A program made the translations under genes and the position numbers. Shown one piece after another: positions 1-64,000 of a stretch of DNA of 64,000 nt. Position 1 is the first letter of the stretch; each line of letters starts with the position of its first letter. The DNA is from Streptomyces sp. NBC_01217. GTDB lineage: Bacteria; Actinomycetota; Actinomycetes; Streptomycetales; Streptomycetaceae. The stretch spans positions 1,612,001-1,676,000 of the forward strand of contig NZ_CP108538.1 of assembly GCF_035994185.1 (NCBI RefSeq). Direction: 5' to 3'. Under the pieces are notes generated by a model. It was not told the origin of the DNA. It made no database searches and saw nothing but the letters and a program-made list of their open reading frames with translations.

Positions 1-2139
1 GATGTCCGGCGGATCCACCCTGATCCGGACCTGCTCGCTGCTCCCCCGGGACATCCGTGCCGCCTGCGCCGCCTTCAGCGCGGCCGCGAGCGCCGCCCCG
101 TTCCCCGGAGGCACCCTGAGCAGCACGCGCTCCCAGGACTCCCCCAGCGGCGCGTCCCCGGGCCTGCGGGGCCTGCCGGGTTCGGCGCCCGGCACCGGGA
201 CCGGGCCGAGCACCTCGGCCTCCGGTGGCAGTTCGGCGGCCGCGAGAAACGCGGCGAGCGCCTCCTGCGAGCCGGTCACCGAGGCCATCCGGGACACCGG
301 CGGGAAGCCGAGCTCGGCCCGCTCCGCCAGCTCGCGGCGAGCGTGTCCGACCGGGTCCCAGCGCACCAGCGCCTGCACCGGCCGCAGCGTCGGCTCGGCG
401 ACGATCACCACCGTGCCGCCCTCCGGCTGCCCCCGCACCAGCGAGGCCGCGGCCGTCCAGCGGCGCAGTGCCTCCTCGCCGGCCCGCAGGTCTGGGCGGC
501 CGACCATCGCCCAGCCGTCCAGCAGCAGAGCGGCCGCGTAGCCGCCCTCGGCGACGGGTTCGGCGCCGGGGGTGCTGACGACCAGTGCCGGGACGTCCGG
601 CACGGAGTCCAGGATGTGGTCGCGGCCCGATGTCCGTACCGGCACGGCGGGAAACGCCCGGCCGAGCTCCTCGGCGGTGCGGCGGGCACCGACGATCCGG
701 GCACGCAGCCGATTGCTGCCGCAGGCCACGCAGTGCCAGGCCGTCTCGGCCCGGCCGCACCAGGCGCAGTCGAGATCCCGCTGGTCCGGCGCCTGAAGCG
801 GTCCGGCGCAGTGCCGGCACCTGGCGGGTTCACGGCAGCGCTCGCAGGCCAGCCGCGGCGCGTATCCGCGGCGCGGCACCTGGACCAGGACGGGGCCGCT
901 GCGCAGCCCGTCCCGGACGGTCTGCCAGGCGAGGCTGGGCAGCCGGGCCGCCCTCGCGACCCCGTCCCGCGCCAGCTCCCCGTCACCGACCGTACGCACC
1001 AGGGGCGCCGCGATCCGCAGCTGTTCCCGGTCCGCGCGCAGTGGCAGGGCCCAGCCGCTCTCGACCAGCTGGGCGGCCTCCACCGTGCAGTTCGTACCGC
1101 CGAGCAGGAAGGCGCACCGGCCGTTCGCGGCCCGTAGTTCGAGCACCTCGCGCACGTGCGGGAAGGGGGCGTTGTCGTCGCTGTGGCTGGAGTCCCCGTC
1201 GTCCCAGACGGCGACCAGGCCGAGGTCGGCGACGGGTGCGAACATCGCGGCCCTCGTCCCGACGACCGCCCGCACGGAGCCGCGCCGCACGGCGAGCCAC
1301 TCCCGGTAGCGCTTCTCGGGTCCGGAGTCGGCCGTCAGCAGGGCGTGGCGCCCCTGTCCGAGCAGCTCGGTGAGCGCGGCGTCGACCCGCCCCGCGGTCC
1401 GGCCGTCGGGCACGACGACGAGCGCGCCGCGCCCGGAGGCGAGCGTCGCGGCCATGGCTCTGGCGATCTCCTCGGGCCAGTGCGGTCCGGGCAGCGCGGT
1501 CCATACCGCCCGGGGCGCCCCGCCCTCGGCCAGCGCCCGCAGGAACGCGGGCCCCTGTCCGTACCGCTCCCAGCTCCCCGCCGACGGGGCGGGCGGCGGT
1601 GGCAGGGGCTCGGGCGAGGGCCTGGACTCGGCCCGTCCGTTCCTCGGCGGTACGGCGAGCTGCAGCACGTCGGCGAGGCTGCCCGCGTAACGGTCGGCGA
1701 CGGCCCGTGAGAGGGCGAGCAGCTCCGGGCCCAGCACCGGCTCGGGCGACACGACATAGGCGAGCGCGGCCAGCGCGCCCGTGTAGTCGGATTCGGCGAG
1801 CCGCTCGACGAGGAACCCGTCGATCAGCCCGCCCCCCTCGCGCCTGCCGCCGCGGACATTGCGCGCCCCGGCCCCGAAGCGCACCCGCACCCGCACCCCG
1901 GGCTGTGCGTCGGCGTCCAGCTCCTCGGGCACGGCGTAGTCGAAGTACTGGTCGAGATGGAGCACGCCCTTGTTGACCAGCACCCGGGCGACGGGCAGTT
2001 CCTTGGCGAGAGCGGCGCCGCGCCAGGTCCGCGGCTTGGCCCGCGGCACCTTGGCCTTGCGCACCGTCTCCCGAATGAGCGCAAGCTGCTCCGGGACCCC
2101 GCCCCCGGGGTCCTCGGTTCGCTCGTTGTCGCTGCTCAC
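1..2139 (-). CDS. priA: Primosomal protein N' (PriA), helicase-degenerate actinobacterial form, 3' end outside window
   Basis: Replication-restart protein PriA; 713 codons are visible from GTG at 2139 and the C-terminus runs off the left edge. The N-terminal 3'BD and winged-helix parts are followed by a RecQ-like core in which the Walker A loop is not recognisable: around residue 210 the sequence reads TALPGPHWPEE where GxTGSGKTE is expected. The DEEH box is replaced by WDDGD near residue 310. The zinc-binding insertion is intact, with CERC, CRHC, CAWC and CVAC pairs between about residues 430 and 472. This fits the family described in actinobacteria as PriA without helicase activity, so a DNA-binding or primosome-assembly role is more likely than unwinding. 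It follows metK by about 110 bases on the same strand. Confidence 0.9.
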   Translation of the reverse strand, partial: MSSDNERTEDPGGGVPEQLALIRETVRKAKVPRAKPRTWRGAALAKELPVARVLVNKGVLHLDQYFDYAVPEELDADAQPGVRVRVRFGAGARNVRGGRREGGGLIDGFLVERLAESDYTGALAALAYVVSPEPVLGPELLALSRAVADRYAGSLADVLQLAVPPRNGRAESRPSPEPLPPPPAPSAGSWERYGQGPAFLRALAEGGAPRAVWTALPGPHWPEEIARAMAATLASGRGALVVVPDGRTAGRVDAALTELLGQGRHALLTADSGPEKRYREWLAVRRGSVRAVVGTRAAMFAPVADLGLVAVWDDGDSSHSDDNAPFPHVREVLELRAANGRCAFLLGGTNCTVEAAQLVESGWALPLRADREQLRIAAPLVRTVGDGELARDGVARAARLPSLAWQTVRDGLRSGPVLVQVPRRGYAPRLACERCREPARCRHCAGPLQAPDQRDLDCAWCGRAETAWHCVACGSNRLRARIVGARRTAEELGRAFPAVPVRTSGRDHILDSVPDVPALVVSTPGAEPVAEGGYAAALLLDGWAMVGRPDLRAGEEALRRWTAAASLVRGQPEGGTVVIVAEPTLRPVQALVRWDPVGHARRELAERAELGFPPVSRMASVTGSQEALAAFLAAAELPPEAEVLGPVPVPGAEPGRPRRPGDAPLGESWERVLLRVPPGNGAALAAALKAAQAARMSRGSSEQVRIRVDPPDI

Positions 2140-2178
2140 AGCCAAATTCCTACCAGACAGCACTGACACCGGCCCCGG

Positions 2179-2232
2179 CCGTACGCACCGGGGCCCGGAC
2201 ACCCTGTGCGGCGTCCGGGCCCCGGCGTACGG
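2179..2232 (-). terminator. GC-rich hairpin after metK
   Basis: A 13-bp perfect stem (2188-2200 with 2213-2225) is extended by a 7-bp outer stem (2179-2185 with 2226-2232) across a small bulge. It lies just past the metK stop and before priA. There is no U-run, as is common for Streptomyces hairpin terminators, so it may attenuate rather than fully stop transcription into priA. Confidence 0.5.
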
Positions 2233-2248
2233 GCAGAGAGCGGCAGGC

Positions 2249-3457
<1,209 letters not shown>

Positions 3458-3708
3458 ATCGCTCCCTGGGGTTGCAGCGGCTGCTGGCTGATCATTTGGC
3501 GGACGGCCGGGAGCTGCGCCCGGTACGGTCCGGGGTCAGTTTATCGGTCGCTATCGCTCAGCGGACAACATGTCTCGCCCTTTGGGAGTTCTGTGACCTG
3601 TCGCACGGCCTGTGACTGTACGGAAATCGCCTCCCGGAAAGTCCATTTACGCCCATATTCCAAGGGTTCCCAAGGGCTCCGGCCCACGCAATGGCCGAAA
3701 CGAGATTT

Positions 3709-4911
3709 TCATCCGAGCCGCGACGACACGAGATCCCAGACCGTGTCGGCGAGTGCCTCCTTGGGGCCGTACGGCACCGGGGTCTCACCGCCGTCGGCCG
3801 CAAGGACCACCGCTTCGTTCTCCTCGGAACCGAATGTCCGGCGCTCTCCCACCTCGTTGACGACGAGGAGATCGCAGCCCTTGCGGCGGAGCTTCTCGCG
3901 GCCGTTGGCGAGGACGTTGTCCGTCTCGGCGGCGAAACCGACGACGATCTGGTCCGGCCGGGCGCGTTCACCGGCGACCTCGGCGAGGATGTCGGGGTTG
4001 CGGACGAGCTTGATGGGCGCGGGCTCCTGGCCGTCCTTCTTCTTGATCTTCCCCGTCGCGTACGCGGCGGGGCGGAAGTCGGCGACGGCCGCCGCCATCA
4101 CGACCACATCGGCGTCCGCGGCGGCCTTCAGCACGGCCTCGCGCAGTTGCATGGCCGTCCCGGCGTGAAGGACGTCGGCGCCCGCCGGGTCGGGCAGGCC
4201 GGTGTTGGCCTCGACGAGGGTGACCCGCGCGCCGCGGGCGACCGCTGTGCGGGCCAGGGCATAGCCCTGCTTGCCGGAGGAGCGGTTACCGAGGTAGCGC
4301 ACCGGGTCGAGCGGCTCGCGCGTACCGCCCGCGCTGATCACGACGTGCCGGCCGGCCAGGTCGGCCTCGACGGTCCCGCGGGCCAGCACCCGGCGGCAGA
4401 CCTCGAAGATCTCCCCGGGGTCGGGCAGCCGGCCCTTGCCGGTGTCGACGCCGGTGAGGCGGCCGACGGCGGGCTCGATGACGACGGCGCCGCGGCGTCG
4501 CAGCGTCGCGACGTTCTCCTGAGTGGCGGGGTGCTCCCACATCTCGGTGTGCATGGCAGGTGCGAAGACCACCGGACAGCGGGCGGTGAGGAGCGTGTTG
4601 GTGAGCAGGTCGTCGGCCAGACCATGGGCGGCCCTGGCGAGCGTATCGGCGGTGGCGGGGGCGACGACGACCAGGTCGGCGCCCTGCCCGATCCTGACGT
4701 GCGGCACCTCGTGGACGTCGTTCCAGACCTCCGTGGACACCGGGTGGCCCGAGAGCGCCGACCAGGTGGCCGCGCCCACGAAATGCAGGGCCGACGCGGT
4801 CGGGACGACGCGTACATCGTGACCGGACTCGGTCAGCCGGCGCAGCAGCTCGCACGCCTTGTACGCGGCGATGCCCCCGCTGACCCCCAGAACGACCTTC
4901 GGCTTGTCCAC
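3709..4911 (-). CDS. coaBC: Bifunctional phosphopantothenoylcysteine decarboxylase / phosphopantothenate-cysteine ligase
   Basis: Two successive steps of coenzyme A synthesis: 4'-phosphopantothenate plus cysteine ligation (CoaB, C-terminal half) and decarboxylation to 4'-phosphopantetheine (CoaC, flavoprotein N-terminal half). The CoaC substrate-binding motif appears as PAMHTEMW, and the CoaB half carries ISAGGTREPLD followed by NRSSGKQG. I place the start at GTG 4911 (VDKPKVVLGVSGG; 400 residues) because GGGGAG precedes it at about 7 bases. An ATG at 4956 would add 15 residues of unlikely sequence. It lies just downstream of rpoZ on the same strand, an order common in actinobacteria. Confidence 0.95.
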   Translation of the reverse strand: MDKPKVVLGVSGGIAAYKACELLRRLTESGHDVRVVPTASALHFVGAATWSALSGHPVSTEVWNDVHEVPHVRIGQGADLVVVAPATADTLARAAHGLADDLLTNTLLTARCPVVFAPAMHTEMWEHPATQENVATLRRRGAVVIEPAVGRLTGVDTGKGRLPDPGEIFEVCRRVLARGTVEADLAGRHVVISAGGTREPLDPVRYLGNRSSGKQGYALARTAVARGARVTLVEANTGLPDPAGADVLHAGTAMQLREAVLKAAADADVVVMAAAVADFRPAAYATGKIKKKDGQEPAPIKLVRNPDILAEVAGERARPDQIVVGFAAETDNVLANGREKLRRKGCDLLVVNEVGERRTFGSEENEAVVLAADGGETPVPYGPKEALADTVWDLVSSRLG

Positions 4912-5043
4912 TGCGTCTCCCCGCACTCGGATACGAACACCCCCATGCTGCCTCACCGCGCCCGGTCCGACGTTGTCGCCCCGGACACACCACAGGCCCG
5001 GCAGCGGTGGCCGCCGGGCCTGTGGTGAAGGTGCAATTCCTGC

Positions 5044-5316
5044 TTACTGCGCGGGGCCCTCGATGGCCTCGGAGGTGAGCAGGCCCGCGTTGATCTCGCG
5101 GAGCGCGATCGAGAGCGGCTTCTCGTGCACGTGGGTGTCGACGAGCGGACCGACGTACTCCAGGAGACCCTCACCGAGCTGCGAGTAGTACGCGTTGATC
5201 TGGCGCGCGCGCTTGGCGGCGTAGATCACGAGGCTGTACTTCGAGTCGGTGGCCTCAAGGAGCTCATCAATCGGCGGGTTGATGATGCCCTCGGGCGTGG
5301 TGATGGAAGAGGACAC
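5044..5316 (-). CDS. rpoZ: RNA polymerase omega subunit
   Basis: Small RNA polymerase subunit that helps fold and hold beta-prime. The 90-residue product from GTG 5316 begins [20 protein letters not shown], and contains the conserved [17 protein letters not shown] helix that contacts beta-prime. GGAAGG sits about 7 bases before the GTG; the ATG at 5346 would add ten residues not expected in the family. It lies between gmk and coaBC, the usual gmk-rpoZ-coaBC arrangement. Confidence 0.95.
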
Positions 5317-5341
5317 TCTCTGCCTTCCGAAGGGGGTAAAG

Positions 5342-5359
5342 ATCAAAGAAATCTTTGAT
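5342..5359 (-). repeat. AT-rich palindrome between gmk and rpoZ
   Basis: ATCAAAG at 5342-5348 pairs perfectly with CTTTGAT at 5353-5359 around a 4-base loop, and on the minus strand it is followed by TTTA. It stands out as AT-rich in a very GC-rich intergenic stretch (5317-5408). It could be a weak attenuator or a protein-binding operator for rpoZ. Confidence 0.35.
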
Positions 5360-5408
5360 AGTGCGGAGTTCCGTACTGCCGCGCGTGCTGCCGCACGTCG
5401 TGATTGCG

Positions 5409-6026
5409 TCAGTCGCTGTCGGCACGGTGGCCGGAAGCCTCCAGCATCAAGGCTAGCAGCTCACGCGCCACGTCTTCGACGGAGGTGTTGACCAGCGTCG
5501 TATCGAACTCGGACTCGGCAGCCAGTTCGATCCTGGCGGCGGCGAGCCGGCGCTCGATCACCTCGGCGGACTCGGTCCCGCGGCCGGTGAGCCGGCGTAC
5601 CAGCTCGTCCCAGCTCGGCGGGGCCAGGAAGACGAGCTGTGCGTCCGGCATCGACTGCCGGACCAGCCGGGCGCCCTGGAGGTCGATCTCCAGCAGCACC
5701 GGCTCACCCGCCTCCAGGCGGTCGAGCACGTCACGGCGGGGCGTGCCGTAGCGGTTGCCGGCGAACTCGGCCCACTCCAACAGCTCGCCGTTGGCGATCA
5801 GCTTGTCGAACTCGTCGTTGTCCACGAAGAAGTAGTGGACGCCGTTGCGCTCGCCGGGGCGCGGCCTGCGGGTCGTCGCCGACACCGAGAGCCACACCTC
5901 GGGGTGCGCCTTGCGCATATGCGCGACGACCGTGCTCTTGCCGACCCCCGAGGGGCCGGAGAGCACGGTCAGCCGCGGACGTACGTCCGGGGGTACGGGG
6001 GACGTCCCCCGGGATGTTGCAGCCAT
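5409..6026 (-). CDS. gmk: Guanylate kinase
   Basis: Phosphorylates GMP to GDP with ATP. The 205-residue protein has the P-loop [11 protein letters not shown] near residue 25 and the GMP-binding segment [19 protein letters not shown]. The acidic [13 protein letters not shown] stretch that positions the nucleotide is also present. It is followed by rpoZ and preceded, 38 bases upstream, by the sIHF gene on the same strand. Confidence 0.96.
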
Positions 6027-6064
6027 GAAGCGATTATCCAGGTTCTCGGGGGTGCCCGAGAACG

Positions 6065-6388
6065 TCAGGCGGCGCTGCCGCCGAACTCTCGCTCCAGGGA
6101 TGCGATCTGGTTGGAGCCGAGACCACGGACCCGGCGGCTCTCGGAGATGCCGAGCCGCTCCATGATCTGCTTGGCGCGGACCTTGCCCACGCCCGGCAGG
6201 GACTCCAGGAGGGCGGAGACCTTCATCTTCCCGATGACGTCGTTCTCCTGGCCCTGCTTGATGACCTCATGGAGGGAGGCGCCGGAGTGCTTGAGTCGAT
6301 TCTTGACCTCGGCCCGCTCCCGGCGAGCCGCGGCGGCCTTTTCGAGCGCGGCTGCGCGCTGTTCAGGGGTAAGGGGCGGAAGAGCCAC
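6065..6388 (-). CDS. sihF: Actinobacterial integration host factor (sIHF/mIHF)
   Basis: Basic nucleoid-associated protein that binds DNA without sequence specificity and influences supercoiling, chromosome condensation and development in Streptomyces. The 107-residue product starts [20 protein letters not shown] with GTG at 6388, preceded by GAGGTGA. A longer ORF from 6451 is less likely. It has an N-terminal basic helix and the helix-turn-helix-like tail [20 protein letters not shown] seen in mycobacterial mIHF. It sits between pyrF and gmk, as in other streptomycetes. Confidence 0.93.
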
Positions 6389-6536
6389 GCCTACGTCACC
6401 TCGGATGTCGATCTGTCGGATACGGACCGGTGAGGAAGCTGGGCGCTCCACACCAGGTGAGCGACGGACAGCTTGTGTACGTCGGCTCTCGTCGGAGACT
6501 AGCGGCCAAGGCCGCCGGAGTCAGCGAGAACCAACG

Positions 6537-6568
6537 AAAAGTCCTGGTCAGCCTCTGCCGACCAGGAC
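6537..6568 (-). terminator. Intrinsic terminator of the pyr operon
   Basis: GTCCTGGTC (6541-6549) pairs perfectly with GACCAGGAC (6560-6568). On the minus strand the stem is followed directly by TTTT. It lies after the pyrF stop at 6634, so it should end the pyrimidine operon transcript before the sIHF gene. Confidence 0.75.
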
Positions 6569-6633
6569 ATTTCAGGCATAACAACCGAGTTTTTTGGTCA
6601 GGGTTCCGTCAACACGCTGTAAACGTGGCATGG

Positions 6634-7469
6634 TCAGCTACCTGTGAGGGCCACCCGGACCTCGTCCGCGAACCGGTCGGCGGCCTCGCGCAGCCCCGCC
6701 ATGTCCAGTCCCCGGCTCAGCACGCCGCGGCTCACACTGGGCACCACATTGCCCACCGCGTCGCCGAAGACACCGGGCAGATCCGCGGGCGTCGCGCCCT
6801 GGGCCCCGATCCCGGGGGCGAGCAGCGGGCCGTTGATCGCCAGATTCACGCCCGCGTCCCCGAGCGTGGCGCCGACCACCGCGCCGACGGAGCCGAGCGG
6901 GGTCGCTCCCTCGTTCTCGGCGGCCATGTGGTCGAGCATCAGCTGGGCCAGCGAACGGCCGTCGGCGGTCGTGGCGCGCTGTACCTCGGCACCTTCCGGG
7001 TTGGAGGTGAGGCCGAGGACGAAGACGCCCGCGCCGGAGAGGACGGCCGCGTCGAGCGCCGGGCGCAGCGAACCGAAGCCGAGGTACGGCGAGACGGTGA
7101 CCGCGTCGGAGAACAGCGGCGAGTCCTTCTCCAGGTAGGTCGCCGCGTAGGCGCCCATGGTGGAGCCGATGTCGCCGCGCTTGGCGTCCATCAGGACGAG
7201 TGCGCCTGCCGCCCGCGCCTCCTCGACGGCCTTCTCCAGGACGGCGATGCCGTGCGAGCCGAACCGCTCGAAGAAGGCGGACTGCGGCTTGAGGACGGCG
7301 ACCCGGTCGGCCAGCGCCTCGACCACCGTGCGGGTGAACCGCTCCAGGCCCGCGACGTCGTCGGTCAGGCCCCAGGCGGTGAGCAGCGACGCGTGCGGGT
7401 CGATGCCGACGCAGAGCGGGCCACGGGTGTCCATGGCGCGGCGCAGGCGTGCGCCGAAGGGTTCAAGGG

Positions 7470-7473
<4 letters not shown>
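6634..7473 (-). CDS. pyrF: Orotidine 5'-phosphate decarboxylase
   Basis: Last step of UMP synthesis: OMP decarboxylation. The 279-residue protein is the longer class of OMP decarboxylase found in actinobacteria. The catalytic Asp-Lys-Asp array is seen in LMDAKRGDIGSTM (D96, K98, D101), and substrate contacts in CVGIDPHASLL near the N-terminus. The start overlaps the pyrD stop by four bases (ATGA), indicating translational coupling. It is the last gene of the pyr operon. Confidence 0.96.
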
Positions 7474-8579
<1,106 letters not shown>

Positions 8580-8617
8580 CGGCGTGTCCTCGGGTGTCCT
8601 GGGTGTCCTCACAGAGA

Positions 8618-8643
8618 GGGGGACACCGTTTCCGGTGTCCCCC
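8618..8643 (-). terminator. Hairpin between carB and pyrD
   Basis: GGGGGACACC (8618-8627) and GGTGTCCCCC (8634-8643) form a perfect 10-bp stem with a 6-base loop and no U-run. It lies in the only sizeable gap (73 bases) between carB and pyrD. It could reduce pyrDF relative to carAB expression or stabilise the mRNA 3' end after processing. Confidence 0.45.
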
Positions 8644-8652
8644 TGCTCCCTG

Positions 8653-11953
<3,301 letters not shown>

Positions 11954-11961
<8 letters not shown>

Positions 11962-13096
11962 GCTGGCCCTCCATCAGGGATACGAAACGGTCGAAGAGGT
12001 ACGCGGCATCGTGCGGGCCCGCGGCTGCTTCGGGGTGGTACTGGACGCTGAACGCCGGCTGGTCGAGGAGCTGAAGTCCCTCGACGACCTGGTCGTTCAG
12101 GCAGACGTGGGAGACCTCGGCGCGGCCGAACTTCGTGTCGGACACCTTGTCGAGGGGGGCGTCGACGGCGAAGCCGTGGTTGTGCGCGGTGACCTCGACC
12201 TTGCCGGTCGTGCGGTCCTGCACGGGCTGGTTGATGCCGCGGTGGCCGTACTTCAGCTTGTACGTGCCGAAGCCGAGGGCGCGGCCCAGGATCTGGTTGC
12301 CGAAGCAGATGCCGAAGAGCGGGGTTTTGCGCTCCAGGACGCCCTGCATGACGGAGACCGGGTGGTCGGCGGTGGCCGGGTCGCCGGGGCCGTTGGAGAA
12401 GAAGACGCCGTCGGGCTCGACCGCGTACACCTCGTCGAGGGTGGCGGTGGCGGGCAGCACGTGCACCTCGATGCCGCGCTCGGCCATCCGGCGCGGGGTC
12501 ATGCCCTTGATGCCGAGGTCGATCGCGGCGACGGTGAACTTCTTGGTGCCGATCGCGGGGACGACGTACGTCTCCTTGGTGGCGACCTCGGCGGAGAGGT
12601 CGGCGCCCACCATCTCGGGGGCTTGCTTGACGCGGGCCAGCAGCGTGGCCTCGTCGGCGACGGCGTCACCGGAGAAGATGCCGACGCGCATGGCGCCGCG
12701 CTCGCGCAGGTGGCGGGTGAGGGCGCGGGTGTCGATGCCACTGATGCCGACGACGCCCTGGCGCTCCAGCTCCTCGTCGAGCGAGCGCTGCGAGCGCCAG
12801 TTGGACGGCACCCGGGCGGGGTCACGCACCACATATCCGGCGACCCAGATCCGCTTCGACTCGGGGTCCTCGTCGTTCACACCGGTGTTGCCGACGTGCG
12901 GGGCGGTCATCACGACGACCTGGCGGTGGTACGAGGGGTCGGTCAGCGTCTCCTGGTAGCCGGTCATGCCGGTGGAGAACACCGCCTCGCCGAAGGTCTC
13001 CCCCACGGCCCCGTAGGCGCGACCGCGGAAGGCGCGGCCGTCCTCCAGGACGAGTACGGCGGGAGCTTTGGCGGCTCCCCGGGTGGAGATCGTCAT
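11954..13096 (-). CDS. carA: Carbamoyl-phosphate synthase small (glutaminase) subunit
   Basis: Class I glutamine amidotransferase that feeds ammonia to CarB. The 380-residue protein has an N-terminal small-subunit domain and a C-terminal amidotransferase domain. The nucleophile Cys is in [13 protein letters not shown] and the His/Glu pair in [13 protein letters not shown]. The Phe after the Cys (usually Leu) is a minor variant. The start overlaps the upstream membrane-protein gene by four bases and the stop overlaps carB by eight. Confidence 0.97.
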
Positions 13097-13674
13097 CGTG
13101 CGGTGCCTTCCGTAGTGCTGGTGAGTTGGTTGATGGCCTCGACCCAGGCCGGGTGCTCGGCCGAGCGGTCGGAGCGGAAACCGGAGTCGATCAGCTTGTC
13201 GCCGTGTGCCCAGGTGATGATCAGCAGGCCGCCCTCGGGGAGGACCTTGCCCGCGATGCCCTTGTCGAGCCGGGCCTCACGCAGTGCGGCGGCCGGGACG
13301 AAGAAGTCGGCCGCGCCGGGTCGTACGACATCGAGGCCCTGGTGGGTCAGGGTGAGCTCGACGCGGCTGCGGGTGCCGAGGCCGTGGGCGACGATCCGGT
13401 CGAGCCACTGCCCGGCGGTCGTGGAGGCGTGGTAACGGCCGGTCAGCGTGAGCAGCTTCTCGCCGTCCGCGAACCCGTCCGGAGTGGGGCTGAGCTCCGG
13501 CAGACCGGACTGGAGACTCCCGCGCCACTTCCATCCCTGGCGCATCAGCCAGTAGACGAAGGCGATGAGGACGATCAGTGCGATGACCCAGCTGATGCGA
13601 GCGGACCAGTCGGTCACTTCGGCCGACTTCTGCTCGGCTGCGAGCTGGAGGTGCAGGGGGGTGAGTGTTGTCAC
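13093..13674 (-). CDS. Single-pass membrane protein embedded in the pyr operon
   Basis: A 193-residue protein with one clear membrane segment (about residues 27-45, [18 protein letters not shown]) followed by a soluble beta-rich region. The soluble part ([42 protein letters not shown]) resembles bacterial PH-like domains, but that is a shape impression only. It overlaps pyrC and carA by four bases on each side, so it is made with the pathway. The position is conserved in Streptomyces, and no catalytic motif is visible. A scaffold or membrane-tethering role near PyrD is possible but not shown. Confidence 0.85.
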
Positions 13675-14957
13675 GCGAGCTTCCCGTCGACGACCGTGGC
13701 ACGGCCCCGCAGGAAGGTGTGGGTGACTCGCCCCGGCAGCTCGCGGCCCTCGTACGGAGTGTTGCGGCTGCGGGAGGCGAAGCCCGCGGGGTCCACGACA
13801 CCACGGTATGCCGGATCGACCAGCGTGAGGTTGGCGGGCTCACCGGCCGAGACGGGCCGGCCGTGTCCGTCGAGACGGCCGATGGCGGCCGGCCGGAACG
13901 ACATCCGGTCGGCGACACCCGCCCAGTCGATGAGGCCGGTGTCGACCATCGTCTGCTGGACGACGGAGAGCGCGGTCTCCAGGCCCACCATGCCCATGGC
14001 GGCCGCGGCCCACTCGCAGTCCTTGTCCTCGTGCGGGTGCGGGGCGTGGTCGGTGGCGACGCAGTCGATCGTGCCGTCGGCGAGCGCCTCGCGCAGGGCC
14101 ATGACGTCGGCCTCGGTGCGCAGCGGCGGGTTCACCTTGTAGACCGGGTCGTAGGACCGTACGAGTTCGTCGGTGAGGAGCAGGTGGTGCGGGGTGACCT
14201 CGGCGGTGACGTTCCAGCCCTTGGACTTGGCCCAGCGCACGATCTCCACGGAGCCGGCGGTCGACAGGTGACAGATGTGCACCCGGGAGCCGACGTGGGC
14301 GGCGAGCAGGACGTCGCGGGCGATGATCGACTCCTCGGCGACGGCGGGCCAGCCGCCGAGACCGAGTTCCGCGGAGACGATGCCCTCGTTCATCTGGGCG
14401 CCCTCGGTGAGGCGGGGCTCCTGGGCGTGCTGGGCGACGACGCCGTCGAAGGCCTTCACGTACTCCAGGGCGCGGCGCATGATCACCGCGTCGTCGACGC
14501 ACTTGCCGTCGTCGGAGAAGACCTTCACCCCGGCGGCCGAATCGTGCATGGCGCCCAGTTCGGCGAGGTGCTTGCCCTCCAGGCCGACGGTGACGGCGCC
14601 GATCGGCTGTACGTCGCAGTAGCCGGACTCCTTGCCCAGCCGCCAGACCTGCTCGACGACACCGGCGGTGTCGGCGACCGGGAAGGTGTTGGCCATGGCG
14701 TGCACGGCGGTGAAGCCGCCGACGGCCGCCGCCCTGGTGCCGGTGAGGACGGTCTCGGAGTCCTCGCGGCCGGGCTCGCGCAAGTGGGTGTGGAGGTCGA
14801 CCAGGCCGGGCAGGAGGATCTGTCCGGCGGCCTCGACGACGGTCGCGTCACCGGCCTCGATGTCCGTGCCGACCGCCGCGATGGTCTCGCCGTCGATCAG
14901 GACGTCCTGGGGTTCGCCGCCGAGGATCTTCGCGCCGCGGATAAGGATCTTGCTCAT
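13671..14957 (-). CDS. pyrC: Dihydroorotase
   Basis: Zinc amidohydrolase that cyclises carbamoyl-aspartate to dihydroorotate. From ATG 14957 it is 428 residues. The metal-binding VDLHTHLREPG sits at about residues 53-63, the signature CVATDHAPHPHEDK lies in the last third, and further His ligands are in VAQHAQEP and VHICHLST. An ORF reaching 15326 is spurious because it runs back through pyrB. The pyrB stop lies only three bases upstream, and pyrC overlaps the next gene by four. Confidence 0.96.
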   Translation of the reverse strand: MSKILIRGAKILGGEPQDVLIDGETIAAVGTDIEAGDATVVEAAGQILLPGLVDLHTHLREPGREDSETVLTGTRAAAVGGFTAVHAMANTFPVADTAGVVEQVWRLGKESGYCDVQPIGAVTVGLEGKHLAELGAMHDSAAGVKVFSDDGKCVDDAVIMRRALEYVKAFDGVVAQHAQEPRLTEGAQMNEGIVSAELGLGGWPAVAEESIIARDVLLAAHVGSRVHICHLSTAGSVEIVRWAKSKGWNVTAEVTPHHLLLTDELVRSYDPVYKVNPPLRTEADVMALREALADGTIDCVATDHAPHPHEDKDCEWAAAAMGMVGLETALSVVQQTMVDTGLIDWAGVADRMSFRPAAIGRLDGHGRPVSAGEPANLTLVDPAYRGVVDPAGFASRSRNTPYEGRELPGRVTHTFLRGRATVVDGKLA

Positions 14958-14959
14958 GT

Positions 14960-15946
14960 TTACTTGCTCTCCTCGGTACGGGCGGGGGTGGCCGGGGCGG
15001 CGGGCTCGGAGCCGCCCAGCAGCAGGTACAGGACGGCCATGCGGATCGAGACGCCGTTGGCGACCTGCTCGACGGCCGTGCACCGGTCGGAGTCGGCGAC
15101 CTCGGCGGTGATCTCCATGCCGCGGACCATCGGGCCGGGGTGCATGACGATGGCGTGCTCGGGCATCTTCGCCATCCGCTCGCCGTCCAGGCCGTAGCGG
15201 CGGGAGTACTCGCGCTCGGTCGGGAAGTACGCGGCGTTCATCCGTTCGCGCTGCACACGCAGCATCATCACCGCGTCGGACTTCGGCAGCACCTCGTCGA
15301 GGCTGTAGCTGACATCGCACGGCCACTGCTCGACGCCGACCGGGACGAGGGTCGGCGGGGCCACCAGGGTGACGTGGGCGCCGAGCGTGTTCAGCAGGTG
15401 GACGTTGGAGCGGGCCACCCGGCTGTGCAGGATGTCGCCGACGATGGTGATCCGGCGGCCTTCGAGGTCCCGGCCGAGGCCGCTGTCGGCCCCGACGAGG
15501 CGGCGGCGCATGGTGAAGGCGTCCAGCAGTGCCTGGGTGGGGTGTTCGTGGGTGCCGTCACCGGCGTTGACGACGGCGCCGTCGATCCAGCCGGAGGTGG
15601 CCAGGCGGTACGGGGCACCGGAGGCGCCGTGCCGGATGACGACGGCGTCGGCGCCCATCGCCTCCAGGGTCAGCGCGGTGTCCTTGAGCGACTCGCCCTT
15701 GGAGACGGACGAACCCTTCGCGGAGAAGTTGATGACATCGGCGGAGAGGCGCTTGGCGGCGGCCTCGAAGGAGATGCGGGTACGCGTCGAGTCCTCGAAG
15801 AAGAGGTTGACGACGGTACGGCCGCGCAGGGTCGGGAGCTTCTTGATCGGCCGGTCGGCGACCCGGGCCATCTCCTCGGCGGTGTCGAGGATCAGGACGG
15901 CGTCGTCGCGGGTGAGGTCGGCGGCCGAGATGAGGTGGCGCTTCAT
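14960..15946 (-). CDS. pyrB: Aspartate carbamoyltransferase catalytic subunit
   Basis: Transfers carbamoyl from carbamoyl phosphate to aspartate, the committed step of UMP synthesis. The 328-residue protein from ATG 15946 has the phosphate-binding [13 protein letters not shown] (STRT at residues 53-56), HPTQALLD and the aspartate-binding MLRVQRER segments. GGAGAA lies 8 bases before the ATG. A longer ORF to 16651 only reflects an open frame through pyrR. No regulatory PyrI gene is present, as expected where PyrR controls the operon. A Pro/Ala-rich tail follows the catalytic domain. Confidence 0.96.
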
Positions 15947-16038
15947 CTGGGTGTTCTCCGGAGGGCTGGAGGGTTCAGCATGCGGGCGTGCGGAAGCGGC
16001 CGTACGGGTACGAGGTACGCCGTACGGGGGAAGCGGAG

Positions 16039-16656
<618 letters not shown>

Positions 16657-16754
16657 GGACCTTAAAGGACGTCGAAATTGCGTCATCAACGTTACCAGGG
16701 CTTGTACCGGGCCCTGGTCACACCCCCGGGAGGTGCCGGTGCGGACCTTTCGGC

Positions 16755-16784
16755 TTGACGCATCCAAGTAACGCTGCGTAACCT
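16755..16784 (+). promoter_or_regulatory. Predicted bldD promoter
   Basis: TTGACG at 16755-16760 is a good -35 hexamer. TAACCT at 16779-16784 is an acceptable -10 with an 18-base spacer. The start codon of bldD is 61 bases past the -10, leaving a short leader. The BldD operator covers the -10. Confidence 0.5.
16768..16782 (+). promoter_or_regulatory. BldD operator in the bldD promoter
   Basis: GTAACGCTGCGTAAC at 16768-16782 is a near-perfect inverted repeat. It matches every fixed position of the published BldD box (NTNACNCWGNGTNAN). A second, partial element with the perfect palindrome CTCACAGTGAG follows at 16783-16793. Overlap with the -10 region predicts autorepression, as known for bldD in Streptomyces. 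Confidence 0.8.
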
Positions 16785-16844
16785 CACAGTGAGTTACCAG
16801 CCACGCGGCGGAGCCGCAAAATGTCCCAGCGTCCGGGGAGCCTT

Positions 16845-17345
16845 ATGTCCAGCGAATACGCAAAGCAGCTCGGGGCCAAACTCCGTGCCATCCGCACCCA
16901 GCAGGGCCTCTCCCTCCATGGCGTGGAGGAGAAGTCCCAGGGCCGCTGGAAGGCCGTCGTGGTCGGTTCGTACGAGCGCGGCGACCGTGCCGTGACCGTA
17001 CAGCGTCTCGCCGAGCTCGCGGACTTCTACGGGGTCCCGGTGCAGGAGCTCCTGCCCGGTACGACGCCCGGCGGGGCCGCAGAGCCGCCGCCGAAGCTCG
17101 TCCTGGACCTGGAGCGTCTCGCCCATGTCCCGCCGGAGAAGGCCGGCCCGCTGCAGCGCTACGCGGCCACGATCCAGAGCCAGCGCGGTGACTACAACGG
17201 CAAGGTGCTCTCGATCCGCCAGGACGACCTGCGCACACTGGCTGTGATCTACGACCAGTCGCCGTCCGTACTCACGGAACAGCTGATCAGCTGGGGTGTG
17301 CTCGACGCGGACGCGCGTCGCGCCGTGGCCCACGAGGAGGGCTGA
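16845..17345 (+). CDS. bldD: Developmental master regulator BldD
   Basis: Transcription factor that holds Streptomyces in vegetative growth; c-di-GMP drives its dimerisation on DNA. The 166-residue protein has an N-terminal XRE-type helix-turn-helix (about residues 5-65, LGAKLRAIRTQQGLSLHGVE onward) and a C-terminal c-di-GMP-binding domain. The signature RGD-X8-RQDD is present as RGDYNGKVLSIRQDD. The ATG at 16845 is preceded by GGGGAG; an ATG at 16821 adds eight unlikely residues. It is transcribed alone, divergent from pyrR, and ends at a strong intrinsic terminator. An autoregulatory BldD box lies in its promoter. Confidence 0.97.
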   Translation: MSSEYAKQLGAKLRAIRTQQGLSLHGVEEKSQGRWKAVVVGSYERGDRAVTVQRLAELADFYGVPVQELLPGTTPGGAAEPPPKLVLDLERLAHVPPEKAGPLQRYAATIQSQRGDYNGKVLSIRQDDLRTLAVIYDQSPSVLTEQLISWGVLDADARRAVAHEEG

Positions 17346-17367
17346 CGCCCTCCGAAGAAACGTACCG

Positions 17368-17418
17368 CCGTGTCGGCGCGGTTCACCCTTTCGGGTGCCG
17401 CGTCGACACGGTTTTTTT
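17368..17418 (+). terminator. Intrinsic terminator of bldD
   Basis: CCGTGTCGGCGCGG (17368-17381) pairs with CCGCGTCGACACGG (17398-17411), with one mismatch in the 14-bp stem, and is followed by seven Ts (17412-17418). Its position just after the bldD stop and the T-run make it a textbook intrinsic terminator. Confidence 0.85.
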
Positions 17419-17459
17419 GTGCACGGCTTTTCGTGCGCGGCGCTCGGGCCCGCATGCCG

Positions 17460-17491
17460 AAGGGCCCACGGTCGGGTGACCGTGGGCCCTT
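17460..17491. terminator. Bidirectional hairpin between bldD and nusB
   Basis: AAGGGCCCACGGTC (17460-17473) and GACCGTGGGCCCTT (17478-17491) form a perfect 14-bp stem with a 4-base loop. It sits between the convergent bldD and nusB genes. It has no U-run on the minus side but is well placed to end nusB transcripts. Confidence 0.6.
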
Positions 17492-17522
17492 CGTCGGCTG
17501 AACGACTCCGGGATCCGGGAGG

Positions 17523-17954
17523 CTACTGCTCCCGGCGGAGGTTCGGCTTGAGGTCCTTGAACCGGGCCAGCATCCCGTTCACGAAGGACGGGGAGTCGTC
17601 GGTGGAGAACTCCTTGGCGAGCTGGACCGCCTCGTCGATCACCACCGCGTCCGGGGTCCCGTCCACCCAGATCAGCTCGTACGCACCGAGCCGCAGGATG
17701 TTCCGGTCGACGACCGGCATGCGGTCGATCTCCCAGTCCACCGCGTACGTCACGATGAGGTCGTCGATCCGGTCCGCGTACTGCGCGTACCCCTCGACGA
17801 GCTCCATCGTGTACTCGGTGACCGGCGGCTGACGAGGGTCGGACCGCGAGTGCCGCACCCAGTCCGCGAGGACCGTCTGCACGGACTCACCGCGCTGGTC
17901 GGCCTCGAAGAGGATCTGGAAGGCGCGCTTGCGGGCCTTGTTCCGAGCAGCCAC
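17523..17954 (-). CDS. nusB: Transcription antitermination protein NusB
   Basis: RNA-binding factor that, with S10 (NusE), NusA and NusG, supports rRNA antitermination. The 143-residue all-helical protein shows the family start ARNKARKRAFQILFEADQRG and the conserved DRMPVVDRNILRLGAYELIW and AVQLAKEFSTDDSPSFVNG segments. It starts two bases after the efp stop, so efp and nusB are almost certainly co-transcribed. Confidence 0.96.
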   Translation of the reverse strand: MAARNKARKRAFQILFEADQRGESVQTVLADWVRHSRSDPRQPPVTEYTMELVEGYAQYADRIDDLIVTYAVDWEIDRMPVVDRNILRLGAYELIWVDGTPDAVVIDEAVQLAKEFSTDDSPSFVNGMLARFKDLKPNLRREQ

Positions 17955-17956
17955 GG

Positions 17957-18523
17957 TTAGCTGTTCACCCGGCCGAGGTAGTCGCCCGTGCGGGTGTCGA
18001 CCTTGATCTTCTCACCCGTGGTGATGAAGAGGGGCACGCCGATCTCGTAGCCGGTCTCCAGCGTGGCGGGCTTGGTGCCACCGGTGGAGCGGTCGCCCTG
18101 GACGCCCGGGTCGGTGTGCTGGATGGTCAGCTCGACGGCGGCAGGCAGCTCGACGTAGAGCACCTCGCCCTCGTGCTGGGCGACGGAGGCGGTGAACCCC
18201 TCGATCAGGAAGTTGGCGGCGTCGCCGACAGCCTTGCGGTCGACCATGAGCTGGTCGTACGTGTCCATGTCCATGAAGACGAAGTACTCGCCGTCCATGT
18301 ACGAGAACTGCATGTCGCGACGGTCGATGGTGGCCGTTTCGACCTTCACGCCGGCGTTGAACGTCTTGTCGACGACCTTGCCGGACAGCACGTTCTTGAG
18401 CTTGGTGCGCACGAAGGCCGGGCCCTTGCCGGGCTTGACGTGCTGGAACTCGACGACGGACCAGAGCTGGCCTCCGTCGAGCTTGAGCACCAGGCCGTTC
18501 TTGAGGTCGTTCGTGGAAGCCAC
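17957..18523 (-). CDS. efp: Translation elongation factor P
   Basis: Rescues ribosomes stalled at consecutive prolines. The 188-residue protein has the three beta-barrel domains. The tip-loop lysine is in the [14 protein letters not shown] segment near residue 33. I see no EpmA-type modification gene in the window. It lies between the M24 peptidase homologue and nusB. Confidence 0.97.
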
Positions 18524-18573
18524 GGTTGCGGAATCTCCTGGACTGAAGCTGGTGGAACGACCGAGGATGCGCG

Positions 18574-19680
18574 CTAGAGCGCGAGCAGCTCCTTGGTCGT
18601 AATGGTGAGTAGCTCGGGTCCGCCGTCCGCCTCGGGGCGCACGACGAGCGTGTCATCGATCCGGACCCCGCCCCGGCCCGGGAGGTGGACCCCCGGTTCG
18701 ACGGTGACCGGCACACAAGCGTCCAGTTTACCCATGGCGGCCGGTGCCAGCTGCGGGTCCTCGTCGATTTCGAGCCCCACACCGTGCCCGGTCCACGGTG
18801 CCAGGCCCTCGCCATGGCCCGCGGAGTCCAGGAGATGACGGGCCGCGCGGTCCACATCGCGGTAGGCGGCGCCGGGCACGAGCGCCTCGCGCCCGGCCCG
18901 CTGAGCGGCGAATACCAGGTCGTAGAGCTCGATCTGCCAGTCGGCCGGTGTCGTGCCGATGACGAACGTACGGCCGATCTCGCAGCGGTAGCCGCGGTAG
19001 TTCGCACCGAGGCACACGGAGAGGAAGTCTCCTTCCTCCACTCGCCGGTCCGAGGGGCGGTGGCGGCCCTGGCCGGAGTTCGGCCCGGTGGCCACGGAGG
19101 TGGCGAAGGCGGGGCCGTCGGCGCCGTGGTCCACCAGGCGGCGCTCCAGCTCCAGGGCGAGATGGCGTTCGGTGCGGCCCACCAGGATGGATTCGAGGAG
19201 TTCGCCCAGGGCCTGGTCGGTGATCTCCGCGGCGATCCGCAGACAGGCGATCTCCTCCTCGTCCTTGACGAGGCGCAGCTGCTCGACGGTGGTGCCGAGA
19301 TCGGCGAGCCGGAGCCTCGGGGCGACCGAGCCCATGGCCCGGTGGCGGGCGACCGTCAGATGGTGCTCCTCGACGGCCAGGGACTCCGCGCCCGAGGAAC
19401 CGGCCAGATCGGCGGCCGCGACCACCGGATCGCCGTCGGTGACCGGCAGCGGGGAGACCCGCAGCTGATCGTCGGTGCGTCCGTCGGCGGGATCGCCGGT
19501 CGGGGCGTGGGAGCAGAGCAGGACGTCCTCGACGGGGCCGAGCAGCAGCACGGCGCCCGGGGGCGCTGCGCCCGCGAGATAGCGGACGTTGGCGGGGCGG
19601 GAGACCAGAGCGGCCGCGGATCCGACGGCGGCGCACCGGTCGCGGAGCTGCCCGCGGCGGACGGCGTACACCTCTGACAT
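18574..19680 (-). CDS. M24 (aminopeptidase P/creatinase) family protein with altered metal ligands
   Basis: A 368-residue pita-bread protein with a creatinase-like N-terminal domain (about residues 1-130) and an M24 domain (about 140-360). Aligning by eye to Xaa-Pro peptidases, the five metal ligands D, D, H, E, E appear here as C223 ([11 protein letters not shown]), E234 (RCEIGRTF), H299 (TGHGVGLE), E328 (TVEPG) and D342 (GVRIDD). The second active-site His is D306 (LEIDEDP). Three of five ligands therefore differ from the standard set. It sits just upstream of efp, where an Xaa-Pro dipeptidase is usually annotated. It may be a divergent peptidase or a non-catalytic homologue; the usual name should not be taken as proof of activity. 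Confidence 0.85.
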
Positions 19681-19761
19681 GTCACGAGCCTACGAGCGGT
19701 GGCGCGGGCCTGCTCGGTCAGTGCATCCGACCGGGGGCCGGGGACGCCGCCCGGTGGCCGT

Positions 19762-20574
19762 TCACCAGGCCGGCGGGCTGGCTATGGAGCGGGCCAGTAC
19801 GTCGTCCAGGACGCGGGCGGTGGTCTCCACGTCGTAGGTCGAGTTGTCGATGATCGGCAGTCCGGAGCCGTACCAGCCGGCCATCCGGCCGTGGATCCGG
19901 GCGACCTCCTCGTCGGAGAGGCGGCGGTTCCCGCTGCGGGCCGCATTGCGCTCCAGCACGATCTCCAGGCCGGGCAGCAGGACGACGGGCAGCAGTCCGG
20001 GGCCGACATGGCGCTTCCAGCCGCCGAGGCCGACGACCGGCCGGTCGGGGAAGACGGCGTCGTCGAGGATGCAGGAGATGCCGTTGGCGAGGAAGTTGCG
20101 CGCGGCGAAGCCACAGGTGCGGCGGGCGAGGCGGTACTGGGCCTCGGAGTGGTCGTTCCACCCGGCCTGCGGGTCGGCGAAGCCGGAGCAGACCCATTCG
20201 CGTACGTCGTCGAGGCTGACGTGGGCGGTGGGGACCCGGCGGCGGCTGGCCCAGAGCTTGGCCACGGTCGTCTTGCCGGCGCCCGCGGGGCCGATCAGGA
20301 GGACGGCGAGGGTCGCGCTGCCGGTGCCGGGCTCGGCGGGCGGTGCGGGCAGCGGGACGGGCCCGCCGGGCGGCAACTGGATGTGCCCGGTGGTCTCCCT
20401 GGGGGGAGGCGCCGGGGCGTGCTGTGGGGCGGGCACGCTCCAGCCCTGGGGCGTGGGAGGGCTGGGGGGCGGTGGACCCGGCGGTCCGGGGTGCTGGGCC
20501 TGGTGCGTCCAGCCGGCAGGTCCGCTTCCGGGGCCTTGGGGCGGCGGCAGCGGGGCCCCCACTGCGTGCTGCAT
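19762..20574 (-). CDS. P-loop kinase-like protein with Pro-rich N-terminus
   Basis: A 270-residue protein whose first 85 or so residues are a Pro/Gly/Gln-rich tail without predicted fold. After it, LAVLLIGPAGAGKTTVAKLW gives a clear Walker A motif. HVSLDDVREWVCSGF and a later region ILDDAVFPDRP resemble zeta-toxin or polynucleotide/gluconate-type small kinases. The substrate is unknown. GGAGTGG lies about 6 bases before the ATG at 20574. It lies between aroQ and the M24 gene on the same strand. The Pro-rich tail suggests protein-protein contact, which is inference. Confidence 0.8.
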   Translation of the reverse strand: MQHAVGAPLPPPQGPGSGPAGWTHQAQHPGPPGPPPPSPPTPQGWSVPAPQHAPAPPPRETTGHIQLPPGGPVPLPAPPAEPGTGSATLAVLLIGPAGAGKTTVAKLWASRRRVPTAHVSLDDVREWVCSGFADPQAGWNDHSEAQYRLARRTCGFAARNFLANGISCILDDAVFPDRPVVGLGGWKRHVGPGLLPVVLLPGLEIVLERNAARSGNRRLSDEEVARIHGRMAGWYGSGLPIIDNSTYDVETTARVLDDVLARSIASPPAW

Positions 20575-20627
20575 CCGGTGCCACTCCGTCTCGTACAGGC
20601 AACTGGCGCTGGTGGAACGGCAACCGT

Positions 20628-20667
20628 ACCGTCCCCGGCCGCCACTGGGACAACGGTCGGGGACGGT
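20628..20667 (-). terminator. Hairpin after the aro genes
   Basis: ACCGTCCCCG (20628-20637) and CGGGGACGGT (20658-20667) form a perfect 10-bp stem with a 20-base loop. It lies between the aroQ stop and the kinase gene. There is no U-run, so it may be a partial terminator or an mRNA end stabiliser. Confidence 0.4.
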
Positions 20668-20712
20668 CCGCAGTGCCCGGTCGGCCGCCGGGCCGTCCGG
20701 TGCAGCCGTCCG

Positions 20713-23977
<3,265 letters not shown>

Positions 23978-24124
23978 CGGTGCTCCTCATGCTCGCGCCT
24001 GGAACTGCAACGGCGCGACCGGGTGCGCGGCCCTGGCCCGCCGCCTTTGATCCTCCCACGGCCGGGGGCGTGAACCGGTCGCCGGTCCAGCAGACGGACG
24101 CACCGCACCGCCGGGCGCAAGGTG

Positions 24125-24952
24125 TCAGCGAGTGGCGAGCGCCACTTCCCCGGCCTGCCGCATGGCGGCGAGCGGGGCGGGCGCACGGCCCGTCATCTGC
24201 TCGACCTGGAGGACGGCCTGGTGCACCAGAAGGTCGAGACCTCCGACGACTGCGCCGTTACGGGCCGCCCAGGCGGTGGCGAGTTTGGTGGGCCAGGGCT
24301 CGTACAGCACGTCGAAGAGCGTGCCGGGCCGTTCCGGTACCGCGGCGGCCAGCGCGTCCGTGGCACCGGCCGGTGTGGTGGCGATGATCAGCGGGGCGTG
24401 CAGCGCCTGCCCGGCCTGCGCCCAGTCCGAGATCCGGACGTCGACGCCGAGGCGCTCGCCCCAGCCACGCATCTCCCGCCCCCGTTCCCGACTGCGGACG
24501 TACGCCGTGACCGGTCCCGTACAGATCGCCGACAGCGCGGCGAGCGCCGAGGAGGCGGTCGCTCCGGCACCGAGGACGGCGGCGGATTCGGTCTTCTCCA
24601 CACCGCGTTCGCGCAGCGCGGCGATCATTCCGGGGATATCGGTGTTGTCACCGAGCCTTCGTCCGTCCTCCGTGAGGACGACCGTGTTGACCGCCTCCAC
24701 CGAGGACGCGGTCTCGCTGATGGAGTCCAGCAGCGGAATGATCGCGCGCTTGAGCGGCATGGTCAGCGACAGTCCGGCCCAAGTGGCGTCGAGCCCCTGG
24801 ACGAAGCCGGGCAGTGCGGCCTCGTCGATCTCGAAGCGGTCGTACGACCAGTCGGTGAGACCGAGTTCGCGGTAGGCGGCGCGGTGCAGTACCGGGGAGA
24901 GCGAGTGGGCGATGGGCGAGCCGAGGACGGCCGCCCGTCGGATGGTGCTCAC
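24125..24952 (-). CDS. aroE: Shikimate dehydrogenase
   Basis: NADP-dependent reduction of dehydroshikimate to shikimate. The 275-residue product from GTG 24952 has the shikimate-binding SPIAHSLSPVLHRAAY, the catalytic Lys in LTMPLKRAI, and DNTDIPGM. The nucleotide-binding AAVLGAGATASSALAAL follows. The usual NVT before the Lys loop is SLT here. The GTG overlaps the mltG stop by four bases (GTGA), which decides the start over the ATG at 25057. Confidence 0.94.
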   Translation of the reverse strand: MSTIRRAAVLGSPIAHSLSPVLHRAAYRELGLTDWSYDRFEIDEAALPGFVQGLDATWAGLSLTMPLKRAIIPLLDSISETASSVEAVNTVVLTEDGRRLGDNTDIPGMIAALRERGVEKTESAAVLGAGATASSALAALSAICTGPVTAYVRSRERGREMRGWGERLGVDVRISDWAQAGQALHAPLIIATTPAGATDALAAAVPERPGTLFDVLYEPWPTKLATAWAARNGAVVGGLDLLVHQAVLQVEQMTGRAPAPLAAMRQAGEVALATR

Positions 24953-26736
24953 TGGCCCGACTTCTCCTCTTCGTACTTCTTGCGATTCTGCTCGTGCTCC
25001 GCGTTGGTCACTGCGAACAGCGTCTTGTCCTCGGTCACGGACACGAAGTAGTACCACGGTCCGGGAGTGGGCTTGATCGCCGAATGAAGCGCGGCGTCGC
25101 CGGGATTGTTGATGGGCCCCGGCGGCAGTCCGTGGATGTAGTACGTGTTGTACGGGTTCTTGAAGTTTCGCAGGTCCGAAACCGGTCCCGTGTCCAGTGT
25201 GCTCTGCGCCTTGGCGTAGTTCACCGTGGAGTCGAAGTCGAGCAGGCCGTACGTCTCGGTGTTGTTGGGCTTCAGCCGGTTATAGACGACCCGTGCGACC
25301 TTGTCGAAGTCGTGCTTGTATTTGCCCTCGGCCTGAACGAGGCTGGCGACGGTGATCACCTGCCAGGGGTTCTTGAGACCCACCTCCTTGGCCGCGCCTT
25401 CGAGGTCGACCTTCTCGTACTCCTCGTTGGCCCGCGAGACCATCTTCTTGAGGACGGCCTCCGGCTTCATCTCCTTGGTCACCGGGTAGGCCGCCGGGTA
25501 GAGGAAGCCCTCCAGCGGGTCGATGAGGCTCTTGTTCTTGTCGGCCCAGTCGGGCATGCCGAGGCTGCCGGCCTTGGAGACGGCGACACTCTTGGTCGTT
25601 CCGGCCTTGACGCCGAGCTTCTTGTCGATCTTCGCGTAGATCTCTTTGTTGCGGGTGCCCTCGGGAATGATCAGGAGATTCTGGCTCTTGGGGTCGACCA
25701 TCATCTTCACGGCCTCGGCTGCGGACATCTTCTCGTGGAGGATGTAGACGCCTGCCTGGATCGTCTTGCCCTTGGGGTTCGCGTTCTGCGCGGAGACGAA
25801 GGCGTCGACGCTCTTGACGACACCCTTCTGCTTCAGGATGTTGCCGATGTCGTAGCCGTAGGCGCCCTTCTCGATCTCCACCTCGACCTCGCCGGTGCCC
25901 ACTCCGGTGTAGTCGGGCGCCGCGCCGAACTTGTCCTGCCAGTACGAGTAGCCGACGTAGGCCGCTCCGCCGAGACCGCCGACGAGGACCATCGAGACGA
26001 CCAGGCAGGCGCAGCCGCTACGGCTCTTCTTCTTTCCCTTGCCGCCCCGGCGCTCGTTGCCGCCACGGCCGCGGCGTGATTCACGCGGGTCGTCGTCGTA
26101 CTCGTCGTCGTTGTCGTCGCGGTCGTCGGCGCCGGTGAAGAAAGGATGCGTCTCTTCCGGCTGGACCTCCGGGTCCCAGTCGGGATTCCGCGCGGGGGGC
26201 GGCTCGGCACCGGCATCGCGGCGGCCCGGGGGCTGCGGTGGCGGGTAGGCCTCCGGCGTGCCGTAGTAGTCGTGCGTCTCGCCGTAGCCGACCTGCCGGC
26301 CGCCGTACGGGTCGGCCTGCTGGGCGTCGTACGGCGCCGAGGCGGGCTGCTGCCCGGTTTCCCAGCCGCCGTTGTTGTACTGCGGATGCTGAGGCTGCTG
26401 GGGGTGCTGGGGGTGCTGGGGGTGCTGGGGCTGCTGCGCCTGCTGGGGGTGCTGAGGCTGGTGCTGCTGCGCATACGGGTCCTGCGGGACTCCGTACACG
26501 GGCTGCTGCTGGTAATGCTGCTGCCCGTACGGGTCATGGGCCTGCTGTTGCTGCGGCTGCTGGGGGTGCTGAGGCTGGTGCTGCTGCGCATACGGGTCCT
26601 GGGAGTAGGGCTGCTGCTGCCCGCCGTACTGGTTCTGGCCGTGGGCAGGCTGCTGTCCTCCCCATCCCTGGTCCCCGTACAAGGGGTCCTCGGGATGCCA
26701 CGGTTCGGAGCCGGGGCCCCGGCCATACTCAGTCAT
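24949..26736 (-). CDS. mltG: Endolytic peptidoglycan transglycosylase MltG
   Basis: Membrane-bound murein endotransglycosylase thought to release nascent glycan strands. The 595-residue protein from ATG 26736 (AGGGGAT upstream) has three parts. The cytoplasmic tail is very rich in Gln, Pro, His and Tyr (about residues 15-119). One membrane segment follows (about 243-268, CACLVVSMVLVGGLGGAAYVG). The YceG domain contains the catalytic Glu in ASLVQAEGKYKHDFDKVARVV. It lies between ruvX and aroE with a four-base overlap to aroE. The low-complexity tail is much longer than in E. coli MltG and seems to be an actinobacterial addition. Confidence 0.95.
   Translation of the reverse strand: MTEYGRGPGSEPWHPEDPLYGDQGWGGQQPAHGQNQYGGQQQPYSQDPYAQQHQPQHPQQPQQQQAHDPYGQQHYQQQPVYGVPQDPYAQQHQPQHPQQAQQPQHPQHPQHPQQPQHPQYNNGGWETGQQPASAPYDAQQADPYGGRQVGYGETHDYYGTPEAYPPPQPPGRRDAGAEPPPARNPDWDPEVQPEETHPFFTGADDRDDNDDEYDDDPRESRRGRGGNERRGGKGKKKSRSGCACLVVSMVLVGGLGGAAYVGYSYWQDKFGAAPDYTGVGTGEVEVEIEKGAYGYDIGNILKQKGVVKSVDAFVSAQNANPKGKTIQAGVYILHEKMSAAEAVKMMVDPKSQNLLIIPEGTRNKEIYAKIDKKLGVKAGTTKSVAVSKAGSLGMPDWADKNKSLIDPLEGFLYPAAYPVTKEMKPEAVLKKMVSRANEEYEKVDLEGAAKEVGLKNPWQVITVASLVQAEGKYKHDFDKVARVVYNRLKPNNTETYGLLDFDSTVNYAKAQSTLDTGPVSDLRNFKNPYNTYYIHGLPPGPINNPGDAALHSAIKPTPGPWYYFVSVTEDKTLFAVTNAEHEQNRKKYEEEKSGQ
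26378..26600 (-). repeat. CAG/CCC-type low-complexity tract encoding a Gln-Pro-His repeat in MltG
   Basis: Repeated GGGGTGCTG and CTGCTG units (plus strand) encode runs such as QHQPQHPQQ and PQHPQHPQ. One block, GCTGGTGCTGCTGCGCATAC, occurs twice (about 26458 and 26576). The tract is inside the coding frame and is a likely site of repeat-number variation among strains. Confidence 0.6.
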
Positions 26737-26832
26737 CGATCCCCTAGAGCCGCGAGACGAGCTTCCGTCTCTTTTGCTGTGCGGTGTTTGTTCGAACACC
26801 GCCGCATCGCGCGGAACGTTACCGTATCGCGA

Positions 26833-27318
26833 TCAGAGAGCCACTTCGACGCCTTCGCCCGGGGCTTTACCTGACGCCCGTTCGGACTCCAGAGCGTTCT
26901 GAAGGATCACCACAGCGGCAGCCTGGTCGATGACGGAACGGCCTTTCTTGGACTTCACACCCGAAGCGCGCAGTCCTTGACTGGCCGTCACTGTGGTCAT
27001 CCTCTCGTCCACCAATCGCACCGGAATGGGCGCGACCGAGCGGGCGACCTCCTGGGCGAAGACCCGGATCTTGGCGGCGGCGGGGCCTTCACCGCCGCCG
27101 AGGGACCGCGGCAGGCCGATGATGATCTCGATCGGCTCGTACTCCTCGACGATCTGCCCGAGCCGCCGGTGGGCCGCCGGGACATCGCGTCCCGGAACGG
27201 TCTCCACCGGCGTGGCGAGGATCCCGTCGGGGTCGCACGAGGCGACCCCGATCCGGGCGTCCCCGACGTCGATCGCGAGCCGACGGCCGCGGCGCATGCG
27301 CGTCATCCCCGCCGTCAC
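26833..27318 (-). CDS. ruvX: YqgF/RuvX family nuclease
   Basis: RNase H-fold protein linked to Holliday-junction resolution and pre-16S rRNA 5' processing. The 161-residue protein has the N-terminal metal-binding Asp in [33 protein letters not shown] and a C-terminal Asp in [11 protein letters not shown]. The GTG start at 27318 overlaps the alaS stop by four bases; an ATG four codons in is also possible. alaS-ruvX-mltG-aroE is a conserved run. Confidence 0.93.
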
Positions 27319-29984
27319 GCCGTCTCGGTGACGAGACGCTCGACAGCGGCCACGGCGGCGCCGATGGCCTCGGGGTTCTGGCCGCCGCCCTGGGCGACGT
27401 CCGGCTTGCCGCCGCCACCGCCACCGAGGGTCTTGGCGGCCGTACGGACCAGGTCACCGGCCTTGAGTCCGCGCTCACGGGCGGCCTCGTTGGTGGCGAT
27501 CACGGTCAACGGGCGGCCGCCCGCGGTGGTGAACAGGGCCACGACGGCCGGGCGGCCGCCCTGGATGCGGCCACGGACGTCGAGGACGAGCTTGCGCAGG
27601 TCGTCGGCGGAGGTGCCGTCGGGGACCTGGCCGGTGACCAGGGCGACGCCCCGTACGTCCTTGGCGGAGTCGACCAGTCCGGAGGCGGCCTGGAGGACCT
27701 TCTCCGCGCGGAACTTCTCGATCTCCTTCTCGGCGTCCTTCAGCTTGCCGAGCATCCCGGCGATCTTCTCCGGCAGCTCCTCGGGACGGCCCTTGACCAG
27801 CTCCTGGAGCTGGGCGACGACCGTGTGCTCCCTGGCGAGGAAGTTGTACGCGTCGACGCCGACGAGGGCCTCGATACGGCGCACACCGGAACCGATGGAC
27901 GATTCGCCGAGCAGCTTCACCAGACCCAGCTGAGCGGTGTTGTGGACGTGCGTACCGCCGCACAGCTCCTTGGAGAAGTCACCGATGGTGACGACCCGGA
28001 CCCGCTCTCCGTACTTCTCGCCGAACTCGGCGATGGCGCCCTGCTTCTTGGCCTCGTCGATCGACATGACCTCGGCCTGGACGTCCAGTTCGCGGGAGAG
28101 GACCTCGTTGATCTTCTGCTCGACGTCGGTGAGGACCGTGCCGGGTACGGCGGCGGGCGAGCCGAAGTCGAAGCGGAAGCGGCCCGGGGAGTTCTCGGAA
28201 CCGGCCTGGGCGGCCGTCGGGCCGAGGGCGTCGCGCAGCGCCTGGTGCGTGAGGTGCGTGGCGCTGTGGGCGCGGGCGATGGCGCGGCGGCGGGTGGTGT
28301 CGATGGCGGCGTAGGCGGTGGAGCCGACCGTCACCTCGCCGACCTGGACCGTGCCCTTGTGGACGGAGACGCCGGGGACGGGCTGCTGGACGTCGCGGAC
28401 CTGGATGACGGCGCCGGTGTCGAGCCGGATCCGGCCCTGGTCGGCGAGCTGGCCGCCGCCCTCGGCGTAGAACGGGGTGCGGTCGAGCACGACCTCGACC
28501 TCGTCGCCCTCGGTGGCGGCGGGCGAGGACACACCGTCGACGAGGAGGCCGACGACGGTCGACTCGCCCTCGGTGGCGGTGTAGCCGGTGAACTCGGTGA
28601 TGCCGGAGTTGTCGGCGACCTCACGGTAGGCGGACAGGTCGGCGTGGCCGGTCTTCTTGGCCCTGGCGTCGGCCTTGGCCCGCTCCCGCTGCTCCTTCAT
28701 CAGGCGGCGGAAGCCGTCCTCGTCCACCGAGAGGCCCTGTTCGGCGGCCATCTCCAGGGTGAGGTCGATCGGGAAGCCCCAGGTGTCGTGGAGCAGGAAC
28801 GCCTTGTCGCCGGCGAGGACCTTGCCGCCTGCGGCCTTGGTCTCGGTGACGGCGGTGTCGAGGATGTTGGTGCCGCCCTTGAGGGCCTTGAGGAAGGCGG
28901 CCTCCTCGGCCAGCGCGACGGTCTCGATGCGCTTGCGGTCGGTGATCAGCTCGGGATACTGCTGCCCCATCGTGTTGATCACGACGTCGACGAGGTCCTT
29001 GACGACCGGTCCGGTGGCACCCATCAGGCGCATGTTGCGGATGGCGCGGCGCATGATGCGGCGCAGCACATAGCCGCGGCCCTCGTTGCCGGGGGTGACG
29101 CCGTCACCGATCAGCATCGCGGAGGTACGGATGTGGTCGGCGACGACGCGGAGCGAGACGTCCGAGCCGTGGTCGGCGCCGTACCGGACGCCGGTCAACT
29201 CGGTGGCCCTGTCCATGACGACGCGCAGGGTGTCGGTCTCGTACATGTTCTGTACGCCCTGAAGGATCATGGCGAGGCGTTCCAGGCCCAGACCCGTGTC
29301 GATGTTCTTCGACGGCAGGTCGCCGAGGATCGGGAAGTCCTCCTTGCCGTCACCGGCGCCCCGCTCGTACTGCATGAAGACCAGGTTCCAGATCTCCACG
29401 TAGCGCTCGTCGTTGACGGCAGGGCCGCCCTCGACGCCGAATTCGGGTCCGCGGTCGTAGTTGATCTCGGAGCAGGGGCCGCAGGGTCCGGGGACGCCCA
29501 TGGACCAGAAGTTGTCCTTCTTGCCCAGGCGCTGGATGCGCTCGGCCGGCACGCCGATCTTGTCGCGCCAGATCTGCTCGGCCTCGTCGTCATCGAGGTA
29601 GACCGTGATCCACAGCCGCTCGGGGTCGAGACCGAAGCCGCCTTCCGCCACGGGGCTCGTCAGAGCCTCCCAGGCGTAACTGATGGCGCCTTCCTTGAAG
29701 TAGTCCCCGAAGGAGAAGTTGCCGCACATCTGGAAGAACGTGCCGTGCCGGGTGGTCTTGCCGACCTCTTCGATGTCCGGCGTGCGGACGCACTTCTGCA
29801 CGCTGGTGACGCGCGGGGCGGGCGGCTTGACCTCGCCGAGGAAGTACGGCTTGAAAGGCACCATGCCCGCGGGGACCAGCAGCAGAGTCGGGTCGTCCGC
29901 GATGAGCGACGCCGAAGGGACGACGGTGTGACCGCGCTCTTCGAAGAAGCTCAGCCAGCGGCGACGAATTTCAGCCGACTCCAT
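27315..29984 (-). CDS. alaS: Alanyl-tRNA synthetase
   Basis: Charges tRNA-Ala and edits Ser and Gly. The 889-residue protein has the class II catalytic core at the N-terminus, starting [20 protein letters not shown]. The editing-site zinc motif is HSATHLTHQ with CGGTHVHNT, and a C-terminal C-Ala domain ends in a Gly-rich stretch ([19 protein letters not shown]). Length and order are normal. The ATG shares one base with the stop of the upstream small gene. Confidence 0.98.
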
Positions 29985-30346
29985 CAGTGGTCCTCATTCC
30001 GGTTGTACGAGTTGTAGGGGAACGTGCGGCGATCGGTGGCTTCGAGGGACCTGTCGGGTCCGGGGGTCTCGGCCGCCTCGACGGCGTAGTGACGGCGTAC
30101 GGGGAGGGCGGGGTCGACCGGTGCCTCAAGGCCGAGGGCCTCGCCCAGTTCGGCCTCGCGCCGGGCCATGGACTCGCGGACGTCCAGAGCGAAGTCCTTG
30201 ATCCGGCGGCCCGTCTCGATCGCCTTGTCCGCGGCCTGCGCCGCGAGACTCTCGGGGGTCAGCTGCTTGAGCTTCCGGTTGACCTTGGTGGTGGCCCAGA
30301 CGCCGGCGGCGGCGCCGGCGGTGAACCAGAACGTACGGCGGAACAT
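29984..30346 (-). CDS. Small DUF6167-like protein upstream of alaS
   Basis: A 120-residue protein starting [23 protein letters not shown], a short hydrophobic N-terminal segment (about residues 5-20) that could be a membrane anchor. A basic helix, [40 protein letters not shown], is probably amphipathic. The function is unknown. The stop overlaps alaS by one base and the DUF948 gene lies 7 bases upstream, so all three are co-transcribed in this conserved group. Confidence 0.85.
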
Positions 30347-30353
30347 CGCTGCG

Positions 30354-30818
30354 TCAGTCCTTCGATCCGCGGGAGTTTCTGCCGTTGCGCTTCCTGCCGC
30401 GCGCGGGCGGCACGGTGCGGCCGACGATCACCGTGCGACGGGCCGCCCGAGGGGCAGGTTCCGGTTCGGGATCGGTCTTGCGGCCGATCGCCTGCCGTAC
30501 CCCGTAACCGAACGCGGCGACCTTGACGAGCGGGCCGCCGAAGGCCGAGGCGACAGTGGTGGAGAGCGCCGAGGCGTTCGAGGTGACTTCCTGGACGTCC
30601 GTCGCGATCGCGTCGACCTTGTCGAGCTGGGTCTGCGCGGAGCGCACGGTGGCGGAGGCGTCGGCGAGCAGCGGGACCGCCTGCTCGGTCACGTCCGCCA
30701 CGAGCTTGGTGGTCGCCCTGAGCGTCTGGGCCAGCCTCACCAGTACGACGGCGAGGAACGAAACCAGGATCGCCCAGAAGACGGCCACCAGGATCCCGGC
30801 CACCTCTCCACCGGACAC
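30354..30818 (-). CDS. DUF948-domain membrane protein
   Basis: A 154-residue protein with one N-terminal membrane helix (about residues 7-28, AGILVAVFWAILVSFLAVVLV). A coiled-coil-like helix follows (LADVTEQAVPLLADASATVRSA region), then a basic Arg-rich tail (ARGRKRNGRNSRGSKD). The pattern matches DUF948 proteins, which are of unknown or general-stress type. Start GTG 30818. It is the first gene of the run leading into alaS. Confidence 0.85.
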   Translation of the reverse strand: MSGGEVAGILVAVFWAILVSFLAVVLVRLAQTLRATTKLVADVTEQAVPLLADASATVRSAQTQLDKVDAIATDVQEVTSNASALSTTVASAFGGPLVKVAAFGYGVRQAIGRKTDPEPEPAPRAARRTVIVGRTVPPARGRKRNGRNSRGSKD

Positions 30819-31027
30819 AGTGCACCGCTCTCTAGCTTGTCGCTGTCTCTGTACTGTCTCTGTCTGTCTCTGCTCGGTCCGGCGACCGCTGTCGCAACAG
30901 CCGATCGTCGCCTCCCGAGCCTATCGCGCCGGTGGTCGCGCCCTGTACCGCATTCCCGGCGCCAGGGGCCGCAGTTGCCATAAGGAGATTGTACGGAGAG
31001 CTTCCGTGCCAGTACTCTGCGTGTTTC
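30819..31027. other. Divergent intergenic region
   Basis: About 209 bases between the DUF948 gene (minus) and the STAND ATPase gene (plus). It holds a run of imperfect CTGTCTCTGT repeats at about 30840-30872 on the DUF948 side, and no ORF I can support. Promoters for both directions must lie here, but no convincing hexamer pair is seen. Confidence 0.4.
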
Positions 31028-33232
31028 ATGCGACGCCCCCAGCACCCCTTTCGGTCGCCCCGCGATCCGAGTGCCTCCGCCACCGCCCTCGGTAATCTCC
31101 CGGCGGAACTGAACGGATTCGTGGGGCGGGAGAACGAACTGGCCGATCTCGGCCGCATGCTCGACAGGTCGAGGCTCGTCACCGTGGTCGGGGTGGGCGG
31201 CGTGGGCAAGACCCGCTGCGCCACCAAGATCGCGGCGCTCATGGAGAAACGGTACTGCGACGGCGTCCGGATGGTGGAACTGTCCGCCATCCACGATCCC
31301 GAGCTGCTGGAACACGCTCTGATCGACGCCCTGGGACTCACCGATCACACCAGCAGACCGCCCCGCACGACACTCCTCGAACATCTTGCCGGGCGCCAAC
31401 TCCTCCTGGTGATCGACGGCTTCGAGCATCTCGTGGACGCCTGCGCCGAACTGGTACGGGAACTACTCCGCCGGGCCCCGCGGCTGCGGGTGCTGGCCGC
31501 CGGACGGCTGCCCCTGGAGCTGGACGGCGAACTCGCCTTCCCGCTCGCACCGATGACGGACGCGGACGCGATGCTGCTCTTCGCCGAGCGGGCCGCAGCG
31601 GTACGACCGGAGTTCCGGCTGACGGACCGCAACCGCGCGGTCACACGGGAGCTGTGCCGCCGCCTCGACGGGATCCCGCTCGCGTTGGAACTGGCCGCGG
31701 GACGGCTGCGTGCCCTCTCCACCGAGCAGGTGCTGCAACGCCTGGACGACCGCTTCCGGCTGCTGACCGGCCCCAGCCGCAGCGCGCCGGCGCGCCATCA
31801 GACGCTCCGTACGGCCATCGGCTGGAGCCATGAACTCTGCGCTCCGGAGCAACGGCTGCTGTGGGCACGGCTCTCGGTGTTCGCCGGGCAGTTCGATCTG
31901 GAGGCTGTCGAGTACATCTGCAGCGGCGCCGAGCTGCCGGCCGAATCGGTGCTCGATGTGCTCTCCGGGCTGCTGGCGCAGTCCGTCGTCGTGCGTGAGG
32001 ACTCGCCGGCCGGTACCCGCTACCGGATGCTGGACACGGTGCGGGAGTACGGCGCCGAGTGGCTGACGGCCACGGGTGACACGGACCGGCTGCGGCGCCG
32101 CCACCGGGACTGGTTCCTGGGGCTCGCGACCTGGTGCGAGCTCGACTGGTTCAGCCCGCGGCAGCGCGAGGTGGCCGCGCGGGTGGAGAGCGAGCTGCCG
32201 AATCTGCGGCGGGCGATGGAGTGTTCGCTGGAGATCCCGGGCGAGGCGCATCTGGCGCAGTATCTGGCGGGCACCCTGTGGTTCCTCTGGGTGGGCTGCG
32301 GGCGCCTCTCGGAGGGCCGGCACTGGCTGGGTCATGTGCTGGAGGAGGAGACACCGTACGACTCCTCACGGCTGAAGGCGCTGTGGGTGCTCGGGCACGT
32401 GGCCGTGCTGCAGGGCGACCCGGCCGGTGCGGTCCGTGCGCTGCAGGAGTGCCGGGACGAGGCGGACCGGGCCGATGACGCGACGGCGCTCGCGTACGCG
32501 GTGCACCGGATGGGGTGTCTGGCGCTCGTCACGGACGACATGGTCAGGGCGCAGGAGCTGCTGGACGACGCGCTCGGCCGCTACCGGGCGCTCGGCGAGC
32601 TGAACAGCAATGTGCTGATGGCCCGGATCGAGCTGGCGATGGCGATCGGGTTCCAAGGGGATCTGGACGGCGCGGCCGCGATCTGTGAGGAGGTCAGGGA
32701 GGTCTGCGAGGACCACGGGGAGCGCTGGGCCCAGTCGTACGCGCTGTATGTACTGGCCTTCGCGGCGCTGCAACGGGGCCGGCCCGAGCGGGCCAGGGAG
32801 CTGCTCGGGGAGTCCCTGACGATCGGGCACGCCTTCCACGACCTGCTCGGCTCGGTGCTCGCCCTGGAGCTGCTGGCTCTGGTCACGGCGGTGGAGGGGG
32901 ATGCGGCGGAGGCTGCGGTGCTGCAGGGGGCCGCCGACCGGATCTGGCCATCGGTGGGGCTGCCACTGTTCGGTTCGGCGTACTACGGGCAGCCGCGGGC
33001 CCGGTGCGAGGAGCTGGCGCGCCGGGAGCTGGGTGACGGCCCCTATGAATCGGGGTTGCGTACGGGCGGGCAGCTGGATCCGGACGCCGCGGTGGCCAGG
33101 GCGCTGGCGAGCGGGCCCGCGGACCGGCCGGGGACGCCCGGGCGGCCGCCCGGGCCCGTGCCGGCCCCAGGGAAAACGCGGAGGCCCGCCGCCTCCCGTA
33201 CATCGGGAAGGGGCGGGCCGGAGCGCTGGTGA
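31028..33232 (+). CDS. STAND-family ATPase regulator (NB-ARC type) without visible DNA-binding domain
   Basis: A 734-residue protein. After a short N-terminal tail, FVGRENELADLGRMLDRSRLVTVVGVGGVGKT gives the NB-ARC start and Walker A (about residues 55-62). Walker B is LLLVIDGFEH near 125-134. A helical C-terminal half with TPR-like repeats follows (about 420-650). It resembles the ATPase part of SARP or LuxR-type STAND regulators. I see neither an N-terminal SARP winged helix nor a C-terminal LuxR HTH. The start ATG 31028 has no good Shine-Dalgarno; earlier in-frame codons add a poor sequence. It is a lone plus-strand gene between two minus-strand operons. Confidence 0.85.
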   Translation: MRRPQHPFRSPRDPSASATALGNLPAELNGFVGRENELADLGRMLDRSRLVTVVGVGGVGKTRCATKIAALMEKRYCDGVRMVELSAIHDPELLEHALIDALGLTDHTSRPPRTTLLEHLAGRQLLLVIDGFEHLVDACAELVRELLRRAPRLRVLAAGRLPLELDGELAFPLAPMTDADAMLLFAERAAAVRPEFRLTDRNRAVTRELCRRLDGIPLALELAAGRLRALSTEQVLQRLDDRFRLLTGPSRSAPARHQTLRTAIGWSHELCAPEQRLLWARLSVFAGQFDLEAVEYICSGAELPAESVLDVLSGLLAQSVVVREDSPAGTRYRMLDTVREYGAEWLTATGDTDRLRRRHRDWFLGLATWCELDWFSPRQREVAARVESELPNLRRAMECSLEIPGEAHLAQYLAGTLWFLWVGCGRLSEGRHWLGHVLEEETPYDSSRLKALWVLGHVAVLQGDPAGAVRALQECRDEADRADDATALAYAVHRMGCLALVTDDMVRAQELLDDALGRYRALGELNSNVLMARIELAMAIGFQGDLDGAAAICEEVREVCEDHGERWAQSYALYVLAFAALQRGRPERARELLGESLTIGHAFHDLLGSVLALELLALVTAVEGDAAEAAVLQGAADRIWPSVGLPLFGSAYYGQPRARCEELARRELGDGPYESGLRTGGQLDPDAAVARALASGPADRPGTPGRPPGPVPAPGKTRRPAASRTSGRGGPERW
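33183..33219. terminator. Hairpin shared by rpsD and the STAND ATPase gene
   Basis: GGCCCGCC (33183-33190) pairs with GGCGGGCC (33212-33219), with an inner CTCCCG/CGGGA stem. On the minus strand it is followed by CGCGTTTTC, so it looks like the rpsD terminator. It lies inside the last 17 codons of the convergent plus-strand gene, explaining that protein's odd Arg/Gly-rich tail. Confidence 0.6.
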
Positions 33233-33249
33233 GAGCGGCTACGCCTGGA

Positions 33250-33864
33250 TCAGCGGGCGTAGTACTCGACGACGAGCTGCTCGTCGCAGATCACGGGGAT
33301 TTCCTTGCGGTTCGGGTCCCGGTCAAGGCGGAAGGCCAGGGCCTTCAGGTTCACCTGCAGGTAGCGCGGGGTCTCGCCGTCGGGGGCGTAACCACCCTCG
33401 CGGGCAACCTGGAAGGGGTGCTTGTCGCGGCTGCGCTCGCGGACCATCACGATGTTGTCGGGACGGACGCGGAACGACGGCTTGTCGACCTTGCGGCCGT
33501 CGACCTCGATGTGACCGTGCACGACCATCTGGCGGGCCTGGTAGATGGTGCGGGCGATGCCCGAACGCAGAACCAGGGCGTCGAGACGACGCTCGAGCTC
33601 GACGACCAGCGCCTCGCCCGTCTTGCCCTCGGCCTTCTTGGCGCGGTCGTAGGCACGCGCCATCTGGCGCTCGCTGATGTCGTACTGGGCACGCAGGCGC
33701 TGCTTCTCCAGCAGACGGACCTTGTAGTCCGAGTTCTGCTTGCGGCCACGGCCGTGCTCGCCCGGCGGGTAGGGGCGGGCCTCGAAGTACTTGACAGCCT
33801 TCGGCGTCAGCGCAATGCCGAGCGCGCGGCTCTTCTTGACCTTGGGACGCGACTGGTTAGGCAC
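33250..33864 (-). CDS. rpsD: 30S ribosomal protein S4
   Basis: Primary 16S rRNA binding protein. The 204-residue protein begins [23 protein letters not shown] with a GTG start, and has the S4 domain [27 protein letters not shown]. The N-terminal zinc-binding Cys cluster of some S4 proteins is absent, giving the cysteine-free form. GGAGG lies upstream, and an iron box lies 24-42 bases before the start. Confidence 0.97.
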
Positions 33865-33887
33865 GTTCTCCAGACCTCCGTTGTAGG

Positions 33888-33906
33888 TTAGGTTAGGCTC
33901 ACCTTA
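33888..33906 (+). promoter_or_regulatory. DtxR/IdeR-type iron box upstream of the DUF2470 gene
   Basis: TTAGGTTAGGCTCACCTTA at 33888-33906 agrees with the 19-bp iron-box consensus TTAGGTTAGGCTAACCTAA at 17 of 19 positions. A further TTAGG-like half-repeat precedes it. In Streptomyces the reader would be DmdR1. It lies between rpsD (minus) and the DUF2470 gene (plus), whose ATG is 15 bases downstream, so it probably covers that gene's promoter or transcription start. Confidence 0.75.
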
Positions 33907-33920
33907 CTTGAGGAGATCGC

Positions 33921-34754
33921 ATGTCTCGCCCGGGGAACACCAGTCACATCACGGACAGCACTGACAGCGTCGACACCCCTCGGGGTGCCGATACGACGGA
34001 GGACCGATCAGATCGTGGTCAGCCGCGTCCCGGCGGGCTTGAAAACACTCGGATGCCGTCAGCAGCCGAGCGCACACGAACTCTCGTACAGAGTACCTGT
34101 TCGGCGGTACTGCTCATCCCCGGGCTCAACGCACCCGGCTCGGATCAGCTGATGCCGCTGAGCAGGAGCGTGGGCCCCGACGGGGATCTGTTCCTCGAAC
34201 TCCCCGCTGATTCCCCGGCCGTACGGGCCGCGACGCACGCCGAGGACGACGAGCTGACCGCTGTGCTGGAGATCACGGACGTCGCCCCGGTCTCCGTGCC
34301 GCACCGCATCCGCGGCCGCGCCTGGGTCTCCGGCTGGCTCACCACCGTACCCGGCGTGTCGGGGCCGGGCCGGATGACGCTCCGGCTGGAGACGGGCGAG
34401 GCGTACGTCGACGATATGTGGGGCGCCGAGGAGGTCGAGCCCGAAGCGTTCAGGGACGCGGCCCCCGATCCGCTCGTCGGGCACGAGGCGGAACTTCTCC
34501 AGCATCTGCACGCGGCGCACGGCGAGCAACTGGGCACGCTGTGCGGACTGCTCGGCGAGCGTTCGGCCCGGCGGTGCCCGGCTCATCAGCCCTCCGTCGT
34601 ACCGCTCGCGCTGGACCGGCACGGGCTGCGCGTGCGCTTCTGCGAGGACCGCGGCGCGTGCTTCGACGCCCGCTTCGAATTCCCGGAGCCTGTGCGGGAC
34701 GTCAGCGAGCTGCGCCAGGCCATGCACACCCTTTTCGAGGCCGCGGCGCACTGA
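33921..34754 (+). CDS. DUF2470 protein with flavin-reductase-like barrel, HugZ-like
   Basis: A 277-residue protein with a polar N-terminal tail (residues 1-45). A PNPOx-type split-barrel region follows (about 50-150, TLVQSTCSAVLLIPG to RIRGRAWVSGWLTTVPG). The C-terminal DUF2470 helical domain (about 180-275) contains HEAELLQHLHAAHGEQLGTL. The same domain pair occurs in the HugZ/HutZ heme-utilisation proteins and in siderophore-reductase-like actinobacterial proteins. AGGAG lies 5 bases before the ATG, and an iron box 15 bases before it. A heme or iron-release role is inferred from family plus iron box; no heme-ligand residue is proven. Confidence 0.85.
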   Translation: MSRPGNTSHITDSTDSVDTPRGADTTEDRSDRGQPRPGGLENTRMPSAAERTRTLVQSTCSAVLLIPGLNAPGSDQLMPLSRSVGPDGDLFLELPADSPAVRAATHAEDDELTAVLEITDVAPVSVPHRIRGRAWVSGWLTTVPGVSGPGRMTLRLETGEAYVDDMWGAEEVEPEAFRDAAPDPLVGHEAELLQHLHAAHGEQLGTLCGLLGERSARRCPAHQPSVVPLALDRHGLRVRFCEDRGACFDARFEFPEPVRDVSELRQAMHTLFEAAAH

Positions 34755-34783
34755 ACCGTGGCCCCTGGCCCCGCGCGGCCTCC

Positions 34784-36166
34784 TCAGTCGGCCGAGGGGC
34801 CCGAAGCGCCGTCGGAGTCCGTGCGGCCGAGCCGCTCGCGGACCCGCTCCACCACATCCGCGTACCGCGCCTCGGCGCCGTAGCGCGTGGGCCGGTAGTA
34901 GTGCTTGTCGCGGACGGCTTCCGGGGCGTACTGCTGGGCGGCGATACCGCCGGGGACATCGTGCGGATACACATAGCCCTGGGCGTGGCCCAGCTTGGCG
35001 GCGCCCTTGTAGTGGCCGTCGCGCAGATGGGCCGGGACGGGGCCGGCGAGCCCCTTGCGTACGTCCTCCTGGGCGGCGGAGATCGCCAGCGTCGCCGCAT
35101 TGGACTTGGGGGCCAGGGCCAGGGCGATCGTGGCATGGCTGAGGGTGAGCGCCGCCTCCGGGAACCCGATCATGGCGACCGCCTGGGCGGCCGCGACCGC
35201 GGTGGGCAGCGCCGTGGGGTCGGCGAGACCGATGTCCTCGCTGGCCGAGATCATCAGCCGCCGGGCGATGAACCGGGGGTCCTCCCCCGCCTCGATCATC
35301 CGGGCCAGATAGTGCAGCGCGGCATCCACGTCGGAGCCGCGGATCGATTTGATGAGCGCACTCGCCACGTCGTAGTGCTGGTCGCCGTCCCGGTCGTACT
35401 TGACGGCGGCGCGGTCGACGGTCTCCTCCAGGGTCAGGAGGGTGATCTCCTTCTCCTGCTTGGCCAGCGCCGCACCGGCGGCTGCCTCCAGCGCCGTGAG
35501 CGCCCGGCGCGCGTCACCGCCCGCGATGCGCAGCAGATGCGCCTCGGCGTCCCCCGGCAGCGCCACAGCCCCGCCGAGCCCGCGCTCATCGGTCAGGGCA
35601 CGGCGCAGCAGGCCGCGCAGATCGTCGTCGGTGAGCGATTCCAGGGTGAGCAGCAGCGAGCGCGACAGCAGCGGCGAGATGATCGAGAAGTACGGATTCT
35701 CGGTGGTCGCGGCGATCAGGGTGACCCAGCGGTTCTCCACCGCCGGGAGCAGCGAGTCCTGCTGTGCCTTGGAGAAGCGGTGGATCTCGTCGAGGAAGAG
35801 AACGGTCTCCTTGCCGTAGCCGCCGGTGGCGCGACGGGCTCCCTCGATGACGGCCCGTACTTCCTTGACGCCCGCGGTGATCGCGGAGAGCTCGACGAAC
35901 CGCTTGTTGGTGGCCTTGCTGACCACGTACGCGAGAGTCGTCTTCCCGATGCCGGGCGGGCCCCAGAGGATCACCGACGACGGGCCCGCCGGACCGCCGT
36001 TCCCCTCGCCCACGAGGCGGCGCAGCGGCGAGCCCTGCTTGAGCAGATGCTGCTGGCCGACGACCTCGTCGAGGGTACGGGGGCGCATCCGGACAGCCAG
36101 TGGGCTGCTGGCCGGGTCCTTCTCCTGGCGGTCTTCGGCTGCTGCGGTAAAGAGGTCGGGCTCCAC
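34784..36166 (-). CDS. rarA: Replication-associated recombination protein A (RarA/MgsA)
   Basis: AAA+ ATPase acting at stalled replication forks. The 460-residue protein has Walker A in [17 protein letters not shown], Walker B in [16 protein letters not shown], the sensor [10 protein letters not shown] and a C-terminal MgsA helical domain. The GTG start at 36166 agrees with [21 protein letters not shown]. The VKOR gene is next upstream, on the same strand. Confidence 0.96.
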
Positions 36167-36197
36167 GTTCTGAAGCCTATGTCACGGCACTGACATC

Positions 36198-36222
36198 CCT
36201 GCCGGGCCGGTCGCCCGGCAGG
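36198..36222 (-). terminator. Hairpin after the VKOR gene
   Basis: CCTGCCGGGC (36198-36207) pairs perfectly with GCCCGGCAGG (36213-36222) around a 5-base loop. It lies directly after the VKOR stop and before rarA, with no U-run. Confidence 0.5.
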
Positions 36223-36235
36223 AGCGGCGGGCCGG

Positions 36236-36871
36236 TCAGCTGGTCCAGAAGTCCCACCAGCGGGTCAGGATCAGCATGCCGATGATGCCGATCCACAGCA
36301 CCGGCGGCACCCAGTGGAACTCCGTCAGTCCGTTGCGCAGCCAGTTCGGCGCGGGCAGGATCCGGTGCTTGATGTTGTGCGTGGTGACGTAGCAGAACAT
36401 GAAGATCGTGGCGACCCAGGCCAGGCAGCACCACAGGCAGAGCGAGTTGATGTTGTAGAGCGACTGGTACTGGAGCCAGGTGCAGAAGCCGACGCCGAAC
36501 AGCGTGCCGGCGTTCATCCCGAGCCAGTACCAGCTGCGGAAGCGTGCGCCCGCGAGCAGGGCCAGGCCGATGCCGATGATCACGGAGTAGGTGACCAGAC
36601 CGAGCATCGGGTTCGGGAAGCCGAAGGCGGACGCCTGCTCGCTCTTCATGATGTTGCCGCACGCGACGACCGGGTTGAGGCTGCAGCCCGGCGTGAAGTT
36701 GGGGTCTTCCAGCAACTTGAACTTGTCGATGGTGATGACCCAGGCGGCGAGGAGTCCGGCGGCGCCCGTGATCACCAGCAGCAGTGCGAATGCCCGGCTG
36801 CCGCCGATGGTCCTCTTCCCGCCGTCCTCGTCCTGGTCGGAGGAGGGATGGTCAACCGCTGCAGTCGTCAT
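36236..36871 (-). CDS. Vitamin K epoxide reductase family protein
   Basis: Integral membrane protein that reoxidises a DsbA-like partner using menaquinone in extracytoplasmic disulfide formation. The 211-residue protein has about five membrane segments. The redox-active CxxC is CLWC (about residue 146), and the paired loop cysteines are in TPGCSLNPVVACGNIMKSE. There is no fused DsbA or thioredoxin domain, so a separate partner is expected elsewhere. It is monocistronic or co-transcribed with rarA. Confidence 0.93.
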   Translation of the reverse strand: MTTAAVDHPSSDQDEDGGKRTIGGSRAFALLLVITGAAGLLAAWVITIDKFKLLEDPNFTPGCSLNPVVACGNIMKSEQASAFGFPNPMLGLVTYSVIIGIGLALLAGARFRSWYWLGMNAGTLFGVGFCTWLQYQSLYNINSLCLWCCLAWVATIFMFCYVTTHNIKHRILPAPNWLRNGLTEFHWVPPVLWIGIIGMLILTRWWDFWTS

Positions 36872-37148
36872 ATCGCCGTTCCATCAGTGAGTGGCCTGCT
36901 GGGCACGGTCATTGTGCCGCACCACGCAGCCACCCCTCTGTTCGATGGACATAAAGGCGTACGCAAAGCTCCGCGCATCACGGCGAAGTGACCGCGACCG
37001 ACGGCCTGGACCCGGCTTCCGCGGGCTGCCGCCGGCCACTGTCGGCCCGCACCGAAAGCCACTGGAAGGATGAATCCGCATCCGCCGAGTTGACGGTGGG
37101 CAAGACGGTGGCGCACCGCCCGGGGCGGGCGACGGACCTCGCGGCGCT
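36872..37148. other. Intergenic region between VKOR and hisS
   Basis: Nearly 280 bases with no gene I can support on either strand. The VKOR promoter must lie at its left end. The short ORFs present lack a Shine-Dalgarno sequence and any family resemblance. A long palindrome that ends hisS follows at 37149-37190. Confidence 0.5.
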
Positions 37149-37190
37149 GTTTCGCCGGGCGGGCCGGGATCCCGGCCCGCCCGGCGAAAC
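37149..37190. terminator. 42-base perfect palindrome after hisS
   Basis: The 21 bases from 37149 pair perfectly with the 21 bases ending at 37190, centred on GGGATCCC. The stem is extremely GC-rich and closed by GTTTCGCC/GGCGAAAC ends. It begins 9 bases past the hisS stop codon. It is a likely terminator although no U-run follows. Perfect symmetry without a loop also makes it a candidate cruciform or protein site. Confidence 0.6.
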
Positions 37191-37198
37191 CGGCGACT

Positions 37199-38461
37199 CT
37201 AGGCCAGGCGCTCGCGGATCGTCCCGGCCACGTCCGGCAGGGGTACCGCCGTCTGCTCGCCGGACTCCATGTCCTTGAGCTGGACGACGCCCTCGGCCAG
37301 GTCCCGCTCGCCCGCGACGATCGTGAACCGCGCGCCCGACCGGTTCGCGCTCTTCATCGCGCCCTTGAGGCCGCGGTTCCCGTACGCGAAGTCCGCCGCC
37401 ACACCCTCGCGGCGCAGCCGCGTGACGATCCCGAAGAGCACCCGCCGGGCCTCCTCGCCGAGCGGTACCGCGAACACGCTGGTGGCCGCGGGCAGTTCGA
37501 GCTCGATGCCCTCCGCCTCCAGCGCGAGCACCGTACGGTCCACGCCGAGTGCCCAGCCGACCGACGGGAGCGCCGGGCCGCCGATCATCTCGGAGAGGCC
37601 GTCGTAGCGGCCGCCGCCGCCCACCGCGGACTGCGAGCCGAGTCCGTCGTGGACGAACTCGAAGGTGGTGCGGGTGTAGTAGTCGAGGCCGCGGACGAGC
37701 TTCTCGTCGTCCTCGTACACCACGCCTGCCGCCGTCAGCAGGTCGCGCACCTCCTCGTGGTACGCCTTGCAGGCGTCGCACAGGTAGTCGCGCAGGACCG
37801 GTGCGCCGACCAGCTGCTTCTGCACCTCGGGGCGTTTGTCGTCGAGGACCCGCAGCGGGTTGAGGTCGATGCGGCGGCGGGTGTCGTCGTCGAGGTCCAG
37901 CTCGCGCAGGAACTCCTGGAGCGCGTCCCGGTAGACGGGGCGACACTCCTTGTCGCCCAGCGAGTTGAGCAGGATGCGGAAGTTCCGCAGGCCCAGCGTG
38001 CGGTAGGCCTGGTCGGCCAGGATGATCAGCTCGGCGTCCAGCGCCGGGTCCTCGGCGCCGATCGCCTCGGCACCGACCTGCGAGAAGTGCCGGTAGCGGC
38101 CCTTCTGCGGGCGCTCGTAGCGGTAGTACGAGCCGGAGTACCAGAGCTTCACCGGCAGGTTGCCGAGCTTGTGGAGGTTGGCCTCCAGCGCGGCACGCAG
38201 CACGGAGGCGGTGCCTTCGGGGCGCAGCGCCAGCTGGGAGCCGCCCTTGGTGGTGAGGGTGTACATCTCCTTGGTCACGATGTCGGTGGACTCACCGACA
38301 CCGCGCGAGAAGAGGGCGACATCCTCGAAGCCGGGCGTCTCGATGTAGCCGTAGCCGGAGTTCTTCAGGGGTGCGGCGATCGCCTCGCGCACCGCAAGAT
38401 ACTTCGCGGAGTCGGGCGGGGTCAGGTCGTACGTGCCCTTGGGGGCCTTGAAGGTGCTCAC
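37199..38461 (-). CDS. hisS: Histidyl-tRNA synthetase
   Basis: Class II synthetase. The 420-residue protein from GTG 38461 starts [20 protein letters not shown]. Motif 2 is in [20 protein letters not shown], the His-specific signature is [15 protein letters not shown], and motif 3 is in [10 protein letters not shown]. The longer frame to 39088 merges with the upstream MBL gene in a wrong frame. The MBL gene ends 14 bases upstream on the same strand. Confidence 0.97.
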
Positions 38462-38475
38462 GGTTCTAACTCTCG

Positions 38476-39162
38476 TCACATTCCTCGTCGGGGCGCGGCC
38501 AGCCCGTGCAGATACGGGTTCGAGGCGCGCTCGCGGCCGATGGTCGTCTGGGGGCCGTGGCCGGACAGCACCACGGTCGAGTCGTCGAGCGGCAGGCACA
38601 CACGGGCCAGCGACTCGAGCAGCTCGGCGTGGTCGCCGCCGGGCAGGTCGGTGCGTCCGACGGAGCCGGCGAAGAGCAGGTCGCCCGAGAAGAGGACCTG
38701 CGGAACATCCGCGGCCTCGGGCATTCTGAACGTCACCGACCCCCTGGTATGGCCGGGCGCATGCGCGACACCGAACTCCAGACCGGCCAGCTTCAGAAGG
38801 GCGCCGTCGCTGAGCTCCTTGACGTCGTCCGGCTCCCCGACCGTCAGCTCGCCCATGAGCGGCATCCCGATGGAGCGGCCGAGTGCCTTCTCCGGGTCGC
38901 TCATCATGTACCGGTCCTCCGGGTGGATCCAGGCGGGGACGTCGTGCGCGCCGCACACCGGGACGACCGAGGCGACATGGTCGATGTGGCCGTGGGTCAG
39001 TACGACGGCGACGGGCTTCAGCCGATGCTTCTTGAGCGCTTCCTCGACTCCCGAAGCGGCCTGGTGGCCGGGGTCGATGATCACGCACTCCTCGCCTGCG
39101 GCCGGGGCGACCAGATAACAGTTGGTCCCCCAGGCCCCGGCGGGGAACCCGGCAATGAGCAC
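38476..39162 (-). CDS. MBL-fold metallo-hydrolase (glyoxalase II-like)
   Basis: A 228-residue metallo-beta-lactamase-fold protein with the HxHxDH motif in [12 protein letters not shown]. Later ligands are [17 protein letters not shown] and VLSGHGPQT. This is the layout of hydroxyacylglutathione/bacillithiol-type thioesterases. In Streptomyces a mycothiol or another thiol could be involved, but the substrate is not determined. Start GTG 39162. It is adjacent to hisS, as in other streptomycetes. Confidence 0.9.
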
Positions 39163-39310
39163 GATCGTCCTTAATGGTCGTCCGACTTCGGATGGCGACT
39201 GAGAAGGTCGCGGCAGTTCAGAGCCTACCGGCGCTCCTCATTCCACAGCTAACCCATATACGGTACGGGCAGCCCAGGCCTCATCACACGACCTACAAGG
39301 AGATCACCCG

Positions 39311-40105
39311 GTGGTCAGCAGCGATCAGCGGCGGCGGCAGCTCGCCAGGGAGAAGTTCGAGCGGCAGCAGCAGCGCCGGGAGGAGGCCCGCCGCAGGACG
39401 AGGCGGCTGACGGTCGTCATCGCGTCCGTGGTGGCCGTGGCGGCGCTCGTGGGGGCGGGCTCGTATCTCGCCCTCGACGGCGACGGCAAGAAGGACAAGA
39501 GCGACGCGGCCGCGGACGCGAGCCCGTCGGCCTCGGCCTCGCCGTCGCCGAGCGAGAGCAGCGCGCCCGAGCCCGCGATGAAGATCGACAAAAAGGCGAA
39601 GTACACGATGTCGCTCAAGACGAGCCAGGGCGACATCGCGTTCACGATGGACGCGGCGAAGACCCCGCACACCACGAACTCCTTCAAGTCGCTGGCCGAC
39701 AAGGGCTTCTTCGACGGTACGAAGTGTCACCGGCTGACCACGCAGGGCATCTTCGTCCTGCAGTGCGGTGACCCCAAGGGCGACGGCACGGGCGGCCCCG
39801 GCTACACGATCCCGGACGAGAACCTGACCGCGCTGGGCAAGGCGGGCGAGGACGGCACGGTGACGTATCCGGCGGGCACGGTGGCGATGGCGAACACCGG
39901 TCAGGCGCACACCGGTGGCAGCCAGTTCTTCCTGGTCTACAAAGACAGCAAACTGCCGCCCACCTACACCCCGTTCGGCACGATGGACGACGCCTCGCTG
40001 AAGGCGGTCAAGGACGTCGGTGCGGCGGGTGTGGCCGGTGGTGCGGCCGACGGTGCGCCGAAGAAGGCAGTGGACATCTCGAAGGCCGCCGTCGACAAGT
40101 CGTGA
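39311..40105 (+). CDS. Membrane-anchored cyclophilin-type peptidyl-prolyl isomerase
   Basis: A 264-residue protein. A basic Arg/Gln-rich N-terminus (residues 1-31) is followed by one membrane segment (about 33-52, LTVVIASVVAVAALVGAGSYL), a Ser/Pro/Ala linker, and a cyclophilin domain (about 95-250). The catalytic Arg region reads KCHRLTTQGIFVLQCGDP with GTGGPGY, and later GSQFFLVY. The orientation implies an extracytoplasmic folding helper. The GTG start at 39311 has AAGGAG 8 bases upstream. Plus strand, divergent from the MBL gene. Confidence 0.92.
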   Translation: MVSSDQRRRQLAREKFERQQQRREEARRRTRRLTVVIASVVAVAALVGAGSYLALDGDGKKDKSDAAADASPSASASPSPSESSAPEPAMKIDKKAKYTMSLKTSQGDIAFTMDAAKTPHTTNSFKSLADKGFFDGTKCHRLTTQGIFVLQCGDPKGDGTGGPGYTIPDENLTALGKAGEDGTVTYPAGTVAMANTGQAHTGGSQFFLVYKDSKLPPTYTPFGTMDDASLKAVKDVGAAGVAGGAADGAPKKAVDISKAAVDKS

Positions 40106-40308
40106 CGCGGCCGGGGCGGCCGGACCTGGCCGTCCGGTGGTGACGGCGAAGCGCGGGCCGGATTATTTTCGGCCGCGCTGAGTGCGGACAGCCGGGCGGC
40201 CGGTCGCCTAGATTGGCGTTGTGCAGGGCGGGCGCTGCCCGCCCCAGGAAACTGTGGACGATGCCAGGGGGGCGAACCCCCTCACAGGCATCAGGTGGAG
40301 GAGGCGCT

Positions 40309-41538
40309 GTGAGCAGCGACCCGTGGGGCCGCGTCGATGAGACGGGCACCGTGTACGTGCGTACAGCCGATGGCGAGCAGGTCGTCGGATCGTGGCAGGC
40401 CGGTTCCCCCGAGGAGGCTCTGGCCTACTTCGAGCGCAAGTACGAGGGCATTGTGGTCGAGATCGGCCTCCTCGAACGGCGGGTGAAGACCACCGACCTG
40501 TCGGCCAAGGACGCCACGACCGCCATCGAGCATCTGCGTTCTCAGGTGGACGAGCATCACGCCGTCGGTGACCTCGACGCCCTGCGCAAGCGGCTCGACG
40601 CGCTGGTGGCGACGGTCGACTCGCGGCGCGAGGAGCGCAAGGTCCAAAAGGCCAAGCAGACCGACGAGGCGAAGCACGCCAAGGAGGCGCTGGTCGCCGA
40701 GGCCGAGGAGCTGGCGCAGAGCGAGCAGTGGCGTTCCGCGGGCGAGCGGCTCCGTGCGCTCGTCGACACGTGGAAGGGCCTGCCGCGGCTCGACCGCAAG
40801 TCCGACGACGAGCTGTGGCACCGCTTCTCGCACGCCCGCTCGGCGTTCTCCAAGCGCCGCAAGACCCACTTCGCCTCGCTGGACGCCCAGCGCGAGGAGG
40901 CCCGCAAGGCCAAGGAGAAGCTGGTCGTCGAGGCCGAATCGCTCTCCGGCTCCACGGACTGGGGAGCGACGGCCGCCCGCTATCGCGACCTGATGACGGA
41001 GTGGAAGGCGGCGGGCCGCGCCCAGCGCGAGGCGGAGGACGAGCTGTGGAACCGGTTCCGCGGTGCGCAGGACGTCTTCTTCGCCGCCCGCGGCGAGGTC
41101 TTCGCCGAGCGGGACGCGGAGCAGGGCGAGAACCTCAAGCTCAAGGAGGAGCTCGCGGTCGAGGCCGAGAAGCTGGTGCCGGTGCAGGACCTGAAGGCGG
41201 CCAGGGCCGCGTTCAGGGCCATCAACGAGCGCTGGGAGGCCATCGGCCATGTGCCGCGTGACGCCCGCCCGAAGGTCGAGGGCCGGATGCACGCGGTGGA
41301 GCGGGCGCTCCAGGAGGCCGAGGAGTCGGAGTGGCGCCGGACGAACCCGGAGGCGCGTGCGCGTGCCGCGGGTCTGACCGGTCAGCTGCAGGCGGCCGTG
41401 GACAAGCTGCGTACGCAGATCGACACGGCCCGCGCCTCGGGCAACAACGCCCGGGCCGACAAGCTGGCCAGGGAGCTCGAAGGCCGGCAGGCGCTGCTGG
41501 ACCAGGCGCTGAAGGGCCTGGAGGAGTTCGGCGGCTGA
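40309..41538 (+). CDS. DUF349-repeat protein
   Basis: A 409-residue, highly charged, mostly helical protein with three DUF349 repeats. Each repeat contains an elements-like W-K-A/G segment: TWKGLPRLDRKSDDELWHRF, TEWKAAGRAQREAEDELWNRF and NERWEAIGHVPRDAR. The function is unknown; coiled-coil spacing suggests a rod-like scaffold. GTG 40309 is preceded by GGAGGAGG. The ORF from 40213 adds a poor leader. It ends at a strong hairpin shared with relA. Confidence 0.9.
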   Translation: MSSDPWGRVDETGTVYVRTADGEQVVGSWQAGSPEEALAYFERKYEGIVVEIGLLERRVKTTDLSAKDATTAIEHLRSQVDEHHAVGDLDALRKRLDALVATVDSRREERKVQKAKQTDEAKHAKEALVAEAEELAQSEQWRSAGERLRALVDTWKGLPRLDRKSDDELWHRFSHARSAFSKRRKTHFASLDAQREEARKAKEKLVVEAESLSGSTDWGATAARYRDLMTEWKAAGRAQREAEDELWNRFRGAQDVFFAARGEVFAERDAEQGENLKLKEELAVEAEKLVPVQDLKAARAAFRAINERWEAIGHVPRDARPKVEGRMHAVERALQEAEESEWRRTNPEARARAAGLTGQLQAAVDKLRTQIDTARASGNNARADKLARELEGRQALLDQALKGLEEFGG

Positions 41539-41563
41539 CCGCCCCGTACGGACCCCGTACGAA

Positions 41564-41604
41564 GAGGAGGGCCCCGGTACGCATCGCGTACCGGGGCCCT
41601 CCTC
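41564..41604. terminator. Bidirectional terminator between the DUF349 gene and relA
   Basis: A 19-bp perfect stem (41564-41582 with 41586-41604) with the 3-base loop ATC lies between these convergent genes. It has no U-run but is one of the most stable hairpins in the window. Confidence 0.7.
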
Positions 41605-41636
41605 GCGTGTCTCCGCTTACGGACGCGTGTCTCTGT

Positions 41637-44210
<2,574 letters not shown>

Positions 44211-44307
44211 GAGCGCTCCTCATGCGGATCCGGATACCCGGAAAGGCCATCGTATCGACCCTGTGGCCGGTCCTCCCCCGGGGATCGTGAGAGCCCTCAC
44301 AACACGG

Positions 44308-44339
44308 AACGGGCACCCGGTTGTTCCCGGGTACCCGTT
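44308..44339 (-). terminator. Hairpin after the secreted-protein gene
   Basis: AACGGGCACCCGG (44308-44320) pairs with CCGGGTACCCGTT (44327-44339), with one mismatch. It resembles in sequence the hairpin after apt (45013-45049), which fits a duplicated apt 3' end plus terminator. Confidence 0.5.
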
Positions 44340-44379
44340 CTTCGCGCATGAGCCGTTGCCACGTACGGCCCGTTGCAGC

Positions 44380-44457
44380 TCAGACCGTGATCAGAGCCTC
44401 CAGCGGGGCACCGCGCAGCCCCTGCTCCGGACGGGCGCGCCCGGGACCGAGGAGGCC
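44380..44457 (-). pseudogene. Decayed second copy of the apt 3' end
   Basis: The stretch from 44380 matches the last 65 bases of apt (45066 onward) at 46 of 65 positions without gaps, by hand alignment. In the corresponding frame the two read GRARPEQGLRGAPLEALITV here and GRARLERALAGAPLEALSRV in apt, both ending at a TGA. It has no start of its own. It lies just after the secreted-protein gene, so it marks the relA-side boundary of the inserted segment. Confidence 0.75.
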
Positions 44458-44468
44458 CGCGCCGCGGT

Positions 44469-44884
44469 TCAGTTCCACCGCAGGAGCGCGCCTCCCTTGA
44501 TCTTCATCTCCTTGTTGGCGGCGACGTTCCCCCACGGCACCTTGATCTGGCCGCTCTTTCCGCAGCCGGCGTCGTACCAGGTCTTCTTCCCCTTGGAATT
44601 GAAGCCCTTGACCTTTACGCAGACACTGCCGCCCTTGTAAACCTTCCAGCCGTAAACCATTTTCATGCCCTTGGCACCGAAGTGGGCACAGCCGTCGTTG
44701 AGCGTGGTCCACTTCGCTGGAATTCCCACCGCATTCTTCCAGCCCGAGCAAATGCCCTTCGGGGCCACGACGGCCGGTGCGGCAGTCGTGGCCGGGCTTG
44801 CGCCGGCGGGAGCGGCGCCCACCGCGACGGCCGCGAAAGAGAGAAGAGAAACCGCCCCGTGGCGATCTTGCGTGAAATCGTCAT
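44469..44884 (-). pseudogene. Small secreted cysteine-containing protein, frame broken in the signal peptide
   Basis: The mature part is clear: ICSGWKNAVGIPAKWTTLND onward to GGALLRWN, about 95 residues with four Cys (in ICSGW, DGCAH, SVCVK, AGCGK). The natural start is ATG 44884 with AAGGA about 7 bases upstream, reading MTISRKIATG. That frame does not join the mature frame. One extra G in the four-G run (44855-44858) would restore MTISRKIATGAVSLLSFAAV and AVGAAPAGASPA, a normal Sec signal peptide. As given, the mature frame opens only from an ATG at 44933 lacking a signal-like start. This is a genuine mutation or a homopolymer sequencing error. GC is 47-57% in single lines, far below neighbours. 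Confidence 0.8.
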
Positions 44885-45012
44885 TGGATTCCTTCTGTTT
44901 GGATGCCTGGTCAGTGGCATCACCAAGATCCAATCAGATGACAGTTCGATTGACACGCCATTTGAGGTTGTTCTGAGCTGCTTCCGCGCTCGTGCACAAT
45001 TCACAGACGCAC

Positions 45013-45049
45013 AACGGGTGCCCCAAGGAAAATCCTTGGGGCACCCGTT
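45013..45049 (-). terminator. Terminator of apt
   Basis: AACGGGTGCCCCAAGG (45013-45028) pairs perfectly with CCTTGGGGCACCCGTT (45034-45049), a 16-bp stem with a 5-base loop. It lies 17 bases after the apt stop on the minus strand. Confidence 0.7.
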
Positions 45050-45065
45050 TCATGACCAGAGGGTC

Positions 45066-45620
45066 TCAGACCCGGCTGAGCGCCTCGAGCGGTGCGCCCG
45101 CCAGGGCGCGCTCCAGACGGGCCCGGCCCGCGAGGAACCCGAGCTCCATGAGGACCGCGACGCCCGCGACCTGGGCACCGGCCCGCCGGATGAGCTCCAG
45201 CGACGCCTCGGCGGTGCCACCCGTGGCAAGGACGTCGTCGATGACCATGACCCGGTCATCGGCGCAGAGGTCCTCTGCGTGGATCTCGATCTCCGCGCTG
45301 CCGTACTCCAGGTCGTACGCCTGCCGCAGTGTGGCCCTGGGCAGCTTCCCCGCCTTGCGGACGGGTACGAAGCCGAGGCCGGCCCGGATCGCGACGGGTG
45401 CGGCCAGGATGAAGCCGCGTGCCTCCAGACCGGCGATCTTCGTGGCGCCGTGCCGTACGCACAGCTCCGCGAGGGTCTCGGTGAGGGCCGCGAACGCGGT
45501 CGGGTCCGCAAGCAGCGGGGTGATGTCCTTGAACATCACGCCCGGCCTCGGATAGTCCGGCACGTCGCGGATCCGGCTGAGCAGGAGCTCCCGGGTGACC
45601 TCGGCGGTACTGCTGGTCAT
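45066..45620 (-). CDS. apt: Adenine phosphoribosyltransferase
   Basis: Salvages adenine with PRPP to AMP. The 184-residue protein has the PRPP loop VMVIDDVLATGGTAEAS and the adenine-site flexible loop PVRKAGKLPRAT. Its ATG overlaps the secF stop by four bases (ATGA). The secDF-apt-relA order is conserved in Streptomyces, but here a low-GC cassette separates apt from relA and repeats the apt 3' end. Confidence 0.96.
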   Translation of the reverse strand: MTSSTAEVTRELLLSRIRDVPDYPRPGVMFKDITPLLADPTAFAALTETLAELCVRHGATKIAGLEARGFILAAPVAIRAGLGFVPVRKAGKLPRATLRQAYDLEYGSAEIEIHAEDLCADDRVMVIDDVLATGGTAEASLELIRRAGAQVAGVAVLMELGFLAGRARLERALAGAPLEALSRV

Positions 45621-46720
45621 CGGCGCTTCCCCGGGGTCCGGCCGTGGCCCCTGGGGGGCTGCTGGCGCTGACCGACGACCGCGGCCGCGGGTGCGACGTC
45701 CTGCGGGAAGTCGTCCTCACGCTGCTCGTCCTCGGCGGACTCGCCCTTGCCGGCGGCAGCCGCGCGCTTGGCGAGGACCCGCTTCTTCAGGGCCTTCATC
45801 TGCGGGTCGCGTTCCTTGAGGTCGGCGACCAGCGGGGTGGCGATGAAGATCGAGGAGTACGCACCGGCGGCGAGGCCGACGAAGAGCGCCAGGGAGATGT
45901 CGTTCAGCATGCCGGCGCCGAGGACGCCGCCACCGATGAACAGCAGACCGGCGACCGGCAGCAGTGCCACGACGGTGGTGTTGATGGAACGGACCAGCGT
46001 GCCGTTGATGGAGCGGTTGGCGATCTCGCTGTACGTCCACCGGGTCTGCTTGGTGATGTCCTTCGTGCCCTCCTTGAGGCTGTCGAAGACGACGACCGTG
46101 TCGTAGAGGGAGTAACCGAGGATCGTCAGCAGACCGATCACGGTGCCCGGGGTGACCTCGAAGCCGACCAGGGCGTAGATACCGACCGTGATGGTGATGT
46201 CGTGGATCAGCGCAACCAGGGCCGCGATCGCCATGCGCCACTCGAAGGCGATGGCCAGGTAGATCACGACGAGGACCATGAAGACGCCGAGGCCCGTCCA
46301 GGCCTTGTTGGCGATCTGCTCACCCCAGCTGGGGCCGACCAGGTCGGCCGCGATCTTCTCCGACGGGACGTTGAGGTCCTTGGAGAGCTCGCCCTTGATC
46401 TGGTCCGACTTCGCGGTGTCGACCTCGGTGATCTGGATGCGCAGACCGCCGTTGCCGAGCTTCTGGACGATCGCCTGGTGGCCGGAGGCCTTCGTGGCGA
46501 AGTCCTCCGCCTGGGAGATGGTGACGCTCGTCTTCGGGGTGGTGAAGACGGCGCCGCCCTTGAACTCGATGCCCATGTTCAGGCCGCTGACCGCCAGGCC
46601 GACGATGGCCGTGATGGTGATCAGGATCGAGATCCCGTACCAGATCTTGCGCTTGCCGATGAAGTCGTAGCCGACCTCGCCGCGGTAGAGACGGGCGCCG
46701 AGACTGCCGAGTCGCGACAT
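45617..46720 (-). CDS. secF: Protein translocase subunit SecF
   Basis: RND-type membrane component that, with SecD, uses the proton gradient to pull exported proteins out of SecYEG. The 367-residue protein from ATG 46720 has GAAGGAGG upstream within the secD end. It has a first membrane helix near residue 22, an extracytoplasmic P1-like domain (GIEFKGGAVFTT), then five membrane helices with the RND stretch GYSLYDTVVVFDSLKEGT. The long C-terminal tail is Arg/Gly-rich. It overlaps apt. Confidence 0.95.
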   Translation of the reverse strand: MSRLGSLGARLYRGEVGYDFIGKRKIWYGISILITITAIVGLAVSGLNMGIEFKGGAVFTTPKTSVTISQAEDFATKASGHQAIVQKLGNGGLRIQITEVDTAKSDQIKGELSKDLNVPSEKIAADLVGPSWGEQIANKAWTGLGVFMVLVVIYLAIAFEWRMAIAALVALIHDITITVGIYALVGFEVTPGTVIGLLTILGYSLYDTVVVFDSLKEGTKDITKQTRWTYSEIANRSINGTLVRSINTTVVALLPVAGLLFIGGGVLGAGMLNDISLALFVGLAAGAYSSIFIATPLVADLKERDPQMKALKKRVLAKRAAAAGKGESAEDEQREDDFPQDVAPAAAVVGQRQQPPRGHGRTPGKRR

Positions 46721-46721
46721 C

Positions 46722-48461
46722 TCACGCCTCCTTCGGGTCAGTGGGGGCGTTGACACGGCGCGAGCGGCGCAGCGGCGGCTTGGCGCCGAGCCGCTTCGGG
46801 TCCAGTCCGGACCACGGGTGGCCGCTGGAGAAGAACTTCGTACGGGCCATCAGCGTCATGACGGGCTTGGTGAAGAGGAACACCACGACCACGTCGAGCA
46901 GGGTGGTGAGACCCAGCGTGAAGGCGAAGCCCTGGACCTTGCCGACGGTGACCACGAAGAGCACCGCCGCGGCGAGGAACGACACGAAGTCGGAGACCAG
47001 GATGGTGCGCCGGGCGCGCGGCCAGGCGCGCTCGACGGCCGGGCGGAGCGTACGGCCCTCGCGGATCTCGTCGCGGATTCTCTCGAAGTACACGATGAAG
47101 GAGTCCGCGGTGATACCGATGGCCACGATGGCACCGCAGACGGCCGGGAGGTTCAGCGCGAAGCCGATGGCCGGGCCGAGCAGCGCCATGATCGTGTAGG
47201 TCAGGATGCCGGAGGTCAGGAGGCTCAGGAGCGCGATGAGCGCCAGTCCGCGGTAGTAGGCCACCAGGTAGATGACCACCAGGGCCAGACCGATGGCGCC
47301 CGCGATCAGACCCGCCTGGAGCTGCTCGCCACCGAGCGCGGCGGTCACCGTGGTGACGCTCGCCTCGTCGAAGGAGAGCGGGAGCGCACCGTAGGAGAGC
47401 ACGTTGGCCAGGTCCTCGGCTGACTGCTGGGTGAAGCTGCCGGAGATCTCGGCATTGGCGCTCAGTGCCGTGCGCACGGAAGGCGCCGAGACGACTTCGC
47501 CGTCGAGCGCGATGGCGAACTGGTTCTGCGGCGACTGCTGCTGGGCGAGCTGGCCCGTGATCTTCTGGAACTTCTTGGCGCCGGCCTTGGTGAACTCCAT
47601 CTGAACGATCCACTGACCGTTCGTCTGGTCGATCGCCGCCTTGGCGCTGTCCACGTCCGTGCCGGACACCTGGGCCGGGCCGAGGACGTACTTGGCGTCG
47701 CCCTCGGTGCTGCAGGCGACGACCGTGTCGGTCGGCTTGGTGCCGAGTGCGGCCTGGGCGTGGGCGGCCTTCTTGGAGCAGTCGAGCGCCTCGAACTTCT
47801 TCTGCAGCTTGGCGGCGGCCGCCTCGTCCGCAGCGGACGCCGACGGCGTAGCATCCGCCTTCGGCGTGGTGCTCGCCGTCGGGCTGGGCGAGGTGTCGGC
47901 CTTGAGTGCGCCGGTGACCGCGCGGCCCTGGGTGGTGGCGCTCACGCTCGGCGTCGCGGACGACTTCCCGTCGGCCGAGGCCGAGGCGCTCGGGCTCGTG
48001 GACGGGCTGGGCTTGCCGGACGACGAGGCGCTGGGCGTCGGCGCGGGCGCGCCCTGGGCGACGGTCAGCACCGGCCGGAAGTAGAGCTTGGCGGTGGTGC
48101 CGACCTGCTCACGGGCCTGAGCGGAGTTCGTGCCCTTGGGGATGTTGACGATGATGTTGCGATCGCCCTGTGTCTGGACCTCGGCCTCGGAGACGCCCAG
48201 ACCATTGACGCGGCGTTCCATGATCTGGACCGCGGTGTCCATGTTGGTCTTGTTGATCGCCGATTCCTGGCCGGGCTCGCTCTTCGCCTGAAGCGTGATG
48301 GACGTGCCGCCCGCCAGGTCGATGCCCAGACGTGGGGTCGGCTGATCGGCCAGGAACATCCCACCGGTGAGCGCGACCATGGCGATCAGGATCAGAGCCA
48401 GGGAACGCCCCGGCCTGCCCTGACCGCCGGCCGGCCCTCGGCTCTTCTTCGGTGCTGCCAC
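46722..48461 (-). CDS. secD: Protein translocase subunit SecD, with a Ser/Pro/Ala-rich insertion
   Basis: A 579-residue SecD from GTG 48461. First membrane helix about residues 19-38, then RLGIDLAGG (44-52). A low-complexity Ser/Pro/Thr/Ala tract (about 138-217) is inserted in the extracytoplasmic region. The P1 head, with FAIALDGEVVSAP, follows, and then the five-helix RND block with ITADSFIVYFERIRDEIREG. GGGAGAAACGAGAAG precedes the GTG; the ATG at 48593 would add 44 residues of non-SecD sequence. It is next to secF and yajC. Confidence 0.94.
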   Translation of the reverse strand: MAAPKKSRGPAGGQGRPGRSLALILIAMVALTGGMFLADQPTPRLGIDLAGGTSITLQAKSEPGQESAINKTNMDTAVQIMERRVNGLGVSEAEVQTQGDRNIIVNIPKGTNSAQAREQVGTTAKLYFRPVLTVAQGAPAPTPSASSSGKPSPSTSPSASASADGKSSATPSVSATTQGRAVTGALKADTSPSPTASTTPKADATPSASAADEAAAAKLQKKFEALDCSKKAAHAQAALGTKPTDTVVACSTEGDAKYVLGPAQVSGTDVDSAKAAIDQTNGQWIVQMEFTKAGAKKFQKITGQLAQQQSPQNQFAIALDGEVVSAPSVRTALSANAEISGSFTQQSAEDLANVLSYGALPLSFDEASVTTVTAALGGEQLQAGLIAGAIGLALVVIYLVAYYRGLALIALLSLLTSGILTYTIMALLGPAIGFALNLPAVCGAIVAIGITADSFIVYFERIRDEIREGRTLRPAVERAWPRARRTILVSDFVSFLAAAVLFVVTVGKVQGFAFTLGLTTLLDVVVVFLFTKPVMTLMARTKFFSSGHPWSGLDPKRLGAKPPLRRSRRVNAPTDPKEA

Positions 48462-48607
48462 CTTCTCGTTTCTCCCTGTCCAACCGCCCCGCGCCGGGTA
48501 CGCGCCCGAGCGGCCACGAAGTGTAGTGGGGACCCGCCCCCGCAGAAGACCGTACGGTCCGAGGAGTGCCGGATGCCGGTGGGCTCGCGGCATCCCCGGG
48601 TCGTGGG

Positions 48608-49087
48608 TTACTTCGCGTCGGCCTCGCCGTCGGCCTTGCCCTCGGACTTCTTGCCGGACTCGGTGTCCTTCGGCTCGGCGTCGTCGGCCTTCTTGCCCAG
48701 GTCGATCTTGGCATCGTCCGAGGTGTCCTCGTCGGCCTCGGCCTCGGTCAGCGAGGAGGCGTCGTCCGGGACGACCGCGCCATCGATGTCGAGGGCGTCA
48801 TCGCCGTCGCCGTGGACGATGCGGTTGTACTCCGCGTCGTCGAGGACTGCGCCGATGGCGTTCTTGGCGTAGACGGCGTGGACGCCGGGCGCGATCTCAA
48901 GGAGAACCGTGTCGTCGTGAAGCTCCTTGACGGTGGCGTACATGCCTCCGATCGTGCGGACGCCGGTGCCGGGCTGCATCTCATTGCGCATCTGGGCGGC
49001 GGCCGCCTGCTTCTTCTTGGCGGACCGCGTCATCAGGAACATGGCCCCGATGAGCACGATGAAGGGGAGGAGAGTCACGGGATTCAC
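48608..49087 (-). CDS. yajC: Preprotein translocase subunit YajC
   Basis: Small accessory of SecDF. From GTG 49087 the 159-residue protein has one N-terminal membrane helix (VTLLPFIVLIGAMFLMT, about residues 4-20). The basic cytoplasmic RSAKKKQ follows, then the YajC domain GTGVRTIGGMYATVKELHDD. The long acidic Asp/Glu/Lys tail is typical of actinobacterial YajC. The frame to 49168 adds an unlikely leader. ruvB lies upstream and secD downstream, a conserved order. Confidence 0.92.
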   Translation of the reverse strand: MNPVTLLPFIVLIGAMFLMTRSAKKKQAAAAQMRNEMQPGTGVRTIGGMYATVKELHDDTVLLEIAPGVHAVYAKNAIGAVLDDAEYNRIVHGDGDDALDIDGAVVPDDASSLTEAEADEDTSDDAKIDLGKKADDAEPKDTESGKKSEGKADGEADAK

Positions 49088-49251
49088 GGGACGAGTTTCC
49101 TTCGCACGACCGCGCTGGAAGGCGGCCTGATCTACGGGGGTGGGTACACCGACCTGTACGGGCGGCATCGGCGGAGTCTAAGCGAGTCCGCATCGATGGA
49201 ACAACGCCCGGCATCGCCCGGTGGTTCCTGTCCGGGTGAACCTGTGACTCA

Positions 49252-50325
49252 TCACGCCCCGAACAGACCCTGTTGTCCCTTTCCGCCGTGCTGCGGGGGG
49301 ACGAGGCCGAGGTGGGCCCAGGCCGCGGGCGTCGCGACGCGCCCCCGCGGTGTCCTGGCCAGCAGCCCTTCCCGTACCAGGAAGGGTTCCGCCACCTCCT
49401 CGACCGTCTCCCGCTCCTCGCCCACGGCCACGGCGAGCGTGGACAGTCCCACGGGGCCGCCGCCGAAGAGCTTCAGCAGGGCGCCGAGCACCGCACGGTC
49501 CAGCCGGTCGAGGCCGCGGGCATCGACCTCGTAGACCCCGAGGGCCACGGAGGCGACGGCTCGGTCGATCCGCCCGTCGGCCTTGACCTGGGCGTAGTCC
49601 CTGACGCGGCGCAGCAGCCGGTTGGCGATACGGGGCGTACCGCGGGAGCGGCCGGCGATCTCGGCGGCTCCGTCGGCGTCTATCTCGACATCGAGGAGGC
49701 GGGCGGATCGGTGGATGACGCGTTCCAGCTCGGCGGGGGCGTAGAACTCCATGTGGCCGGTGAAGCCGAAGCGGTCGCGCAGCGGCGGCGGCAGCAGCCC
49801 GGCCCTGGTGGTGGCGCCGACCAGGGTGAAGGGCGGCAGCTCCAGCGGGATGGCGGTGGCGCCGGGGCCCTTGCCGACGATCACATCGACCCGGAAGTCC
49901 TCCATCGCCATGTAGAGCATCTCCTCGGCGGGCCGCGACATGCGGTGGATCTCGTCGAGGAAGAGGACCTCGCCCTCCTGTAGGGAGGAGAGAATCGCGG
50001 CGAGATCACCCGCATGCTGGATGGCGGGGCCCGAGGTGATCCGGATCGGCGCGCCCATCTCGGCCGCGATGATCATGGAGAGGGTGGTCTTGCCGAGGCC
50101 GGGGGCGCCGGAGAGCAGGACGTGGTCGGCGGTGGCGCCGCGGGCCCTGGCCGCCTTGAGGACCAGGTCGAGCTGCTCGCGCACCTTCTCCTGGCCGACG
50201 AACTCATCGAGGTCCTTCGGCCGCAGCGCCGCTTCGACCGCGGTGTCCTCGCCGTCCGCGTCGGCGTCGACAAGGCGCTCGTCGAGCCGCTCGTCGGTGT
50301 CGGGTCCGGTCTCGTCCCAGTTCAT
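49252..50325 (-). CDS. ruvB: Holliday junction branch migration ATPase RuvB
   Basis: AAA+ motor of the RuvABC resolvasome. The 357-residue protein has Walker A in [17 protein letters not shown], Walker B in [17 protein letters not shown], sensor [11 protein letters not shown], and a C-terminal winged helix ending GLFGA. Acidic residues 5-30 form a variable N-terminus. ruvC-ruvA-ruvB are consecutive on this strand. Confidence 0.97.
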
Positions 50326-50396
50326 TCGGTCAGTTCCGCCTCGGTGTTTCGGTGCCGGGCCGTGCGATGCCCGTGCGTCGGGGATGTCGCGTCGGG

Positions 50397-51023
50397 TCAG
50401 CGGGCGCGGTTGAGGGTCTGCAGCGCGGCGCGCAGCAGCTGCGGCACGGGGGCCTGCCTGCCCTCGGCCAGGGCAGCCTCGGCCTGCGGGGTGACCGCGG
50501 TGACCGCTTCGTCGGCCTCGCGGGTGGCGTAGCCGAGACCGATCAGGGCGGCCTGCAGCTGATCGCGCCAGGAGGAGGTGACCGGGGTGCCGATGCCCTG
50601 CTGGCCGATGTGGGCGCCGGTGGGCTCGCCGAGTCTGTCATTCAGTTCGAGAAGGAGCTTCTGCGCGCCCTTCTTGCCGATGCCGGAGACGGCTGTGAGC
50701 GCCTTCTCGTCGCCGGTGGCGACCGCGATCCGCAGGGCGTCCGGACTGTGGGTGGCGAGCATCGCCTGGGCGAGCCGGGGGCCGACTCCGCTGGCGGTCT
50801 GGAGCAGCTCGAAGACCTGCCGCTCGTCGTCGGTGGCGAAGCCGTAGAGGGTGAGGGAGTCCTCCCGTACGACGAGGGAGGTGGCCAGCCTGGCCTCCTT
50901 GCCGATCCGGAGGCCGGCGAGGGTGTTCGGCGTGCACTGGACGGCCATGCCGATGCCGCCGACCTCGATCACGGCCGTGGTCGGGGCGAGTGCGGCAACG
51001 GGGCCGCTGACGAAGGCGATCAT
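50397..51023 (-). CDS. ruvA: Holliday junction DNA helicase subunit RuvA
   Basis: Tetrameric junction-binding subunit. From ATG 51023 the 208-residue protein has an OB-fold N-terminus ([20 protein letters not shown]) and two helix-hairpin-helix motifs ([17 protein letters not shown] and [19 protein letters not shown]). A C-terminal RuvB-contact domain ends in TLNRAR. The start overlaps the ruvC stop by four bases; the ORF to 51560 is a wrong-frame extension. Confidence 0.96.
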
Positions 51024-51595
51024 CGGGGGACCTTCCGGACGGGAACTGCGGGGGTACGGGGAACGCGCGGGGCGCGGGCGGCCGCGGCGGCGGCCGTGTG
51101 TGCCTGCTGGAGGCGGTTGACCGCGGGGGCCCGCCAGATGTGGCAGATCGCGAGCGCGAGGGCGTCTGCCGCGTCGGCGGGTTTCGGCGGGGAGTCGAGT
51201 CTCAGCAGCCGGGTGACCATGGCTCCGACCTGTGCCTTGTCGGCCCGGCCGCTGCCGGTGACGGCCGCCTTGACCTCGCTGGGGGTGTGCAGGGCGACGG
51301 GGATGCCGCGCCGGGAAGCGCAGAGCATGGCGACCGCGCTGGCCTGGGCGGTGCCCATCACCGTACGGACGTTGTGCTGGCTGAACACCCGCTCCACGGC
51401 GACGAATTCGGGCCGGTGCTCGTCGAGCCATTCCTCGATGCCACGCTCGATGGTGACCAGCCGGTGGCCCAGCTCCGCATCGGCCGGGGTGCGGACGACT
51501 CCGACGCCGAGCATCGTCAGGGGGCGGCCGGCGACGCCCTCGACGACGCCGACACCGCACCGGGTCAGCCCCGGGTCGACGCCGAGTACCCGCAT
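51020..51595 (-). CDS. ruvC: Crossover junction endonuclease RuvC
   Basis: Holliday-junction resolvase with the RNase H fold. The 191-residue protein has the first catalytic Asp at residue 7 in [15 protein letters not shown], a Glu in FVAVERVF, and the late Asp pair in [15 protein letters not shown]. It has a basic Ala/Pro-rich C-terminal tail. It overlaps ruvA by four bases. A strong hairpin (51661-51695) separates it from the upstream yebC gene. Confidence 0.96.
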
Positions 51596-51660
51596 GGGAG
51601 GCCCCCTCCGTACCGATCGGTCAACTGTTCCCGCAGGCTATCGGCTCGCACTGACAATGC

Positions 51661-51695
51661 GACGGGCCGACGGGGTGTGTCCCCGTCGGCCCGTC
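51661..51695 (-). terminator. Hairpin between yebC and ruvC
   Basis: GACGGGCCGACGGGG (51661-51675) pairs perfectly with CCCCGTCGGCCCGTC (51681-51695) around TGTGT. A 15-bp stem 25 bases after the yebC stop codon suggests a transcription end or a processing point before ruvC. No U-run follows. Confidence 0.65.
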
Positions 51696-51719
51696 CGTGA
51701 AGGCTGTGCTGAGCGCGGC

Positions 51720-52472
51720 TCAGGCGTCGACCTTCTCCATGACCTCGTCCGAGACGTCGAAGTTGGCGAAGACGTTCTGCACGTCGTCGCTGTCCTCCAG
51801 CGCGTCGATCAGCTTGAAGATCTTGCGCGCGCCCTCCTCGTCCAGCTCGACCTGCATGGTGGGCAGGAAGTTGGCCTCGGCGGAGTCGTAGTCGATGCCG
51901 GCCTCCTGGAGCGCGGTACGGACCGCGACCATGTCGGTGGCCTCGCTGACGACCTCGTAGTTGTCACCGAGGTCGTTGACCTCCTCGGCGCCCGCGTCGA
52001 GCACGGCACCCAGGACGTCGTCCTCGGTCAGTTCGCCCTTGGGGACGATCACGACGCCCTTGCGGTTGAAGAGGTACGAGACCGAACCCGGGTCGGCCAT
52101 CGAACCGCCGTTGCGGGTCATCGCGACACGCACGTCGGATGCGGCACGGTTGCGGTTGTCGGTGAGGCACTCGATGAGCACCGCGACGCCGTTCGGGCCG
52201 TAACCCTCGTACATGATCGTCTGGTAGTCGACGCCGCCCGCTTCGAGACCGCCACCGCGCTTGACCGCGGAGTCGATGTTCTTGTTCGGTACGGAGCTCT
52301 TCTTCGCCTTCTGGATCGCGTCCACGAGGGTCGGATTTCCCTCGGGGTCCACACCGCCGGTGCGGGCCGCGACCTCGATGTTCTTGATCAGCTTCGCGAA
52401 GAGCTTGCCGCGCTTGGCGTCAATCACGGCCTTCTTGTGCTTCGTCGTAGCCCATTTAGAGTGGCCGGACAT
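51720..52472 (-). CDS. YebC/PmpR family DNA-binding or translation-linked protein
   Basis: A 250-residue YebC-family protein from ATG 52472, with GAAGGAGAAGG upstream. The signature [20 protein letters not shown] opens the protein, and ALMxE-like and LDDVQN-type segments ([18 protein letters not shown]) close it. The family has been called a transcriptional regulator and, more recently, a ribosome-associated factor for proline-rich stalls; which applies here is not shown. The first eight codons of the longer ORF are unlikely. Confidence 0.95.
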
Positions 52473-52533
52473 CTGCCTTCTCCTTCGCGTCACCAAAATC
52501 GATCCGAACCCGAGGGATCCTACCGGGATCGAG

Positions 52534-53127
52534 TCAGCCGACTGCGCGCACCATGTCCACGAACAACGCGTGAACCCGATGGTCCCCGGTCAGTTCCGGG
52601 TGGAAAGACGTCGCCAGGGCATTTCTCTGGCGCACGGCGACAATGTGACCGCCGTGCTCCGCGACCACCTCGGCCTGCGCGCCGACCGATTCCACCCAAG
52701 GGGCGCGGATGAACACGCCCTCGACCGGGCCGCCCTCGATTCCGGCGACCTCGACGGCTGCCTCGAAGGATTCGTTCTGCCGCCCGAAGGCGTTACGGCG
52801 CACGATCATGTCGATCCCGCCGATCGTCTCCTGGCCCGAGCGCGGGTCGAGGATCTTGTCGGCGAGCAGAATCATTCCGGCGCAGGTGCCGTAGACCGGC
52901 ATCCCGTTTCGTACCCGCTCGCGCAGCGGTTCCAGCATGCCGAACAGGGAAGCCAGCTTGGACATCGTGGTGGACTCGCCACCGGGTATGACCAGGCCGT
53001 CGACCTCGGCGAGTTCCTCGGGACGCCGGACCGGCCTGGCCAGGGCATCCGCCGAGGCCAGGGCGATCAGGTGTTCCCGTACGTCGCCCTGGAGAGCCAG
53101 GACTCCGATCACAGGGGTGTCGCTCAT
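52534..53127 (-). CDS. pdxT: Pyridoxal 5'-phosphate synthase glutaminase subunit PdxT
   Basis: Glutaminase supplying ammonia to PdxS for PLP synthesis. The 197-residue protein has the catalytic Cys82 in [17 protein letters not shown], the His/Glu pair in [13 protein letters not shown], and the oxyanion PGGESTTM stretch. It begins 6 bases after the pdxS stop, so the two are co-expressed. Confidence 0.96.
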
Positions 53128-53133
53128 CAGTGA

Positions 53134-54054
53134 CTACCAGCCACGGTTGGCGTAGCGCTCGGCCTCGGGCAGGGTGTCGCAGTTGATGCCGACCATGGCC
53201 TCGCCCAGGTTCCGGGAGGCGTCCGCGATGATCTTCGGGTCGTCGTAGAAGGTGGTGGCCTTCACGATGGCGGCGGCGCGCTTGGCCGGGTCGCCGGACT
53301 TGAAGATGCCGGAGCCGACGAAGACGCCCTCGGCGCCGAGCTGACGCATCAGCGCGGCGTCGGCGGGGGTGGCGACGCCGCCCGCGGAGAACAGCACGAC
53401 GGGCAGCTTGCCGAGCTCGGCGACCTCCTTGACCAGCTCGTAGGGGGCGCGGAGGTCCTTGGCGGCGGCGTACAGCTCGTTGTTGTCGTAGCCGCGCAGC
53501 CGGGCGATCTCGTTCTTGATCTGGCGCAGGTGACGGACCGCCTCGACGACGTTTCCGGTGCCGGCCTCACCCTTCGAGCGGATCATGGCCGCGCCCTCGG
53601 CGATACGGCGCAGGGCCTCGCCCAGGTTGGTGGCGCCGCAGACGAACGGGGTGGTGAAGGCGAACTTGTCGCTGTGGTTGACCTCGTCGGCCGGGGTGAG
53701 GACCTCGGACTCGTCGATGTAGTCGACGCCGAGGGACTGCAGGACCTGGGCCTCGACGAAGTGTCCGATGCGGGACTTCGCCATGACCGGGATGGAGACG
53801 GCCTCGATGATCTCCTCGATCATGTTCGGGTCCGACATCCGGGCCACGCCGCCGTCCTTGCGGATGTCGGCGGGCACGCGCTCCAGGGCCATGACTGCAA
53901 CGGCGCCGGCGTCCTCGGCGATCTTCGCCTGCTCAGCGTTGACGACGTCCATGATCACGCCGCCCTTGAGCTGCTCGGCCATGCCGCGCTTGACGCGGGC
54001 GGTGCCGGTGGCCGGGGTGTCGGTGGACTGCGGGGTGATGGGAAGCGTGGACAC
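53134..54054 (-). CDS. pdxS: Pyridoxal 5'-phosphate synthase subunit PdxS
   Basis: TIM-barrel enzyme that builds PLP from ribose 5-phosphate, glyceraldehyde 3-phosphate and ammonia. The 306-residue protein has the imine-forming Lys in the [17 protein letters not shown] and [17 protein letters not shown] regions, and the phosphate site [17 protein letters not shown]. First gene of the pdxST pair. About 180 bases upstream (54055-54237) hold no further gene. Confidence 0.97.
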
Positions 54055-54237
54055 GGATCGACCTCACTCGGAGAAAAAGTTGCAGAAAGGCGCTGCTGGG
54101 CGCAGTGCTGAGCAAACTCTCCGGGACCAGTCCACAGCAAGGGCCAATGGAAGGCCGGTGGATCGTTTTGAACGCGTACGGGACGAGTTGTGGCCCCGGT
54201 CACGTACGGCAGCGGCCTCCGGGCCGACCGGCAGGGG

Positions 54238-54783
54238 TCAGCTGACGGGGCGGTCCGCCAGGGCGACCGGTGGCTCGTCGTCCATCTCGAAGGCGAGCGG
54301 GAACGGGGCGTGCCCGGCCAGCCGGAACCACCGCACCGTACGGTGCCTGCGCAGCGCACGCGCCGCGCGCACCGCGTCGTTGTGGAACCGCCGGGCCATC
54401 GGGACCCGGCGCACGGCCGCGGCGAGCTCGAACGCCGCGTCCTCGCCGCCGGGGATCTCCTTCACGGACTCCACCTGCGCCGTCTCACCGAACACCGCCC
54501 GCAGCGCGGTGCTCAGCTCGCTCTCCGCGACCTCGCGGTTCTCCTCCTCCGCCTGGCGGGCGGCGTGCGCGGCCTCGTACAGCACGATGGACGCGGCGGG
54601 GTCGAGGACGCCGGATGTGGCCAGTTCCTGGGTGACCGAGGCGCGGCGCAGCAACTGTGCGTCGAGGGCCGCGCGGGCGGCGTCGATGCGGGTGTGCAGC
54701 CGGTCCAGCCGTCCGGCGGTCCAGCTGAGGTACATACCGATCGCGACGATCGCGACGGCGATCCAGATGAGGGTTTCGATCAC
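54238..54783 (-). CDS. LemA-like single-pass membrane protein
   Basis: A 181-residue protein with one N-terminal membrane helix (IETLIWIAVAIVAIGMYLSW). A helical region RLDRLHTRIDAARAALDAQL follows, resembling LemA proteins (DxQLxRR pattern), and a polar C-terminal half. The start is uncertain: GTG 54783 is preferred, while a TTG three codons earlier has no better ribosome site. The function is unknown. It lies alone between pimA and pdxS. Confidence 0.75.
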   Translation of the reverse strand: MIETLIWIAVAIVAIGMYLSWTAGRLDRLHTRIDAARAALDAQLLRRASVTQELATSGVLDPAASIVLYEAAHAARQAEEENREVAESELSTALRAVFGETAQVESVKEIPGGEDAAFELAAAVRRVPMARRFHNDAVRAARALRRHRTVRWFRLAGHAPFPLAFEMDDEPPVALADRPVS

Positions 54784-54938
54784 GGGCGGCAAGGCTACCG
54801 GGCGCGGGCGGGGCGGCCGTCCGGCCCGGTGTGCGAGCGGGCCCGGTGGCAGCAGGGGCGCCGCCCCCGACCCCGGTCCTCAATCGCCGGACGGACTTGA
54901 CCTGTATCCCCGGCAACGGTCTTGAGGCGCCGCCCCGC

Positions 54939-56099
54939 CTAGTCCCGTGCCAGTCCGAAGCGGGCGCGCAGGCCCGTGCGTTCGTCGGCGGCCACCGAGG
55001 CCGCGCCGTCCGTCACCGTCTCGTACACCGCGAGGATGTCCGCCCCGACCGTCGACCAGTCGAAACGCCGCACATGCGCGCTTCCCCGCTCACTGAGCTC
55101 CGTACGCCGCTGCGGGTCGCCGAGCAGCCGGACCGCCGCCGACGCCAGCGCGTGCGCGTCCTCGTTGGCGAAGAGCTCGCCCGCCGCGCCCTGGTCCAGG
55201 ACCTGGGCGAACGCGTCCAGATCGCTGGCGAGGACCGGCGCGCCGGCCGACATCGCCTCGACCAGGATGATGCCGAAGCTCTCGCCGCCCGTGTTGGGCG
55301 CGACGTACACATCGACGCTGCGCAGCAGCCTCGCCTTGTCCTCGTCGCTCACCATGCCGAGGAACTCGACGCGTGCGCGCATCTCTTCGGGCAGCGAGGC
55401 GACGGCCTCCTCCTCGTCGCCCCGGCCCGCCACCAGCAGCCTGGTCTCCGGGCGCGCGGCGAGGATCGCGGGCAGTGCCCTCATCAGGACGGGCAGGCCC
55501 TTGCGGGGCTCGTCGATGCGCCCGATGAAGCCGATCGTGCCGCCCTGCCACTCGGCCTTGGGCTCGGCCCCGGCGAAGAAGCCGACATCGACCCCGTTCG
55601 GGATGACGACCGCGTCTCCGCCCAGGTGCTCGACCAGGGTCCGGCGCGCGTACTCGCTCACCGCGATGCGCGCGCTGATCTTCTCCAGTGCGGGCTGCAG
55701 GATCGGGTACGCGGCGATCATCGCCCGGGAGCGCGGGTTGGAGGTGTGGAACGTGGCGACGATCGGCCCCTGCGCGGCCCAGCAGGCCAGCAGCCCCAGC
55801 GACGGCGAGGTCGGCTCGTGGATGTGGATCACGTCGAAGGTGCCGTCGTGCAGCCAGCGGCGCACCCGGGCGGCCGAGAGGAAGCCGAAGTTCAGCCGGG
55901 CGACGGAGCCGTTGTACGGGACGGGCACGGCCCGGCCCGCCGAGACCACGTACGGCGGCAGCGGTGTCTCGTCGTCGGCGGGCGCCAGCACCGACACCCG
56001 GTGGCCCAGCCGGATCAGATGTTCGGCCAGGTCCCGGATGTGGAACTGCACACCGCCGGGTACGTCCCACGAGTACGGGCAGACGATGCCGATCTTCAC
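54939..56099 (-). CDS. pimA: Phosphatidyl-myo-inositol mannosyltransferase (PimA)
   Basis: GT4-type GT-B glycosyltransferase that puts the first mannose on phosphatidylinositol. The 386-residue protein from GTG 56099 has the N-terminal GIVCPYSWDVPGGVQFHI donor-loop region. The C-terminal EX7E-type motif is GESFGIILVEAMSAGAPVLA, with GFIGRIDEPRKGLPVLM. GTG overlaps the acyltransferase stop by four bases. The gene order pgsA, acyltransferase, pimA matches the mycobacterial PI-mannoside cluster. Confidence 0.94.
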   Translation of the reverse strand: MKIGIVCPYSWDVPGGVQFHIRDLAEHLIRLGHRVSVLAPADDETPLPPYVVSAGRAVPVPYNGSVARLNFGFLSAARVRRWLHDGTFDVIHIHEPTSPSLGLLACWAAQGPIVATFHTSNPRSRAMIAAYPILQPALEKISARIAVSEYARRTLVEHLGGDAVVIPNGVDVGFFAGAEPKAEWQGGTIGFIGRIDEPRKGLPVLMRALPAILAARPETRLLVAGRGDEEEAVASLPEEMRARVEFLGMVSDEDKARLLRSVDVYVAPNTGGESFGIILVEAMSAGAPVLASDLDAFAQVLDQGAAGELFANEDAHALASAAVRLLGDPQRRTELSERGSAHVRRFDWSTVGADILAVYETVTDGAASVAADERTGLRARFGLARD

Positions 56100-57040
56100 G
56101 GCCGGTCCTCCCGGTTGTCCCCGGGCTCCAGATCCGCAAGCCAGAGCCGTTGCAGCATGTGCCAGTCCTCCGGATGCTCGGCGATCCCGACGGCGAAGGC
56201 ATCGGCCAGCGCCTGTGTCATGGAGGACGTCTTCTCCGTACGGCTGCCTGACCGGGGCACCTCGACCGGCGGATGGATGCGCGCCTTCATTACGGGCGTC
56301 TCGTCGTACGAGAGCGTCACGGGCAGCAGCAGCGCTCCGGTCTGCTGGGCCAGCAGCGCCGGTCCCGCGGGCATGCGTGCGGTGTCGCCGAAGAACTTCA
56401 CCTCGACGCCGGAGGCCGACAGATCTCGGTCGGCGACCAGACAGACCAGGCCCCCCGCGCGCAGCCGCCGTGCCAGGGTGCCGAAGGCGGCGCCGCCGCT
56501 GTGCGGCAGGACCTCCATGCCGAGCCCTTCGCGGTAGGCCACGAAACGGTCGTACAGCGTCTCCGGCTTGAGCCGCTCGGCGACCGTGGTGAAGGGCACC
56601 TTGAGATCGGTGGTGACCCAGGCTCCCGCCAGGTCCCAGTTCCCCAGGTGCGGAAGGGCGAGGACGACACCGCGGCCGGCGTCGAGACCGTCGGTCAGCC
56701 GGTGCGCGTCCGCCACCTCTATGGACGCCTTGATCCGCGCGGGACTCCAGGTGGGCAGCCGGAACGACTCCATCCAGTAGCGCATGTACGAGCGCATCCC
56801 GGCCTTGGAGAGCGCGGCGAGCCGGGCAGGAGACGCCCCCGGCACCACCCGCGCCAGATTCGACTCCAGCCGCAGCACACTCTTGCCCCGGCGCTTCCAC
56901 ACCTGGTCGGCGATGGTGCGGAAGAGGGCCCGGGCGACCGGCTCGGGGAGCTTCTTGACGGCGCTCCAGCCGAACCCGTACAGCCCGTCGGTCAGCCGGT
57001 CCCGCAGGCCTGTGGGCGCGTCGCCCGGTGCGCCGCTCAC
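56096..57040 (-). CDS. Phosphatidylinositol mannoside acyltransferase
   Basis: LpxL/PatA-like acyltransferase; in mycobacteria the homologue acylates the mannose placed by PimA. The 314-residue protein from GTG 57040 has the HX4D catalytic motif in ALPHLGNWDLAGAW (about residue 128), and substrate-contact FFGDTARMPAGPALLA. GTG 57040 overlaps the pgsA stop by four bases, which fixes the start; the frame to 57367 is spurious. Confidence 0.92.
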   Translation of the reverse strand: MSGAPGDAPTGLRDRLTDGLYGFGWSAVKKLPEPVARALFRTIADQVWKRRGKSVLRLESNLARVVPGASPARLAALSKAGMRSYMRYWMESFRLPTWSPARIKASIEVADAHRLTDGLDAGRGVVLALPHLGNWDLAGAWVTTDLKVPFTTVAERLKPETLYDRFVAYREGLGMEVLPHSGGAAFGTLARRLRAGGLVCLVADRDLSASGVEVKFFGDTARMPAGPALLAQQTGALLLPVTLSYDETPVMKARIHPPVEVPRSGSRTEKTSSMTQALADAFAVGIAEHPEDWHMLQRLWLADLEPGDNREDRP

Positions 57041-57711
57041 TGTGCGGCCCCGCTCCCCGGACCCGCAGCGGTGGCCTCGGCCGCATCGGCCTCCGCGGAC
57101 TCGCGGCGCACGGTCACGACCCGCTGCACGAGCGTCACCAGACTCCCCACGGCGACGATCCACAGCGCGATCGGCAGCAGGATCTGGATGCCGGGGACAC
57201 CGAACGTGTGAAGCCCGGCCAGCCCGGCCGCGACCAGCGAGATGACCAGCCGCTCGGCACGCTCCACGAGACCGTTGACCGCGACGGGCAGCCCGATCGA
57301 CTCGCCACGCGCCTTCGTGTACGAGACCACCTGGCCGCTCGCCAGGCAGAAGATCGCGACCGCGCACATCACGTTGTCGTCGCCGTTGCCCGCGTACCAG
57401 AGCGCGAAACCGCCGAAGATCGCCCCGTCGGCGACCCGGTCCAGGGTCGAGTCCAGGAACGCGCCCCAGCGGCTGGAGATGCCCGCCTGCCGGGCCATGT
57501 TGCCGTCGACGAGGTCGGAGAAGACGAAGATCGTGATGACGATCGTGCCCCAGAAGAACTCCCCCATCGGGAAGAAGACCAGCGCACCTGCCATCACCCC
57601 GGCCGTACCGATCAGAGTGACCGCGTCAGGGCTCACGCCGAGACGGAGCAACAGTGCGGCGAACGGTGTGAGGACACGCGTGAAAAATGCACGCGCGTAC
57701 TTGTTCAGCAT
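57037..57711 (-). CDS. pgsA: Phosphatidylinositol phosphate synthase (CDP-alcohol phosphatidyltransferase)
   Basis: Integral membrane enzyme transferring inositol phosphate to CDP-diacylglycerol. The 224-residue protein shows the complete motif D-X2-DG-X2-AR-X8-G-X3-D-X3-D in DLVDGNMARQAGISS and GAFLDSTLDRVAD, with about six membrane segments. The C-terminal tail is Ala/Gly-rich. It is the first gene of the pim group. 57712-57978 upstream is gene-free and must hold promoters for both directions. Confidence 0.93.
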   Translation of the reverse strand: MLNKYARAFFTRVLTPFAALLLRLGVSPDAVTLIGTAGVMAGALVFFPMGEFFWGTIVITIFVFSDLVDGNMARQAGISSRWGAFLDSTLDRVADGAIFGGFALWYAGNGDDNVMCAVAIFCLASGQVVSYTKARGESIGLPVAVNGLVERAERLVISLVAAGLAGLHTFGVPGIQILLPIALWIVAVGSLVTLVQRVVTVRRESAEADAAEATAAGPGSGAAQ

Positions 57712-57978
57712 GGCCTTCCCGAGGGTCGGTGGGCCGAGCGGCCCCTACGGCCACCGGCTGGCCCATCGTAGTCACGCCCGCGGTACTCCACCGTCCGGGC
57801 ACCGACATCGCGCCGCGGTGCACGACGTATGGACGCGGCCTGACCGGAGTGGAAAGCTCGAATTACCGCGGGCGTCGCCGTAGCCGCCGCGGCGGCTCCC
57901 CCGTGCCCGTGCACCTTTCTCCCCACACCGCGCCGGATCTTCTTCCCGCTCCGCGCCACTATCTGGGAGGCACGCATC

Positions 57979-60204
57979 ATGGGCGACAAGGCACACGCAC
58001 ACACCGGGGCCGCCGGCAGGGCAGCGACGGCCGACCAGCCCTCATCCGTACGGAATGTGGTGCTGGTCGGCCACAGCGGATCCGGCAAGACCACCCTCGT
58101 CGAGGCCCTCGCACTGACCGCGGGCGCGGTCAACCGGGCGGGCCGGGTCGAGGACGGCGCCACCGTCTCCGACTACGACGAGATCGAACACCGCCAGCAA
58201 CGCTCCGTACAGCTCTCGCTCGTCCCCGTCGAATGGGGCGGGTACAAGATCAATCTGCTGGACACCCCCGGATACGCCGATTTCGTCGGGGAACTCAGGG
58301 CCGGTCTGCGGGCAGCGGACGCGGCCCTGTTCATCGTGTCCGCGGCCCAGGAGGCCGATGCCGTGGCGGGTGCCACCCGGGCCGTGTGGGACGAGTGCGC
58401 AGCCGTCGGAATGCCGCGCGCCATCGTCGTCACGCACCTCGACACCGCGCGCACCTCGTTCGAGGAGATGACCCGGATCTGCGGCGAGATCTACGGCGGC
58501 GACGACCCCGACGCCGTACTCCCGCTCTACCTGCCCGTACACGGCCCCGAGGGCCCCGACGGGCACGCCCCGCTCACCGGACTCACCGGACTCCTCGGCC
58601 AGCGGATCTTCGACTACTCCTCGGGCGAGCGGCAGGAGAACCCGCCCGCCGACGAACAGCGCCCCACACTCCAGGAGGCCCGCAACCGGCTCATCGAGGG
58701 GATCATCGCCGAGAGCGAGGACGAGACCCTCATGGACCGCTACCTCGGCGGCGGCGACATCGACATCAAGACACTCGTCGACGACCTGGAGCGCGCCGTC
58801 GCCCGAGACGCCTTCCACCCCGTCCTCACCGCGGCCCCCGCCGCGCAGGGCGCCCGCCAGGGCATCGGAACGGTCGAGCTCCTGGACCTGATCACGGGCG
58901 GCTTCCCCACCCCGATGGAACACCCGCTCCCCGAGGTCACCCCGCTGCACGGGGCCCCGCGGCCGGTCCTGAGCTGCGACCCGCAGGGCCCGCTCGTCGC
59001 CGAGGTCGTCAAGACGGCCTCCGACCCGTACGTCGGCCGGGTCTCGCTCGTACGCGTCTTCTCCGGCACCCTGCGCCCCGACGAAACCGTCCATGTCTTC
59101 GGCCACGGCCTCACCGAGCCCGGCCACGAGACCCGCCCCTTCCACGAGGCGGAGGTGCGCGTCGGCGCACTCTCCTCCCCCTTCGGCAAACAGCAGCGCC
59201 CGCTCACCGCGTGCATCGCCGGGGATCTGGCCTGCGTCGCCAAACTGGGCAGCGCCGAGACCGGGGACACCCTCTCCGCCATGGACCAGCCGCTGCTGAT
59301 GGACCCCTGGACCACACCGGACCCACTGCTGCCACTCGCCATCGAGGCACACAGCAAGGCGGACGAGGACAAGCTCTCCCAGGGGCTCTCCCGACTGGTC
59401 ACCGAGGACCCGACCATGCGGCTCGAACAGAACCAGGACACCCACCAGGTGGTCCTGTGGTGCCTCGGCGAGGCCCATCAGGACGTGGCGCTGGACCGGC
59501 TGCGCACCCGCTACGGCGTCCAGGTCGACGCCGTACCGCACAAGGTGTCGCTGCGCGAGACCTTCGCCGCCCCGTCGACCGGCCGCGGCCGGCATGTGAA
59601 ACAGTCCGGCGGCCACGGCCAGTACGCCATCTGCGAGATCGACGTGGAGCCGCTGCCACCCGGATCGGGCATCGAATTCGTCGACAAGGTGGTCGGCGGA
59701 GCGGTACCGCGCCAGTTCATCCCCTCCGTCGAGAAGGGCGTGCGCGCCCAGGCCGCGCGAGGCGTCGCGGCCGGGCATCCGCTGGTCGACGTACGCATCA
59801 CCCTGCGGGACGGAAAGTCCCACTCGGTGGACTCCTCCGACGCCGCGTTCCAGACCGCGGGCGCGCTGGCCCTGCGCGAAGCCGCCGCCGACACCCGCAT
59901 CCAGCTCCTCGAACCCGTCGCCGAACTCCATGTCCTCGTCCCCGACGACTACGTCGGGCCGGTGATGAGCGATCTGTCCGGGCGGCGCGGCAGAGTGATC
60001 GGAACCGAACAGTCCGGCCCCGGACGCACTCTCGTACGGGCCGAGGTCCCGGAGCTGGAGATCGGCCGGTACGCCATCGACCTGCGCTCCCTGTCCCATG
60101 GCGCCGGGCGCTTCGACCGGGCGTACGCCCGGCACGAAGCCATGCCCCCACAGCTCGCCGAACGCATCCGCGAACAGCGGGAGAACAACCCGAACGACGC
60201 GTGA
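57979..60204 (+). CDS. EF-G-like translational GTPase with altered G4 motif
   Basis: A 741-residue protein with EF-G domain order. G1 GHSGSGKT is at residues 31-38 and G3 DTPGY at 95-99, but the G4 motif reads THLD (152-155) instead of NKxD. Beta-barrel domains II-III and EF-G domain IV (HVKQSGGHGQYAICE) and V (DDYVGPVMSDLSGRRGRV) follow. It is an actinobacterial EF-G2-type paralogue rather than the housekeeping fusA, which lies in the str operon. The lost Asn-Lys pair may relax guanine specificity. Plus strand, after a 266-base gap. It ends at a GC hairpin (60214-60243). Confidence 0.9.
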   Translation: MGDKAHAHTGAAGRAATADQPSSVRNVVLVGHSGSGKTTLVEALALTAGAVNRAGRVEDGATVSDYDEIEHRQQRSVQLSLVPVEWGGYKINLLDTPGYADFVGELRAGLRAADAALFIVSAAQEADAVAGATRAVWDECAAVGMPRAIVVTHLDTARTSFEEMTRICGEIYGGDDPDAVLPLYLPVHGPEGPDGHAPLTGLTGLLGQRIFDYSSGERQENPPADEQRPTLQEARNRLIEGIIAESEDETLMDRYLGGGDIDIKTLVDDLERAVARDAFHPVLTAAPAAQGARQGIGTVELLDLITGGFPTPMEHPLPEVTPLHGAPRPVLSCDPQGPLVAEVVKTASDPYVGRVSLVRVFSGTLRPDETVHVFGHGLTEPGHETRPFHEAEVRVGALSSPFGKQQRPLTACIAGDLACVAKLGSAETGDTLSAMDQPLLMDPWTTPDPLLPLAIEAHSKADEDKLSQGLSRLVTEDPTMRLEQNQDTHQVVLWCLGEAHQDVALDRLRTRYGVQVDAVPHKVSLRETFAAPSTGRGRHVKQSGGHGQYAICEIDVEPLPPGSGIEFVDKVVGGAVPRQFIPSVEKGVRAQAARGVAAGHPLVDVRITLRDGKSHSVDSSDAAFQTAGALALREAAADTRIQLLEPVAELHVLVPDDYVGPVMSDLSGRRGRVIGTEQSGPGRTLVRAEVPELEIGRYAIDLRSLSHGAGRFDRAYARHEAMPPQLAERIREQRENNPNDA

Positions 60205-60213
60205 TCGACGGTT

Positions 60214-60243
60214 CCGCCCGCCCTTGTCCACAGGGGCGGGCGG
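60214..60243 (+). terminator. Hairpin after the EF-G-like gene
   Basis: CCGCCCGCCC (60214-60223) pairs with GGGCGGGCGG (60234-60243) around a 10-base loop. It is placed 10 bases after the stop codon and precedes the next plus-strand gene by about 115 bases, so it may be a partial terminator. Confidence 0.55.
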
Positions 60244-60359
60244 CGCGGCGCTCCGGACGATACGCTGTGATCCCAGCTCAGAAGGTGTGCCGGGCATGGC
60301 AGTTGGGAAGTTGGGAAACAGCCGCAGGAGCGGTTCCTCGGCGGCGAGTGGGGGCGACA

Positions 60360-62030
60360 GTGGCCAACGACGGATTCGATTTCTCTCCCGGAGCGCAGAT
60401 CCCGCTCCAGGGCGCGGGCGCACAGGCGGTGGCGACGAACGCCCTCGCCTCCGCCGCGTACCGCGACAGCCCCGTGGAGAAGATCCTTGAAGCCAACAGC
60501 GAGTGGCACAAGTCCGAGGTGAAGGGGGGCCGTTCCAAGCTCTTCAAGTCCGACTACTTCAAGCCCAACCTCGGCGAGGCGTTCTCCCGCGCCGTCCAGG
60601 AACGGATGCTGGGCGGCGCCCGCAAGGCCCTCATCCAGTCCTTCGGCACCGACCCGCAGACGGTCGTCGAGCACTGCCTGTCCGCGACCCGCCTGCGCAG
60701 GGCACGCGATGGCAAACTGACCGCCGTCACCGCCCTGTTCGGCTTTCTCTTCCTGCCCGGACTGCTCCTGTGGGTCATCGCCTTCCGACTGCGCGATTCC
60801 CTCGGCAAGACCAAGGACAAGGGCCTGGCCGTCCTGGGCAACGCCCTGCTCCCGGTCATCGGCATCGTCGCCCTGTTCTTCCTGATCAAACTGCCGCTCA
60901 CCGGATTCCTCGCACTCTACGTACGGGCGATGATCGTCGCCCCCGTCATCGGCTGGCTCATCGCCAAACGGATCGCCGAGACCTCCGCCAAGGACATGCG
61001 CGCCCGCTGGGAAGGGCTGCTCTCCGGCGGCGGCGTCATCGCCAAGATCCCCGAGGCCGTACCGAAGAACCCCAACGAGACCTCCCGCGAGGCGCTCCGC
61101 CAGGGCCTGGAGAAGCTCTCCGCCGAACAGCAGTCCAACGCGGTCTTCTACGCCGGCCCCAAAGGCATCCTCGGCATGGGTACGCGCTGGGGCAGCTGGC
61201 AGCTCGCCGAGGAACTCGTCTCCAAGGATCCCGGCAAGGAATTCCACCGCTTCCGCAGCTGGGACCTGATACGGGTCATCCACGACCAGCTGAAGGTGCT
61301 GGAACGCGGTCCGCTGAACACCGGAGGATTCCCCACCCCGTCGGTCACCCACTGGATCGTCTCACCCGTCGGCGAGAACGCCGACTCGGTCTCCCGGCCC
61401 GAAGGCGAGGACGTCGCCACCTTCCAGGTCAAGCCGCACGAGATACAGCGGATCTGCAACCACCAGCAGTTCGGCGGCGGCGACCGGCACTATCTGGGCG
61501 TCCAGTTCACCCTCTGGGACGGCCAGTTGGTCATCACCATGATGATCACGGTCACGGTGCTCTACGAGACCCTGCGCATCGAGGTCACCGGACACGCGCT
61601 CGGCCCCGTCCACTCGCTCTTCACCAGCAAGCCGGCGGCCAAGACCAAGACGGTCAACAAGACCGTCCGGTTCTGGGAGACCCGCGACATCACCCTCGCC
61701 CTGGTCGAACCCCAGGAAGTCGTCCGCCTCGCCCTGCGCGCACCCTTCACCTGGTACCCGCCGCTCCTCGACTACCTGGGCGGCAAGATCGCCCTGCCCG
61801 AGCCGTTCGGCCTGCGCCACGCCTGGGCCGAGAAGCCGTGGCGCCACCGCTTCATGGCCGACGACGCCATGCGCGCCGCCACTCCCGTCCTGCGCGCCGT
61901 GCACAACGCCGCCATGCGCGTCCTGGAGGAGAACGGCGTGGACACCGAACGCTTCGACAACCGCTCGACGATACTGAGCGGCCTGGTACAGGACCCGACC
62001 CCGCGCAAGGCCGACCTGTACGACGCATAG
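60360..62030 (+). CDS. Membrane protein of unknown function
   Basis: A 556-residue protein from GTG 60360 (GTGGGGGCGACA upstream). After about 115 soluble residues there is a membrane segment (about 120-141, VTALFGFLFLPGLLLWVIAF). A second hydrophobic block (about 156-200, NALLPVIGIVALFFLIKLPL) follows, and then a large soluble C-terminal part with no known motif. No homologous domain is recognised. A 1447-codon open frame reading back to 57687 is an artefact, because it runs through the EF-G-like gene in another frame. Confidence 0.8.
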   Translation: MANDGFDFSPGAQIPLQGAGAQAVATNALASAAYRDSPVEKILEANSEWHKSEVKGGRSKLFKSDYFKPNLGEAFSRAVQERMLGGARKALIQSFGTDPQTVVEHCLSATRLRRARDGKLTAVTALFGFLFLPGLLLWVIAFRLRDSLGKTKDKGLAVLGNALLPVIGIVALFFLIKLPLTGFLALYVRAMIVAPVIGWLIAKRIAETSAKDMRARWEGLLSGGGVIAKIPEAVPKNPNETSREALRQGLEKLSAEQQSNAVFYAGPKGILGMGTRWGSWQLAEELVSKDPGKEFHRFRSWDLIRVIHDQLKVLERGPLNTGGFPTPSVTHWIVSPVGENADSVSRPEGEDVATFQVKPHEIQRICNHQQFGGGDRHYLGVQFTLWDGQLVITMMITVTVLYETLRIEVTGHALGPVHSLFTSKPAAKTKTVNKTVRFWETRDITLALVEPQEVVRLALRAPFTWYPPLLDYLGGKIALPEPFGLRHAWAEKPWRHRFMADDAMRAATPVLRAVHNAAMRVLEENGVDTERFDNRSTILSGLVQDPTPRKADLYDA

Positions 62031-62043
62031 AGACGCATAGACA

Positions 62044-62087
62044 TGCGTGGGCGCCCCGGCAGAAGCGGAGACCGGGGCGCCCACGCA
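62044..62087. terminator. Bidirectional terminator between the membrane protein and HIT genes
   Basis: TGCGTGGGCGCCCCGG (62044-62059) pairs perfectly with CCGGGGCGCCCACGCA (62072-62087), a 16-bp stem with a 12-base loop. It lies between convergent stops. Just before it the 10-mer GACGCATAGA occurs twice in tandem (about 62021-62040). Confidence 0.7.
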
Positions 62088-62103
62088 GCGAAAACAGCTC
62101 GGA

Positions 62104-62667
62104 TCAGCCCGCCGCCGGCCAGGCGTCGGCCAGCATCTTGCGCGTATCGGCGAGCAGCTGCGGCAGCACCTTCGTGTGCCCGATCACCGGCATGAAGTTG
62201 GTGTCACCACCCCAGCGCGGCACCAGGTGCTGGTGCAGATGCGCAGCGATACCGGCCCCCGCGGAAGCACCCTGATTGAGCCCGATATTGAACCCGTGCG
62301 CCCCCGAAGCCGCCCGCAGAGCCACCATCGCCCGCTTGGTGAAATCGGCCAGCTCCATGGTCTCCGGGCCGTCCAGCTCCGTGTAGTCGGCGACATGCCG
62401 GTACGGCACCACCATCAGATGCCCGCCGTTGTACGGATACAGATTCAGCACGGCGTACACCTTCTCGCCGCGCGCGACGATGAGCCCGTCCTCGTCCGAT
62501 TTCGACGGGATCGCACAGAATGGACAGCCGTCGCCGGCCTCCGGACCGGTCGGCTTGTTCTCACCCTGGATATACGCCATCCGGTGGGGCGTCCACAGGC
62601 GCTGGAACGCGTCGGGCGTCCCCACTCCGATCTGCTGCTCCGGCTCACTCGTCATGGCGATCAGCAT
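62104..62667 (-). CDS. HIT-family Ap4A phosphorylase-like protein
   Basis: A 187-residue HIT protein with the catalytic motif HLHQHLV (His143, His145, His147 in the chain from 62667) and a CxxC pair (CPFC, residues 48-51) with further His, likely zinc-binding. The location between thrS and the pgsA-pimA group is the same as that of the mycobacterial Ap4A phosphorylase Rv2613c. It therefore likely degrades diadenosine polyphosphates. GGAG lies about 9 bases before ATG 62667; ATG 62655 is an alternative start. Confidence 0.9.
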   Translation of the reverse strand: MLIAMTSEPEQQIGVGTPDAFQRLWTPHRMAYIQGENKPTGPEAGDGCPFCAIPSKSDEDGLIVARGEKVYAVLNLYPYNGGHLMVVPYRHVADYTELDGPETMELADFTKRAMVALRAASGAHGFNIGLNQGASAGAGIAAHLHQHLVPRWGGDTNFMPVIGHTKVLPQLLADTRKMLADAWPAAG

Positions 62668-62733
62668 ATTGCTTCACTCCCGGTGAGCGTGTCGCCGGGG
62701 CTGCACCCGTCCGCGCACGGAGATGCTGAGCCG

Positions 62734-63411
62734 ATGAGCGACCAGCCCGCGGACTCCGCCCCGCCACGTTTCACGCGCTGGGAGCAGCGCACGGAAGTGC
62801 CGCTCTTCTACGCCTCACTGCTCTTCCTGCTCGGCTACGCGTTCCGCGTCCTCGCCCCTCACGACGCCAGGCCCTGGAACGACATCGCCCTCGCCCTGGT
62901 CGGCGCCACCTGGTTGATCTTCGCGGTGGACTACGTCGTACGGCTCCGGCTCAGCGGCCTCGGCCTCCGCTTCATCCGGGTGCACGCGCTGGACACGGCG
63001 GTACTGCTGCTTCCCCTGCTGCGGCCGCTGCGACTGATCAAGGTCTACACCGCGGTCCGGCGACGCAGGGCGCAGCCCCGGCTGAGCCTGTACGCCCGTG
63101 TGATCACCTATGCCGGTGCGAGCGCCCTGCTCCTCGGCTTCTCCGCCGCGCTCGCCGTCTACCGCCAGGAACGCAACGCGAAGGGGGCCTCGATCCGTAC
63201 CTTCGGCGACGCGGTGTGGTGGGCGTGCGAGACGCTCACGACGGTGGGGTACGGGGACGCGGTACCGGTCACGCCGGTCGGCCGGCTCGTGGCGGCGGGC
63301 CTGATGGCCTGCGGGCTGGCGCTGCTGGGGGCGGTGACGGGTTCGTTCTCGTCGTGGCTGTTGCAGGTGTTCAGACGGGAGGACGAGAAGAGGCCCCCGG
63401 AGGGCGGTTAG
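62734..63411 (+). CDS. Voltage-gated-like potassium channel, six-helix type
   Basis: A 225-residue integral membrane protein with the K+ filter TTVGYGD (about residues 169-175), preceded by a pore helix (WWACETL) and followed by a final hydrophobic helix. Upstream are about four hydrophobic helices and a basic LLRPLRLIKVYTAVRRRRAQ stretch that resembles an S4 or S4-S5 region. Start ATG 62734 (GGAG at about 11 bases). No RCK or CNB domain is present. It is a single plus-strand gene between HIT and thrS. Confidence 0.88.
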   Translation: MSDQPADSAPPRFTRWEQRTEVPLFYASLLFLLGYAFRVLAPHDARPWNDIALALVGATWLIFAVDYVVRLRLSGLGLRFIRVHALDTAVLLLPLLRPLRLIKVYTAVRRRRAQPRLSLYARVITYAGASALLLGFSAALAVYRQERNAKGASIRTFGDAVWWACETLTTVGYGDAVPVTPVGRLVAAGLMACGLALLGAVTGSFSSWLLQVFRREDEKRPPEGG

Positions 63412-63424
63412 CTCTCCGGGGGCC
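63392..63424. terminator. Hairpin at the channel gene end
   Basis: GGCCCCCGGAG (63392-63402) pairs with CTCCGGGGGCC (63414-63424) and includes the stop codon of the channel gene. It lies between the convergent channel and thrS genes. A second short hairpin, CCCCGC with GCGGGG (63429-63444), follows on the thrS side. Confidence 0.6.
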
Positions 63425-63450
63425 GAATCCCCGCGTGTGCGGGGACCACA

Positions 63451-64000
63451 TCACACCTGAACGCGACGCTCCACCACGTCAACGAGCTTGGCGATCGCCT
63501 CGTCACGTGCAACGCCGTTCTCCTGCGAACCGTCGCGGTACCGGAACGACACCGTGCCCGCGTTCATGTCCTCGTCACCGACGATGATCATGAAGGGCAT
63601 TTTCGCCTTCTGCGCGTTACGGATCTTCTTCTGCATCCGGTCGGACGAGGCGTCCACCTCGACCCGCAGCCCCTTCTTCCTCGCCTCCGCCGCGAACTCC
63701 TGGAGGTACGGGATGTGCGCGTCGCCGATCGGGATGCCGACCGCCTGGACCGGGGCCAGCCAGACCGGGAACGCACCCGCGTAGTGCTCAAGGAGCACCG
63801 CGAAGAACCGCTCGATGGAGCCGAACAGCGCGCGGTGGATCATGACCGGGCGCTGCTTGGAGCCGTCCGGGCCGGTGTACTCCAGGTCGAAGCGCTCCGG
63901 CAGGTTGAAGTCGAGCTGGATCGTCGACATCTGCCAGGTACGGCCGATGGCGTCCCGCGCCTGGACGGAGATCTTCGGTCCGTAGAAGGCGGCGCCGCCC
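63451..64000 (-). CDS. thrS: Threonyl-tRNA synthetase, 5' part outside window
   Basis: C-terminal fragment, about 183 codons, cut by the right edge. It reads through [23 protein letters not shown], motif 2 or 3-linked [20 protein letters not shown], the zinc-site region [23 protein letters not shown], and the anticodon-binding domain ending VVERRVQV. Class II ThrRS with normal C-terminus. An internal ATG near 63930 is not the start. Confidence 0.95.

Follow-up and report, generated by a model that had tools for sequence, protein, structure and literature searches.

A second apt 3′ end behind a small secreted-protein gene probably records the gene's arrival between apt and relA in Streptomyces sp. 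NBC_01217

In Streptomyces sp. NBC_01217, a small secreted-protein gene, here called sec, lies between apt (adenine phosphoribosyltransferase) and relA, and is followed by a second, decaying apt 3′ end. This scar is colinear with the apt end of a sec-free sister genome and is no copy of the present apt end; it is most likely the old native end of apt, and it probably reveals the route by which sec arrived, with ordinary recombination as the mechanism. The reading that we favour, and regard as probable, is that a sec-free locus acquired DNA comprising an apt 3′ end, a terminator and sec, which stranded the old apt end. Related cassettes occupy the same place in other Streptomyces. Positions below refer to the window, i.e., the whole stretch of 64,000 nucleotides that was analysed, and all features of the locus lie on its minus strand.

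Two apt ends at one locus

Along the minus strand, secF is followed by apt, a first hairpin, a low-GC leader, sec, 11 bases, the scar, a second hairpin and relA. The apt copy in use (45066..45620; 184 aa) is matched in at least 245 of 246 genomes, and its last 78 bases (45066-45143) are referred to as end A. Directly 3′ of its stop codon stands a terminator-like hairpin (hairpin 1, 45013..45049; arms paired at 17 of 17 positions), which presumably arrived together with the cassette. The sec leader contains an 11-base direct repeat, CTCA-N7-CTCA (44962..44979), a possible regulator or promoter site, and sec itself (44469..44884) is out of frame in its signal-peptide region. A junction of 11 bases (44458..44468) leads from the sec stop codon to the first base matched by an apt profile, where end B, the stranded 78 bases of the old apt 3′ end including its stop codon, begins (44380..44457). 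Behind it, hairpin 2 (44307..44340; one mismatch in 14 pairs, read by eye) corresponds to sequence that runs on from the apt end in sec-free kin, and most likely represents the native apt terminator; the downstream neighbour is the relA/spoT homologue (41637..44210). Ends A and B are separated by 608 bases, and sec makes up most of the coding part of this space.

An earlier note on this DNA had described apt and relA as direct neighbours in streptomycetes, and in each of the 52 sec-free genomes measured the two genes are indeed separated by 148-241 bases. These sec-free rows were picked for the best apt or scar matches and are thus close relatives, no random sample, and the interval counts exclude L120 (a contig without relA) as well as L005, L021 and L024 (relA not located). 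The same note had reported a repeat of the apt end, followed in both copies by a similar hairpin. Both hairpins were found and the repeat is real, although it measures 78 bases instead of about 65, with 69% identity between ends A and B. A profile built from the last 100 apt bases of 51 sec-free genomes matches 44380-44457 at 45.7 bits (E 4e-14), far above chance: the best score among 2100 first-order random sequences was 10.7 bits, and the best match of this profile in any other carrier interval was 5.7 bits, so that it detects no second apt end in the 17 other distinct carriers.

Several comparisons point to the scar as native sequence. Identity of end B to the apt ends of sec-free genomes is 73-85% in all 52 of 52 cases, with the best matches in L069 and L100 (84.6%) and 82% for L068, a sec-free member of the window's own four-genome clade (SH-aLRT 98). 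Sec-free apt ends are nearer to B in 34 of 52 cases and nearer to A in 11, with 7 ties; among carriers, 6 of 17 apt ends are nearer to B and 9 nearer to A, with 2 ties (L003, L004 and L006, being too short, are also excluded from these identities and from the tree). At all three informative sites in the scar the state is that of the kin. When 392 genomes were searched with the scar, at least 340 had a match, the best four besides the window among the matches listed showing 85-88% identity; since two candidates were scored per genome, these match counts cannot be used for finding second ends.

Beyond the apt end itself, the sequence continues as it does in the sister genome. The L068 apt end and the spacer behind it align with the scar across the stop codon and into the bases before hairpin 2 (one 1-base gap; score 104; p at its floor of 1/301), and over 247 bases, from the scar to the start of relA, identity to L068 is 84%. 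The scar's stop codon is 169 bases from relA, and 20 of the 52 sec-free apt-relA intervals measure 168-171 bases. From this colinearity, and from a relA distance within the range of its kin, it follows that the scar most likely marks the former site of the apt end; the old sequence would have stayed where it was, still joined to the DNA that had always followed it.

These data bear directly on a local duplication of the apt end and its terminator with sec inserted between the copies, a variant of which, with a replaced interior, had been offered in the earlier note. Duplication would account for two apt ends with two similar hairpins, but the ends are only 69% alike, which is below the identity of end B to any of the 52 sec-free ends, and they are not each other's closest relatives, as tandem copies would be. 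Moreover, the apt terminator of L068 fits the relA side of sec, where hairpin 2 lies (score 76), far better than the apt side with hairpin 1 (19, p 0.03). We therefore regard a duplication as very improbable.

A probable route of arrival

According to the favoured reading, the ancestral locus would have run, as is usual, from apt through its terminator to relA. The cell would then have received DNA of a related Streptomyces that carried an apt 3′ end, terminator, promoter and sec. On one side it would have recombined homologously with the resident apt; on the other side, it would have been connected, shortly after the stop codon of sec, to the last 78 bases of the resident gene by a join that was either illegitimate or circle-closing. 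The present apt end would thus be the incoming one, and the old end would have stayed behind sec together with its terminator and the leader of relA, decaying there as a scar; sec may now use the old apt terminator. We infer the direction of transfer, the homologous exchange within apt and the use of the old terminator by sec from the arrangement of these parts. The suggestion of the earlier note that the segment brought along an apt 3′ end is hence the best-supported one, with the roles of the two ends exchanged: the incoming end would be the one that apt uses today, and the decayed copy the old native end. The join falls within the 11 bases behind the sec stop codon, and any microhomology there could be read only against the donor's downstream sequence.

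The same structure would result from the mirror image of these events, in which the ancestor possessed sec and received sec-free DNA with an apt end, terminator and relA, through a homologous exchange located within relA or past it and an illegitimate join behind sec, making A the native and B the foreign end. The sister loci of S. atratus do carry sec and match the window's relA best (96%, compared to 95% for L068). However, end B is most similar to sec-free genomes from the clade of the window and from the next one (82% for L068, 85% for L069), its three informative sites are in the kin-like state, identity to kin does not fall on the relA side (95-96% for L016, L014 and L068), and the secF side finds its best match in the sec-free L068 (95.5%). 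We consider this reversed order of events unlikely, although less so than the other alternatives treated here. A further possibility is that a whole unit of apt, terminator and sec arrived in tandem before the resident apt, which was subsequently deleted except for its last 78 bases. This leads to the same end product without a special join, but requires an extra deletion that stopped 11 bases behind the sec stop codon, and no intermediate with two apt genes was encountered in comparisons made for other purposes; we regard it as rather improbable.

If the DNA arrived together with an apt end, as the favoured reading holds, the present apt end might be expected to differ from that of its kin. 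End A is 74-77% identical to its nearest kin, compared to 92-94% for the preceding 102 bases, and this drop fits the idea that apt ends change upon arrival of the cassette. As proof of a foreign end A, however, it is weakened by the same drop between L068 and the S. atratus carriers (75.6% for the apt end, 95-98% for the preceding 102 bases), and since apt ends can differ considerably even in sister genomes, little weight attaches to end A being unusual. The two S. atratus apt ends are alike at 91%, and the comparison of S. atratus with L068 looks as if apt ends might travel with the cassette. End A is 77 and 74% identical to the S. atratus ends, and end B 74 and 72%; as these values leave end A and the S. 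atratus ends unlike each other, no donor could be identified. A switch-point test within the window's apt found 10 kin-like sites against 2 in the 5′ part and 3 against 6 in the 3′ part; a mosaic apt thus leans in the expected direction, but not significantly (p 0.16).

Several observations were counted against the arrival of sec as proposed here: the scarred event is seen once, the switch-point result for apt is not significant, the oddness of end A carries little weight, end A is slightly nearer to the S. atratus ends than end B is, and the terminator pattern, the sec tree and the raised synonymous divergence of sec, all three considered below, do not uniformly agree with it (the terminator pattern being missing in 7 of 18 carriers).

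Related cassettes behind apt in other Streptomyces

Across 246 Streptomyces genomes, 13 match sec at E 0.001, and 6 of them, including the window, do so with at least 51% identity; the cassette is therefore not a standard feature of this position in most streptomycetes, which would have spoken against an insertion. All six copies at or above 51% identity adjoin apt. In four genomes (G000, G182, G004, G091) sec lies between apt and relA, and in G163 it follows apt at a contig end that reads, by eye, as the start of relA. In Streptomyces sp. G44 (G187; L006 and L025), sec is inverted and lies between secF and apt, i.e., on the other side of apt, and this is the one close Streptomyces copy found away from the apt-relA side. 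The seven weaker matches (33-47%) had no full apt adjoining them where checked (L007-L013). A scan of one genome per species with two peptide patterns, which can miss relatives, found 22 sec loci. Fourteen are from Streptomyces, and all 14 adjoin apt: 13 directly downstream on the same strand, with relA located beyond sec in 11, the contig ending in the other 2 without relA having been found, and the remaining one in the inverted arrangement of G187. The other eight loci, from Actinomadura, Amycolatopsis and Curtobacterium, showed no apt match in the DNA examined around them; the sec relatives L028-L035 from these genera share a VPWGNVAA stretch. At the DNA level, sec was matched in at least 11 of 392 genomes, and this search missed the carrier G004.

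The position of the cassette relative to the apt terminator can be read from sec-free relatives as well. In 11 of 18 distinct carriers, the sequence that a sec-free relative has behind its apt stop codon fits the interval from sec to relA (scores of 50-102) far better than the apt side (14-27). In these carriers the cassette, bringing a hairpin of its own, is thus placed behind the apt stop codon but ahead of the native apt terminator. Of the other seven carriers, five show no clear difference, and L019 and L015 have the higher score next to apt. For each carrier, the sec-free partner was chosen by the analyst, mostly as the nearest on the tree. Several apt-side scores have p values below 0.05, with L112 against L069 at the floor, probably because GC-rich hairpins are alike.

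The history of the cassette is addressed by trees. On a quick tree of secF and relA (17 carriers and 52 sec-free rows; L017 and L020, being duplicates, and L025 further excluded), the presence of sec changes 11 times, at least 8 of them on well-supported branches. The sec tree mostly follows the clades; the window groups with S. atratus and G182, and also with L015, which sits on a long branch and is the exception (L003, L017, L020, L025 and L107 are excluded from it; L005 and L024, one genome, are kept as identical rows). It may therefore be that sec was present from early on, with many losses and an occasional regain. Conflict between the trees does not tell a transfer of sec from old vertical descent, and a topology that keeps the window with S. 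atratus is not rejected (p 0.09). Synonymous divergence between the window and L014 is 0.52 for sec and 0.18-0.23 for the flanks, and it is similarly raised in pairs with G182; between the two S. atratus genomes, it is 0.13 for sec and 0.09-0.19 for the flanks.

A remnant of a scar was also sought in S. atratus L014 and L016, where a brief stretch shared round a stop codon can be seen by eye. Local alignment of this stretch gave p 0.41 and 0.10 against the window's scar, 0.81 and 0.18 against the L068 end, and 0.21 and 0.04 against the L069 end, and no remnant is claimed. Since no scar was detected in the 17 other distinct carriers, most gains of the cassette would have been clean homologous exchanges, or are too old, or were no gains at all.

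Integrative elements target gene 3′ ends, such as those of tRNA and tmRNA genes, and at tRNA genes their integrases restore the gene end. Site-specific integration of a small element at the apt 3′ end would produce the geometry observed here, with a restored gene end upstream and the old end downstream, and the place has been used repeatedly. Nevertheless, it seems scarcely credible as an explanation: sec stands alone between the two ends without an integrase, the ends (69% identical) share no direct repeat of at least 12 bases and hence no identical attachment repeats, the 17 other distinct carriers have no detected second apt end, and no phage record matches sec, the only hits to mobile DNA being weak partial matches (38%) in three plasmids.

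Taking the carriers together, we tentatively propose, as an idea that may well prove wrong, that the gap between the apt stop codon and its terminator is a genus-wide, recurrent docking place for an enzyme-free cassette of terminator, promoter and secreted-protein gene. Such a cassette might travel between species by means of the conserved flanks, frequently accompanied by an apt 3′ end, might be repeatedly lost and regained, and might exchange apt's terminator for its own while taking over that of apt; the window would hold the one copy found so far with a readable scar.

Composition, product and known parallels

The region was first noted for its low GC content, given as roughly 45-57%, and this range applies to the leader and parts of sec, but not to the rest. 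The GC content of 44380-45066 is 62.2%, compared to 70.0 ± 2.9% for 687-base windows, 0.5% of which are as low; the leader (44888-45015) has 50%, the mature part of sec 58.9%, and the lowest 100-base window 51%. In 21 carrier rows, mature sec has 59-69% and the leader 47-71%, with the window's sec as the lowest. The dip is thus present, but as a sign of foreign origin it is weakened by the other carriers sharing it. The lowest 687-base windows (61.3%) fall in an ordinary gene at 24801-25937, presumably mltG, beside an aroE-like gene, and the dip alone is for this reason no mark of insertion here.

The leader repeat is shared more widely. CTCA-N7-CTCA (second C or A) occurs in 17 of 21 distinct carrier leaders, in 0.5% of shuffles and in none of 52 sec-free intervals, the pattern having been picked after the leaders were seen; it is absent from the leaders of L003, L014, L016 and L107, which include both S. 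atratus. A strict form of the pattern, which the window's own copy does not fit, was absent from 61 genomes and thus speaks only weakly against a regulon. The 11-base period recalls Streptomyces regulator boxes, and the repeat suggests that sec might have its own promoter or operator.

The earlier description of a small secreted-protein gene between the apt ends holds, except that the gene is not intact: its ATG, which matches that of its relatives, is one frame off from the mature part. From its reading frames, the window's sec would be either broken or affected by an assembly error. The protein is 49-70% identical to five relatives, which begin with a clear signal peptide (MTISRRIATGA... in L002, MRISRKIATGA... 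in L014), and its mature part contains four cysteines. Other copies are damaged as well: the S. atratus OK807 relative (L016) lacks the 5′ half of the gene, and that in G399 (L107; genome 55% complete) is split over two frames. No match to the window's protein was found in Pfam or NCBIfam, the best E value of 22 family members against Pfam was 0.026, and among solved chains the best PDB hit, at E 0.97, is no match. Judging from sequence features, sec most likely encodes a small disulphide-bonded extracellular protein expressed from its own promoter, and would belong to a family which is spread over several Actinomycetota and has no curated profile among those searched.

The proposed route resembles homology-facilitated illegitimate recombination (HFIR), which is described as homology on one side and an illegitimate join on the other, adding new DNA beside a homologous anchor (PMC3240628). 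This E. coli study speaks of both HFIR of linear pieces and single crossover of a closed circle (PMC3240628), and Acinetobacter, Pseudomonas and Streptococcus are named in connection with HFIR in another report (PMC5361080). The homologous anchor with DNA added by an illegitimate join is the likeness to the event proposed here. However, the known events are experimental, whereas the Streptomyces window displays the product alone, and HFIR of a linear piece and the single crossover of a closed circle give the same product. For T6SS and Rhs loci of Vibrio cholerae, it has been proposed that an incoming module, anchored upstream, pushes the old 3′ part downstream, where it is retained (PMC5361080). 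There, the displaced parts are orphan immunity or effector genes, whereas in the window it is the decaying 78-base end of a housekeeping gene. In titles and the beginnings of abstracts, with subscription papers mostly outside the coverage, we recognised no report of an insertion between apt and relA.

The gain and loss of small genes between conserved neighbours is usually inferred from presence and absence alone, and a stranded gene end such as this one hints at both direction and mechanism from a single genome. In addition, a family without a curated profile adjoins apt in its close Streptomyces loci even though most species lack sec, which raises the questions of why this place is used and which role the secreted protein plays.
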